In this document: positions 1 through 64,000 of the stretch, piece by piece
How positions within the stretch are numbered: position 1 is the first letter of the stretch
Layout: each line of letters begins with the position of its first letter
Origin: Branchiostoma floridae
Lineage: Eukaryota; Chordata; Leptocardii; Amphioxiformes; Branchiostomatidae
Direction: 5' to 3'
Assembly (NCBI RefSeq): GCF_000003815.2
Contig: NC_049996.1
Coordinates: 161,422 to 225,421, forward strand
DNA length: 64,000 nucleotides
The notes under the pieces: generated by a model
The model's database searches: none
Seen by the model: the letters and a program-made list of their open reading frames with translations, nothing else
Told to the model about the DNA's origin: nothing
Program-made: the position numbers and the translations under genes

Positions 1-718
1 AATTGGCCAAAAATCGCAAAAATAAGCATTTTGTTGCACTGTACACCAAAAGTGTTATTGAATTTATATGAAGGTATTATCAAGGCACATCTGTGTCAGA
101 TTTCAGCTCATTCGGTTGCAATACCAAGGTACAGGAGCCAAAAGTGTCCTTTTTTGGTCAAAAATTGGTCAAAAAATCGCAAAAATAAGCATTTTGTTGT
201 ACTGTACACCAAAAGTGTTATTGAATTTATATGGGGGCATTATCAAGGCACATCTCCGTCAAATTTCAGCTCATTTGGTTGTAATACCAGGGTACAGGGG
301 CCAAAAGTGTCCTTTTTTGGTCAAAAATTGGTCAAAAAATCGCAAAAATAAGCATTTTGTTGTAGTGTACACCAAAAGTGTTATCGAATTTATATGGGGG
401 CATTATCAAGGCACATCTCTGTCAAATTTCAGCTCATTTGGTTGTAATACCAGGGTACAGGGGCCAAAATATACAGTTTTGGTCTAAAATTGACCAAAAA
501 AATCTCAATAAAATCATTTTAGAGGCAGATATGATAAAACTGAGAAAAAAGCATCAAGGTATTGGCCCATTCTACCCCTGTGCCAAATTTCAGGTCATTC
601 GGTCCAGGAACGGCGGAGATGAATCACTTTGAAGATTTGACAGGAGAAAGAAAGAAGAAGAAGAAAGAAACATTACGAATACAATATATTTCACCATACT
701 ATGTATGGCTGAAATATA
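1..718 (+). mobile_element. 3' end of a LINE-like element, copy A (cut by window edge)
   Basis: The stretch contains roughly three tandem copies of a 163-bp unit (the CCAAAAGTGTCC motif recurs near 138, 301 and, as CCAAAATATAC, 464). It then has a unique tail and a GAAAGAAGAAGAAG microsatellite at 644-672, typical of a LINE 3' terminus. The same sequence recurs at 31315-32032 with about one mismatch seen (near 532). The overlapping open frames here are low-complexity by-products of the repeat. The class is inferred from the tail structure; no reverse transcriptase is present. Confidence 0.7.
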
Positions 719-831
719 AAAACAGTTTATGTGGTCTTTTGTGGCAATAGAAAATGTACAAAATAATACTACTCTAACGATACTGTCCACGAGCTCCTTC
801 AATTAACTGTATTTGTCTTTTACTGTTACAG

Positions 832-2276
832 AAGAAAAAGATAAAGTTGGCCAAGGAGCTCTCGGACCTTGTCAACGTCAGTCAGGCAAAACATTTCCAC
901 AGCTTCCAGCATTCACAGGAGAAAGGTACGGTACAATTCTCTAGAGAGGATATTTTTAACGTCGTATATAATTAGCTGGGCACATTGAATTTGGAAAAGA
1001 CGCGAGCAAACCCCCAACAAATTTGCGTCGTGTAGCGTAACCGTACGGTGTTTGGCTCCATGCCCAGGGGTGATGGTTTCGAGTCCCCTTATATGCCCTT
1101 GGGAATTTAACACGTGTTTTCTCAATGCACTAGTACTCAGGTACCTATCTTCGGTTTTGGGTGCCCCGTGCAAATATCCCTTGTTTTAGGAGATCCAACC
1201 TCCAGCACGTAAAAGTGACCAAACTTGTTGAAAATAATTTCTCACCTACAGCAAAATGAAGATTCAGCAAAAGATACAATACTGGAAGTTCTGCTGTAGT
1301 ACCAAGGTCACATACCAGAGAGCAAATATAAATTTTGTCTTAAAGTCTTTCAAGCGCCTAGTATATTTACAGTGTTATGACTTTACAGACATGGCCTGCA
1401 ATATGTCCTCCATCACCGAGAGCAAGGCCGTGGACCTGGTCAAGCGCCAGGCCGCAGACTTCATCAACCACACCAAACGGCAGCTGGTCAAGATCTACCC
1501 GGCCGGAAGTAGAGTGGACTCCAGCAACATGGACCCGCACATCTTCTGGTCTGCCGGATGCCAAATAGGTATCATTATCTGCTTCCTGTACCGTCCAGCA
1601 AACTACTATATAATCAGTCTGTGAGAATTGCCGTGAGGAAGGTGACAGACAATCACCAAAACGTCCGTTTCATACTAGTAATAGACTTGGTTGTATAAAA
1701 GGAATTTGATGTTCAGTAGTAAGTTTACATGCTATATCCATACACAGAGCAAAGCGCTTGCCAACAAGCTTTCGACCAGTCCACTGGTCCCTCTAAAGTT
1801 GATTTGACCTGAAGCCTACGTCAATTGACCTGGGCGGAAATGTGACGTCAGCAACGAATCAAAGGTGCTCGGGAGTCGGTATCGGCTTCGGGTCAAATCA
1901 ACTTGAGACGGGTCGAATGCTTGTTGGTAAATGTTTTACTTGTGTGTTCGGATATAGCGTGTAAAATTCTTGCAATGTTGATAAACTTCATAGATGGTTT
2001 TATTGTGGTCATAGCTAATTTTTAACCATAGATTGTTGATGACATATACCTAACTTTTTCATCGCAACATATTATGATTCTAGTTGCCATGAACTACCAA
2101 ACCAAGTGTGACCAGATGGATCTGAATCTCGGCAAGTTTCGACAGAATGGAGGTTGTGGGTACGTCCTAAAACCGGAAGTCCTCAGGAAAGGTAAGGGAC
2201 AAGATACAACAAGTAGCATCATGTATATGTTTATGTTTCTGTATATTTGTGTGTAACCTTGTGTATATCTGTGCGT

Positions 2277-2324
<48 letters not shown>

Positions 2325-2484
2325 GCGCCTGCCCTTTGTGTGTGTGTGTGTCAACGTGTGTTACTTTATTTCATCTCTTCCAGCCAAACCATGTCACATT
2401 AATCATTCTCCCTTTCCAGATTACTTGAAGATTGACACTTCCGGAAAGATCCCAGCTAAGTACAGAAAGAACCTTACCGTCAGG
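832..2484 (+). CDS. Phosphoinositide-specific phospholipase C, Y box to C2 start (partial, 4 exons)
   Basis: Exons at 832-925, 1389-1568, 2084-2191 and 2384-2484 are joined by GT-AG introns with compatible phases (1, 1, 1, then 0). The joined peptide reads through the end of the catalytic TIM barrel: KELSDLV, then a [11 protein letters not shown] block, the family hallmark [26 protein letters not shown], and [15 protein letters not shown]. It then enters the first strand of the C2 domain (KNLTVR). This enzyme family cleaves PIP2 to IP3 and diacylglycerol at the plasma membrane. The sequence resembles PLC-delta and the catalytically inactive PLC-like (PRIP) branch, and I cannot separate them without the X box. 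The upstream exons lie outside the window. No C2 continuation is visible after 2484; a 100-N gap starts at 2590, so the 3' end is either in the gap or misplaced in the assembly. Confidence 0.9.
1723..1967. mobile_element. Inverted-repeat MITE in a PLC intron
   Basis: The ends are inverted copies of each other: ACATGCTATATCC on the left and GGATATAGCGTGT on the right. The interior is also self-complementary (AAGTTGATTTGACC near 1797 against GGTCAAATCAACTT near 1893; CAACAAGC against GCTTGTTG). The whole would fold into one long imperfect hairpin. No open frame is present. TSD not resolved. Confidence 0.6.
2276..2352. repeat. (TG)n microsatellite
   Basis: Long TG tract at 2276-2318, followed by a shorter one at 2338-2351, in the intron between PLC exons 3 and 4. 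Confidence 0.95.
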
Positions 2485-2589
2485 GTGAGTTGAATTCTTC
2501 GACCGTCGGCTTTATGCAACACTTTCGAAATTGAGTTTATTCATGTCGTGTGTATTCATATTTATACAGCTAGGTTAACAAGATACATT

Positions 2590-2689
2590 NNNNNNNNNNN
2601 NNNNNNNNNNNNNNNNNNNNNNNNNNNNNNNNNNNNNNNNNNNNNNNNNNNNNNNNNNNNNNNNNNNNNNNNNNNNNNNNNNNNNNNNN
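2590..2689. other. Assembly gap (100 N)
   Basis: Run of N immediately downstream of the last PLC exon seen. Other gaps of the same kind lie at 7550-7649, 7838-7937, 13591-13690, 17087-17186, 22261-22360, 24540-24639, 38295-38394 and 57943-58042. Gaps of other sizes are 10138-10511, 14970-15413 and 58245-58364. Confidence 1.
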
Positions 2690-2800
2690 CGCATGCAGTG
2701 TGAGACATTGTGGGTAATATTTTGAAAGTCCCTGGCCAAATATGAAGAATGGGCTGGGGCCTTGAAGTGACTGAAATTACCTACATTGCATCGCACTGCA

Positions 2801-2873
2801 TGCGCAATTTAAACCGCTAACGGGTTTTATCGAATGGCGCGCAATTTAAACCGCGAACGGGTTTCATCGAATG
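2801..2873. repeat. Two tandem 36-37 bp repeats
   Basis: GCGCAATTTAAACCGC followed by ACGGGTTT and ATCGAATGGC occurs twice back to back. No gene is seen between 2485 and 8950; the stretch is repeats plus unassigned sequence. Confidence 0.8.
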
Positions 2874-3389
2874 GCACATTGAAAGAATGCTAGTTTGACT
2901 GTTGAACATGACAGAGTTGAACAGCTATGCGCCTGCTGTCCTTTATAGTACGTACATTGTAAATCCCACATAATTCGTGACCTGATCGCTCACAGTTCCA
3001 TAAGGTAGAGCGTAATGGATGCGTTAGATACGTATACTGTGATTGGCGCCTGGGTTTAGCGTAATGCGAAGACAGTATACCGAACCTGAACATAACACTT
3101 AGCGGGCTGCGTTGCGTAGAGCGTTGACAGACCCATACATGCAATTGACTAACCAAGAGCCAATTCATGGCAAACTTTTAACATTTTTGTACCTTTCGAC
3201 CCCAAAACCGTATTAAACGTAGACCTGCTCAAAAGTCCCGCCACTCAAACTCCATCTGGAGCCATCACAACCCTTGTCAGAAACTGTCACGATTACTCCC
3301 AAACATCTGCTTGGAGATAAGACGGGCCGTGCTAATTGATAACAGACCAGATGTCTGTAACAGAACATGGCGGTCCAACATGGCGGTCT

Positions 3390-3465
3390 GTCTAATCTGT
3401 GTAACACGAACTCTGCTGTCGGGGGCTGTAATCCTGTAACTGACCCCTCCCCGCGGAGTTTTTCT
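3390..3465 (+). mobile_element. Foldback MITE fragment related to 59851-59925
   Basis: TGTGTAACACGAACTCTGC, then a GGGCTGTAA block, then CCCCTCCCCGCGGAGTTT reappear in reverse complement at 59851-59918. In that copy the ends pair perfectly (CACAAACTCCGC/GCGGAGTTTGTG). This copy has decayed ends. Confidence 0.6.
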
Positions 3466-3732
3466 AGAGGCCAGCTATGTTGGGTGGGCTGTATAGAAGC
3501 TTGTTTCAATCAGGCTACGGCCTGTCAGGCTGCCGCCGAACTTGACGACGACATCCTTGGGCGGAAAGACTTATTGTAAACCAAATCCTGAGACTCTACA
3601 CATCAAGACTTCTTCAAAACCCAATTTCAAAAGTCACTGTTGAACTATAAAAGTGAACTTTATCTACACATAAAAGCTCTCTAGTCCATTGTCGTCCGGG
3701 AACCTCAGTACACCAGTCAGTTGGAGTAAACT

Positions 3733-3826
3733 TATCCTGGATACCAGACCCCAACCTCAGTCAAAAATGTCTTTCGTGCACGATAAATATCTTTGAGATA
3801 GGGCTGGGGTCTGGTATCCAGCCTAT
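3733..3826. mobile_element. 94-bp hairpin MITE with 8-bp TSD (hAT-like)
   Basis: CTGGATACCAGACCCCA on the left is matched by TGGGGTCTGGTATCCAG on the right, a 17-bp perfect inverted repeat. The element is flanked by AGTAAACT at 3725-3732 and 3827-3834. An 8-bp TSD is what hAT (and P) transposases leave; the family is otherwise unassigned. Confidence 0.75.
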
Positions 3827-4035
3827 AGTAAACTAACAAACCTCACTCATGTCTTGTAAGTTGTATTCAATTCTGTCACAGCTCCCCAGTCTTTTAATTC
3901 TGTAACTTCTCTCCGTAGTTGTTAGCAAGGATTGAGGAAGTTACATGGTGGTAGTAGCATGATAAACATTTCAATCATGGTAAACTCAGATGTGTTTAAC
4001 CGGGCCACTGTCTGCTACAAGGTATACATCTGTTT

Positions 4036-5892
4036 GGTTGCGGTCGCATTTGTCTCGTCACGAAAATGCAAATGAGCAAACGCCCGATTTCACGACCACG
4101 AAATTGGAATATGACCTGACGTTGCGACGTTGCACGTGAGTTGCCCAATCCCGGCACGCGAGGAAGCCCAGGACAGCGATCGTGCCCCACGACGTATGTC
4201 TATGATTCTCAAACTGACAACATACAATTGACGAATCGTTGGGAAAAATGATGCCCCACGACGTATATTTAACGTTATGTCTATGATTCTCAAACTGACA
4301 ACATACAATAATTGACGAATCGCTGGGAAGAATGATGCCCCACGACGTATGTCTATAATTCTCAAACTGACAACATACAATTGACGAATTGCTGGGAAAA
4401 ATGATGCCCCACGACGTATGTCTATGATTCTCAAACTGACAACATACAATTGACGAATCGCTGGAAAAAATGATGCCCCACGACGTATGTCTATGATTCT
4501 CAAACTGACAACATACAATTGACGAATCGCTGGGAAAAATGATGCCCCACGACGTATGTCTATGATTCTCAAACTGACAACATACAATTGACGAATTGCT
4601 GGGAAAAATGATGCCCCACGACGTATGTCTATGATTCTCAAACTGACAACATACAATTGACGAATCGCTGGGAAAAATGATGCCCCACGACGTATGTCTA
4701 TGATTCTCAAACTGACAACATACAATTGACGAATTGCTGGGAAAAATGATGCCCCACGACGTATGTCTATGATTCTCAAACTGACAACATACAATTGACG
4801 AATCGCTGGGGAAAATGATGCCCCACGACGTATGTCTATGATCCTCAAACTGACAACATACATCAGTTCTGTCATATCTGATTTCACATCTGACAGTGCT
4901 ACCGTAATGATGTGAATATGTGACATATGACAATGCGAAGAACTTCTGTCATCTGCCCTACTATGATGACCTAAAATATTACACCAAGTCAGGTTTTTAA
5001 TCTAACATCTGACATTGGTCCTTACACCAAGTCAGGTTTTTAATCTAACATCTGACATTGGTCCTTGCGCCATGTCAGATTTTTAAATCAGATTTTAGAT
5101 TGAAATAATCTGACTGTTTGAAGACGAATGTTTGATGTTTGATTCAAAAATCTGACAGTGCTACAAAAAGTGTCAGATGTTAGACTAGAAATCTTACATT
5201 GGGAGGATGATTGTCAGATGTCAGACAGGAAATCTGACAGTAATATGAAAAATGTCAGGTGTTAGATTAAAAAATCTGACATGGCGTAAGGAAAAATGTC
5301 AGATGTTAGATTGAAAACCTGACATGGTGTAAGGGCCAATGTCAGATCTTAGATTAAAAAAACTGACACCGGTTGTAAGGACCATTGTCAGATGTTACTA
5401 GATTTAAAATCATAGTAGGGCAGATGACAAAATTAGTTCTTCGCATTGTCCCATATTCACATCATTACGGTAGCACTGTCAGATGCGTCAATTGTATGTT
5501 GTCAGTTTGAGAATCATAGACATACGTCGTGGGGCATCATTTTTCCCAGCAATTCGTCAATTGTATGTTGTCAGTTTGAGAATCATAGACATGCGTCGTG
5601 GGGCATCATTTTTCCCAGCGATTCGTCAATTGTTGTATGTTGTCAGTTTGAGAATCATAGACATAACGTTTATACGTCGTGGGGCATCATTTTTCCCAGC
5701 GATTCGTCAATTGTATGTTGTCAGTATCATAGACATACGTCGTGGGGCACGATCGCTGTCCTGGGCTTCCTCGCGTGCCGGGATTGGGCAACTCACGTGC
5801 AACGTCGCAACGTCAGGTCATATTCCAATTTCGTGGTCGTGAAATCGGGCGTTTGCTCATTTGCATTTTCGTGACGAGACAAATGCGACCGT
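4036..5892. mobile_element. 1.86-kb foldback (palindromic) element with 69-bp tandem repeats
   Basis: The left arm (about 4041-4930) and right arm (about 5400-5891) are reverse complements. Both outer ends read CGGTCGCATTTGTCTCG inward. Each arm then carries a unique ~150-bp segment, tandem 69-bp units (about 10 left, 4 right; core ATGATGCCCCACGACGTATG) and a CATCATTACGGTAGCACTGTC-type inner segment. The centre (4950-5400) holds shorter repeats of TCTGACATTGGTCCTTACACC in both orientations. ATCTGTTT flanks both ends (4028-4035 and 5893-5900), a candidate 8-bp TSD, although the outermost 4-5 bases of the two arms do not match. No transposase is present. Confidence 0.8.
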
Positions 5893-5989
5893 ATCTGTTT
5901 CTGGCCTTCCCAGAAATCGACGTCTTGAGAACGATGGCTCGATGGTACTGACATGACACCGACCCCGTACAAATTCCCAGGCGTGCGCT

Positions 5990-6060
5990 ATTGAACTGGG
6001 CGGGTGGGCAACACATTTGCACCGTATAGACAGCGGCGAGCTTCCGATAATATGCTTACT
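5990..6060. repeat. Dispersed repeat shared with 46145-46215
   Basis: GAACTGGGCGGGTGGG, then ACAC, TGCACCG or GCACCG, and a CCGAT-ATATGCTTACT-like block occur here and at 46145-46215 in the same order and orientation. Nature unknown. Confidence 0.5.
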
Positions 6061-6696
6061 AAGCTAAGAAAGAGGATCACAAATAGACATGGGGAAAGGC
6101 CGCAATATCCCAACAAACTAACCCCGATCCACTCATCTGCTCGGAGATGTTCAAATTCCTGTCTGGCATGACTGAGCCGTGACCTCTTCACCTCCAGCTT
6201 ACTCAGTCTTCTTCTACTAGTTCTAGCTTCTTCGAAGAAAACAAAGTTCTCGCTCACCTTACCTGCGACTCTGGAAGTCAAGAAGTCTGTCTTGGAGGGA
6301 CTTGGAGTTCTAATACGTCTGCGTTGTCCTAATTTGTAACTCTCTAATGACCTTGAGACGGAAATTCTCCAGACAAGGACACTTCTGGATAGCACGAGGA
6401 CCTCCTGTCAGAATAGCGGTCCTTACATGTCAAAGGTCATAAGGTAAAGGAAGATCAGAATGCTTGCCGCTAGGAGGCGCGCGTTATCATGGTGGGGTTA
6501 AGATCTCCAAGCAGATGTTGGGTACATGTTGTCCCTACCAGACCTCTTGGTCGAGTTGAAAAAAAAAGTTTTTGCAACCGGCTAAAATAGGATGGACAGT
6601 TGGTAGGAGTTGATTTTGCAAGAAACGAGAAGCAGAACGCCAGTCAGAAGCTCTGAGGAAGGTGTCTGAGAGACATCAAAAGTAAGTACTAGTACA

Positions 6697-6742
6697 TGAA
6701 TGAATGAATGAATGAAATTGAATGAATGAATGAATGAAATTT
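6697..6742 (+). repeat. (AATG)n microsatellite
   Basis: Tandem ATGAATGA units, interrupted once by an extra AAATTG. Confidence 0.95.
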
Positions 6743-7056
6743 TATTAGAGTTAAATTAAACATATAGTTTAAATGAACAAATTGGTTGTGAGCACAAAAT
6801 GGTTGTGTATACGAACTCTCCTATATCCTAGATACTAATGTTGTAGAGTGTCAAAGTCCATTCCAAAGTCAAAGAATATGTCAAGGAATAGAAATAAAGA
6901 ATCTATTGTTTGATCGTACACCATAGATTATGGTACGATTTCGCGTCAGCAGTAGGGTGTTCCTAAAACATTCCGAACCATCAGAAAGAGACGTAGAAAC
7001 ACAGAAAAGGCCGCAAAAATATATCAATAAAACAACCCGAAACCGAATCATACATC

Positions 7057-7697
7057 TAATCTCCAAGCAGATCTTGCTGTGGCAAGGGCAAATTTCAGTA
7101 TTTCCGGACTTGCGCAGATGACCCAGTTTGAATGCTTAGGTAGGCTTGGGAAAAGTGGCTGTAAAACTGTTTTTCTTGGGATATGTTTGGATTTTGGGGG
7201 TGCATCTTATAGGCAAGGGTTGTAGCTTCTATATTGTGTTGAAAAAACAGATTTTTAGTGATATTTGTGGTTGCAGTAGGCCTTAGAAGTTAGGTGTTTT
7301 GGTGTTGTTTACATGCAGTGAAAGGGGGTGAAAAGGTCTCCCACCTATGTTTTCATGGCGTATAATATAATTCCGCCGTAAATTTTTTCCCTTTTTTTGT
7401 CGTTAAATTACTCTTCAGAGGTCGGACAACCTTGCCAATGTGAGTTTTTCATGTTCTAAAAGTCAGGTAGGTGATTTTTGACAGCCTCTTTCTCCCATGA
7501 TTCCCATTGTTAAGAATATGCATAGGAAATATTGAAATTTAGCCGCAAANNNNNNNNNNNNNNNNNNNNNNNNNNNNNNNNNNNNNNNNNNNNNNNNNNN
7601 NNNNNNNNNNNNNNNNNNNNNNNNNNNNNNNNNNNNNNNNNNNNNNNNNCGGCTAAACTCTTTCCCATTTGCCACAGCAAGATCTGCTTGGAGATTA
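7057..7697. mobile_element. TARTCTCCAAGCAGA-family transposon, copy a (9-bp TSD)
   Basis: The left end TAATCTCCAAGCAGATCTTG and right end (reverse complement identical over more than 25 bp, through GCTGTGGCAA) are flanked by TCATACATC at 7048-7056 and 7698-7706. That is a perfect 9-bp TSD. The interior (including a 100-N gap at 7550-7649) has no recognisable open frame. Nine-bp duplications with long inverted termini fit the Mutator/MULE superfamily, but no transposase is here to confirm it. Confidence 0.8.
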
Positions 7698-8269
7698 TCA
7701 TACATCTGCTTGGTATCGAATTCCTCCTCCTTCATCAACTTTCGAAGAAAACCAAGTACTACTAAGCTCACCTTACCCGCGACTCTGAAAGTCTATATTT
7801 CACAAGAAGCTTGTCTCGGACTTCTAAGATGTCTGTCNNNNNNNNNNNNNNNNNNNNNNNNNNNNNNNNNNNNNNNNNNNNNNNNNNNNNNNNNNNNNNN
7901 NNNNNNNNNNNNNNNNNNNNNNNNNNNNNNNNNNNNNATCGGAATGTTTGGGAACGGCTTCTCCGCGTGTTTGGGAATGTTCGTGCCCAGAAACCAAAAC
8001 AAAGTCCGGCATGGTGGCTCGGGGAAGTGCTGTTGGGGCTTGAATAAGTTAGCTTTAGGGATGTAGTATTCTGTAAGACCAAATCTAGGGACAGAGCTGG
8101 AAAATCTACAAGACAAGGACAAGAAATTTCTCAAATTCCTCAAAAAATGCTCTGGGACTTCATACCTTTACCCTCTTTTTTGAACTTGAAGTTCATAAAT
8201 TTGTATTTTAGAACTGCCAAATTGACAAGGACAGACAAACATGACCACAGCATGTCTCTGACAAAAGAT

Positions 8270-8600
8270 TAAAAAAACAGAAGTTTTGCTGCAGTGCCAA
8301 GGTCACACACCAGGGGTCCAAAATTGCCCTTCACCTTTGTCTTCTCGACCCCTATCTACATAGTAAACCATCATTAAAATCCATCAGAGATTCTAAAGTT
8401 ATGCTGAATACAAGTGTCTGGAAATACGGACAGACACACAGACAGACACACAGATACACACAGACAGACAGACATGCAGACACACAGGCAGACAGACATG
8501 CAAACACACAGACAGGCAGACACACACATATACAGAACGACGGCCATGCAAACACACAGACAGACACACACACCAGAAACAACATCTCCATTTCTCCTGG
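8270..8600 (+). mobile_element. LINE-type 3' tail with (CAGACA)n microsatellite
   Basis: A unique segment (GCAGTGCCAAGGTCACACACC through ATGCTGAATACAAGTGTCTGG) runs into a CAGACA/CACAGA-rich microsatellite at about 8429-8575, as seen at non-LTR retrotransposon 3' ends. A related sequence (CTGTAGTACCAAGGTCACATACC) lies at 1292-1316. Assignment is by structure only. Confidence 0.55.
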
Positions 8601-9017
8601 AGGTAACAATAATTATAGAAGTACCAAAAGAAGTGAGGAATGACCATGAACCCTATTATTGCTCCAGTGTGGCCCCCGTCTGCCTGTGGAGTTTGGTCCT
8701 GTAGTACCAGATAGTACCAAAAGAAGTGAGGAGTGCTGTGAACCCTGATATCCCCCGGTGTGGCCCCCAGTCTGCCTGTAGAGGTTGTGCCTGGCTCCCA
8801 TCAGGAGTGACTTACAGCCCAGAGCAGACAGTTTAGTACTGACTGTCTGACCTGCAAACATCTTCAAGACACTCACTCACTTCAAGACGTCTTGGGATGG
8901 CTGGGACGAGTGAAAGTGGTCCCTGTGCTAAAGTGATGGGATAGTGTGTGGGATGCTCGAGACGGCACTATGAGGAGTAAGGTTGTGTTGTTGACGTTTG
9001 TTGTTGTTGTTGTTCAG

Positions 9018-12000
9018 TGGTGTTACCAAGGCGACTGCGTGCCGTTCGGACACCGCCCAGAGGCGGTGGATGGCGGCTGGGGACCGTGGTCCGACTGGAG
9101 TGCGTGCACGCGGACATGCGGGATCGGGGTCTCTTTCTCGGAACGACACTGCAACGAGACTGCGTGAGTACTTGCTAAAGCATTTTGACCAGTCTAGTGA
9201 AATTAAAATTTCAATGACAAAGTTCAGAGAAAATGTACTTTGTCAAATAGAATTTCAGTAAAAACGCATGTAAGGTAAGTGTGGTGGGATCTTAAACGTG
9301 CTCGAGATCTCATATAGAATTAAAAATGGATGTACGTTCAAGTGGCACCCCGAGCAGGCCCTTGAAAAAGGTACTTACACCTGCATCCTCACACAACTCA
9401 CAAGGTATGTTTATTCTTACCCGGTACTATAGCTTTGGTTAGGGACATCCTCTGTTGGAGGTCCCGTGTTAGAAGAGAGCCACACCTCAAGCAAGGTTAA
9501 GATCCCACCACCCTTACCTTAGAAGAGCAGGGGTCCTTCCCGATGTGGGTGGATCAAACCCTACAGTCTAGAATCTGGGTTGACATCTTGAAAGGTGTTT
9601 CCTAATCCTTTCACTAATGTGGTACATCTCAGGACATGTACACAAGCTCTGGGGCTTGTACAAGATCCTCTACTATATTGTATGAAGAACTGTGAATGTA
9701 TCAAAGCCTGATTTTTTTTTTTTTTTTTTATATTTCCAGCCCGGCCCATGGAGGGAAATACTGTGTCGGGGAGAGGAAAAGATATCGAACCTGCAACACC
9801 ATGGTTAGTTTATCTTAAAGTTTACTATATTATAATACGGCCGCGTGGCGCCTTGGTACACCCGATCCCTCGATCTCGGAAGTTAAGCAACGCGCGGTCC
9901 GGATAGTGCTTGGATGGGGGACCAACCAAGGACGTCCGGATTGCTGTAGCCTCACGAAGTTTTCCACGAAATCGTCTTCCGGGAGGGACGTAAAACGGGG
10001 GTCCCGTGCTCGAGGAGTAATCTCCAAGCAGATCTTGCTGTGGCAAATGGGAAGGAGTTTAGCCGGCAGAGGAGTTATTGGCCACAGCGAAGATCTGCCG
10101 CAGAACGGAACCGCTCAAAGGATATTATCAGGCAATTNNNNNNNNNNNNNNNNNNNNNNNNNNNNNNNNNNNNNNNNNNNNNNNNNNNNNNNNNNNNNNN
10201 NNNNNNNNNNNNNNNNNNNNNNNNNNNNNNNNNNNNNNNNNNNNNNNNNNNNNNNNNNNNNNNNNNNNNNNNNNNNNNNNNNNNNNNNNNNNNNNNNNNN
10301 NNNNNNNNNNNNNNNNNNNNNNNNNNNNNNNNNNNNNNNNNNNNNNNNNNNNNNNNNNNNNNNNNNNNNNNNNNNNNNNNNNNNNNNNNNNNNNNNNNNN
10401 NNNNNNNNNNNNNNNNNNNNNNNNNNNNNNNNNNNNNNNNNNNNNNNNNNNNNNNNNNNNNNNNNNNNNNNNNNNNNNNNNNNNNNNNNNNNNNNNNNNN
10501 NNNNNNNNNNNTTTACACGCCGATGTCTGTCCGTCAAATGTGACGAGCGTGGGTCTTTGAACCGAATCCAAGCGTATATGATCGGTAAAGATTTGAAGTT
10601 GCAGACATGAAAAAATGATAAAGGAAGTGTTTAGTTAATACGCAGCTTTTATTGCAAAATATATACAAGTAACAACTAGATAATAACTTGTTATTTGTGT
10701 ACAACTGATAATTTCATATGTCGATACGTTGTCTTGGTGCGCTGTGATGCAGTCTGCTCCAGCGGTTTCGGGGGGAAGCCCCCGCTGTGAACTGGCGCAG
10801 CTCGCCGCGTTTGTCCCAGATACTGGCTCGGAAGGGTTGTAAAACGATAATCCTGGCCAAATTTAACCAATTTGCACGTTGGAGTTAAGTGGATACTAGG
10901 AGGAGCAGAAACACGTTTCTGAAAAGATCGCTCCTCCCGCTGCCTTTGACCGGTGCGTTCTGCGGCAGATCTTCGCTGTGGCCAATAACTCCTCTGCCGG
11001 CTAAACTCCTTCCCATTTGCCACAGCAAGATCTGCTTGGAGATTACTCGAGGAGGTGCCTCGACCACGTTAAACAGCCTCATTACTCATACTTGGGGTAC
11101 CTACTGGCTGGCAAAATACACCAGATGATTATTATTATTATTATTATAAGGTACAGTTCAGAATTGTTTTGTCTTCACATAATCTCGCTGTAATGCTAGT
11201 AAATGAGCTGACAGGCTCACTTTTGAAATACATTTTTTGTACTTTTCCCTTGTTTTGCACTGCTTTTTTCCCTGTTAATCTATTCTGCGATCATCATCAC
11301 CATCTGTGATCATACAAGTTTGATAAATGTTCATAATTAGCTCTGCAGCACTTAACGTTACCTAAGTCTGAGATCTTAGGGGCAAGTAGAAGACAAATTT
11401 GCAGGGCTCAGAAATGTTAAATGCAAAAACTGAGCAAAACTCAAGTATGCACCCTTAGCCAATTATGATCTTAGAATCATCCTCACCTCATCAACATATC
11501 AATGAAGGCAACTACATAAAATTTGGTCACTTTGCTACGAATCACCAAGGAGCTTTCATCAACTTGAAAGCTCCTTGGAATCGCAGGAAATCGAATTATG
11601 CGACCTACGCCTTGTGGAAAAGAGCATGCAGACCCTCATCTTAGCTGACTTTCTGTAGAATTCATCAGTCAGATATGGCTTCTTCTGTTAGAGAGAAGCT
11701 AATTTCAGTGTTTTGATTTAAAAGCTGGTAAATCACGATGTTTGCCCAATCACTAAAGAAAGACAGTGGATGTACTCTGAAACATCCGTTTGTCTCCAAA
11801 TCTAACATCCAGTTGCTTGAGAGTTTAACTATCATTTGGCAAAGTTCTAACTTCACGTATTGTCAAATGGTACAACTCTAGTTTCCTGAGTTCGAACCAC
11901 CTGTTTCAGCTGTCACCTGTCATACCTCCTAATCGCTTTACTTCCTACATTTTGTCTACAAGTCTCCCGCCTGTCAGCTCCTTCCGCAAAAACAACTCAG

Positions 12001-13506
12001 CTGTTTTAGTGCTGAGTCACTGTGTCTTGGAAAGATGCACTCATCTTAGAGGGTCTGCATGGGGGATCCTGACAACGCTTAATGCAGAATTTAGGAGAAC
12101 ACCCTATGTATAATTATGCTGAAATCAAGGAAGGCGACTACACAAAATTTGGTCACTTTGCTACAAATCACCAAGGAGCTTTCATCAACTTGAAAGCTCC
12201 TTGGAATCACAGGAAATTGAATTATGCTACCTACGCCTAACATGGAAAAGAGCATGCAGACCCTCATCTTAGCTGACTGTCTGTAGAAGTCATCAGTCAG
12301 ATATGGCTCTCTCTGTTCGAGAGAAATTAATTTCAATGTTAACCAAAATGTTTTACATTTAACAAATGAACTGTACAGGACTTTACATTTCAAAGAGTGG
12401 AGCCAAAGTCTTTTAAATGACGTGTTAAACTTTATAGTCTGTAAGTAACAAGTAGAAAAGTTACGGCTAACTACACGGTCTTTAAATTTGAAAATGACTT
12501 CCAGACTCCGGCTTGTTTTTCCATCCGCACGTTGGGATGACTTCCTTGCCAAGTGGGTGGGAGGGCCGCCCTTGTTATGGGATGTTTTTTCTGCCCCGAG
12601 TTTTGTTTATTTTTCTTTGATGCTTCGAACAAGATACATGAGAAATGTTGAAGTTCGTCCAAGGTCCACACATGAGGTTGTTAACGCTTGGTCTTACTCT
12701 TGGTTTGTTTTCGTTTTACAAGAAGGTAAAGGAAGGAATTGACCTTTGAAATAGCTTGAGGAAAATAATTCTTAAATTTTCAACTTTGATTATTATGTTT
12801 TGATTTTGTAACATCATGTTAGGATCAATCATAGCGATGGAGTCATACCAGTCATCGTTTATTTGTTTATTCGTTTTGTTTACTTTACTGTGAATTCCAG
12901 GATTGTCCCCTGAATTCCCGAGACTTCCGAGAAGTGCAGTGTGCCGAACACAACGACCTTCCCTTCCGCGGGAAGAGCTACGAGTGGAAACCATATACTG
13001 AAGGTAACCTTGAACTTTGACCTTCAGATGCGAATTCTCCTGGTCGTAACAATCGTGGTTCTGCCGCGAAGGCAACTTCAAGTCTGTTGTATGGTTAAAT
13101 GATTTGTGACCTTGAATTTACATGTTATGATTTGACCTTGATCCAAGGTGTTGACCCCTGTGCCCTGACCTGTGACCTTGGATTTAATGATTTGACCCTG
13201 TCCCCATGTGTTGACCCCTGTGCCCTGACCTGTGACCTTGATTTGACCCTGACCCCATGTGTTGATCCCTGTGTCCTTACCTGTGATTTTCTTATTCAAT
13301 GACCTTGGCCTCAGGTATTGACCCTTTTGCTCTTACTATTATGTTTTAATGATTTGACCTTGACCTCAGGTGTTGACCCCTGTGCCCTGACCTGCCTGGC
13401 CGTCGGTTATAACTTCTATACGGAGCGGAGAGCGAAGGTCGTGGACGGGACCCGCTGTTCCAACGACCCCTTGTCATTTGATATCTGCATCAACGGAGAA
13501 TGTCGG
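9018..13506 (+). CDS. ADAMTS6/ADAMTS10-like secreted metalloprotease, TSR1 to Cys-rich domain (partial, 4 exons)
   Basis: Exons 9018-9163, 9740-9803, 12901-13003 and 13370-13506 splice in frame. In order they encode the disintegrin/TSR junction ([20 protein letters not shown]), a thrombospondin type 1 repeat, a linker ([17 protein letters not shown]) and the start of the Cys-rich domain ([26 protein letters not shown]). The TSR has the WGPWSDW C-mannosylation motif, the CTRTCG O-fucosylation site and [17 protein letters not shown]. The Cys-rich wording is closest to ADAMTS6/10 as I recall them. These proteases act on extracellular matrix such as fibrillin. The catalytic domain would lie upstream but is not seen in 2.5-9 kb, and the spacer and C-terminal TSRs are also missing. 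An ATG at 8970 would give a hydrophobic leader ([11 protein letters not shown]), but that stretch is better read as the TTG-rich acceptor tract before exon 9018, so I treat this as an internal exon. Confidence 0.92.
9270..9570 (+). mobile_element. SINE-like tail fragments, partly inverted
   Basis: GTGGTGGGATCTTAAACGTG (9279 onward) and its inverse TTAAGATCCCACCACCCTTA (near 9500) flank GGAGGTCCCGTGTTAGAAG. These blocks match SINE tail modules also present at 19740-19830, 20695-20785 and 63290-63400 (GTTAAATGGAGGTCCCGTG, GTGGGTGGATCAAACC). Confidence 0.55.
9836..11149 (+). mobile_element. 5S-rRNA-derived SINE, split by a nested transposon
   Basis: The 5' head at 9836-9951 is a recognisable 5S rRNA relic: ACCCGAT-CCTCGATCTCGG, AAGTTAAGCAACG, TGCTTGGATGGGGGACC and GATTGCTGTAGCC all appear in 5S order, including the internal pol III promoter region. 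The body (GGGACGTAAAACGGGG...) is interrupted at CTCGAGGAG by the element at 10018-11045. It resumes at 11046 and ends in an ATT repeat tail (about 11128-11148). It lies in the ADAMTS intron 33 bp after the 9803 donor. Confidence 0.8.
10018..11045. mobile_element. TARTCTCCAAGCAGA-family transposon, copy b (9-bp TSD, nested in SINE)
   Basis: TAATCTCCAAGCAGATCTTG opens the element, and the reverse complement closes it. The inverted match runs for about 100 bp (through GGAGTTTAGCCGGCAGAGG and GAAGATCTGCCGCAGAACGG). The flanking 9-bp TSD is CTCGAGGAG at 10009-10017 and 11046-11054. The interior has a 374-N gap and AT-rich sequence with a minus-strand AATAAA (TTTATT at about 10648). A minus-strand open frame (10691-11023, contains [18 protein letters not shown]) might be the tail of a transposon-encoded gene; I do not recognise it. 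Confidence 0.85.
11495..12340. repeat. Direct duplication (~230 bp) with perfect 14-bp hairpin in each copy
   Basis: Sequences at about 11495-11720 and 12115-12340 are near identical. Each contains CCAAGGAGCTTTCA then TCAACT then TGAAAGCTCCTTGG (11545-11578 and 12171-12204), a 14-bp perfect stem with a six-base loop. They are about 626 bp apart, in the ADAMTS intron. Function unknown. Confidence 0.7.
13140..13395 (+). repeat. Intronic minisatellite made of the next exon's 5' edge
   Basis: The 5' end of ADAMTS exon 13370 (GTGTTGACCCCTGTGCCCTG) and its upstream TTTGACCTTGAC tract recur in the preceding intron. Copies lie near 13148, 13208, 13259 and 13314, 50-60 bp apart. The fourth copy, GGCCTCAG/GTATTGACCC, keeps an acceptor-like AG. 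Confidence 0.85.
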
Positions 13507-13826
13507 GTGAGTTTAAAAATTCATTTCTGATAAGGATAATTATCTTATTTTGCTGCCACTTGTTTGCTTGTCAACAGGACCACTGAAAAGNNNNNNNNNN
13601 NNNNNNNNNNNNNNNNNNNNNNNNNNNNNNNNNNNNNNNNNNNNNNNNNNNNNNNNNNNNNNNNNNNNNNNNNNNNNNNNNNNNNNNNNNAAATGAAGTC
13701 ATTTTGATTAACACCTCAAGTCTTGGCTACTAACACTTGCTGTCTATGTCTTGGTGTTTCCTGTTGCCATGTGTTAATGTTAATGTTAAATGTTAGATAC
13801 CTTTCAAATGTAATGTTCCCCTTTAG

Positions 13827-14436
13827 GACTGTTACATCCTGGACCAGGCTGGACAGCGGATCTTCGTGTGGAAGGGGAAGGGAGCCACACGGACGGAGAG
13901 GGCTGCAGCCATGAGCAATGCTCTGGTCAGTAGGTGTTTTAATGTATCAATGTGATGATGTGACAACATAGATGATGGTGATGATATTGGGGTTATGATA
14001 GTAATCTCTATAATGATAGTGATGATGGTGGTGATGATGTGATTTTGGTGATGATGATGTGATGATGGTGGTGATGGTGATGTACATGTGATACTTATGG
14101 TGGTGGCGGTATTGATGATATATTGATGATTATATGATAATGTGATGGTGATGATGCAATTATGGTCATGATGGGATCATGAGGGTGATGATGATGTGAA
14201 GATGGTAATGATAATGTGATGAATCTGATGATGATGATCTGAAGATGGTAATTGATGTTTTATTGTTTTTTTTTTACCCCAGGGTTTCATCAAGGCGAAA
14301 GGCTACCCTAACCACACCTGCATCGAGACTGTGAACGAGAACGCAGAGAGCTCGCTCTTCAAGCAGATGTTCCAGAGCTGGAAGGTCAAAGGTCAGACTG
14401 CGGGCTTGGGCAAGAGCCACTCCATGGGGAGGATAG
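13827..14436 (+). CDS. Gelsolin/villin-family actin-binding protein (partial, 2 exons)
   Basis: Exon 13827-13925 encodes [20 protein letters not shown] and then a [11 protein letters not shown] helix. Exon 14283-14436 continues [31 protein letters not shown] and [16 protein letters not shown]. This is the end of a gelsolin-homology repeat (the third in gelsolin, scinderin and villin) and the linker after it. Family members cap and sever actin filaments under calcium control. Phases are 0 at entry, 0 between the exons and 1 at exit. No further gelsolin exon is visible; a 444-N gap begins at 14970. The gene starts abruptly after a 100-N gap that separates it from the ADAMTS exons, so it is either a misplaced contig or a neighbouring or fused gene. 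Confidence 0.92.
13945..14265 (+). repeat. Imperfect (GATGAT/GTGATG)n repeat
   Basis: Intron between the two gelsolin exons, rich in GATGATG and GTGATG units with drift. Confidence 0.9.
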
Positions 14437-15603
14437 GTAGGAGATTCGTTTTACATTGAATGATTCTTATTTTATTTTCACTCATTGGACTGACGTTATT
14501 CCAATAGTATTGATCTTTAGTAGACATGCCTATAGAACAGCATTTGCATCTTGTTTTCATGGCATGATAAGAGTGGTTACGGACTATGTCAGATATACAG
14601 ACTTGTATATTTTACAGCAATGATATTACATGATATATTCTCAATGTTGTGTCAGTGTTGCAAGCTGTTGTATCTGTGTTGTGTGCTATGTGCTGCTGCT
14701 TCATTTGCTTGTTACAGTTACGCATAGCTCTAACATAGTAGACTGGATGTATTACAAACATACTGTTGTTGATATGAAGTAGATACATTGGTGAAAGAAG
14801 AATCATACAGTAAAACACTTTCACTGAACAGTGATGTCTGGAATGCGATGCATGTAAAACTATGTTGTTGATTGTCACATTCTGAATACCATGATCACAA
14901 TAACATTAACCATGCTTTCACCAACCATGCATTAAGAGTGGTTCTTTATTTAACTTCATAGATACTAGANNNNNNNNNNNNNNNNNNNNNNNNNNNNNNN
15001 NNNNNNNNNNNNNNNNNNNNNNNNNNNNNNNNNNNNNNNNNNNNNNNNNNNNNNNNNNNNNNNNNNNNNNNNNNNNNNNNNNNNNNNNNNNNNNNNNNNN
15101 NNNNNNNNNNNNNNNNNNNNNNNNNNNNNNNNNNNNNNNNNNNNNNNNNNNNNNNNNNNNNNNNNNNNNNNNNNNNNNNNNNNNNNNNNNNNNNNNNNNN
15201 NNNNNNNNNNNNNNNNNNNNNNNNNNNNNNNNNNNNNNNNNNNNNNNNNNNNNNNNNNNNNNNNNNNNNNNNNNNNNNNNNNNNNNNNNNNNNNNNNNNN
15301 NNNNNNNNNNNNNNNNNNNNNNNNNNNNNNNNNNNNNNNNNNNNNNNNNNNNNNNNNNNNNNNNNNNNNNNNNNNNNNNNNNNNNNNNNNNNNNNNNNNN
15401 NNNNNNNNNNNNNTACATTTTTTAAGGAAGTGTCTTGTTTTTCAGCATCATTAGTCGCCAATAAATCAACCAAACTACCCTTTATTTGACATTGATTTTG
15501 TAACTGTAGCCTAGCCTTATCTTTTCTTCCCATCCACCATGATGATTGAATGTTATACCTAACGGGCAGCGTGCTGCTAACAGGTGACTATACGTCCAGT
15601 CCC

Positions 15604-15660
15604 GTCATGGCTTCGACTGGTAGAGCGTGGGCCTGGCACACGCAAGGTCCGACCCTTCTC
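15604..15660 (+). repeat. tRNA-like relic (possible SINE head)
   Basis: TGGCTTCGACTGGTAGAGCG resembles a pol III A box, and AAGGTCCGACCC, about 27 bp on, resembles a degenerate B box. No cloverleaf could be closed, so this is likely a decayed tRNA-derived SINE. Confidence 0.35.
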
Positions 15661-15789
15661 CACATTACCGCACCTCCAGCACTAACCCGACTCCTGTAGT
15701 TACTGTAGCTGTCAGCAGGCTGTATGTGGATGTGGTAGTGTAGAGGCTGGTACAACAGGGCATTCCCAGGGGAGACTGTCAATCACAAT

Positions 15790-16075
15790 TAGAACTGCAA
15801 CCAATGAGAGAATGGCAATTAGTAGTTCAACCAATGAGAATGTCAATAGACTCTGCAATCCTAACTGTCCATCACAGTTGGCAGTTCAACCAATGAGAGA
15901 GTCTATAGACTAATTCCGACCATTCCGTACTATTTTTAGCAGTTCAACCAATGAGAGAAGGGCAATTAGTAGTTCCACCAATGAGCATGTTAATGGACAT
16001 GTTCTGACTTTCCATCTCAAATATAGTTCAACCAATCAGAGGATAGCATTTACTGGTTCAGCCAATAAGTTAGTC
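15790..16075 (+). repeat. Irregular array of TTCAACCAATGAGAG motifs
   Basis: Seven copies of AACCAATGAG-like sequence occur at uneven 30-60 bp spacing (near 15798, 15828, 15886, 15943, 15976, 16026 and 16060). Each includes a CCAAT pentamer. A reverse-oriented pair (CTCTCATTGGTCAAACC, GTCATTGGTTGTATT) is at about 21455-21510. The rest of 14437-17086 has no gene I can support. Confidence 0.7.
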
Positions 16076-16319
16076 TGTCAGATATTTGCATTCTTATTTT
16101 TTTTTCTTTTCATTTCTATGTTTTGACAGCAGTGGTTGGGCTTGTGTGATTGGTCACAAATATGTATTTTATCATGCAGTTGTCATTTCACATGAAGCTT
16201 TATTACTTTTAGTCTATCTTGTGCCTCCTTAAATTAAAGTTTTTACATTGAAATTAGCATTTGGACAAGTACTGAAAATTTTAGTGGATTAAGGAGGCTT
16301 CATATATATCTTCTTAAAT

Positions 16320-17086
16320 GGGTCAAAAATCGAAATTTTGAAATATGATCACGCCCACTTCAGGGGTGATTTATTGGGTCATTTGACAGACATTGTGCAC
16401 AAAAATTGGGATCTAGCATGAAATAAACCCCCCACCCCACCCAAAAAACTATTTTGCATTATGTGCAATAGGGTACAGCCATATGGTGACTTAGAGGAAT
16501 GCTTGCCGTCATATAACTGCCGAACGACGTGTGCTAGGACTACCAAACTTGTTAACTTTTGCTAAAATTTACTTGGCAACAAGTTTAAGAGAATAAATTA
16601 AATTTATGATATTTTTTGTTGCCATGGCAACCGGTTGATGACAGGCATATTTTACGAAATTCTCTACTTTCCGCTTGAACGTTGCGGTTTAATAATTTTC
16701 TTGGTAAACACTTTTGTTTCCTATGGCATTAACATCTTATATAACATAATGTAGCATTCATGATTAAATATTCATAATTTATGCTAATTTGATGACGTAA
16801 CTGGTCAAAATCCAAGATGGCAGCCCATGTCATAAGCGAAAATGGTAAAATAGGTTATTATCACTCGAATTTTGCCACTACTTTGTAGTTTTTACCAATA
16901 CATTCCAATGGTAATTTGTAGTCCGTTCTTATTGTATTTTGGGGTTACATGTCGAAAATAATGTATTTTAAAACATTTAAGTTTGACGATCCAAGATGAG
17001 GGTTCTCAAAGGATAGCTAAAAAAATAGATTTGACTTCATTTTCTGACAAGGCATTAATATCAATTCGGATGCCATGACAACAAAA
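16320..17086. repeat. Dispersed repeat shared with 58043-58150
   Basis: ATTCATAATTTATGCTAATT, then GATGACG and GGTCAAAATCCAA, occur here (about 16765-16815) and at 58070-58125. Both end at N gaps, so the boundaries are unknown. Confidence 0.45.
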
Positions 17087-17186
17087 NNNNNNNNNNNNNN
17101 NNNNNNNNNNNNNNNNNNNNNNNNNNNNNNNNNNNNNNNNNNNNNNNNNNNNNNNNNNNNNNNNNNNNNNNNNNNNNNNNNNNNNN

Positions 17187-17848
17187 CTCCTGTTGAGTTT
17201 TTAGTTCTCTTTAATTCGCGCTTTCTGTCACAACTTTTCCAATATATCATCAGTTACCCAGGGTCTGGTTTTCTTACGGCGTTTCCCAAGAATTTTACTG
17301 GCCGTTTCAACCAAAGTTTCGTTAAACTGTTCCGTGATTGTCTCAACATCTTCTTCTAGGGAAAGCAGTGGGACAAACCTGCCACCGACTGTCACCCGGA
17401 AGGTCTCAGCAACAGTAGGCTCCTTAAGTTTGTCTACGTTAAAACTAAGCCGGCTATTTTTTGGCCTGCTGACCTTCTTGAGTTTTGTTTTAAAGTTCAT
17501 GATTACCATGTCATAATCACTGCCAATATCTGCACCTGGGAAGGTCCTTGTCTTAGCTACATTAATACCCGATCGAAACCGCTTTCGTACAAGGATATAG
17601 TCAATTTGGTTGTGATATCTGCCACCTGGAGCATGCCAGGTCCAGCACCTAGATGCCTTGTGTTGTCCCAGGGTATTTGCAAGCACCATGTCATTATGGG
17701 AGGCAAATTCTAACAGGCGCAGTCCCCTTTCATTTGTGATGGTGTTGCAAGAGGGCCCACAGAACTCTTTCCAACTGTCTTGGGCATCCCTCCCTACTTT
17801 TGCGTTCCAGTCCCCTTGGACTACCAATATGTCTTTTTGTGTTCTTTA
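17187..17848 (-). pseudogene. Endonuclease-domain fragment of an RTE/CR1-type LINE (truncated, frameshifted)
   Basis: A minus-strand open frame from about 17848 to 17228 has the hallmarks of an apurinic-type retrotransposon endonuclease: VVQGDWNAKVG, TNERGLRLLEFA, LANTLGQHK, the W-HAPGGRYHNQIDYILV block and GADIGSDYDMV. The reading frame breaks near 17230 after VTDDILEK. It continues one base out of register (CDRKRELKRTKNSTG) to the gap at 17187. The 5' end is truncated, as is usual for LINE insertions. Annotated homologues are often called craniofacial development protein 2-like. It is not functional. Confidence 0.88.
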
Positions 17849-18756
17849 CATGATGATAAAATTTGAACACGCCAGAGGACGTCGGACACACTATTGAACA
17901 GATTCCTTTGTAGCGAAATGGACCGTTGTTTGGAGTACATTTTGTATCGCCATTTCACAAGTTTTCACAGATAATTACGTCCAGGTTCAGGTCCGAACCT
18001 GGACCTGATCCTCTGGACCTTGACCGTACCTGTACCTGAATACTTACCATGCGGTCGCATCAGATTTGAAGAAAAAGAGCCACTTATGACTAGTGTCTCT
18101 TTGTTTGACTATCCGTAAATTTTAGAATAAGTCAGCAAACAAATAATTGATTTGTTTTGCAATGGGGACATAGACATATGGAAAATATATGATTTTTTCT
18201 GGTGCATTCATTGTGCATTTTCTTTACACATCCGACACTAACTGTCGCTTGTATGCATAATATTGTATGTATACAAATAGAGAGAGAGAGATAGAGAAAC
18301 ATAAGGAGGGCTTTAATAAAAAAAAAGTTCTGAATTTTCAAAATACAGACATTTAATAGCCTACCATACCAGAAGTGATTGGAGTCAACGTCCCTAGTTT
18401 GTGTATATCGTTCATACGAACGTTGAACTATATAGGTATAAAGTATTGTCACTGTAAAGTAAGTATTCACTGTAGGGTCTATCGTGTGCTGACCCTGTCG
18501 GACCCCCTGTGCTCTCCCGTATCCTAGCAACCGTTGCTATGGTAACATCGCAACAAAGAGGACGCCAAAGGGGTGTCCTTCTGGATTAATGCTGTGACAT
18601 TTTACCACTTTTGATGTCTTTAAAACCCTTGACGTAAACGTGCGTCTGATATCGTAGCTACAAAGGCAAGAAATTTTCTGGCGGCGTGCTGGCTTTGTGG
18701 TTGGGGTTTTGGCCTCTATCAGAATGTAATTCGAATCGAATCAAATGTTTTTATAA

Positions 18757-19350
18757 GGCTACAACAAGTAAATTGTATGGATGACATCCTCTGCAGACTG
18801 AAAAATAATGAGATAGCGGGAAAAGAAACAAGATGGGTAAAAAAAAACGAGCTGCCAAATTTTTAAAGTAGACACAATAAACGTTGTAACAAGAGTTGAA
18901 GTGGCAAAGTATGCACCACAGCTAACAAGCCACTTATTCTTGTATTCAAGAAGTGCACTAGTGTAGTAACGTGACCCTTATGGTGTGGTAGACTGGTATC
19001 ACTTATCAATTTGGCAACTACAGCAGCCATGGCTTCCATATTGGTGCCACTCTTACAGCTATCTATAGCTGGTTTTACTTCTGCAACTACAGTCAAGGTT
19101 ACCACTCTAGTGTCGCTTCTACTTTAGCTGGTGTGTTACGCCGAACGGCGGTTATACCGGCTATATAGATACAGATAAAGATACAGATACAGATACTCTA
19201 CATATAATTATTAGCTTACAACACAAACGGTTATATCCACCCATTTCGGTCTATCGGACTATCCATGAAGAAAAAATATTTTTCTTTCTGAAATAAGGCG
19301 AAAATTAATGAGCGCGTGGAAGTCATCCATAAAATTTACTTGCTGTGGCC
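18757..19350. mobile_element. PIF/Harbinger-like MITE, copy 1 (TSD TAA)
   Basis: Left GGCTACAACAAGTAAATTG and right TTTACTTGCTGTGGCC are inverted, each followed inward by a GGATGACATCC/AAGTCATCC block. They are flanked by TAA at 18754-18756 and 19351-19353. It shares interior blocks with 25890-26388 and 51667-52170 (ACAAGATGG, AATTAATGAGCGCG). A 3-bp TWA duplication is characteristic of Harbinger. Confidence 0.85.
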
Positions 19351-19621
19351 TAAGAGCTTGTTGCACCGCTCTGTTGTAGTTTAGACCCTAGACCCAATGG
19401 TTTGATATTGCGGTATCAAAGTAAGAAATTAAAATGTGTCGCTACACATTTTCTTTGTGGCCGTGTGGTTTAATTTGTGTCTTAGAATCAAAGGGTCAGG
19501 GATTTTTTTCTATTCATTATCTAAAACGCGTTGAGTTCGTGTCCCGACCGGGTTCCATTGGTAATTTTCTCACTTAATCAGTGAATGAAGGTGATCAAAA
19601 GTAGAAATGAGATCAGCATTT

Positions 19622-20007
19622 TATTTATTCATTCAGTTTTGCAACATTTGTGGGAGGATTGACATAGCAGGTGACTATCACCTTTGCAAGATGCCAACCC
19701 GGAGACCAGATTGTAAGGTTTGATCCATTCACACCGGGAAGGACCCCTACTCTTTTTGATAAGTGTGGTGGGCTCTTTAACATGCTCGAGGTGTGGCTCT
19801 CCCCAAACACGGGACCTCCATTTAACGTCCTATCCGAGGGGACGACCCTAGCCGAAGCTAGGTACTCATTTTCACCTAAGCAAAGAGAGGAAAGCGTTGT
19901 AAAATGCCTTTTCCAAGAAGATCGGTAATATATATATAACACGGCAGGATTCGAACTCGAGACCTCTCGGTCCTGAGCCACGCTGCCGCTGCGCCACGCG
20001 ATCCCAC
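19622..20007 (-). mobile_element. tRNA-derived SINE
   Basis: Read on the minus strand, the head has an A box TGGCGCAGCGG (19986-19996) and a B box AGTTCGAATCC (19947-19957) in a tRNA-like frame. A body with the GTTAAATGGAGGTCCCGTG and GAGAGCCACACCTCGAGC modules follows. The 3' end is AT-rich, near 19622. Confidence 0.8.
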
Positions 20008-20199
20008 ATTGCATAGTAAGTTTTCGGCCTCGTATAGAAATAAGATACACAACTCAAATTTTGGGGCATAATCATAAAGTTTGATGTTATTTTGGTCAAT
20101 ATCCACAAGTTCAAATCATTGTGGTCATAACTTTCCAGTTGGCGCTCTTGTGAAAATCATTGGGTTAGTGGCGAGGAAAACAAGGGTGAAGACATAGCT

Positions 20200-20702
20200 T
20201 TGAGTTTTTTTTTTATTGCAACATATATATATTTACAAGACATGGTAACGGCACACGTCATGACTCATATTCATGCCGCCACCGCAAATTTTAAAAAGAA
20301 TACAAATACATGGGTAGATAAATACAAGATAAGAAAACAAGATAACAAAATAACAAGTAAGCAAAGCACTGAAGCAAGAACAACAAATGAAGATTCAAAG
20401 ATATAAACTGAGGATATGATGATTAACTAAGTCCCTTAAGACTGGTAGGATGATGTTTAGTCATTATTGAAGCGATTGGTATCTATTAAGAAAGTCTGCA
20501 CAAACATTAATAGTTTGGAGTTGTCTGCAGATGACAGAAAAGAAGATCCTTTTAAAACCAACTGTACTAAAATGTCGTCGGATAGATTGTCCATATCAAA
20601 ACCTACCAGTCTTCTCAAATTGCCAAAGAGGGAATATCTCTGTTGAGTGTAGTTAGGGCAGTGTAGCTTTGAGGTTCTGTGTTTCGATATAAGAAAACCC
20701 AC
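20200..20702 (-). pseudogene. 3' end of a LINE ORF2 (C-terminal zinc-knuckle region)
   Basis: The minus-strand frame at 20457-20702 reads LHCPNYTQQRYSLFGNL followed by leucine-rich LSDDILVQLVLKGSSFL. This is the usual C-terminal C-x-H/CPxY segment of jockey/CR1-type reverse transcriptases. The 3' UTR continues to about 20200 and ends in TGCAATAAAA (seen as TTTTATTGCA at 20209-20220). It is 5' truncated with a frame change near 20690. Its relative is at 61312-61742. Confidence 0.7.
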
Positions 20703-21849
20703 ACCCAGCGCACATTAAAGAACCCAGCACAGTTGCCATAAGAGTAAGGGTTCTTCCAGACGTGGGTGGATCAAACCTTTATTATATAAAGTCCTTTTTT
20801 CTTTATTATAAAGTCCTTTTTTCTTTTTTATTATAAAGTCCTCCATCCCTTTTCGTAAAGGTGGTATCTCACTGCACTTGCACTTGGGGCACCGGTGCGG
20901 CAATGCGGGGTTCGTTTACTGAGGCACTGTTGTGTCATTTTCGGCATTTTTTTTATAATTTAGAATTCCGTAATACGTAAAAGTATGACTTAGAAGATAA
21001 CAAAATACACAAAGCGTAAGAAAATTCGTTCTTTATCTCTGAAATTTCGAACCCCGCAGTGCCGTACTGTTACCCCAAATGCAGTCTTCGTAATACTCCA
21101 TAGACAGTTGCCCAAAATCAATTAGTACATTAACCGTAACGCGTAATTCATTCTAAGTCAAGCGAAGGCAGTTACCTTCAATAACACGACGTAAAACGTA
21201 ATCCCTGAATTATTAAAACAAGTATAATTTAGGACAGGTGTTTCAGAGGTTTACTGTGTAGTAAAAGACAAGGACCAAACGTCAATGCAGTTAGATTGCA
21301 TCTATTCTATTGCTATTTAATGAATTCTGTTTTGATCATGTTACCGTTCTTGTACAGAAAATAGCTCTTACAAGCCCCGGTTATACCGTCCAATGACACA
21401 ATAGATAGATTACATAGCTACGTCAAAACGTAGAAATGCACATATTTGCAGCCACTCTCTCATTGGTCAAACCGATGATTGCCCTGCTGTCATTGGTTGT
21501 ATTAATAATTGTGATTGACATGTCAAGATCGGTCGAGTCTCACCCTACAGCTGCCCTTGCTGGTTGGTCCTTGAAATGATCGGATTAGTTGTGTTATGAA
21601 TTTCCATTGGCTCCTGAGTTGACTCTACAATTCGAATCACCAGTATATACAAAGCCCGCCTCTCCCTCTCTTTCCCCTCTCTCTATTAGTTATCTAAAGG
21701 ATATCAAGCGTAGTTATTGGGGTTTCTGTGATTTAATCTCAAAACATACCAAAAAGTGAAAAGTATCAAACTGAAGACCAAACCTCGTACCTCTGCTTCA
21801 ACGTTACATCATACTGACATTAATCTAAAAGTTGCTAACGTTTTAAGTA

Positions 21850-22023
21850 CAGTGGAAGCCAGTTAATTGCACGTCGGATAAACGCACACTTGGGTCAATT
21901 GCACGGAATCCCTAAATCCCGTGGCGGTGCGGTCCAACTGGGTAACTTCGCATTATCGCACACGCCGGATAATTGCACGGTATTCGCTGGCAAATTGGGT
22001 GTGCAATTAAGCGGCTTCCACTG
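21850..22023. mobile_element. pogo/Tigger-like MITE, copy 1 (TA TSD)
   Basis: CAGTGGAAGCCAGTTAATTG on the left and CAATTAAGCGGCTTCCACTG on the right are inverted repeats, flanked by TA on both sides (21848-21849 and 22024-22025). The interior alternates GGATAA and GCAC blocks. CAGTGGAA ends with TA duplication are typical of the pogo branch of Tc1/mariner. Confidence 0.8.
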
Positions 22024-23599
22024 TATATTCATCTGATTGGAAAGGTCCGAATTACTGTATGTAGTAGATGAAGTCGTGTGCCATCGCGAGAGATATCGAT
22101 GGATCTCTTTACATTTAATAGGCCATGTTAAATTGATTATATGAAAGAAACAACCTTTTGCGACACAATCAATACAATATTCCCAACTTTTCTCCAGTTG
22201 GTAGACCTCCAAAAAACTATATTCCTGTTAAAATCACAGAACCCACTAATCATAAAGACGNNNNNNNNNNNNNNNNNNNNNNNNNNNNNNNNNNNNNNNN
22301 NNNNNNNNNNNNNNNNNNNNNNNNNNNNNNNNNNNNNNNNNNNNNNNNNNNNNNNNNNNNACCTTATATTGCATTGTCTTTATTAAAAAAATAAACAGTG
22401 TTCATTTTCTTATCTGTCTTATTGTACTTAAAATTGGATTTGGCGTGATATACAAAATGAGCTCTTTTGTGAACAACCCCTAACTTTAGAAACAGTCTTT
22501 TAATTTGCAAAAGTTGTTATTCTCTTGCAGCGACCAAAGGGGGACTGAAAAATCCATATTTACATATTACGGGCCCAAAGCACACATGTTATCAAAAGCA
22601 AACTTTGAACTTTGTTTGCACTCTTGGTTACTGTAGTCTGTCGGTGTTGTGGAATTTAATACTGAACTCTAACAAGGAAACGCTTAAACCTTACTAATAA
22701 AAACCAACAACAAGAAACTCGAAGTTCCTCTTCTATAAAATTGCTGTTCTTTCCCCAAATGTGTTTAACTATTCCTTTTGATATACTTCTGTTCCTAGAA
22801 ATCCAAGGGTCTTTATCAGTAAAATAACGAAGGTAAACAGGTTTTAGTTCCCACATACAGTTCCCGAGCAACGCTTATGTGGTATGTGACCTGACAGAGA
22901 ACACAACATCGCGACGCCTTACTTTGAACATGTTCACAATGTTTCATTCATAAATATCTCCAGCTCTACGCATATAGATTATTAATTCTAAGAACTTGAT
23001 CTTCAACAAATATCTGTGCCAGCATGCACTCTTATTTGCATGACTCAAAACGCTGACGTTCTTTAGATGTGTTTCCGATGCGGCGAGGATGAGTGAGTGA
23101 GTGAGAGTTCTGTTGTCGTCTGCGAGGACGGCCATTTTGAAAAAAAAATCCCGCCTTTTTTTTCACAGAATGTTGGTCGTGTTCAGGTGACAATCACGCG
23201 CAAAGGTCTGAAAACACTTAAAAAGCGACCCTGTACCACACAGAATAAAGAGTGTATTGAGTAAAGTACAGTTGGAGCCAAAAAAGATCGATGTAAGATA
23301 AAATAAACAAAGTACAAAGTGTTTACTGTGTTCCATGAACATTGCTGACATCTATTTCATTTTGACAGACGTTTTCTAAGAGTTACTCATAATCATTGTA
23401 TGGTGTATTAAATACATAAGGCAACATTATGTTTGCATAGTCCATTTTATGAATGCAAGCTGTAGTATGGCCGCTTCAAATACTTTAATACTTAAAGGTA
23501 ATCAACCTCTAAACGTTCAGTGGGATGCAATCATTTTAAAATCCGCTGTGGGGCGCTATTTTCCACTATTTTTTCAGTTTGCAGAGGATCCATTAAGTG

Positions 23600-25235
23600 T
23601 ACTTACTGTGGCCATATGGGTGTGAGAACAATGTATGCTTTGTACCTAGGACAACTTTAAAACAAGATTTTACAATCTTCTGACAAAATTATTCTCCCCC
23701 TTCCTAGCCCCCCTCCCTAGCTGACCCCCTTTCCCCCTCCGCATTAAACGGTTATTTCAGAAAAAATGTTCTCATGGGTGTAAGAACAGAGGATCCTAGT
23801 GCTACTAAATAGGGCAGCTTTAAAATATGATATTACAATATTTTCTGTCATTTTATTCTCTCCGTCCTTAGCCCCCCTTCCTAGCTAACCCCGCTAAACA
23901 GGGCAACTTTAAGATGTTTACAATCTTCTCCGTCAATTCATTCTCTCCCTTTTTGCCACTTTCCCTGGTCAGTCCCTTGCCAACCCCCTTCCCCCATAAG
24001 ATGTCCCCTTCTGAGTGAATGTATTCCCTCCCTTCCTTAATACCAACTCCCCCCTTCTTTGCCATCTTTCCTTGCCAACCCCCTTCCCCCATAAACGATT
24101 ATATCAGAACAAATTGTGACATTCCTTGGTAACATGTATCGATGTGAGAACAGCAGATCCTAGTGCTACTAAATAGGACAACTTAAAAATATGATATCCT
24201 CTGTCCATTTATTCCCCTCTTCCTAGCCCCCCTCATTTACTTACCCCCTCGCCCCCTCCCTATTAAACGGTTATGTCAGAAACAAGTGTTGGGCTTGAGA
24301 ACAGTGTATGCTAGTGTCACTAAATAGGACAAAAATATGATCTTACAATTGCTTTTCCATTTATCCCCCTTCCTAGCCCCGCTCCCTAGCCAACCCCCTC
24401 CCGATTAAACATTTTTGTCAGAACAAAATTGTTGCAATCCTAACTTAAGGGTGTGCGAACAGTGTCTGCCAGTGTCACGTAAAAGACAACTTTAAGATAT
24501 GATATTTACATGTTCTGTGTCAAATTATTCTCTCCCTCCNNNNNNNNNNNNNNNNNNNNNNNNNNNNNNNNNNNNNNNNNNNNNNNNNNNNNNNNNNNNN
24601 NNNNNNNNNNNNNNNNNNNNNNNNNNNNNNNNNNNNNNNATAAATATATAAAAATGGTGTAATCTCAACTTATGCGTTTGAGAACGCTGTATGCTTGTGC
24701 CACTAATAGGACACTTTGAAATAAGATTTCACAATATTCTCTGTCAAAATTTCTTTCACTCCCTATAGCCCCCTTAACCCAGTCCCTTGATCCCCTCCCC
24801 CCTAAAAAACGGTTATATAAGAACAAATTGTTGTAATTCCAACTTATTTGTGTGAGAATTGCTGATGCTAGAGCCACCGAATGAACAGAACAACTTTAGA
24901 ATTTGATATTACACTCGTCTCTGTCAAATTATTCTCTCCCTTCCTCTCTGAGTCCCTTGCCCCCTCCTCAACCCAGTCTCTTGCACACCCCCCCCCCCCC
25001 CCATAAAAAGTTATGTAAGGCAAATTAGGGTAATCCCTACTTATTATCTCTGTGATAACAGCGGATGCTAGTGCCACTGACTATTACAACTTTTAACTAT
25101 ATCGGTACAATCTTCTCAGCCTTTCTCTAAACATCATCTTCTCCAGGGCCCTAAAAAAAAAACGGTTACCTCAGAACAATGGTTTACCGACGTGTGGGTG
25201 TGAATGCAGAACATTCTGGAGCCACTGAGATGATC
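23600..25235 (+). repeat. Diverged satellite-like array, C-rich on + strand
   Basis: About nine to ten degenerate units of roughly 150-200 bp. Each has GTGAGAACAG-GTATGCTAGTG-CACTAAATAGGACAACTTTAA, then a TATTCTCTCCC and CTAGCCCCCCT-CC tract, then TTAAACGGTTAT-TCAGAACAAA. Starts are near 23628, 23776, 24140, 24291, 24449, 24674, 24850, 25049 and 25196. A 100-N gap lies inside. Confidence 0.8.
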
Positions 25236-25889
25236 TCAATGTACTGCACTAAAGTGCGATAGGACGCTGCGCTAGATTTAGGACACTTTGCCAATTTTTC
25301 GTTTCTGTCACACTAACGGGCGACGCAATTCTTTGTGTATGAAGCCCGGAATGCCACATTTCCGTTTCCTGTTTCAATACAAAATAACTTTATCGGAAAT
25401 CTCATTGTTGCCACTGAATCAAAGAAAATAAAACAATTCACAATGATAAGATCTTTACAACGAAAAGATATTTGCAGTGATAAAAGAATGTTCATCGTTT
25501 TGCGCCATTTTGCGCGCCCATTTCCGTCATTTTGCCAATTGCGATTTTATTCTTAAGTTTTTCAGGGGACAAATTGCGCCGATTGGCGTCCGTTTGCGCC
25601 ACTTTGCGAATGCCTGGCACAATTTGGCGCAGTTCGGTGATATTTAGTAGGACGCTATGAAGTGGTGACGTCATCCAGACGAGGTTGAGCAAGCCTCAGA
25701 ATCAGGCTTCCGTTCTGCTTTAAACGTGATTTTGATGAAGTCTCGTTTTAACAGGCGGCGTTATATCATTTGTGCAACTACATGTATACACTTTCCTAAT
25801 GTTTTCCCTCTGCACTCGAAAATATCTGCGCATATGTACATAGACATTACATAACCATGGACTACATAGTCGCTTGCGTTAGACACTAA

Positions 25890-26388
25890 GGCCACAGCAA
25901 GTAAATTTTATGGATGACATACTTTTCAGACTGCAAAAATAGTAAGATGGCGAAAAAAACAAGATGGCTGCATTTTCAAAATAGACGCCATAAACGCTGT
26001 ATAACAAGAATTTAGGCGACAAAAGATGGTATCAGAGCCAACAAGACATTCGTTCCTTGTATTCAAGACGTGTACTGGTGTAGTAAAAGTGACACTGGTG
26101 TGGTAGACTGGCATCACAAACAAATTGGTAACTTATCACTCGTGGTTTCCATATATTCTACTTTTACATCTATCCAACTAGTTTCACTTCTGCAACTACA
26201 GTCATGACTACCAAGGTAGTATTACTTCTAGTACAATCATTAGCCTACAACACAACATGTTTGCTCATTTTGGTAACTTTTCTTCATGTTGACCATCTCC
26301 AAAGAAGACAAAATTCCTTTTTTTTCTGAAATCGGACAAAAATTAATGAGCGCGCGGCTGTCTTCCATAAAATTTACTTACTGTGGCC
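25890..26388. mobile_element. PIF/Harbinger-like MITE, copy 2 (TSD TAA)
   Basis: GGCCACAGCAAGTAAATTTT opens and AAAATTTACTTACTGTGGCC closes the element. TAA lies at 25887-25889 and 26389-26391. Confidence 0.88.
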
Positions 26389-26739
26389 TAACAGCGCTGC
26401 TCTTTATTTACCCAAAGTGTCACTACTGGGTTTCAGAATTATTCTACCAAATTATTTAAAGTGTATGTAATAAAATCGTTAAGAATAGTACACTTCGCTG
26501 TGCAAAAAATGCAACAGATTAGAACAAAAAGTGTAATTTTTTTCTGACCTCCAGGACATTTAGACACGTTCTTCCTACAGGGGTCATCGTCCATCTATAC
26601 AAATATTCTCACAGTGATTTTCGGCTTTGAAAAGAAACACAAATTTTCACATGTTGGCGCCACAGCACCTCGGCCTCCCTACCTCTCCAACATGCGTCTG
26701 TCACGCACATATCACGCACCGGATGGGAAAATGTGGAAA

Positions 26740-26870
26740 TATGGACCAATCAGAGTTTGCCACGTCATCTATCTACCTGTGAGTCAGGCCAGATATCACC
26801 GTTTTCCCGCCACTGGAAAATCATTCTGCTAGCAGAGACGATCGTTATCGGACAGAAGCAACTTTTGGGA
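26740..26870 (+). promoter_or_regulatory. Candidate promoter of the 26903 gene
   Basis: GGACCAATCAGAG (CCAAT box, 26743-26755) and CACGTCAT (CRE/E-box-like, 26761-26768) lie 130-160 bp upstream of the first ATG of the candidate gene. No clear TATA box. Confidence 0.4.
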
Positions 26871-26902
26871 GACCTATCTACCAGATACAGCGAGACATAG
26901 CA

Positions 26903-28105
26903 ATGGGGCCTTGCAAAAGCACTATGAAATTTGGAACTCAGGTAAGATATTTGTAGCTTTATAACCCCGAAATTTATGTGCAAACTTTCAATGTATCGAC
27001 TTAAATGATTCGTTAAAAGTTCTACAGATAAGTAAAAGAAAATATCTATGTATGACAATCTTGCTTAGTTACATTTATTTTACTTGTGCTAAGTTACATT
27101 TATTTTATCTATTTGCTGAAGCTTCGGATAAGTAGATTAGCGTTTAAGTAAAGAACACTAATAAGTAACTTTGTATTCTCTTTTTCTTCCTTTAGCAAAA
27201 CGCACAGGACATGCCTGTGAACAAGGGGGTAAGTAGTTTACTATTTTCTATTTTATAGTACCATCTTGTCCCAACTTAATGCTCTAGCATTCAACAATAG
27301 CTTTCGTATAGCCTTACGTATACATTACCATTCTGATGAAACTACTCGCGAACGTACCCTGTAATAATAGTGACCAGTAGATCTAGAACTGTAGGCTGTC
27401 GCCCTCTTGTCGGTGTTTGTTGGAATTCGAATATCGAATGGACCGCATGCAAATGCTGCAGAGATCAGATGTATTTTCGAATGTAGAGTGATAACACTAC
27501 AGGTATTGATGCAGCAAAACCTTCTGTCGTCATAATAAGAAACGTTTGCGTAGAGCACTTCTTCTACGGTTGTTTGAAGAATGAGTAAATTGTGTTTGTT
27601 ATTTTATGTATCTGATTTGCCTTGTACTGTGTTGGGAAATACTGATTTGATTATTTGAATGACATCCTCTGGGTACCCCAAAACTCATGTAAGCGTGAAC
27701 TCTAGGTAGTTACGAAGGTTGAAGAGATGACCACTCAGAACATGCATTAACTGTATACCAAAAAATGATTTCTTCATTTTTCCCTTTCACATCTTCTTCC
27801 TGGACTAAAAATCGTTTCGCTCATTATTTTTCATTATTTTACATTTTCCAATCTTTTTTTCTTTATATTTATGGCTGAATTTGGGGCTTCACTGTATGAT
27901 TTACCGTATGGTCACTAACTTTGGCAACGGAAGAATGTCAATGCGCTCCGTGGATGTCACCCATATTTTTCCTGCACCTGATTTGGTTTGTACATGTGTT
28001 ACAGCTGTTCAGTGCAGCAGTTGCCGCAGCTGTGGGCAAGGTGACTGTGAAAGCTGCCCCCAAGGGAGCCGAGATCTGCGCCTTCTCTTCACCTGATGAG
28101 GCCAG
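26903..28105 (+). CDS. Unrecognised protein, N-terminal three exons (candidate)
   Basis: Three short exons with good GT-AG sites splice without a frame break. They are 26903-26941 (starts ATGGGGCCTTGC, 13 codons), 27196-27228 (11 codons) and 28005-28105 (33 codons plus two bases). The product begins MGPCKSTMKFGTQ, continues QNAQDMPVNKG, then LFSAAVAAAVGKVTVKAAPK and GAEICAFSSPDEA. I do not recognise the family and see no domain. The third exon is the most protein-like. Its donor runs directly into a TA microsatellite (AGGTATATAT). No downstream exon is seen before 39 kb. It may be a true gene start or a fortuitous set. Confidence 0.5.
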
Positions 28106-28131
28106 GTATATATATATATATATATCGAATA

Positions 28132-28162
<31 letters not shown>

Positions 28163-28215
28163 TTAGGGGTTCGGATATGTCCATCCCCTTCTTTTTTTTT
28201 TTCTTTTTTTTTCAC
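28106..28215. repeat. (TA)n and poly-T microsatellites
   Basis: TATATA tracts at 28107-28125 and 28132-28154 with a short spacer, then T-rich runs to 28212. Confidence 0.95.
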
Positions 28216-28429
28216 CTTTTATTCACAAGTCATAAATCTAAAGTACAGAACATTCAAAGATAATCACCTAATCACTATAGAACATACGACTAAATATACA
28301 GAACTAAAGTCGATCATTATAGAATATTTGAACTAGCATTACCTTACCATTTTACACACTAGTCTACCTTTACTCAGTCATCTAGACATATGCATATACT
28401 ATCATACTATAACACATTTACATATTGTT

Positions 28430-28610
28430 GCAGGGGCCATTCCCACTGGCTTTTTTTGGCTAGGGTTTGCTCCCTAGGACTTTTTTTACAGGGGTGTTTT
28501 ATCCCCCCTGGATTTTCTGTGCTAGGGTTTCTTCCCTAGGACTTCTGTGCAGGGGTGTCATCCCTGGGTTTCTGTGCAGGGTTTTCCTTCCCTGGTTTCA
28601 ATTTTACACA
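28430..28610. repeat. Low-copy internal repeats (CCCTAGGACTT / CAGGGGTGT)
   Basis: Alternating GGCTAGGGTTTGCTCCCTAG and ACAGGGGTGTTTTATCCCCC-like blocks recur about every 25-35 bp. Origin unknown. The rest of 28620-29900 holds no gene I can support. Confidence 0.5.
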
Positions 28611-29921
28611 TATCACAAATTTACATGAATATTACTCAAACATTCCATTTGCATTAAAACAAAAAATCAGAAGATTCAAAAGGAATCACAAATACTAGAA
28701 AGGCCGACATTTGCTTAAGAGCAAATACAGTATATTTCAGCCATACCCCTTCCCACGCAACATTGGACTGTTCCAAATCACCCCTGCGCAAAAATGGAAC
28801 ATCCTCTTAACAGTACATTATCCCCCAAAGTGGACTGGTACTGTGAATTGATTCCAGGTAAAAACAGAGCTTGCTTCTATTTTTCAGAAAATGACAATAA
28901 TCACACCTTCCATTCAGAAAATTTTCATCATGACTGAAAATTGTTGAATGACTTCATGTAATGTCATTAACAATTTTCAGTACGATAACTAGGTGTAAGT
29001 TTAAAAAAGTATAAGCTCCTTGTGATGTGGGTACATTTATTATTGCAGTGAACTTTTTTTATTCAAGTAGGGCATACGATTTAATAATTATCAAGCAGGT
29101 GCAGGTACTGTAGGAGCGTTTGTTTTCTTCAAGCTGTAAAACTGTTAAACTGTTTTACTTTGTAAATTGTATGCAATCAGCAATCGAGCCTATTCTTATT
29201 TTAGTTTAACAACTTCCTGCCAGACCCGGAAGATACGATTGAACCTTGTTCGAGGATTTATTTTCGTCTGTCTGGTCAGTCTGTTCATACCCTCGAGGCT
29301 GGCGCTGAGAGTGTTTTATTGGGCTGAAACTCTGGCAGTTTAAAGTTACTTACACTTTAAATGTTCAAAGTATAGGTCAAACAACAACAGCACTAGGAAA
29401 TGTGGCCACTATAGACAGGTGGTCACTATAGAGAAAATGCTGATCTATTGACTAGGAGCCATACGTTACACATGATCATTAATCATATAAACATTGCACA
29501 GGTAAGCCAATTGTTTAGATGTACAATTAAGTTCAAATAATTCTGAAGAGAAATATTGATGAGAAAATAATCATTCTCGCCACTGTCTAACTTATAATTA
29601 CGTATCAAAACTAAACGCAGATTTTCTAACTAACGCACCTTTCGCCGACTTCATCAAAGGACCGGCGGCTATCAATCAAACACGGCTGTTGATTAGACTT
29701 AGAGTTTCAAACAGCCATGTGCTGTGTGCCAGTTGACAGCGAACTTCATGCTACGTAATGTTTTACATTGCTTGGGCCTTCTTTCCTACAGCGGTGCTTC
29801 TACAAAATATTTAGACTGTAACACTGAGTCCCACATGTTTTATAGAATAGAATTTGACGCAGAACAGCGTTTTTTGCTGTGTATTTTTCTTGAAACATGT
29901 TCGTGGGAATATCAGCGAGGG

Positions 29922-31160
29922 ATGTCAGACCGTCAACAAAAGTCGCACGGCGGCTAACGGCGCATCGAAGATACTAGCGCTATAAATAAGCGCTTCAACT
30001 AAGGATGGCAACCCGTACAATATTTTTGTATACTGTTGAGCTAAGTAAAGTTTGTTGTTTATGAGGTTTTAGTTGTCTTTGAAGCTTTGACCCGAAATAT
30101 TTTAAAGTCAAACTGCTGAAGAGAAGTAAGTGACTGCTACGATTATCGTAGATATGGCCCTAAAAAAACTGATAAAAGAAGCCTTCTCAATAGTCTAAAA
30201 TGCAAGAGCTTCCGGGGGGGCTTCGCCCACCTGGGACACCCCCCCCACCCCCCACAGTGGCCCTCCCCCTGGACCCCGCCAGGGACATTCGGCGGCCCCC
30301 GGACCCCTGTCCGACGCTTTGAAAAAATCCTGGCGAGAAGTCTGTACGGCCTGAGTCTTCAAGTTAACGTATTGTGTGGTCCCGCTTATGAATATTAATT
30401 AGCCTTCGCTTTCCTCTTCGCTGATTGGCTGAACCATTAATTGAATTAACTCTTCCTGCCGGCTAGACGCAGGTGCAGATGTCGGCTCTGTGGGGTGAAC
30501 GTCCGAAAGATCATGGCATGGAGAACGAAAGAAAACCAATTTCCCCTAAAAAAAGTGCTGTAATTAAGCCTTTTACAGTACTTTAAGCCAAAAATTTTAC
30601 TTGGATCATTTTACCAACTATCTTATGCCTATCTATACCAAATGTTACTCATACCAGGGTACAGGGGTGCAAAATATACCGTTATAAGACCGTCAACAAC
30701 AGTCGCACGGAGCTAACAGCGCAGCGAAAATACCATCGCTAGCGTTTCAACTTCGGATAACAAGTTATAAGTACTGTTGAACTCAGTAACGTTAAAGTTT
30801 GTTTTAGTTGCCTTTGACGGTTTGACCTGAAATAGTGTTACGCTAAACTCCTGAAGAGAAGTTAAGTGACTGCTGCGATTATCATAGATATGCCCCTAAG
30901 AACTGATACAATATAAAGCCTTCTGAATAGTGTAAAATGCGAGAGCCTTAGGCGGGCTTCGCTCCCCCTGGCGGGAACACTGCTATATACGGGATCATGA
31001 GGCCCCGCTTATGAATATTAATTAGCCTTTGGCCTCCTCTTCGCTGATTGGCTAGGTCTTTGATTCAATCAACTCTCCGGCTGACGCACACAGGTGTGGC
31101 TCTGTGCGGGGTCACGGAAGGTCACGTCAGGAGGCCAAAAGAAAACAAATTTCCCCTCAG
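29922..31160 (+). repeat. Diverged direct duplication upstream of LINE copy B
   Basis: Segments starting AGACCGTCAACAAAAGTCGC (29927) and AGACCGTCAACAACAGTCGC (30688) run in parallel through GTGACTGCTACGATTATCGT, GCTTATGAATATTAATTAGC, CGCTGATTGGCT and AATTTCCCCT. The repeat distance is about 760 bp. The second copy leads directly into the LINE-like 3' repeat, so both may belong to its 3' UTR. Confidence 0.65.
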
Positions 31161-31169
31161 AAAAGTGCC

Positions 31170-32032
31170 AAAATTAATCATTTTAAAGTTGTTTATGTCA
31201 AAAATTTGACTGGAATCTTGTTACCAAGTATCTAATGCCTATCTATACCAAATTTCAGGTCATTTAATTGTAATACCAGGGTACAGGAGCCAAAAGTGTC
31301 CTTTTTTGGTCAAAAATTGGCCAAAAATCGCAAAAATAAGCATTTTGTTGCACTGTACACCAAAAGTGTTATTGAATTTATATGAAGGTATTATCAAGGC
31401 ACATCTGTGTCAGATTTCAGCTCATTCGGTTGCAATACCAAGGTACAGGAGCCAAAAGTGTCCTTTTTTGGTCAAAAATTGGTCAAAAAATCGCAAAAAT
31501 AAGCATTTTGTTGTACTGTACACCAAAAGTGTTATTGAATTTATATGGGGGCATTATCAAGGCACATCTCCGTCAAATTTCAGCTCATTTGGTTGTAATA
31601 CCAGGGTACAGGGGCCAAAAGTGTCCTTTTTTGGTCAAAAATTGGTCAAAAAATCGCAAAAATAAGCATTTTGTTGTAGTGTACACCAAAAGTGTTATCG
31701 AATTTATATGGGGGCATTATCAAGGCACATCTCTGTCAAATTTCAGCTCATTTGGTTGTAATACCAGGGTACAGGGGCCAAAATATACAGTTTTGGTCTA
31801 AAATTGACCAAAAAAATCTCAATAAAATCATTTTAGAGGCAGATATGAAAAAACTGAGAAAAAAGCATCAAGGTATTGGCCCATTCTACCCCTGTGCCAA
31901 ATTTCAGGTCATTCGGTCCAGGAACGGCGGAGATGAATCACTTTGAAGATTTGACAGGAGAAAGAAAGAAGAAGAAGAAAGAAACATTACGAATACAATA
32001 TATTTCACCATACTATGTATGGCTGAAATATA
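31170..32032 (+). mobile_element. 3' end of a LINE-like element, copy B
   Basis: Positions 31315-32032 match 1-718 almost base for base, including the 163-bp tandem units and the GAAAGAAGAAG tail. Upstream it continues into the AATTTCCCCT segment. Confidence 0.75.
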
Positions 32033-32033
32033 A

Positions 32034-32345
32034 CTAATGGGGGTTCCCCATACAGCTGTCATAGAAATCACCTCACCATCTGCTTGCAGCTAAGCCCATT
32101 AACAAACACATAAAGCACGATGCCTGTACCAATATATCTCAAATATAGGGGTGATTTCTGATATTATTACATCGATTATAACGACAGATACGGCTTCCAA
32201 AATCTCATCGTTTCAAGCTTTCATCACACCGCACCAACACAACAAGTATGAAACCAATCCATCCAGCCGTTCTTGAGTAAACATCTACACAGACAGAGAC
32301 ACCTAACAGAAAATATAACCTCCATTCCATGACATTTCATGGAGG
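32034..32345 (+). mobile_element. Possible second LINE 3' tail
   Basis: CACCGCACCAACACAACAAG, AACCAATCCATCCAGCCGTT and GACATTTCATGGAGGTAATA resemble the ends of CR1-like elements, with a CAGACAGAGACA stub at about 32292. Assignment is tentative. Confidence 0.4.
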
Positions 32346-32504
32346 TAATAAAACAAGATCAAGTCTAATGACAAACCTTGTAGAAGAGAACATAAAGAAA
32401 CTTGATACATAGGTCTGGAGCCCAGGTGGAGAGCCGCGCCGAGCGTAGCCGCCTCCTCCGCCGACGTGGATACTTTGGGGCCGGTCTGCTTCGCCTCGCC
32501 TGAC

Positions 32505-32850
32505 GGGGGGGGGGGGGGGGGGGGGGGGGGGAAGGGGGGGGGGTCCGACCCCTTTATTTTAAAACCCCCAAGCCCTTTTCAAAAAGGGGCCCCCCGTTTT
32601 TAAAACCCCCTTTCGGGAAGGGCTTTTCCAAAACCCCCTTGGGGTGTTCCAGGGAGGCCATCCCAAAAATAAGGGTGGGGGCCCCCAACCCCAAGGGGAA
32701 CTTGTTTGCCGGGGGAACCCTGGGAAACCCCCGGGAAGGGTTGGCCAAATGGCCCCCCCTGGGAAAAAAAAAGGGGTCCCCCCAAACGGAAAAATTTTTC
32801 ACCCTTTTTGGGGGCCCCCCCCCTAAAAAAGGGGAAAGGGGAAAGGAAAA
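32505..32850. other. Low-quality sequence with inflated homopolymers
   Basis: A run of G at about 32505-32531 is followed by 300 bp in which nearly every base is part of a 3-7 base homopolymer of G, C, A or T. Normal composition resumes at 32850. This looks like a read-end artefact, and the open frames inside should be ignored. Confidence 0.8.
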
Positions 32851-33783
32851 AACGAGCTGACGGAGAAGAAATTGCGGAGACTCTCTGATGCAGCCTGCTC
32901 CCTAAGATCTGATGGCGGGAGTGAGTGGGGACCCCACGTGTAGGTTAGACCCTGGGAGCGACTGCATCCAATTAACAACTTTGATCCCCGGGGGGCCCAA
33001 AGATCCACTATTACATCGCGAATCAGTGACACTCCCCTCAACAATAAACATATTTCCTGCATGGTGATTTCTTATACATGTATATACAAATGGATAATAT
33101 ATAACTATATACATGTAACCCACAAATTGTAGAAAAGGTGTGACTCTTTGTCTTCCTCTGGTTCCAAAAATAAGTCAAACCCAACCTATGCAGATAAAGT
33201 CAGCACAAGTATTCGTGTAGTCTCCTTGTATGATAATATCTATGACACTTCATCGTTACATGCATATTCCCTATATTATTTCTACCATGTACTTGCAATT
33301 AGCCTACGGGCATGAATTTCCAAATCCCTTTCCTGCCAAGAGATGAGTTTAGAACTCTTACTGCTACATTATGTGGGTAATCAGTGTGTCACTATATACC
33401 ATTTGACCCGGGGTCATGTCCTCCTCCTCATCAACATGGCCGCCGCAAGCCAAGAAAGATTTTGCACCTGGAAGCGACCCTCACGGCCGGCCATATTATA
33501 TAGAAGACTATCACCGTATTCCAGTTAAGTTTTAAAACCTCGTGAGGATCTCTTGATGAGTTATCTGGAGTTAGTCTCTTCTTCCAGACGAGTTTGAAGA
33601 CCTCGTGAAGATCACTTCGTGAAAACGGAATTTCTGGCGTCAAAACTTGAACACATTTCAGGGGTTGAGGATCTGTTTCCGAGCCCGAATACAGGAAGTA
33701 CCATCACGGCTCTATATGGGGTTTTCGCGAGGCCCATATTTTCACTTCCGGTCACGCATTTGACTTCGCTGTTTGAGTTGACA

Positions 33784-34156
33784 CATTCTCCTACAGCAGA
33801 GTACCGTCAGTCATTTATTCCTGACTGTACTCTGCTTTCCTTCCCTTTTGCCGGCGGTATTACCCGCCCTACTTATTACATATTAATGAGCTTGCCCTTA
33901 TATGGGCAGTCAGCCGTTGGGGATCGGGCGTTGGCATGGTGAGCAAACAAAGTCATGGTAATACGTAACATGATTGGCTGATAGCTTCCCAGCGGCCTTT
34001 GCGAGACAGCTTCCGACAAAATGAAGCCCAAGGAAGGCCTGTTCTCTGATTGGTTGACAGCTTGTTTGTGGCGACAATCATAATACCCGTAGGTAGGCCC
34101 TGGGACAGCAGGGCCCCATAAGGTAGTGCCGTTGGGGACCGGGCGTTAGGAGGATG
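33784..34156 (+). mobile_element. 373-bp MITE, copy 1, with perfect 8-bp TSD
   Basis: Ends CATTCTCCTA and TAGGAGGATG are inverted. The flanking TSD is AGTTGACA at 33776-33783 and 34157-34164. Just inside the left end, GCAGAGTACCGTCAG pairs with CTGACTGTACTCTGC. It carries two GATTGGCT/GATTGGTT boxes and the direct repeats CGTTGGGGATCGGGCGTT and CGTTGGGGACCGGGCGTT. It matches 38489-38861 with about one difference. The 8-bp TSD points to hAT or P. Confidence 0.9.
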
Positions 34157-34339
34157 AGTTGACAGAAAAGCGTTCAAAAGATGTTACCAGTAATACAAAC
34201 ATAAAACTCTACTCTCACAAATTATTTTGGTAGCTTCTTTAGATATAACTTGCACATAGCTCTGTATTAACCGGGTATGGCATCAACTGGAAATACCCGC
34301 ACATAGTTGTGTGGTCATTGTATATGAACAAGGTAATAC

Positions 34340-35335
34340 CATGTTGAATACTAGTACTTTGAAGGTAAGACATGTTGTCTCTGACTACAGGCCAGGAATG
34401 ACCAGATAAGGTATATAACAGGTAAGACAGGTGTATTTTCTTTGAATAATGACCAGGTAAGACCAGATGAGGTATCTTACAGGTAAGACAGGTGTGTTTT
34501 CTTTGAATACATGCCAGGTATGACCAGATGAGGTACATTACATGTAAGACAGGTGTGTTTTCTTGGAATAATGACCAGGTAAGACCAGATGAGGTATCTT
34601 ACAGGTAAGACAGGTGTGTTTTCTTTGAATACATGCCAGGTATGACCAGATGAGGTACATTACAGGTAAGACAGGTGTGTTTTCTTGGAATAATGACCAG
34701 GTATGACCAGATAAGGTACATTACAGGTAAGACAGGTGTGTTTTCTTTGAATACATGCCAGGTTAATCCATATGAGGTACATAAGAGGCAAGACAGGTGT
34801 ATTTTCTTTGCCTACAGAAGAGGTATGAAAAAAAACACCTGTCTTACCTGAAAAGTTCCCCACCTTGCGTGTTATGACCAATCTTTAAATGAAACACACC
34901 TGTTTAACCTGTAATGTACCTTTTTATGTGCCCTATAGTCAATATTCAAAGAAAACATACCTGTCTTACATGTAATGTACCTTACCTGGTGTCTTATGGT
35001 CGATCTTCAAAGAAAACACACATGTCTTACCTGTAATGTACCTTACCTGGTGTCTTATGGTCAATCTTCAAAGAAAACACACGTCTTACCTGTAATGTAC
35101 CTTACCTGGTGCCTTATGGTCAATCTTCAAAGAAAACACACGTCTTACCTGTAATGTACCTTACCTGGTGCCTTATGGTCAATCTTCAAAGAAAACACAC
35201 TTGTTTTACCTATAATGTACATTACCTGGTGTCTTATGGTCAATCTTCAAAGAAAACACACTTGTTTTACCTATAATGTACATTACCTGGTGTCTTATGA
35301 TCAATCTTTAAAGAAAACAAACATGCGTCAAACAT
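34340..35335. repeat. Inverted pair of ~60-bp minisatellites (palindromic array)
   Basis: The left half (to about 34810) has some seven units with CAGGTAAGACAGGTGTGTTT and CAGATGAGGTACATTACAGG. These alternate between an AATGACCAGGTAAGACC and an ACATGCCAGGTATGACC version, giving a 122-bp higher-order period. The right half (34850-35335) carries about eight units in opposite orientation (AAACACACCTGTCTTACCTG, TAATGTACCTTACCTGGTG). The centre is near 34820-34840. No flanking TSD identified. Confidence 0.8.
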
Positions 35336-35339
35336 GCAC

Positions 35340-37540
35340 CTGTAATTTCCTTTCCCTCACTTTCGTATATCTAACATGTAATGTACCTCCTCTGGTTTAC
35401 CTGGTCCCTAGTACACGAGTACAGACCTGCTTTACCTTTAATATGTACGGTGCTCTCACATCCCTCCCGGCATCATTAGAAAGTTTCACTCTTCACTATT
35501 ATCACACCACTTAGTATGTATCATTGTGGGAATCGTGGGAAGGCTTACTGCTTTGGGAGCAATTCTTTTCGGAAAATCAAACAAACCAGTTTATACAAAA
35601 CCTTTAACTTATATCACTGGAGAGAGTCAATCTGCGAGTTTTTCTGTCGTTTTTCTTCCTGACCATAGGAGAACGCGACCTTTAAAACTTTGTCATCTAA
35701 GTTATGACTCGGAAAGTCTTGTGTTTGACACAAAGCGTTTTGATATACATCGTTTTGAAAGAGTACCCTTGATGAATCTTGGACAAGTGCGGAGGAAAGT
35801 TTCACTCCCCCTGTCAAATCCATTCCTGTATCCTGAGAAAGATACAGTCATCACAGTGTAGTGAGCGGGAAAGAACGAACCTTTACAAAGTGATATAATT
35901 TAGCAGTTTTTAATATGGTCGCATTATTCTGGTAAGGTGTACTACTTTGTGGGTAATCATCATCGCGGGCTGCTTGCCCGGACCAAGTCCACCCTATACT
36001 TCCAGACGTCTTGGTCCCCCATAGCATTTTAGGTCCTCGACCCGTAACCCCACATCGCGAGCGAGTTGGTCTATGTAGGTTAGTCGAGGTCGTCTTGCAT
36101 GTGTAAACCCGTGTGCTGGCTTCCACAGTATAGTATGAGTCACTAGCTAGCTTGTGGGTAATACTCTCCGTTGTTTGAAGGAGAATTTCTTTTATCCGAA
36201 GTACATAAACAGGCCGTCAATCACCAATCCTTTAATCAATCTAAGATTTATATTATCGCAAACTGTGGATGCGCCCTGTGCACGCGGTGTTTTTTCGTCA
36301 TTAACACTGGAGACATGCGACCTTCAAAACACTTGCAATGGTCTTAGTTATACTTAAGGAAGACGCGCGTTTCACCCAGTGAGTTATAGTATGTATTGTT
36401 TTTCAAAGTTTTATTAATTGATTCATTCCGATGTAATATTTCAACCACGTGATTGGAAGGTTTCACGATGGCTACGTGTTCTCTGTCACTGAAAATGCGA
36501 ACTCTTATATTCATTGGTTCACAGTCAGATGATGTTACTAAACCATTAAGCTATATTGCAGCAAATATGCACCCTTTACACAACTAACATTTGGATCTAT
36601 TTCACCCGAAAGACTTTACCTTTGAACAACGAATGTTTTAGATATATGACAAAAGATCCTTGATGCACACAGACTGGTGAGTTTTCATCTGTATCGTTGG
36701 AAGAAGTACCCTTCATATCTCTTGCAGTTTCACGTAGTTCGTTGGAAAGGAGTATATTGTGATATTTCAACTTGTATCATTTGAGATCATTTGAAAGGTA
36801 CAGTCTACTGAAAACTGTTAATCATCAAAGTTGTATCATTTGAAAGTTACTTGGTAGGAAGGATACATAATAATCTCGTGGCATATACAGACGCGTTTTA
36901 ACCACTCACGGCTTCGGCAGATCGAGACTATATGACTGTATATTGTGTCGATTTAAAAGACTTCTCATGATCAGAGATTGGTTCCTAAGCTAGGCTAATG
37001 TGCTGGTCTATCCGTGCTGATTACAGCTCTAATCTTCCTTTACTTATAGAGCGTATAGTCCATTCTTTTGTCTTCAATCTACCAAAGGCAAAAGTGCATG
37101 TATTGTTGGTTCTAAGAACACTGTGTATCCGTCTTTAAATCAATACGGCTACACCGTATTTTGAACTCGTATAGCCTATAATCAATCTTTAATATATACA
37201 AATTAACATATACGACTTTATTCTTTTTTGTACATAAATATATTTAAAGCCTACGTATACAAAAACACTCCTTTCACACCAGACTCTTGTGCTTGTCTCA
37301 CGTCGTGCCACTTCCATTGTACAACATTGCTTTTGAAGGAAAAATCCGGGCATGTACTTTTTGAAGTACTTGTCGGCTCGCAGCTAATTTCAAATAAGAA
37401 TTTTCCTGTTTTCCCAAAGTGAAAACTTGTGCCCTTCGTGAGCATCACAACTTAAAAGAAAGCACTGTCCCATCGCAGCCTTGTATATCATGTGTGCCTA
37501 ATTTTTCTTTTTGAATTTCAGGCGCAACATTGTGTACCGT
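35340..37540. other. No gene seen
   Basis: AT-rich sequence with faint degenerate motifs (CATTTGAAAG, GATATATGAC, AGTACCCTTGATG). Open frames of up to 111 codons (35526-35861) show no protein family I recognise. Confidence 0.5.
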
Positions 37541-37550
37541 GAATGCGCCT

Positions 37551-37718
37551 TAGTCTCCAAGCAGACCCAACGGTGCCTTAGAGATAATATATTAAAGCTG
37601 GCAAAGGAGTATAGCCGGCCAAAGGGAGATAGCCGGCTAAGGGAGTCCAACGGGCACCGGAGTCCCTGGCCAGCTTTGATACTATCTCTAAGGCACCGTT
37701 GGGTCTGCTTGGAGACTA
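37551..37718. mobile_element. TARTCTCCAAGCAGA-family MITE, copy c (9-bp TSD)
   Basis: This 168-bp near-perfect hairpin opens TAGTCTCCAAGCAGACCCAA and closes with its complement. The inner stem GTGCCTTAGAGATA pairs with TATCTCTAAGGCAC. The flanking TSD is AATGCGCCT at 37542-37550 and 37719-37727. AGTATAGCCGGCC is shared with 54524-54701. Confidence 0.9.
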
Positions 37719-38488
37719 AATGCGCCTCTCGCCAACAAGAAAAAAAGATTTTAAGGCACAGGCTCCGGGCCACGCGGCGCAGTTTTAACACATAACGTTA
37801 TAGTTTTTTAAGCAAGTGGTTAAGTGGTTATATAGTGGTCTAAGGGGGAGAAAATAATACCTTCAGAGTGCAAACATGAAAATCAGTTTTGACGCGGTTT
37901 TCACAAACCTAATTAATTTTCCATCCTTAGTGAGTGCCTTTAAGTGACAGTGATAAAGCAAAACAGAAAGTGCGCCATGGGATTGTCGTATTAGTTCTTA
38001 TAATCACAAAACATCTTTCGTCCTAAATGCCGAAGTACGTGCAAAAAGCAGGAGAGTCACGCTGCATTGAGCCACCAAAGAAACAGCCTGCCGCCCCTGG
38101 ATATCATCTGGTACCAGGATAACTTGTTATTAATATTAAACTTTTATTTTTTGATAACCCCTTTGCTGCTTTTTGTTGCTAAATGCCCTGAAAATGTGAC
38201 CTGGAAACTGGCCTCGTTCAATTACCGTGTGCCTCAAAAACCCCATATAGAACCATGTCTGACCGTGAGGGTCGCTCCCATGCACACGATCTAGNNNNNN
38301 NNNNNNNNNNNNNNNNNNNNNNNNNNNNNNNNNNNNNNNNNNNNNNNNNNNNNNNNNNNNNNNNNNNNNNNNNNNNNNNNNNNNNNNNNNNNNNTGACAA
38401 CTTACCTTATGTGTCCAGAACGTTCACTTTTCTTGCAGAATCAAATGCAGTCCATACAGTTGACGTTTCTGTCTCTGTACATAATTAC

Positions 38489-38861
38489 CATTCTCCTACA
38501 GCAGAGTACCGTCAGTCATTTATTCCTGACTGTACTCTGCTTTCCTTCCCTTTTGCCGGCGGTATTACCCGCCCTACTTATTACATATTAATGAGCTTGC
38601 CCTTATATGGGCAGTCAGCCGTTGGGGATCGGGCGTTGGCATGGTGAGCAAACAAAGTCATGGTAATACGTAACATGATTGGCTGATAGCTTCCCAGCGG
38701 CCTTTGCGAGACAGCTTCCGACAAAATGAAGCCCAAGGAAGGCCTGTTCTCTGATTGGTTGACAGCTTGTTTGTGGCGACAATCATAATACCCGTAGGTA
38801 GGGCCTGGGACAGCAGGGCCCCATAAGGTAGTGCCGTTGGGGACCGGGCGTTAGGAGGATG
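38489..38861 (+). mobile_element. 373-bp MITE, copy 2, with perfect 8-bp TSD
   Basis: Same sequence, length and orientation as 33784-34156. The TSD is ATAATTAC at 38481-38488 and 38862-38869. Confidence 0.9.
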
Positions 38862-39257
38862 ATAATTACCTTTGCTAGAGGTTTATGTTTTTGGTAGCGT
38901 GTGCGTGTCAGCAACGAAAAGCATAATATAAAAGACAAAAAAACACAGAACGTAGAAAATATATAATCATGAGCGTAATTTGTGTATATTCCCTGATAAA
39001 GACTTTTACTTATCGTATCAGTATCAGCAAATATTCCAGTCGGGCTCCGGCTTGGAAATGTGACCATAGCATAAGAAGGTCTCTAGCTTGCATGAGGTGA
39101 TAATAAAAAGTTTAAAAGAATGGCAATTAAAACAATGCAAACGGGACTTGTTTGTTCATATTTTCTGTACCAGCGTCATGTTGACGTCACCAGCAGTTCT
39201 AAGCTCTGATTGCAGCTGTAGGATGTCCAGACCACTGCATGCAGTAGCAGAACACAG

Positions 39258-39372
39258 TGGACTACTACTACTACAAATGTACTACTATTACCGCTACTAC
39301 TACTGTTACTACTATTACCGCTAATCCGCTACTACTACTACTATAACTACTACTTCTACTACCACTACTAAC
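39258..39372. repeat. (TAC)n trinucleotide repeat
   Basis: Imperfect CTACTACTA units with CCGCTAC interruptions. Confidence 0.9.
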
Positions 39373-39691
39373 AGAACTAGAATGGCAACATTTTCGAGAA
39401 AACGCAGGATATTTCCCTCCCAGTAATGTCTTTTTACGAATCCAATAAAGTTTATGCTGTCCCAAACCAGCAATTGTTCATTTTTTTACTGTAAAAGGTA
39501 GTATTTCGTTCACATTTGCTGTAACTGTGTTGCAAACACACGTTTCTCTTCCATCAAGGACACGACTGCACTACTGAAGTGACGGTACACTTACTGCTCA
39601 GACTTTATTCCCTTTATTCACCGCGTTATTGGCACATTTAAATTAAGTGTCTGATATACTCGTCATTGTGAAGAAGTCATGGCCGTATATT

Positions 39692-39776
39692 GACCCGCCC
39701 GGCTGGGAGTGTGTACAGTGGCCCGTGAGGTCATACCGGGTCAGCTGTAGGCGCACACTGCCAAACTGGCGGGCTG
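39692..39776 (-). ncRNA. miR-34-like hairpin 1 (divergent)
   Basis: On the minus strand the 5' arm reads TTGGCAGTGTGCGCCTACAG, with the putative mature product starting at 39763. The 3' arm (GGGCCACTGTACACACTCCC) pairs with it, and the base extends through GCCCGCC/GGCGGG. The miR-34 seed GGCAGTG is kept, but the 3' half (CGCCTACAGCTGA) departs from the usual TTAGCTGG. It is the most diverged of the five, so expression is less certain. Confidence 0.75.
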
Positions 39777-40605
39777 GATTCTTTGCTGATTCATTTTCAA
39801 TAGATGACGACTTCTACAGACTTCTAGGCGTCCAAATCAGGAAAAGTCGCTAACAAATGATTGTCTTCCACGGCTGAGTTTCTAATGCCCTCCGGGTCAA
39901 GAAGACCATGTTTTTGTGAGCGCTAGCGTTTGTGCGTGTGTGTGTTTGTTAGTCTGTGTGTGTGTGTGTGTTTGTCAACACGATAACTCAAGAAAGCCTT
40001 GGTGGATTGTCTTGATATTTGATATGTGGGTAGGTCTTGACGTGGGACTTTCTATAATATAGGGTTGGGCCCGCTGGCGGCTTGTTATGGCACTGCAGCA
40101 AAACGTCAAATTTCTGCATCTTTTATTGATCCACTCTCGGCAAAGTACGATTTCTAGGTGTAATTACATGTGCAGGTAGAAGTGCCCACTACAGTCGGTG
40201 ATTGTGAACTGAGCTCGAAGTCAACCAGCAAATTTGTTAGTCATTCTAATATTCTCAGGATGACAGCTCAACTTCTAAGGTGTACAATACAAAAATATGA
40301 AATAATATATTTACATTATCATAAAACACATAAGAAGAATTATGTAATAGTAAATAAAATTTACGAAGGCTTCTTTATTTGTGTTGTTCCTATTTCATAA
40401 AGGCTATTCAAATGAGCTATCAAACAGTGAAAAGTAACGTCAATGAAGGTTTGACATTCAGGTAATACTAGTAAACTACACCAAAAACAGTAATTCAAGC
40501 AACTGGATATGATTTTAGAAACGGCCAGACGTTATCGATATGTTTCGTCTGTGTCACCTTTGCGTATTAAGATGTTTTCTTCATTTTCCTCTCCGTGTTG
40601 TAAGT

Positions 40606-40687
40606 CCGTGTGTTATTACGGGAGTGTGTACAGTGGCTGTTATATTAGAAACGGCCAGCTATCCACACTGCCACAGCAACACACAGG
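40606..40687 (-). ncRNA. miR-34-family microRNA precursor 2
   Basis: The minus-strand 5' arm begins TGGCAGTGTGGATAGCTGG at 40673 and continues CCG to 40652. It differs from the conserved bilaterian miR-34 core (TGGCAGTGTGGTTAGCTGG) at one base over 19. The loop is about TTTCTAATATAA. The 3' arm CAGCCACTGTACACACTCCC pairs with it, and the lower stem extends through GTGTGTT/AACACAC. miR-34/449 RNAs repress cell-cycle and ciliogenesis regulators in vertebrates. Confidence 0.94.
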
Positions 40688-41357
40688 TAACCAGCCCTTA
40701 TTTCTTTGAAGATTGTGCTTCAAACAAGTTTAAACTAAGACCACAAAAGAAGAGATACATTTCGAATTTACCTTTTGTATATACATAATTTTGAAAATTC
40801 TTAAGGTAAAAATCTGTAGTCACAAACTACACGTTGAAATTGGTAGATATCATAAAATTCTAATTTACCGGAGGTTTTTGTCCATCCTGTCCAAATTAGC
40901 TATATAGATTGAAAACGAACATATATCCCTTTATAATGGATTGTTCAAGATACGATGATAAACGCACAAAACTGTTCAACTTTCTTGCGGCTTGTTCAAA
41001 AGAATTCGATACATTCCATCGCATAGATGAATTTGATAACATTCTAGAAGGAGATAACCCTTGACTGTGTACACATATACAAATATGTCAAACAATATTT
41101 GGCCTTAGAACCCAGTATGTAAACGATATTTTAAAACTCACATGCTGATATTTTCATATAACGTTTTGTCCATCCATTTGTATCCAATTGTCTGTATGTA
41201 TATATAGACTATACTTGCGAAAGTCGCGGTAGTTTTGATGTGTCAATAAAGATTACATACTACTTGTTTCTTATGTTTAACCATGGAGGTTTTATCTTAG
41301 GTGGAACCTCATTGGTCCAATATTGGCTTTAAAATATTTACATGATGACGTGTCGCG

Positions 41358-41434
41358 CTTCCGTAGGGCAGCGTTGATAGAGGGCCTAAAGAGCGACTCC
41401 TAGCGGCCAGCTAACAACACTGCCAGATGGCTGC
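41358..41434 (-). ncRNA. miR-34-family microRNA precursor 3
   Basis: The minus-strand 5' arm TGGCAGTGTTGTTAGCTGGC starts at 41425. The 3' arm CCTCTATCAACGCTGCCC pairs across a loop around AGGAGTCGCTC. The TTGTTAGCTGG part resembles miR-449 spacing. Confidence 0.92.
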
Positions 41435-41699
41435 ACGAGGTTTGGATATACCAAAGGAAATTCTAACGTCTTAAGTTGACATATCATAATGTTCGTATTA
41501 CGATAAGGGATAAGACGTATAGGTTTCAAAATTGTATGATTGAAGTAGAGTTATCATCAGTATCTCAACACAGTTGTTTTGCATGCGTAAAATGTATATT
41601 TTACATGTTTACATACTGTATATGTAACGTAAATACCTACAACGTATATTGTACTAATTGTACATAAATGAATGAAAAAAATACAATATCAATCTGCTC

Positions 41700-42030
41700 C
41701 CTGTTATTATTGGATGTTCCGATAACTTTGCATAATCAATGCGAAAGTGTCATAATTCCTTAGTCAGTTAGTGGTAAATGGTAGGAATTTCAAACATGTG
41801 ACATACATTACGTAAATGTTTAGGTCATTTTTCCTGTTGGATGCTCCAATGACTTGTCCGTCATTATCCAAAGTTATACATTGTATAATAGTCATTGGGA
41901 AAGTGTCATAATTCATTCGTGGTATATGGTAGGAACTTCATACTTGTGACATGTGTAAGTAAAAGATGTGCAAAACCACGTTGAAGTAATATTTCCTCTT
42001 GGATGTTCCGATGAGTTGTTGTTCGCCGTT
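41700..42030. repeat. Tandem ~150-170 bp repeats between miR-34 hairpins 3 and 4
   Basis: TTGGATGTTCCGAT near 41710, TTGGATGCTCCAATG near 41839 and TTGGATGTTCCGATG near 41999 mark three unit starts. The first two share AAAGTGTCATAATTC, TGGTAGGAA and TGTGACAT downstream. The third leads straight into hairpin 4. Confidence 0.7.
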
Positions 42031-42033
42031 ATT

Positions 42034-42118
42034 CCGTGCCGTAGTAAGGTAGTGTGAAGAGAGGCCGTCGCGGTAAACATCACCGCGGCCAGCTATTCAC
42101 ACTGCCACACCACAACAC
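42034..42118 (-). ncRNA. miR-34-family microRNA precursor 4
   Basis: The minus-strand 5' arm TGGCAGTGTGAATAGCTGGC starts at 42107. The 3' arm GGCCTCTCTTCACACTACC pairs closely, and CCGCGG/CCGCG closes the upper stem over a short GATGTTTA loop. The lower stem extends to GTGTTGTGG and its partner TTACTACGGCAC. Confidence 0.94.
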
Positions 42119-43076
42119 AGAGTTAGGAGTTAGGGGTCGTCGTCCTGGACCGGTGTGAAGTCAAATACGTGCCTCGCCAAATAAATGCCCCGTGTGGCAT
42201 TAGGCTGGGTTTCTCGGTCAAGGTTAATAGAGGTTTAATCTTTTTTTTATGTTTCTCCACATTGCGTGATCGTTTTCTTACTGTCTAGTCACTCAAATTT
42301 GCTTGACCTGTTTTTATTTCAGACACTCACGTATACGCATGACCGGCGATAGGAATTGTGGGTAATATGTCAAAGGTGAGACCCCTGACTTGTAAACAGT
42401 TCTCGTTTCAACCATTGTCCATATTTTCCCGTATTAAACTTAACAAGGCAGGCATACGACATTTTCACGACTATCCCAAGACACAGAACATAAACCACCT
42501 GTTTTACATAAAAACGACATTTCAACAATAGTATACAATAGAATTCCAACAATAGTTTACGAAACAAAGTACATTGTACCAGCTGGTTCATATTCAATTT
42601 CCTACCGCTCTTATCACGGCCATCTCAACGGCTGTCATGAAAACACACACAAACACAAACCAAAGACATTGAAGTAACCACGTTGTAGCATACACACAAA
42701 CATATACACATACCTAGGACATGCAGTAAGCCCCACTTTTGTAGGCACCGCCCTACGGTCTTACCTCGGGCTGTAGGCTAGATTTCCTCGGCACTGGAAG
42801 CTTCTGTCGCCGACCGGCCAACTGAGTCCTCCCGGTGACTTTTACATGCTGATATTTCTAAGAATTTACTTGTTCAATATAGCGAATACTGAATGCTTTT
42901 TGATACATACGTGACTACTACGTATATTGTGAAGTAGTTTGCATTTTTTAATTCCTAAAATTACCCCCTATTGGGAAATAAAGGTTCCACTGGAATACTA
43001 GATTGCAAAGTGCCAGTTAAAAGTGCATCCCAAAATGCAAATGAAGTCCAATTCAAACACTGGTACGATGTGGCAC

Positions 43077-43162
43077 AGGTGTGTTTGAGAGGGCAGGGCG
43101 AGTAGCTGCCGTGACGTCATAATCAGACGGCAAGCTAATCACACTGCCTCACAACCACACCT
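43077..43162 (-). ncRNA. miR-34-family microRNA precursor 5 (5' A variant)
   Basis: The minus-strand 5' arm AGGCAGTGTGATTAGCTTGC starts at 43149. It begins with A as in vertebrate miR-34b/c rather than T, with the same seed. The 3' arm GGCAGCTACTCGCCCTGCCC pairs with it, and the base AGGTGTGG/CACACCT is nearly perfect. It is transcriptionally first if the promoter lies at 49.7 kb. Confidence 0.92.
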
Positions 43163-43959
43163 CAATTCATACTGAAGAATAGTTATACACTTCCGAAAAT
43201 AACGTAATTACGTCAGTAGCCAATCAACTGCCGTCGTTACTAATTCGATTGATTTTCAAAGTACACAGGATAAGATACAACAGATATATTTAAAACATTC
43301 CGATAAACAATGATGCAGCAATGAGGAAAAGATTCAAGGTGGAAAAGAACAAACAATGAACATCCGGTACAATTCCACGATTGCTAGCTACGTTACACGC
43401 ACGTAGAACTTACAAGGGTCGGCCAGGTAAATTGCAATTTGTTTACACAAATATGTTTGAATTAAAGAAACAACAACAATCTATCACTGTATTGGAAAAA
43501 AAGAGGAAACAAGTTTGACAAATGAAATTAATATATCAGCCATGTCACAATCATTCCCCAGTACCACAGTACAGTTCATATCATACGTTTACTATACTGT
43601 ATAACAACATAGAAGTATTTTACACATAACACAATACACATGGTATAGATACACCTAAAATTTGATGAGATTCACACTTGTACAGGGCGCTGAATTGGTC
43701 TATTCGCAGCTTTGTCTATAGGTGTGTCGAAGTCACGCATGGCCAAATTGGAATTTTATCTATGAATATCACTTCCCCTTTTCTGCCAGTGTAAAATTTG
43801 TCTGCAAATTTGTGCACACTACGTCCTCCTTTCAATACCAAAGTGGTCACAGTTCATTCGATTTAAAACAATATCGGGTCCGGTCTTTAATGAAGGAAAG
43901 AAGACCTTCATTGTACTTTTTTTGCCCAACAGGGCTAAGAGCAGGTCATAACAAACACA

Positions 43960-43992
<33 letters not shown>

Positions 43993-44247
43993 AATGTATC
44001 AACGATCTAGTCTAGTACATGTATGCAAATTCGGCTTCTTCTCGCTTCTTGGAAATGGTAAAAATTTTCGGGCTTGTATTGGTTTAGTAATAGTCCGTTT
44101 GTCAAAACGCATGAAGAAAATAAATTAATCATTTAATTTTTTGGCTACCCAGTCTCTCATATGTCTTAAGTGATAGAATCTACTTTCTTTATAAACTAAA
44201 TATGATATTTCTATCATTAACAAACACAGTACAATCTACGATAAACA

Positions 44248-44858
44248 GGGAACGGGTTTTCTGCGCGTGGAGAATTTGCGCGTGCGCGTGAAAAATTTGC
44301 GCGTGAAAAAATAAAGTTCCTGAAATATGTCAGAAAATGTGCAGCAAGGAATTCTAAGGCAGAAAAATTTGATCCTATGATATAATTTCCCATATGTAAC
44401 CAGAATTTTTGGTTTGAAAATATCCAGTGATTTTTAGATCCCTTGGGAATAGATTCATTTGCATATTTTGAACAATCCAAAATCCCATTAATATCACAGA
44501 AATACATGGAAAAATTACTTGTACGTGTGTGTATGAGGTTTTATATTGTAAAATGTTACAATTTGAGGCTTTTCTCCATTCCAGAAGCTTCATTTCATCT
44601 TTTTTGAAGCAGATTGTTTCACGCGCAGATTTCAAACTTTTTTGCGCGTGAAAACTTAACATTTGAAAATCACTTGAAAATCAATCAGATCGACATTTTG
44701 TACCCTAGAATGCAACAATACAATACTTAATTCCATTCTGTGCCATCTTGTTTCAGCTTTTTAAGTTTAAAACTGAAAATATTTTTTTAATCCCTTGGGA
44801 ATCAGCTAATTTGCATATTGTCACGCGCACATTTTTCACGCGCACAAAACCCCATCCC
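44248..44858. mobile_element. Element with GCGCGTGAAAA-rich inverted ends and 9-bp TSD
   Basis: The left end GGGAACGGGTTTTCTGCGCG and the right end, reading inward GGGATGGGGTTTTGTGCGCG, are inverted. CGATAAACA lies at 44239-44247 and 44859-44867, a perfect 9-bp TSD. GCGCGTGAAAAATTTGCG-type motifs recur at both ends and near 44620-44655. The interior is AT-rich with no coding signal. Confidence 0.85.
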
Positions 44859-45524
44859 CGATAAACATATATAAAGTGCACTTCAATGGCTACCGTGTTT
44901 TTGGTACAAAGTAAGGCTTTGTTCCAGAGCAGTGCTGTTATGCCTTCCTGATTTGATTCTAAAAGAATCTTGTGCATGAAGATATATGTTACATACCAAA
45001 TGGCGAGTGTTCAACAAGTTTGAAGTGCCTGTATTCCTTTCGGTAGAGTTGACAAGCTTCTGTATAAAAACAAAGTTGAGCGGAGGAGTTTAAAATTTCA
45101 CCAGGAATGTAGTAAGCGTCGCCCACGAATTCTACTTGAGCTGTTTCCTAAATTATGTACGTGGGCGAAGGCATCGTTTTGGTTGGAATCTTAACTCCTA
45201 CCGCCATCTTTTTGTCGGTCTTTGCAGATCACAAAATATATTGCGTTCTATAAAGAAAGGGCTCAGGGGAAAATGATTTTTAAACATTGTTGTATGAATT
45301 TTGAACATGTGTTAGTTCTATACGGGTTGTCGGGAAAGTACCCTGGGAGCCAGACAGGACCGGGTAGCTAGCGACTTTTGTTCGGGGATCCAAGGCAGTC
45401 AGCCCGCAGAACTCACATTAGTGCTCCGGGGGAGTTTAAGCCTGAAGGAGTTATCGCTAAACTGTCCTAGCTGGCCAATCCCGGCTGGATCCCAGGGGAA
45501 TCGGGAAAGAATCATGGAAAATTT

Positions 45525-45665
45525 GAAAGAACCGGTGTCACAGTAAAATTACACACCAGGTCAACCGAGCAAAAAAGGAACCGGTGTCACAATAAAATTA
45601 CACACCAGGTCAACCTAGGAAAACAGTAAAAGCCGATGTCACAGTAAATTTACACAAGATCGACC
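45525..45665 (+). repeat. Three ~55-65 bp direct repeats
   Basis: GAACCGGTGTCACAGTAAAA then TTACACACCAGGTCAACC occurs at about 45530, 45580 and (as GCCGATGTCACAGTAAATTT) 45630. No gene is seen from 44870 to 48400; a copy of the 5990 repeat lies at 46145-46215. Confidence 0.75.
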
Positions 45666-48410
45666 GATCATAATAGACTTTGGAACTGTTAACATTTTCT
45701 TATCTACCGTTTAATCTATTTTAACGACTGTTTATAGCTTTAGAGGTATGAAATTATGACACTAAAAACTTCACAACCTACAAATGTCACAACCTTTTCC
45801 AAACACTGCCATACTAGACATATAAAACGAGAAATGATCCGACACAAAGACTTGTTGACCTTAGGTTTACGTACAATTGTACACAATGTGAACACAGCTC
45901 TTTAAAACACGTTCAACATGTTGTACTTACCTCAAGTACGTATCTTCTTAAATGTGTTTTCCCGAGTTCCTTGAGAATCTTGTTTACACTTCACTCACCT
46001 CACAAGTGCCTCACTGAAATGGCCAGATAACCATTCTCCACTTACCAGCTTTGGGTTGCTTTATACTGGGCCCAGTTTGCTAAGTATATCGTCGCGATGA
46101 ATTCAATGAATCAAACCCCGTAAAACTTCCCCGGCTTGCGCTGACGAACTGGGCGGGTGGGATACACTCCTAGCACCGCAGAAAAAGCAGCGTTGCTCCC
46201 GATGGTATGCTACTCAATCACTCAAACAGGCCCTTGTATATACTGTACCACATGTGACGTAGCCGTCTACCACAACACCTTGGAAAACGCCGCAAAAGGA
46301 CAATTAGGTACATTGTTTAGGGGTTCAAGCTTGCCCAGGCTTGTCCGCTCTACCCGATCTCTACCCCCGCCTACGGGTTGACCCCGTCTCGTCCAAGTTT
46401 GACCCGCGTGAAAGAAACGAGCCCAACTAACCGGAAAGCGTGGGCGCTTGTTTCTAGGCAGACTCTCTAAACTTTCCTTTGAGTGGAGTAGTTGGGGTCA
46501 TGCCATCAGTCGATCAGATACGATTACAAGTGTACAATGCACGCCACGAAAAACACCCTAGTTTCTCAGTAAATTGCGATAGGGAAACGGATACAGATGC
46601 TAGAATGGCGTAAATTATATCAATCGTTGAACAACAACAATAAAATCCTCTTTTTCCACAGATCGAAAAACACTTACCCCAAATCCAAGAGGTACAATGC
46701 AAAACAATATGTTATAGTCATGTTAAAATTCAGCGTTGATTGAACAAGTGACCTCAAAGTCTATAGCTATGTTTAAACAGTAGGTCACAGAAAGTTCTGG
46801 AAAGAATTTTAACCCCACCTCACCTATTAAACATCCAAGGCTTCGCAAGACTTTGATTTTCGGCTACAAAAAAAGATAGAAATACCTTTAGACTTTTGAA
46901 TAGTTGATCTAGACATCTTTTCTGTTGAGAGATAGCAAAGCTGTATGTATTTTTCTGCCCTAGCTAGAGGGGTTAGGCCGTCTACTCAAATGATACGCCC
47001 AGCAGTTCAGTTCCAGACTTGCACTCTGGCTGTGATTACGTCATCGCCGGGATTTCCAAGCGTCGGGGAAGTCCCTTGGACCGAACCATAACCGTTACGT
47101 TTAGGGGTGTCACAGTTTAATTTATCGATAAAATCTCACCAATCGCATTCTTTACAGGATATAAGTAACATATAAAAGTGTACAATTGTATAAAATACTG
47201 TAAAATTATATACTCTATGACTTTTTAAACTGTTGTAGTAGGGTAACTTTCTCATTAAACACCCCTGTGAAAAAATGTTGGAGTCTTGTTGGCCGCTAGT
47301 CCAATCACGTGGTCGCTCAATTTTGCAGTGTAATGCTAGCACATGGCCGCCATGTACCATAGGTTCCAACGCGGCAAAATCTACGTCGTCAGTATTACGT
47401 TCGTAAAGGATGACTCATCACAGTGTGGTTCACATGTGTCCAGGAACTAGGCCATGTGGGAAGATTCTAGAACTAGTTCGGACTAGTTAGAGTAGGTCAA
47501 AACCGGTAAAAGGTGTTGAAAGGCTAACACGATATAACTAAATATTTGATTTTGAACACCTTTGCACTACAGTCGAAAAGGTACAGTAGTAAAGTTGAAT
47601 ATTTACAGCATTACTCTGGTAATTTTTGATATTGTTGTAGTTTTCGCTGTTTACAAATAAACACAAACAAAAAGAAGAAAAACATCAGCAGCAGCAAGAC
47701 TAAAGCATGAAAATATATTGAAGATCACAAATGATATTTGGGCTCCCTTGGAAATCAGTTTTATCAAAACTGTAGGGACTACCCTGAAAGATTAATAAAT
47801 AAAACAACACAAATTAAAAACGTTAAAGTTTATTAAGTGCAGTCACAAAAATATCATGGACTTCAACTCACTTGCTTGAAACACAAAATTTTGAACTATA
47901 ACACGTTAGGCCAGGTTTTCCCAGGAAGTGATCACGGTAACCCTAAAGATAAATAGATAAATAAATAAAATGTGCCGCGAGGCATATTGTCCTGTATTCT
48001 AAGAAGTAGAAGAAGAACAAGAAGATAGGCTAGCCGTGGGGTGAATTCTACTATTAGTTCTGTGAGGGCTCATAATAGGTATATAAGGCTATAAATTGTA
48101 CCTGCAAAATTAGAAAGTACTGTCCACAAGATTCACCCTAGCTAAACGTTTCTGACCCTCTCTAACTTTGCCCCCAAGTTTTGGGCGCGGGAATATTTTC
48201 TGGTCAGCAAAAAAGATCAGACGACTGCTCTAGTGATAACAAGTTTGCGGTCAACTAGTGACGTCTGGTGGTGGACAAAGGACGATTAAATTTCACATCT
48301 GTAAGCTTTTTTCTGTGCAGGGCCTTTACAAAGATAAACAATAATACGGTCTGAGGTCGGTCGAGTTGTTCTTGAATGACTCACACTCGCACCAAAACAA
48401 CATCTGTACC

Positions 48411-48594
48411 TACTCTCCAAGCAGAGGTTCGGCTCTGAATGTTTTGGACATGAGTTTAGATGTTTTTGTTGGGTTTTCTATGTTTCACCGGTGCCGGCAG
48501 ACACGAAAAAAAAAAAATCGGTGCAAAATAAAACCTAACAAAAATGCATAAAAACACGTCCAAAACAGCCAGGGCCTAACATCTGCTTGGACTA
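48411..48594. mobile_element. TARTCTCCAAGCAGA-family MITE, copy d
   Basis: TACTCTCCAAGCAGA opens and TCTGCTTGGACTA closes the element. Interior blocks GTTTTGGACATG and TGTTGGGTTTT pair with CACGTCCAAAAC and AAAACCTAACA. Flanks are ATCTGTACC (48402-48410) and AACTGTACC (48595-48603), a 9-bp TSD with one mismatch. Confidence 0.8.
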
Positions 48595-49449
48595 AACTGT
48601 ACCCCCATGGGGGTTGAAACACTATAATTTGGGGAGATTGAAAACATATGTATGCAGTTACACACAGGCCACAAACAATTAAGGGATAGCACAGATTATT
48701 TTGTCAGAAAAGTTTCAGACACAAAAACAACGGCCAGTGTCAGACATGTTTTCAGACATACCGAGCTCAAACCCAGACAAGTCAAGACACGCCTACGCGA
48801 TCGCATGCCCAGACGCGCTCTCAGAGTTCCCGCGAACATAAAACATAAAACAAAATTTTTTACAAATAAAACATCATTTTATCCTCAATACCATGCTTTC
48901 AAATAAATTTACCTAATGCCTCATTGACTTGAAAACGTTAAAATAAACGCAGGTGACCAAATTTGTACGAATGATGCAAGTCGTACCAAATCTAACGCAA
49001 CCATCATATCATACTAGTAATTTAATAGTACATTCGTTTTAGCTACTCGTTGCTAAATAAGAATTCCTCCAAAGAAGAGTCACTAGAGTACAATCAGGAT
49101 ATATCATATTTCCCGTCTTTAGAAAAATGGAGCTTTTTAACACCCATCTTCTAATTGTAAATTGTTTTCCACCAAAGAAGTGCAAATTACATAGGCGAAA
49201 AGTTTCCTGTGCCAGTTACTTCATAACAATTGTTCAGTGGCAAAAGAACGTGGAAAATCATGCTTTAGAATCAATATTGTTTGCATAGGAGAAATCTAGT
49301 TTAATAGCAGATATTCTTGATTCATACAACAAACATACACCACATAAAACAAACTTGAAAGTAGATTAAAGTCTGCGGTATACGTGTGGTTTGTCGACTG
49401 CAGACGTATCTAGACCGTCGCCCAACAAGTAGCAAGAAAGGCCACCTAC

Positions 49450-49683
49450 CTTTACCCACATGTCGACTATTTCAAACAAGCCATTCGCCCAGTTTACACA
49501 CAAATGTTGGACGCTCCACACATAAGTTGAAAACTTCTTGGAAAGAAATAAAAACAAGACTTGTTTTGAAACCCGGCTGTGGTTGAGAGAAAAACACATG
49601 GTGTTTTCTGGCCAGTGACTAAACTTCTGAATGGACTGTTGGCAGGAATGCGTATTAGATCAGATTCTATTTATACAGCCAAT
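49450..49683 (-). promoter_or_regulatory. Candidate TATA promoter and first exon, probable pri-miR-34
   Basis: On the minus strand ATTGGCTGTATAAATAGAAT places a TATA box (49668-49675) just below an inverted CCAAT (49679-49683). Transcription would start near 49640. A sequence reading TGGGTAAAG/GTAGGTGG at 49450/49449 is a good splice donor, giving a ~190-nt first exon with no convincing protein. The next minus-strand features are the miR-34 hairpins, 6.3-10 kb away. No transcript evidence is available. Confidence 0.45.
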
Positions 49684-50229
49684 GAGCTGACAAATAGGAG
49701 ACCAGGACGACTGCAGGTTTGGACTTGCCCCATTCCTTTTGGGACGCTCTTTCAATGAGAGCATACCACTAAGATTTTAGGGGGACATGTTACCAATAGT
49801 TTAACGAATCTTGACGATTTTCAAACAATAATTGCAACAAAAATATAATATATCTCAAACAAAATTAATGTACAATGTACATTTTGGCTTTAAAATACTA
49901 ACTTAATCCTTTTTTTAAAGGTGTAAAAATACTTCATATTTTATATGTCCCTAGTTTGTATATTCGACTCTTCGAGCTTGGTATCGGCTAATTTTATCAC
50001 TAGGGATTTGAGATACTTTGTTGTATAAATTGTTTGCTTTTAAAACCCCTTATGTCTTCAAATATTGAATCATTACCATGTCATTTATATATCAAAAAGT
50101 ACTTTGGAGTATATTTAGTATTTATATTAATTTAGTCTACTATAAGTGGTGTTTATTTATTTTGCACTCCCGTAAAAATTATAAAGTGATCCACTCCCTT
50201 GGAACCAACTCACGCGCAGTTTGGCGAGA

Positions 50230-50295
50230 CTTCTGACGTCACGGCGTGGCCTTTTCACTTCCGGCTGTTTTCAGAGTTGTCGTGAACAGAACAAC
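50230..50295 (+). promoter_or_regulatory. SEC61B core promoter: CRE, ETS site and pyrimidine initiator
   Basis: TGACGTCA (50234-50241) is a full CRE palindrome. CACTTCCGG (50256-50264) is an ETS/GABP site in reverse. GCCTTTTCAC between them resembles the TCT initiator of translation-apparatus genes. The ATG is 30-45 bp downstream. There is no TATA box. Confidence 0.65.
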
Positions 50296-53411
<3,116 letters not shown>

Positions 53412-53937
53412 ACAGGGGGCGCTCCTGCACTGTCTACCAACTCCAGCCAAACACCAATCACCAAATAGATCGCCACAAACACTTTAAGTCTCTTGTATTG
53501 TGACATTTTTAACTCAAAGCTTTGGAAAAATGTTATCCCCCCCTCCTGCAAAGTAAAAGAAGTCTGTGTGCCCTGGAATTTTATATTCAAAGAAAGTACC
53601 TTTCTTTTTCGACAGGGAAACTTTATTTTCTTTTGTCAATGAACAAAGTATTGTTGTGGGCATTGTTTCAGGTACGAGAGTGCCAAGTAAATAAATTAAG
53701 AATTGTTTTCATTATTAATTAATTAAAAGTAGTATGTAGTAAAACAGGATATTTTTGAAGGTCATTCCAAGTTTTGAGTTCCGACTACGTTACAGTATGT
53801 GTACCAATGTCGTTTGGTACCTTCTATATCTTGATGTTGTAACTCGAGGTATTTGGAGAGTAACACACTACATGTACTTTTCTTCTCTGTTCAACATGTT
53901 TACCTTTGTAAGCAAAACTTGATTGTGATATTTTGAC

Positions 53938-53943
53938 AATAAA
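53938..53943 (+). terminator. SEC61B polyadenylation signal
   Basis: AATAAA, about 530 nt after the stop codon; an earlier AATAAA lies at about 53690. Either could be used. Confidence 0.6.
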
Positions 53944-54523
53944 TTCTCATATACCGGTGCTTAGTCGTTTCATTGAATTCAATACATGTATTATTTCATC
54001 CAAGAATACTAGTAATTTCATCAGCTGGTAGAATATAGGATATTTGAGTTTTATTTCTCTTGCCTGCTTACATTTCGATGTCTATCAGACATCTTTCTCA
54101 GTGCTTTTTACTGGAGTTTTGATTCTCACCTATCCTCCAAGTAGAAGTTTGGCTTCGGCTGTGGTTTTAGGTGTACTATCTATTCATATCCGCCAGCTAA
54201 GAAGAATGTCTAAAAACGTTTAAAAAAAAAAAACTTGAGCCGACCCTCTGCTGGGATAGTATTTCTCATAGCTATATATATGAAGCTAATATCTTTGGAT
54301 TGTGTTCTTGCTGTACAATAAGAGTGCCAGCTAACTGGGCTATACATATAATAGAAGCAGAACTCCAGTCAGAAGCTCTACCTACTGTCAAATGTGGTCT
54401 AAGTTAACAGAGGCAGTTAACACAGTTCATATTAATATATGATTTTAAGTGGGAGTTGGATACTGTACCAAACAGAATCCTTTGTAGCAAAGCAAACCAT
54501 TGTTTTGAGAATCGCCAATTCAC

Positions 54524-54701
54524 TAATATCCAAGCAGATTCTATAGAGCCATCAGATACTGTAGTATCAAAGCTGGCCAAGGAGTATAGCCGGCCAAAAG
54601 GAGTCAGACGATACACTCTCCTAGGCTGGCTTCACTCCTCTGTCAGCTTTTGATACTATTTATTACTATCTTATGCTACCGTAGGATCTGCTTGGAAACT
54701 A
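54524..54701. mobile_element. TARTCTCCAAGCAGA-family MITE, degenerate copy e
   Basis: TAATATCCAAGCAGA opens and TCTGCTTGGAAACTA closes the element. GTATCAAAGCTGGCCAAGGA and AGTATAGCCGGCC are shared with 37551-37718. The flanks CCAATTCAC and CCATTCAAA only partly agree, so the TSD has decayed. A related end (TCCAAGTAGAAGTTTGGC) lies at about 54137. Confidence 0.7.
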
Positions 54702-54717
54702 CCATTCAAAAGTTTGC

Positions 54718-54790
54718 ACAGTCAGGTCCGTCCAGACCTGGACCTGAACTGGACCTATACTGAATTTTCAGAACTCGTACCCACCCCTAG
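54718..54790. mobile_element. Solo hAT-like terminus
   Basis: The end CGTACCCACCCCTA, preceded by AGGTCCGTCCAGACCTGGAC, resembles the termini of the hAT element at 60583-60977 (GGTACGCACCACTA). A further related AGGTCC-rich stretch is at 17975-18050. Confidence 0.5.
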
Positions 54791-54807
54791 CCCTTCTACT
54801 TTTAGAG

Positions 54808-57606
54808 TTAGATTTTATATGCGTGAGCCACAACTTGCTCAGGTTGTCCTTTCTGTTCCTCTACCCTCTTCATGACAGCTCTGGAGTATTCCGCAAGATA
54901 GTCGTCATGTTTTTCCTCTGGTATGTACTTCAACTGGGACAAGACTGGACGCAGCACGCCCTTCCACCCCTCCTCGTCTAATGGTTCGTCCTGTGGTGGA
55001 CCCGGATGACCTTGACATTGGTTGACCTTGAAGCCACACTCCTCTAGTAGAGACTGCATGCCCTTGATGTTGTCGCTAGGCCATGGGTAGAGATTGTACT
55101 CAAAATCCTTAAGAAAAACAGAGAAGACTTCAGTGTCAAATTCAGTGTCTTACAATAACTGGTACAGAAGTTTAACTGCACCCCCATTTTCCAGAGTATT
55201 TTGTGCAATTATGCGGATGGTGCAACAATGCGAAGTTATCTAGCTGGACTACAACACCACAGGGTTTGGTGATTCCGTGCTATTAACTGAAGTGTGCGGT
55301 TATCCGTTGTGCAATTAACTGGCTTCTACTGTATAAAGTCTTACCCTGGATGCCAGACTCTTTTCAAGGCCTTAACACAGGCCAACTCCTCAGCTCTATG
55401 AATGCAAGTTTTTGCTAGGCTATGAAGTTTTGGTAGGCAACGAAAACTAGGAGACTTTGCGTGACTTGCTTTTACACTGTTTATCGATGCCAAAATGTGA
55501 AAAAAAGATGCAAATATATTGAAAATCATTTGCAGATCTCAATTTGAATGATGATGAATTTTAATAAAGATATTTCTATGAATGAATAATATTTGTATTT
55601 TGGGTGCCAAAATTGTACAATAAACCCCTTTGAACCATTTTTAAAATAACTTTGCAAGATCTTTAGGCTTTTTTTAGCATCATTTTTCAACAAAAACAGA
55701 TGTAAATTTCAACTCGAATGAAGATTTTGAAATTCATAATATTTTCCATTTCGGCGCCCAAATTGTACAATACTACTGGTAGTATGCCCCTTTCAAAAGG
55801 GGTTTACAAAAAAGACTGGGCTGTGAAAAAAATTTACCTTTAGGTAGTGCCTCCAGTTGGGGAGGTCAATATCGCTGACACCTGCAGTGTCCAGTAGACA
55901 GTTGACAACCAGCTGGCCACCTGGCTGCAAACAGCTGCAGATGTTTTGCATACAGGTGCGCTTGTCTTGGATCCAGTGCAGCATGGTGAAGCAGGTGGCT
56001 TTGGTGAAGAAACCCTTCCACTCTGGTCTCATGGCCGCGGGATCGGACGCATCGGCAACGTAAAATGATGTGTTTTCCGTAGAATTGTGCTCTGTAGCAA
56101 AACTGGAAGTGCAAGAAAATTTTCAGACATGAATACATGTAAAACTCAACTACATGCTGTTTGTGTGTTCTCTGTAGAATTGTGCTCTTGCAAAACTTAT
56201 ATAATTATCCATTTGACTCATAAAGTCAAAATTGAGTGCAAACTCACACACAGGACTTGGACTTCAGAAGTTGAACACTCATCCATGCACTGAATCCTTT
56301 AGGCCAGTTTGATTCAATGATATGGAGAACATCTACATGCGCATCAATTTTTGCCCATTTCCAAAAAAAAGAGAGAAGATTATGACCAAACTCTACAGCA
56401 TACAATGCAGTTGCAAGATGAAACATATGCTGTAAATTGAAAGAAATTTAAGAAAATCAAAATCTTAATGTCTTAAAGTCAATTCAAAGGCCAAAAAGGA
56501 AAATGTCAAAGAACAAAAATATAAAAAGAATCTAAATAACTGTTCTGTAAAAAGCGTGTTTAAAGTCAACCTTCCTGACTACTTGGATTTCATAATGATA
56601 TCAGTTTTTTTTAAGCCAAACTTTTTTATACTGGCAATTTTGCATCAGTTTTCGGATTCCGAATCCCAGGGCATGTCATCCATATAATCAAATCAACATG
56701 GCCTTACCAGGTATCAGGTCTGACTCTTACCGGATAAAGTTTTCTGACAGGTCAAATCCCACCACAGCCTTGACCCCTGTCTGTTTGGCCATGAACTTAG
56801 TGACCTCTCCTGTGCCACACCCTACATCAAGTACAAGGTCACCCTCCTGCCACTGGACATACCTGTGTGGTCAAAGGTCAAGTAAAGTTATGTGTGGTTT
56901 AGGTACAAGGTAGTCTGAGATGGAAGATGTTGCAGGGGTTTTATGTTTGTGTTTTCTTGACTATTCTTCACCATGAACTTAAAACAACCGTGATTATTTC
57001 CCTTTTTACAGTAAAACCCTGAGTGGCAGTTTCAACTGTGACTTTATATCACTGCCACAACTCAAAATCTCCTTGAATATTTCCACTTTTACAGTAGGGT
57101 CTGTGTTCAGTTTGTGCTGGGTATGCATTTATATGTCTTTACCATAACAGGTGCCACAAACACATCATAACAATGTACAATTTATAATGCGTACATGTAG
57201 CCAATTGTTAGACAATGGCGTAAACGGGAGAAAACATTAAGTTTTGCTCTGGTTTTCAGTTTGCGGTCACCAGAGGTATGATGAAAATTACAAATATAAA
57301 AGTCACTGCAAACTTTTTTTCCACTGACAAAAGTAATGGTATTATAGTCCTGCATTAAATGACAGGAATCAAACCTCTGACAGAGGGATTTAGAGAAGAA
57401 TGAAAAGATAGTGTAAAAGAGTGTCAGATCTGGGTTTATGGAAAGGGCTTTTGTAGATCTGAGTAGCCTGACGTGATAGCCAGCCCAGGTAGACAGCCCA
57501 GCCCTTTCAGTAAACCCGTCAGATCTTACTTGTTTATAAGGTCCATTGCCACATTCTGTTGTTCCCCTCTGTTGCTAGCATACTGTTCAGCATTGTCCAT
57601 ATCCAT
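54808..57606 (-). CDS. SAM-dependent methyltransferase, juvenile-hormone-acid-methyltransferase-like (complete, 4 exons)
   Basis: Coding exons in transcript order are 57606-57530, 56862-56731, 56102-55838 and 55107-54808. All are GT-AG, and they join to 257 residues plus TAA. The N-terminus MDMDNAEQYASNRGEQQ matches the Y-x-x-x-x-x-QQ entry of this family. Motif I is LVLDVGCGTGEVTKFMA (residues 35-51). The acidic SAM contact is in VVGFDLSENF (59-68), motif II region FYVADASDP (83-91), then CFTMLHWIQDKR (107-118) and LQPGGQLVVN (128-137). The C-terminal part (WPSDNIKGMQSLLEECGF) forms the usual lid region. It is a cytosolic class I O-methyltransferase fold. Insect JHAMT methylates farnesoic or JH acid, but the substrate in a chordate is unknown. 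The start is the first ATG of an exon whose acceptor (TTCTCAG) lies 13 nt upstream, implying a 5' UTR exon not located. Confidence 0.9.
55165..55331. mobile_element. pogo/Tigger-like MITE, degenerate copy 2
   Basis: The right end GTGCAATTAACTGGCTTCTA then CTG/TA and the left end TACAGAAGTTTAACTGCACC mirror the element at 21850-22023. It lies in the last intron of the methyltransferase gene. Confidence 0.6.
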
Positions 57607-58510
57607 TGTGAAGGAGTCTCTGAGAACAAATTTGAACAGTCAGTATTTAATACACATATGTGTATATTTGCATATTGACCAGGTGAAATCCCATGTCAAA
57701 TTGGCATTGAAATCATCAAAAATTGTCACAGCCCAAATATCTAAATCATACAGATAATCCAAATAATTGGCAATAAGACAGCAACAACATGCTCATTATA
57801 TAATCATTCCATGTCAAAATGGTGACACCTCTTCTCATCATACTCCACCATCAAAATGGCAGCATCCTGGATGGGAGTAAAACCAATATAGATTTTGCTA
57901 TTGCACATGAGGTGTATTATTTCCAAATCAGTACAAATTGTCNNNNNNNNNNNNNNNNNNNNNNNNNNNNNNNNNNNNNNNNNNNNNNNNNNNNNNNNNN
58001 NNNNNNNNNNNNNNNNNNNNNNNNNNNNNNNNNNNNNNNNNNAATGTTATTTCATGTTACCTTAATCGTTTTATATTCATAATTATGCTAATTCGATGAC
58101 GCCATTGGTCAAAATCCAAATTGGCGGACCATTCTTTGACTCGAATGTATTTACTATCTGCTATTTTCATACAAAATAAAGTTTACATGATCGTTTTCAG
58201 TCCATTTTATTGGATTTCGTTGTAATGTGTGGATAGAATAGTATNNNNNNNNNNNNNNNNNNNNNNNNNNNNNNNNNNNNNNNNNNNNNNNNNNNNNNNN
58301 NNNNNNNNNNNNNNNNNNNNNNNNNNNNNNNNNNNNNNNNNNNNNNNNNNNNNNNNNNNNNNNNTATGTTAAAGCCATTAACAGTGTATTTAGACAACCA
58401 AATTCCCTTTATTTTGGTGTATAGCATTTGTGTTTTGGTGCAGGGATTTTTGAGGTATCGCCTGAGAAAGTGGCAAGACCAGTTGTTTACCCCTGTTTCG
58501 GCGGGGTCAG

Positions 58511-58520
58511 GTCACGTGAC
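58511..58520. promoter_or_regulatory. Palindromic E-box in GC-rich stretch
   Basis: GTCACGTGAC is a full USF/MITF-type palindrome. It lies in a GC-rich segment (58490-58640), 900 bp upstream of the methyltransferase start codon, and is a possible promoter region for it. Speculative. Confidence 0.3.
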
Positions 58521-59850
58521 TGAACACGGGCGGGCGGGGCTGTAGAAAAATTCCACAGATGCCTGCGGAATTCCGAGAATTCTTGTCAAACGGTTGCTCA
58601 CTATAATGTTAGGCGGGGTCCATGAGACGCCCGCCAAATACCAGATCACTGCGCGACACTCAACTGGCTCCATTTCACACCTGGTCCATTTCACACCTGA
58701 CTCAGTTCAAACACCAGTAAATCAGAAACCACAATTAGTTCAGAGGTGTTTTTTGCAACATAACCCATAGAGATATGAATCATTACACATTCAAAATTTT
58801 ATTTAGATTAGACAACTGGAAGTGGCATTACTTATTGACCGCCCCTCGTACATAAACAACTCTCAAAGAAAGGTGTTCACTTACTTGCACAACATAGAAT
58901 ACACTGAATACAAAATGTATCCCTGTTTACATAGCTTATGCAGGGACATGATTCACCATACAATAGCCTGATTAAATCTCGCTTATAGCAGCCCGCCCAA
59001 CATCCGCCGGCCCTCTATTAGCTTGATGGACAATAGCCTTAAGTCAAGGGAACTGGGTTTTCCATATATGGATAATTTATGTAATTGTCATCACAGCCCA
59101 CCACAGCCTGGCTTTTGGTTGCTAGGGACTGGGTTGGGTTGCTATGTGGTGATTGACAGCATCACACCTCTTATCTGTAGTTGATCTCCTTGATCTGAGC
59201 CACTTGTACTGATGGTGGGAACAGTTGACTATGTATGCACAGTTCTACTATTATAATATGAGACATCTTTTTATTAACAACCGTTGCACCGAAGAACTAA
59301 TGTGAAAATTACTCTACAATACATAGAATAGCATTCCTTTAGGTAGATGTGCCTGTGGCATAACTTTTGATGTGACAATGGGGCAATATAGGAGGGACAT
59401 ATCATGGTTCTGAGAAGTTTGACAGGCTTCAAGTGTCACAACAACATGCCGCATTTTTGTGAACCAACTGTTTTTCTGCAGTTGTCTGCCCATATAGATC
59501 AAAGAAATATACTTTATGCCAAGCTTTCGTTGCTGGCCACATAAAATCTCACCACCAGGCAAAATAATAGTTCCAGGAAAGTCTGCGCTCCAAGATTCCT
59601 TCAAGTTTCTTGAAATCCCCACAAGATGTTGTTTTCCCACTCAAACATGCCTCTGCTCCCATGGGTCCTTCACACAGAGAACCACAGCCTGCACAGACAA
59701 TAGGAGAGGCAACTAGCCCGCCCACCGTCTGGATGGTGGAGACATGCAAATGTACTGGTTTCAACGGTAATGGGGGCTTGACCGAAATCCTGGCTTGCCA
59801 TTGGTGTTGTTATTTTCTACAACAGTTCCCCCATCTTATAGCTAGTGGGG

Positions 59851-59925
59851 CACAAACTCCGCGGGGAGGGGCCAGTTACAGCCCTGGACAGCGGAGTTTG
59901 TGTTACACAGACTAACCATACAATG
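59851..59925 (-). mobile_element. Foldback MITE related to 3390-3465
   Basis: CACAAACTCCGC (59851-59862) pairs perfectly with GCGGAGTTTGTG (59891-59902). The tail TTACACAGACTAACC matches the 3390 copy in reverse. Confidence 0.65.
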
Positions 59926-59938
59926 ACAAAAGATAAAC

Positions 59939-59944
59939 TTTATT
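59939..59944 (-). terminator. Polyadenylation signal of the 60023 gene
   Basis: Minus-strand AATAAA, about 80 nt after the proposed stop at 60023. Confidence 0.55.
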
Positions 59945-60022
59945 GATGTCCTGATATATACATAAATAATATATATACATGTGTTCACTGAAAAGATACG
60001 TCTCACCAAATGTTGAGCTGCT

Positions 60023-63000
60023 TCAAACATCGTCTGTCCGGATCTTACCCTGCAGAACACAACGTTAATATGATTAAAAAAGTGTAAAATTTTACGTGAT
60101 GTTATAAGCAGAAAGTATATGAAAAGATTTACTTTGTTTGGCCATGGCTTACTTTGGAAAACTGGAACAGCTTCCGCGCTTTCTTAATTGCTGCAATCTC
60201 TTCTGCTGTCTTCTCATTCTGTAGGTAACGTCATCACATAGTTATCAAAGTTTGTCCTTTTGATTAAAAGAGACGTCTTCATTAAGATGATGTTTGGTTT
60301 TATCTATGTTACGTACAAGTTAAGATCGTATATCCCAGCATGGCGGCATACATCAGCTCCTGTGGAACTGGGAAACATAAAACTCTTTGTATATTCCGGT
60401 TTCTTAAATCTTATTCCATACATTTAAGATGTATGGGCCAAGTCTTGGTTATGGTCATCGAGTCTTACTTGAACAGAAATGTGTACACTCGGGAAGAAAA
60501 GCCTTAGAAGTTTGGTCCGCTACTTTGTAGCGTAGCCATTTTCACGGATCCGGATCCCATTGAATGCAGGGAGACGCGGGACTAGTGGTGCGTACCTAAA
60601 CTTATATTCAGGTTCATCGATCAGGTCCGGACTCAGGTTCAACAGTTCAGGTGATCATTGCATCATTGCATGTTATGTACGCTAGAAAGTTTTCTTTTTT
60701 GAGGGGGAGGGGGTATGGTGCATATAAAATTGCATGTTAGCATGAACTGAAATGCAATGTGAAAAATACATGCAAATTATATACAGCCAGTGTAAACACG
60801 AAATGTTTTTTGTCTTTTACTAGTGTAAATTTCACTGTCTATGGAAAGTTTTAGATGGTTTAGAACAAAAAAAGGGAATATAAGTGACAGATAGCTTTTT
60901 GCAAGTCCGGACTTGGCTCCTGACATTTAGTTTTTTTTTTGACAATTCCAAGTCCGGGCTTTAGGTACGCACCACTACGCGGGACACTTTGGGTAGACTG
61001 TCCAGAACGTGCCAAAATGGAGATGTTTGCAGCATCTTCAACACGTCAGACCGTTTACGATTCTTTAAATGAGTGTTATAATGTTACAATAATATTGTTT
61101 TCGTCATCTATTTTTGAACGTCAATCAACATATGATTTAGAATAATGTGATGTCAGGAAAGGCAGAGTTAGCTTTTCAGCGAAAGCATATTTATTGAACA
61201 ATAGGCATGATCATAATCCTACCCGGCGTCTGTTGCTTCAAGGTGCACTTCTGTACTTGGTGCATTCTTCGTTGTATTCGTTTATTTAAAGTGCCAACTT
61301 TAAAAGAAAGATTTTTTTTATTGCAACATTAATACAAAACATAGTGGTGCCCCCATTCAAGCACACAGGCTTATATTAAAGACACCACTAGACAAAATAA
61401 CCACACAACATAGGACAAAAAAGATGAAATGGGTACGGGAACGCCTAATTCTAAAAAGAAACGGACGAATAAACTTATGTTACCAATAGTAAATGATAAG
61501 GATAGTCAAAAAGCAATTTTAAAATCGTTTTGTTTCGGATAAATATGATTGAGTTATGGAGAGAATTTGGGAATTTATATCAGATGTCAGTAAAGCCGAT
61601 CCTTTAAGTAGCAGATAAACACAACTATCAAATAACGAATTTAAATCTAACATAGGAATATTCAGGTTTTCAAGTCAGTCTAAGAGGAGTGTACGCTATT
61701 GAACATAATTAGGACAGTGAAGCAGATAATGAGGAATGATTACACCAACCTTTTCCTTCTCTTCCATGTGTTTTCTGCTGTAGCCAGACACACCGGTGCC
61801 TCCCAGTGGTGCCGCAAATCCGTTAGGCCAAGTCTAGGAGGCTGTGAAGTAGTTTTTCGTTCTCTATAAAAATTTAAAGGAAAAGCGTTTATCCTCAAAT
61901 AAGGATGTTGTTTTCCATCCAGATTAGTAGAGGTGCATGTGGCTTTAGTTTGGCTCACGTTTAAGTCATTATGTATGAGGTTCAAGCAAAGAAAGTAATG
62001 CCATTGGTTTCATAACAGGCTCCAAATTTCATTAAGTTAAAATTTTGGCAGAAGAAATGAAGAGATACATCCTCTTGAGATTGAAATATCCCAAATTGTT
62101 GGTTCTTTATTTAGCAACGTCTGTGCCACATTTCCACTCATTCGATAACAAGATACGATTTGGCTCTTTTTTGGTGATTGTTTCATTACATACTATTACA
62201 TGTGAAATCACCTCAATGTTACAGACACTGCTTCATTTCGCTTCCCGAAAGTGTGTTAGTAAATTGTAATATTCATAGAGTATTATAATTCGTGCAGTAT
62301 GAATTGGCAGTTAAGTCACTACACAGACCCCCTCCCCGCCACAATTATACACCGCTAAACACAATTTAACATTAGACACGTAGTACCCCGTCCGCCAGTT
62401 TAGTTATAAGGTCAGAAGGTCATGGGTGCTTTGTTGGGTACAGTAACAAGGTAAAAATCACTGTATCCCGTATTAGCTCTTTTGGTTGGAATTCACATTA
62501 AAGGAACAAAATAAAAGACTAACGGGCATCCCTAAAGCTATACATGTGTCACCTAGCACAGGTATCGCTCCTAAATAAACGGAAACTTTTAAATATGTAA
62601 CCGTTAGTGCCTTATCCGCCATTTTGGTACAATGTCAGACAGTCACAGGTGCTTTTTAGCTGCAGGTACCATGACAGGGTAAACAACACTACTGGCTCTT
62701 TTCTTTCGTGTTCACAGTGGAAATTAAAGAACAACATAAAATGATACGGGCCATCCTTAAAGCTGTACAGGTGTATCTAAGGTGGATATCGTCTCTGTTC
62801 TTTAGTAAGTTTACTAATTAGCAGTGGAGTAACAAGGTAACCATGTATACACACGCAGGAGGGAGTTGGCAGCAAATAAATTTAAGTACCGAGATTCAGT
62901 TAGCTCAAATACAATTATATAAGTTAGAGTCAAGCTGGCCAACATCTAACGGTTGTACATGTACTGAATAAAAACACCTATAGTGAGTTTTGGATGGTAG

Positions 63001-64000
63001 GGAGGGAGGTGATTATGTAATACTGCATGAATCAAAGAAGCTTTGCTTTCATAAGTTTCAATGTCATTAAATCTTTTCTTGTCATCAATAGAAAAACTTA
63101 ATGATTGATATCGCAACACAACTCATCCATCCCGGGTGTAACATGAGAGTCCAAGTTTACAACATTGTCTGAAGTTTGCACAGACTCTGTAGAACACCTG
63201 TGGCGTGTTTCGGACGGGGGCAGGGGTGGGGGTGGTGTCTATGAAGCGCAGCGAGGCACACACATGCACGCGCGCAGCAAAATATCGTCCCTCGGATAGG
63301 ACGTTAAATGGAGGTCCCGTGTCTGGGGAGAGCCATACCCCAGGCACGTTAAAGAACCCGCCACATGTGCGATGGTGCTGTGTGAGCGGTTCAAAACCTA
63401 CAGTACCTTGGCCGCACCTGGGGCAATAACTGTCGTATTGAGGTCACCTGAGTGGCGCCGAATGGCAGCTCGCTCCAGACACTTGCGACAGTCGTATTGA
63501 GGTCACCTGAGTGGCGCCGAATGGCAGCTCGCTCCAGACACTTGCGACAGTCGTATTGAGGTCACCTGAGTGGCGCCGAATGGCAGCTCGCTCCAGACCC
63601 TTGCGATTTAGCCCTGCCTATTGTAAGCTCCTCGCAATTCAGCCCCTGGCTGCAAAGAGTGAGTAGTCGGCCCACCCAATAACAATAACAATAACAACAA
63701 TATTTCACTTAGCTTCAAATTTCTTTGATCAAACTCATCAAACTGATGTCAATCACAAGGTTACCCCCTTACAGGATCCTTAGGAGAGAATTATTGCCCA
63801 ATGCTGACATTAAGATGCGTTGGGTACGACACTTTAATATTAAACTTTAAGGAACGTTAAGGTTGGAAGTTTAGACTCGAGCTAAGAAGGAACCGTATAT
63901 GAATCCCATGACCTATATACCTGCCGCACAAAACTTACCTGACTTACCTTAAGGTGTTCTTTTGTGAATTTTGCGAAGTTCTGTTGTCCGGAGAAACCGG
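60023..64000 (-). CDS. Unrecognised small lysine-rich protein, last four exons (5' end beyond window)
   Basis: Exons in transcript order are 64000-63948 (cut by the window), 61833-61750, 60218-60153 and 60049-60023. All junctions are phase 0 and the last exon ends in TGA. The 75 visible residues read GFSGQQNFAKFTKEHLK, then WPNGFAAPLGGTGVSGYSRK, HMEEKEK, NEKTAEEIAAIKKARKLFQ and FSKGKIRTDDV. The middle is Gly-rich and the C-terminal half is a charged, probably helical segment. I do not recognise the family. Consistent phases, coding-like wording and a nearby AATAAA support a real gene. The donor after 61750 (GAAAAG/GTTGGT) is weak, and a LINE remnant begins within about 10 bp of it. Confidence 0.65.
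60583..60977. mobile_element. hAT-like MITE with perfect 8-bp TSD
   Basis: TAGTGGTGCGTACCTAAA opens and TTTAGGTACGCACCACTA closes the element (the 14 outer bases pair perfectly). CGCGGGAC lies at 60575-60582 and 60978-60985. It sits in an intron of the unrecognised gene. Confidence 0.92.
61312..61742 (-). pseudogene. LINE ORF2 C-terminal remnant, second copy
   Basis: The minus strand reads HYLLHCPNYVQ, then after stop codons LLLKGSALLTSDINSQIL and SETKRF. It parallels the 20457-20702 fragment. The 3' end is TGCAATAAAA (TTTTATTGCA at about 61316). At least two in-frame stops are present. Confidence 0.65.
62370..62830 (+). repeat. Diverged tandem duplication (~215 bp)
   Basis: Both halves share TAGTaCC/TAGTGCC-TATCCGCCA, GGTCA-AGGTCATGGGTGCTTT or CAGTCACAGGTGCTTTTTAG, ATTAGCTCTTTT-like and CATCC-TAAAGCT-TACA-GTGT blocks in order. 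Unknown origin. No gene supported between 61985 and 63900. Confidence 0.5.
63195..63700 (+). mobile_element. SINE-like element with three 59-bp tandem repeats
   Basis: The tail modules GGACGTTAAATGGAGGTCCC, GGGGAGAGCCATACC and CACGTTAAAGAACCC are followed by three copies of a 59-bp unit starting GTCGTATTGAGGTCACCTGA (63432, 63491 and 63550; copies 1 and 2 identical). An (AACAAT)n tail at about 63678-63702 ends it. Confidence 0.65.

Follow-up and report, generated by a model that had tools for sequence, protein, structure and literature searches.

The window analysed here, 64 kb of the Branchiostoma floridae genome, contains five stem-loops on the minus strand, numbered h1 to h5 in transcription order. 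They fold at 43084..43155 (h1), 42033..42121 (h2), 41359..41432 (h3), 40612..40680 (h4) and 39692..39776 (h5), each comprising a pair of arms roughly 22 nt long as judged from the fold and the predicted ends, with a 2-nt overhang assumed. The 5p sequence is AGGCAGTGTGATTAGCTTGCCG in h1 (43149-43128), TGGCAGTGTGAATAGCTGGCCG in h2 (42107-42086), TGGCAGTGTTGTTAGCTGGCCG in h3 (41425-41404) and TGGCAGTGTGGATAGCTGGCCG in h4 (40673-40652), and that of h5 starts with TGGCAGTGTGCGCCTACAGCTG at 39763. The 3p arms lie at about 43110-43088 in h1 (where arm and CNNC coordinates were derived by hand), 42066-42045 in h2, about 41386-41364 in h3 and about 40639-40617 in h4. The mature arm of h5 contains a 4-nt bulge, because of which its automatic 3p call came to 18 nt.

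A first-pass annotation of this DNA had described the five as miR-34/449-family microRNAs sharing GGCAGTG. The heptamer is indeed found at the minus-strand places given for all five and occupies mature positions 2-8, the 5′ end being predicted from the fold and the CNNC spacing. The mature sequence starts with U in four and with A in one (43149), as had been reported. The GTG-NTTAGCTGG variant said to follow the seed is present in four and absent from the hairpin at 39763, which has GTGTGCGCCTACAGCTG. That hairpin, described as a divergent first member, is divergent, but it is the last member rather than the first if transcription follows the minus strand. The window holds nine GGCAGTG, five of them in the cluster, against an expectation of 5.62 per 64 kb, and at least nine were seen in 12 of 100 shuffles; none of 300 first-order Markov windows had more than four same-strand copies within 3.5 kb, and one had four. 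The total is therefore ordinary and the grouping unusual.

The opposing arms pair in all five hairpins, as had been proposed, with fold z of -5.33, -6.73, -4.96, -3.88 and -2.98 for h1 to h5; the fold was matched by one of 200 shuffles for the hairpin at 39763 and by none of 200 for each of the other four. The minimum free energies are -37 to -46 kcal/mol over the spans of the fold test and -38 to -51 kcal/mol with the best of 20 spans, and the other four GGCAGTG places of the window give -17.0 to -25.3 with the best of 20 spans. None of 2000 Markov 90-mers built around TGGCAGTG reached -38, the lowest being -36.0, a slightly unequal comparison in that these were folded with one span each and the hairpins with 20.

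The Drosha/SRp20 mark CNNC lies 18 nt past the predicted 3p end of h1 (43070-43067) and 17 nt past those of h2 (42028-42025), h3 (41347-41344), h4 (40600-40597) and h5 (39685-39682), all on the minus strand; against a background of 0.114 per 3-wide slot, five of five has p about 2e-5. An inverted second copy of the cluster lies at C18:3.24 Mb, on the same assembled sequence (C18) and 3 Mb away, a sixth miR-34 lies beyond this second copy (C18:3255952) and another lies on C17 (C17:3397470). The earlier count of five copies was thus incomplete, C18 holding six members with the two copies counted once and C17 one more. CNNC is also present in both of these other hairpins. In an alignment of six hairpins, the five of the window and C18:3255952, 15 of 25 pairs show a change of both partners in at least one sequence, and 85.3% of cells are paired; none of 500 shuffles scored as high on any of five measures, and sliding the alignment by 1-3 columns lowered pairing to 33-50%. 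Two Branchiostoma belcheri small RNAs in Table 2 of PMC5650284 match the further members exactly, novel_mir52 being the 5p of C18:3255952 and bbe-miR-34b-3p the 3p of C17:3397470. Strings of 18-19 nt from the five window hairpins had no match in the amphioxus literature searched.

Against Rfam mir-34, with a cut-off of 53.4 bits, h1 scores 44.1 bits (E 1.7e-07), h3 35.3 bits (E 5.3e-05) and h4 41.3 bits (E 1e-06); the best model for h2 is mir-449, with 34.9 bits (E 4.8e-05) and a cut-off of 60.4; h5 has no Rfam match. The read-supported members likewise fall under the cut-off, at 51.5 and 51.9 bits, and some reverse complements also score as mir-34/449. The best 7 of 38 matches in a whole-genome Rfam mir-34 search lie at C17:3397463, C18:3255946 and h1 and h4 of both clusters; three palindromic elements outrank h3, and h2 and h5 are absent from the 38. 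The hairpins share with the miR-34 family (RF00456) the seed GGCAGUG at 2-8 of the 5p, the hairpin size, the 3p arm and CNNC, and differ from the family, bbe-miR-34b and novel_mir52 included, in forming five to six tandem copies and in their lower Rfam scores. Near-matches to an TTAGCTGG-like 3′ half occur in h1-h4; h5, which retains little beyond the seed, does not have it, so that its assignment relies only on the seed, its position and the 3p identity shared with h4. The family assignment made earlier is thus borne out by fold, covariation, CNNC position and the B. belcheri matches of two other members, with Rfam matches in four of five that are significant but below cut-off, and we consider it quite probable that the five hairpins are miR-34 precursors multiplied by tandem duplication.

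Upstream, a candidate promoter and first exon predicted from sequence (45925..46244, minus strand) includes a TATA-like element at 46242 and two donor-like sites, at 46045 and 45930 (GAG|GTAAGT), together with a copy of a dispersed repeat some 96 bp long (46209-46114). Two AATAAA on the minus strand just 3′ of h5 (39604..39618) are a weak candidate for the end of the primary transcript; a third lies at 38524, and we estimate the chance expectation at about one per kb. One minus-strand Pol II transcript, starting near 46.2 kb and ending near 39.6 kb, would probably carry all five hairpins, from which Drosha, aided by CNNC, and then Dicer would release 5p products with the seed GGCAGUG. Because all of these would carry that seed, the same CACUGCC-bearing mRNAs would be expected to be repressed, with differences in 3′ pairing.

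The mammalian miR-34 genes are p53 targets, as stated in PMC7226610, and for this reason a p53 motif was sought. A perfect, spacer-free p53 response element, GGACAAGCCTGGGCAAGCTT, lies on the minus strand at 46327-46346, 3.18 kb upstream of h1 and outside the dispersed repeat. Motif search also returned p53-like 20-mers with one mismatch (47470..47489, of the ACTAGT type) and two mismatches (48775..48794); the former may be a piece of a repeat. Other parts of the genome also have ACTAGT-type p53-like 20-mers, grouped at short distances from one another. There are 98 perfect sites in 513 Mb, one per 5.2 Mb, a density at which the chance of one upstream is 0.0011 for 6 kb and 0.0006 for 3.2 kb. 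The 6 kb upstream contain one perfect site, as did one of 3000 local second-order Markov sequences, and two sites with at most one mismatch or three with at most two, neither of which was seen in 3000 such sequences; the 6-kb length and the mismatch counts were chosen after the sites had been seen. No ciliary X-box was found in the 5 kb upstream or in the cluster.

There is about an even chance that the p53 motif is a fortuitous match and that the cluster, made up of ordinary miR-34 genes, is controlled otherwise. Perfect sites are not enriched genome-wide, with 98 against 103 for the reversed control pattern, so most of them are chance occurrences. Moreover, two motifs (p53 in two forms, and the X-box) were tried in two regions, one later lengthened to 6 kb, and the second copy offers no comparison, having an N gap where the element would lie. 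No perfect site was found in 80 kb surrounding the second copy or in 30 kb surrounding the C17 miR-34. Against a chance match stand the rarity of perfect sites, which makes a hit within 6 kb unlikely, the choice of p53 on the strength of the mammalian precedent, and another perfect site on C12, where it precedes the first matched exon in a p53-family gene by 3,659 b; p53-family exons are found on C12 and C14. Control of the cluster by a p53-family protein through the element at 46327-46346 is a tentative reading that we place somewhat short of an even chance. Binding there would switch the cluster on under stress, as in the mammalian p53/miR-34 circuit. As in mammalian miR-34 promoters, a perfect p53 site lies upstream of the miRNA, and the CTTG/CTTG cores of the element on the plus strand resemble the human MIR34A site; the amphioxus element differs in being a putative binding site, in its distance of 3.2 kb from the first hairpin and in having a promoter that is itself predicted.

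That p53 targets miR-34 in mammals is well known, and the amphioxus lineage split off shortly ahead of tunicates and vertebrates. The age of the p53-miR-34 link found no amphioxus answer among the matches listed in a full-text literature search. If an amphioxus p53-family protein drives the tandem miR-34 genes, the link may be older than vertebrates. It is possible, at somewhat below even probability, that the circuit already existed in the chordate ancestor, with a p53-family gene itself bearing such an element. The element at 46327-46346 turns the age of the link into a direct reporter or ChIP question.

There is a real, if somewhat doubtful, possibility that h5 is a decaying pseudogene, or that its main product is a 3p strand which h4 yields as well. 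It has, besides the bulge and the missing Rfam match, the weakest fold z of the five, and 18 nt of its 3p arm (39705-39722) are identical to that of h4, a direct repeat of 100%. Its mature position 9 is also the only arm change seen between the two copies of the cluster, taking the fold from -38.0 to -34.1 kcal/mol. On the other hand, the seed is intact in both copies, and in the window copy CNNC stands at 17 nt and the stem is still long. We retain h5 as a probable last member that keeps the seed and has a rebuilt 3′ half.

The cluster and the p53 element lie on a single assembly contig (38395-57942) bounded by two 100-N gaps, of which 39654-57596 aligns inverted to C18:3244588-3224723. Because the shared stretch fits inside one contig, the window probably carries an allele of the C18:3.24 Mb locus, the one that has the sixth member, placed at the wrong position. 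An inverted segmental duplication, with two real clusters and ten hairpins 3 Mb apart, appears unlikely. It would accord with the presence of both copies on one assembled sequence in opposite orientation and with the preceding contig, where no near-identical second copy exists for 27.0-28.5 kb; apart from short repeats, the closest match to that stretch is at C18:1.80 Mb, with 88% identity across some 0.85 kb. Against it, identity is 93.5-97.8% in most aligned blocks (81% and 85% in two), substitutions outside the hairpins amount to 2.2% in blocks of at least 90% identity, which looks allelic, and 60.5-62.0 kb matches C9:4.9 Mb from end to end at 99% identity, a patchwork-like arrangement. A study of lancelet genomes cautions that heterozygosity is high and duplicated regions are overestimated (PMC12373286). 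MIR-34 is one of three miRNA families not placeable on the ancestral chordate chromosomes (PMC8789304); a duplicated, possibly misplaced contig may bear concretely on that placement. Selection on the arms was considered from the two copies and set aside as not significant: arm changes number 1/176 against 108/4904 in the surroundings (Fisher p 0.19, in the right direction), a count that omits h1 and other blocks below 90% identity and becomes 1/220 with the h1 arms, unchanged by eye, and whole-hairpin changes number 3/337 (p 0.12).

That the hairpins are remnants of inverted-repeat transposons resembling miR-34 is highly improbable: palindromic elements with GTTAGCTGG stems (C4, C7 and C17:17.8 Mb) do score against mir-34, but they lack GGCAGTG, all six genome matches to a pattern built from h1, h2 and h4 lie in the two clusters, and CNNC and covariation agree with miRNA genes. 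These three Rfam matches were rejected as miR-34 for want of the seed. Seven exact GGCAGTGNNNTTAGCTG matches include h3 of both copies, the sixth member and a hairpin at C11:2305770. The last was rejected too: it has no CNNC, and its 3p arm resembles, by eye and in another register, B. belcheri novel_mir48 (an entry in PMC5650284). Poor folding marks the remaining three, of which C11 holds two and C12 one.

The earlier annotation saw in the cluster a lineage-expanded counterpart of those in vertebrates. The data support expansion in tandem but do not show that the cluster corresponds to vertebrate mir-34b/c or mir-449. The U/A split, set against vertebrate miR-34/449 5′ ends, is a weak sign of orthology with vertebrate members. 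Several same-seed hairpins on one strand, h2 matching mir-449 (RF00711) best, recall the vertebrate mir-449 and mir-34b/c clusters; the candidate neighbours in amphioxus, unlike theirs, are not close to the cluster, which would be an independent expansion. BTG, the geminin family, CDC20B and CCNO are the neighbours named for the vertebrate clusters. In an exon-wise search for the BTG and geminin families, which can miss genes, BTG exons (C13 and C17:8.64 Mb) and a geminin-family exon (C2) were found, none near the cluster, and on these two families vertebrate synteny was set aside. The neighbours found were a methyltransferase exon for the window cluster and GPCR exons beside the second copy. 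The BTG exon at C17:8.64 Mb shares its chromosome with the one miR-34 of C17, at a distance of 5.2 Mb.

In the window we found nine copies of the GGCAGTG seed, five of which lie on the minus strand at 39756-43148. Upon folding, all five of these form part of the 5' arm of a stem-loop, with the arms paired in every case (z -2.98 to -6.73), which bears out the first-pass annotation, where a minus-strand cluster of five such miR-34/449 hairpins had been proposed at 39692..43162; the proposed mature starts, in transcription order 43149, 42107, 41425, 40673 and 39763 for hairpins h1 to h5, also agree. Fold z scores are -5.33, -6.73, -4.96 and -3.88 for h1 to h4, each with 0 of 200 shuffles as good, and -2.98 for h5, with 1 of 200 as good. 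The four remaining GGCAGTG places, outside the cluster, fold poorly (-17.0 to -25.3 kcal/mol), and none of 2000 random 90-mers built around the motif reaches -38 kcal/mol. When the same one-strand grouping within 3.5 kb was sought in 300 Markov windows, the maximum was four copies, seen once.

Four of the five hairpins match Rfam mir-34 or mir-449 (E 1.7e-07 to 5.3e-05, under the curated cut-offs), and h5 has no match in that search. Aligned with a sixth relative, h1-h5 share 25 consensus pairs, in 15 of which both sides have changed, and 85.3% of the alignment cells at these pairs are paired, a consensus that was built from the same six sequences and is thus biased in its favour relative to slid controls; 0 of 500 shuffles gave covariation values as high. 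A CNNC placed 16-18 nt beyond the Drosha cleavage position is an established SRp20 site. With the end of the 3' arm product predicted from the fixed 5' arm start and a 2-nt overhang, a CNNC starts 17 nt past that end in h2-h5 and 18 nt past it in h1; the background per three-position slot is 0.114, giving p near 2e-5 for five of five. This placement supports the minus strand as the probable transcribed strand. Some reverse complements of the hairpins also give weak mir-34 or mir-449 scores.

A second, inverted copy of the cluster is found on the same chromosome (C18), with mature starts at C18:3241053 to 3244479. Window 39654 to 57596 aligns with C18:3244588-3224723; two of the blocks have 85% and 81% identity and the others 93.5-97.8%, and N gaps interrupt the second copy. 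The shared stretch sits inside a single window contig (38395-57942) with 100-N gaps on either side, and for a stretch of the preceding contig (27.0-28.5 kb) no comparable copy was found; its closest counterpart is 88% identical across roughly 0.85 kb. A true duplication of the cluster is unlikely; the simplest reading of these alignments is that this end of C18 would be a patchwork with allelic contigs. Within blocks of at least 90% identity, a limit that places h1 outside the count, the copies differ at 1 of 176 aligned arm positions (h5 position 9) and at 108 of 4904 outside the arms (Fisher p 0.19). Further along, the whole of window 60500-62000 has a copy of 99% identity at C9:4905735-4907234, which suggests misassembly or a recent duplication.

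Upstream of h1 we scanned 5 kb, together with the cluster, for X-boxes and for p53 sites (spacer 0-13, 20-mers with up to three mismatches); no X-box was found, and a perfect spacer-free p53 element lies at 46327-46346 on the minus strand. Neither the rest of the window nor 291 kb of analysed loci, which are partly redundant, has another perfect site at any spacer of 0-13. Allowing up to two mismatches with the fixed C and G kept, three of the window's four p53-like sites fall at 46.3-48.8 kb, two are present in 80 kb around the second copy and none in 30 kb around the miR-34 locus on C17. When 6-kb sequences, a length fixed after the p53 sites were known, were simulated with a local second-order Markov model, a perfect site appeared in 1 of 3000 and the weaker-site counts were matched in 0 of 3000; among six-kb tiles of the analysed DNA, 1 of 30 has two or more p53-like sites. 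The one-mismatch site is of a type found in closely spaced sets elsewhere in the genome. Genome-wide, perfect sites number 98 versus 103 for the reversed pattern, so the motif has no overall enrichment, and at genome density the chance of a perfect site in the 6 kb upstream is 0.0011, a value still to be multiplied by the small number of tests run. The p53 element and the hairpins are on the same contig, so misplacement of that contig would leave their linkage intact. The element lies outside a dispersed repeat at 46209-46114. That repeat, about 96 bp, matches none of the Rfam families at E of 1 or less; with 40 of its 45 candidate copies scored, it has at least 38 other matches genome-wide, of 74-92% identity.

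A TATA-like site and donor-like sites follow downstream of the element, and two AATAAA lie past h5; a putative cluster promoter would lie near 46.2 kb. Exons of p53-family genes are found on C12 and C14, and the perfect p53 sites listed include C12:501730-501749, 3,659 bases ahead of where the matched exons of a p53-family gene begin (505408-507251).

The window corresponds to C18:161422-225421 of an assembly of 513,431,437 bases in 431 contigs. Searching this whole assembly with Rfam mir-34 gave at least 38 matches at E of 10 or below, all of them short of the cut-off, in a census that may be incomplete, as scoring covered 63 of the 64,851 first-look candidates. The seven best of the 38 are C17:3397463 on both strands, C18:3255946, and h1 and h4 in each of the two clusters; three palindromes outrank h3, and neither h2 nor h5 appears among the matches listed. 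The exact 3' arm sequence at C17:3397470 is bbe-miR-34b-3p of B. belcheri libraries, and novel_mir52 of those libraries, which is not among the nine conserved miRNAs of Table 1, is the exact 5' arm sequence of the sixth hairpin at C18:3255952 (PMC5650284). The sixth hairpin sits 11.5 kb beyond h5 of the second copy, has no further copy anywhere in the genome and is missing from the window. On the opposite strand of the C17:3397470 locus, Rfam mir-4856, which may be a miR-34 relative, matches at 35.9 bits, under its cut-off. Palindromic elements with GTTAGCTGG stems at C11, C4, C17:17.8 Mb and C7 also score against mir-34; the last three, folded from among the 38 matches, lack the seed and were rejected, and one arm of the C11 element is similar to B. 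belcheri novel_mir48 (PMC5650284).

Amphioxus miR-34 is already known (bbe-miR-34b), and the five-hairpin cluster is an addition to that family, with the p53 element as the feature that merits testing. Sequence strings from h1-h5 were not found in the amphioxus papers whose texts were searched; the matches listed were in papers on honeybee (two), silkworm and mouse. A 2009 B. belcheri study described 17 compact miRNA clusters, one of five members, miR-s4 to miR-s8, and a smaller miR-34 cluster may be within that set (PMC2728532). There is no mention of miR-34 in the main text of either PMC6775235 or PMC5359183, and the literature matches listed include no p53-miR-34 link in amphioxus.

On the strand of the cluster, a methyltransferase-domain exon lies at 55793-56122, and the surroundings of the second copy include rhodopsin-type GPCR exons as well as an open frame of 909 amino acids with no Pfam match. 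Vertebrate clusters neighbour BTG and geminin-family genes, CDC20B and CCNO. An exon search of the genome placed BTG exons on C13 and at C17:8.64 Mb, with C2 carrying a geminin-family exon; none of these is close to the amphioxus cluster. Elsewhere in the window, 1238-1624 on the plus strand encodes a phosphatidylinositol-specific phospholipase C exon (Y domain, E 5.1e-18), and 9833-9952, also on the plus strand, is 5S rRNA-like (46.6 bits versus an Rfam cut-off of 38), a degenerate 5S copy or a 5S-derived element.
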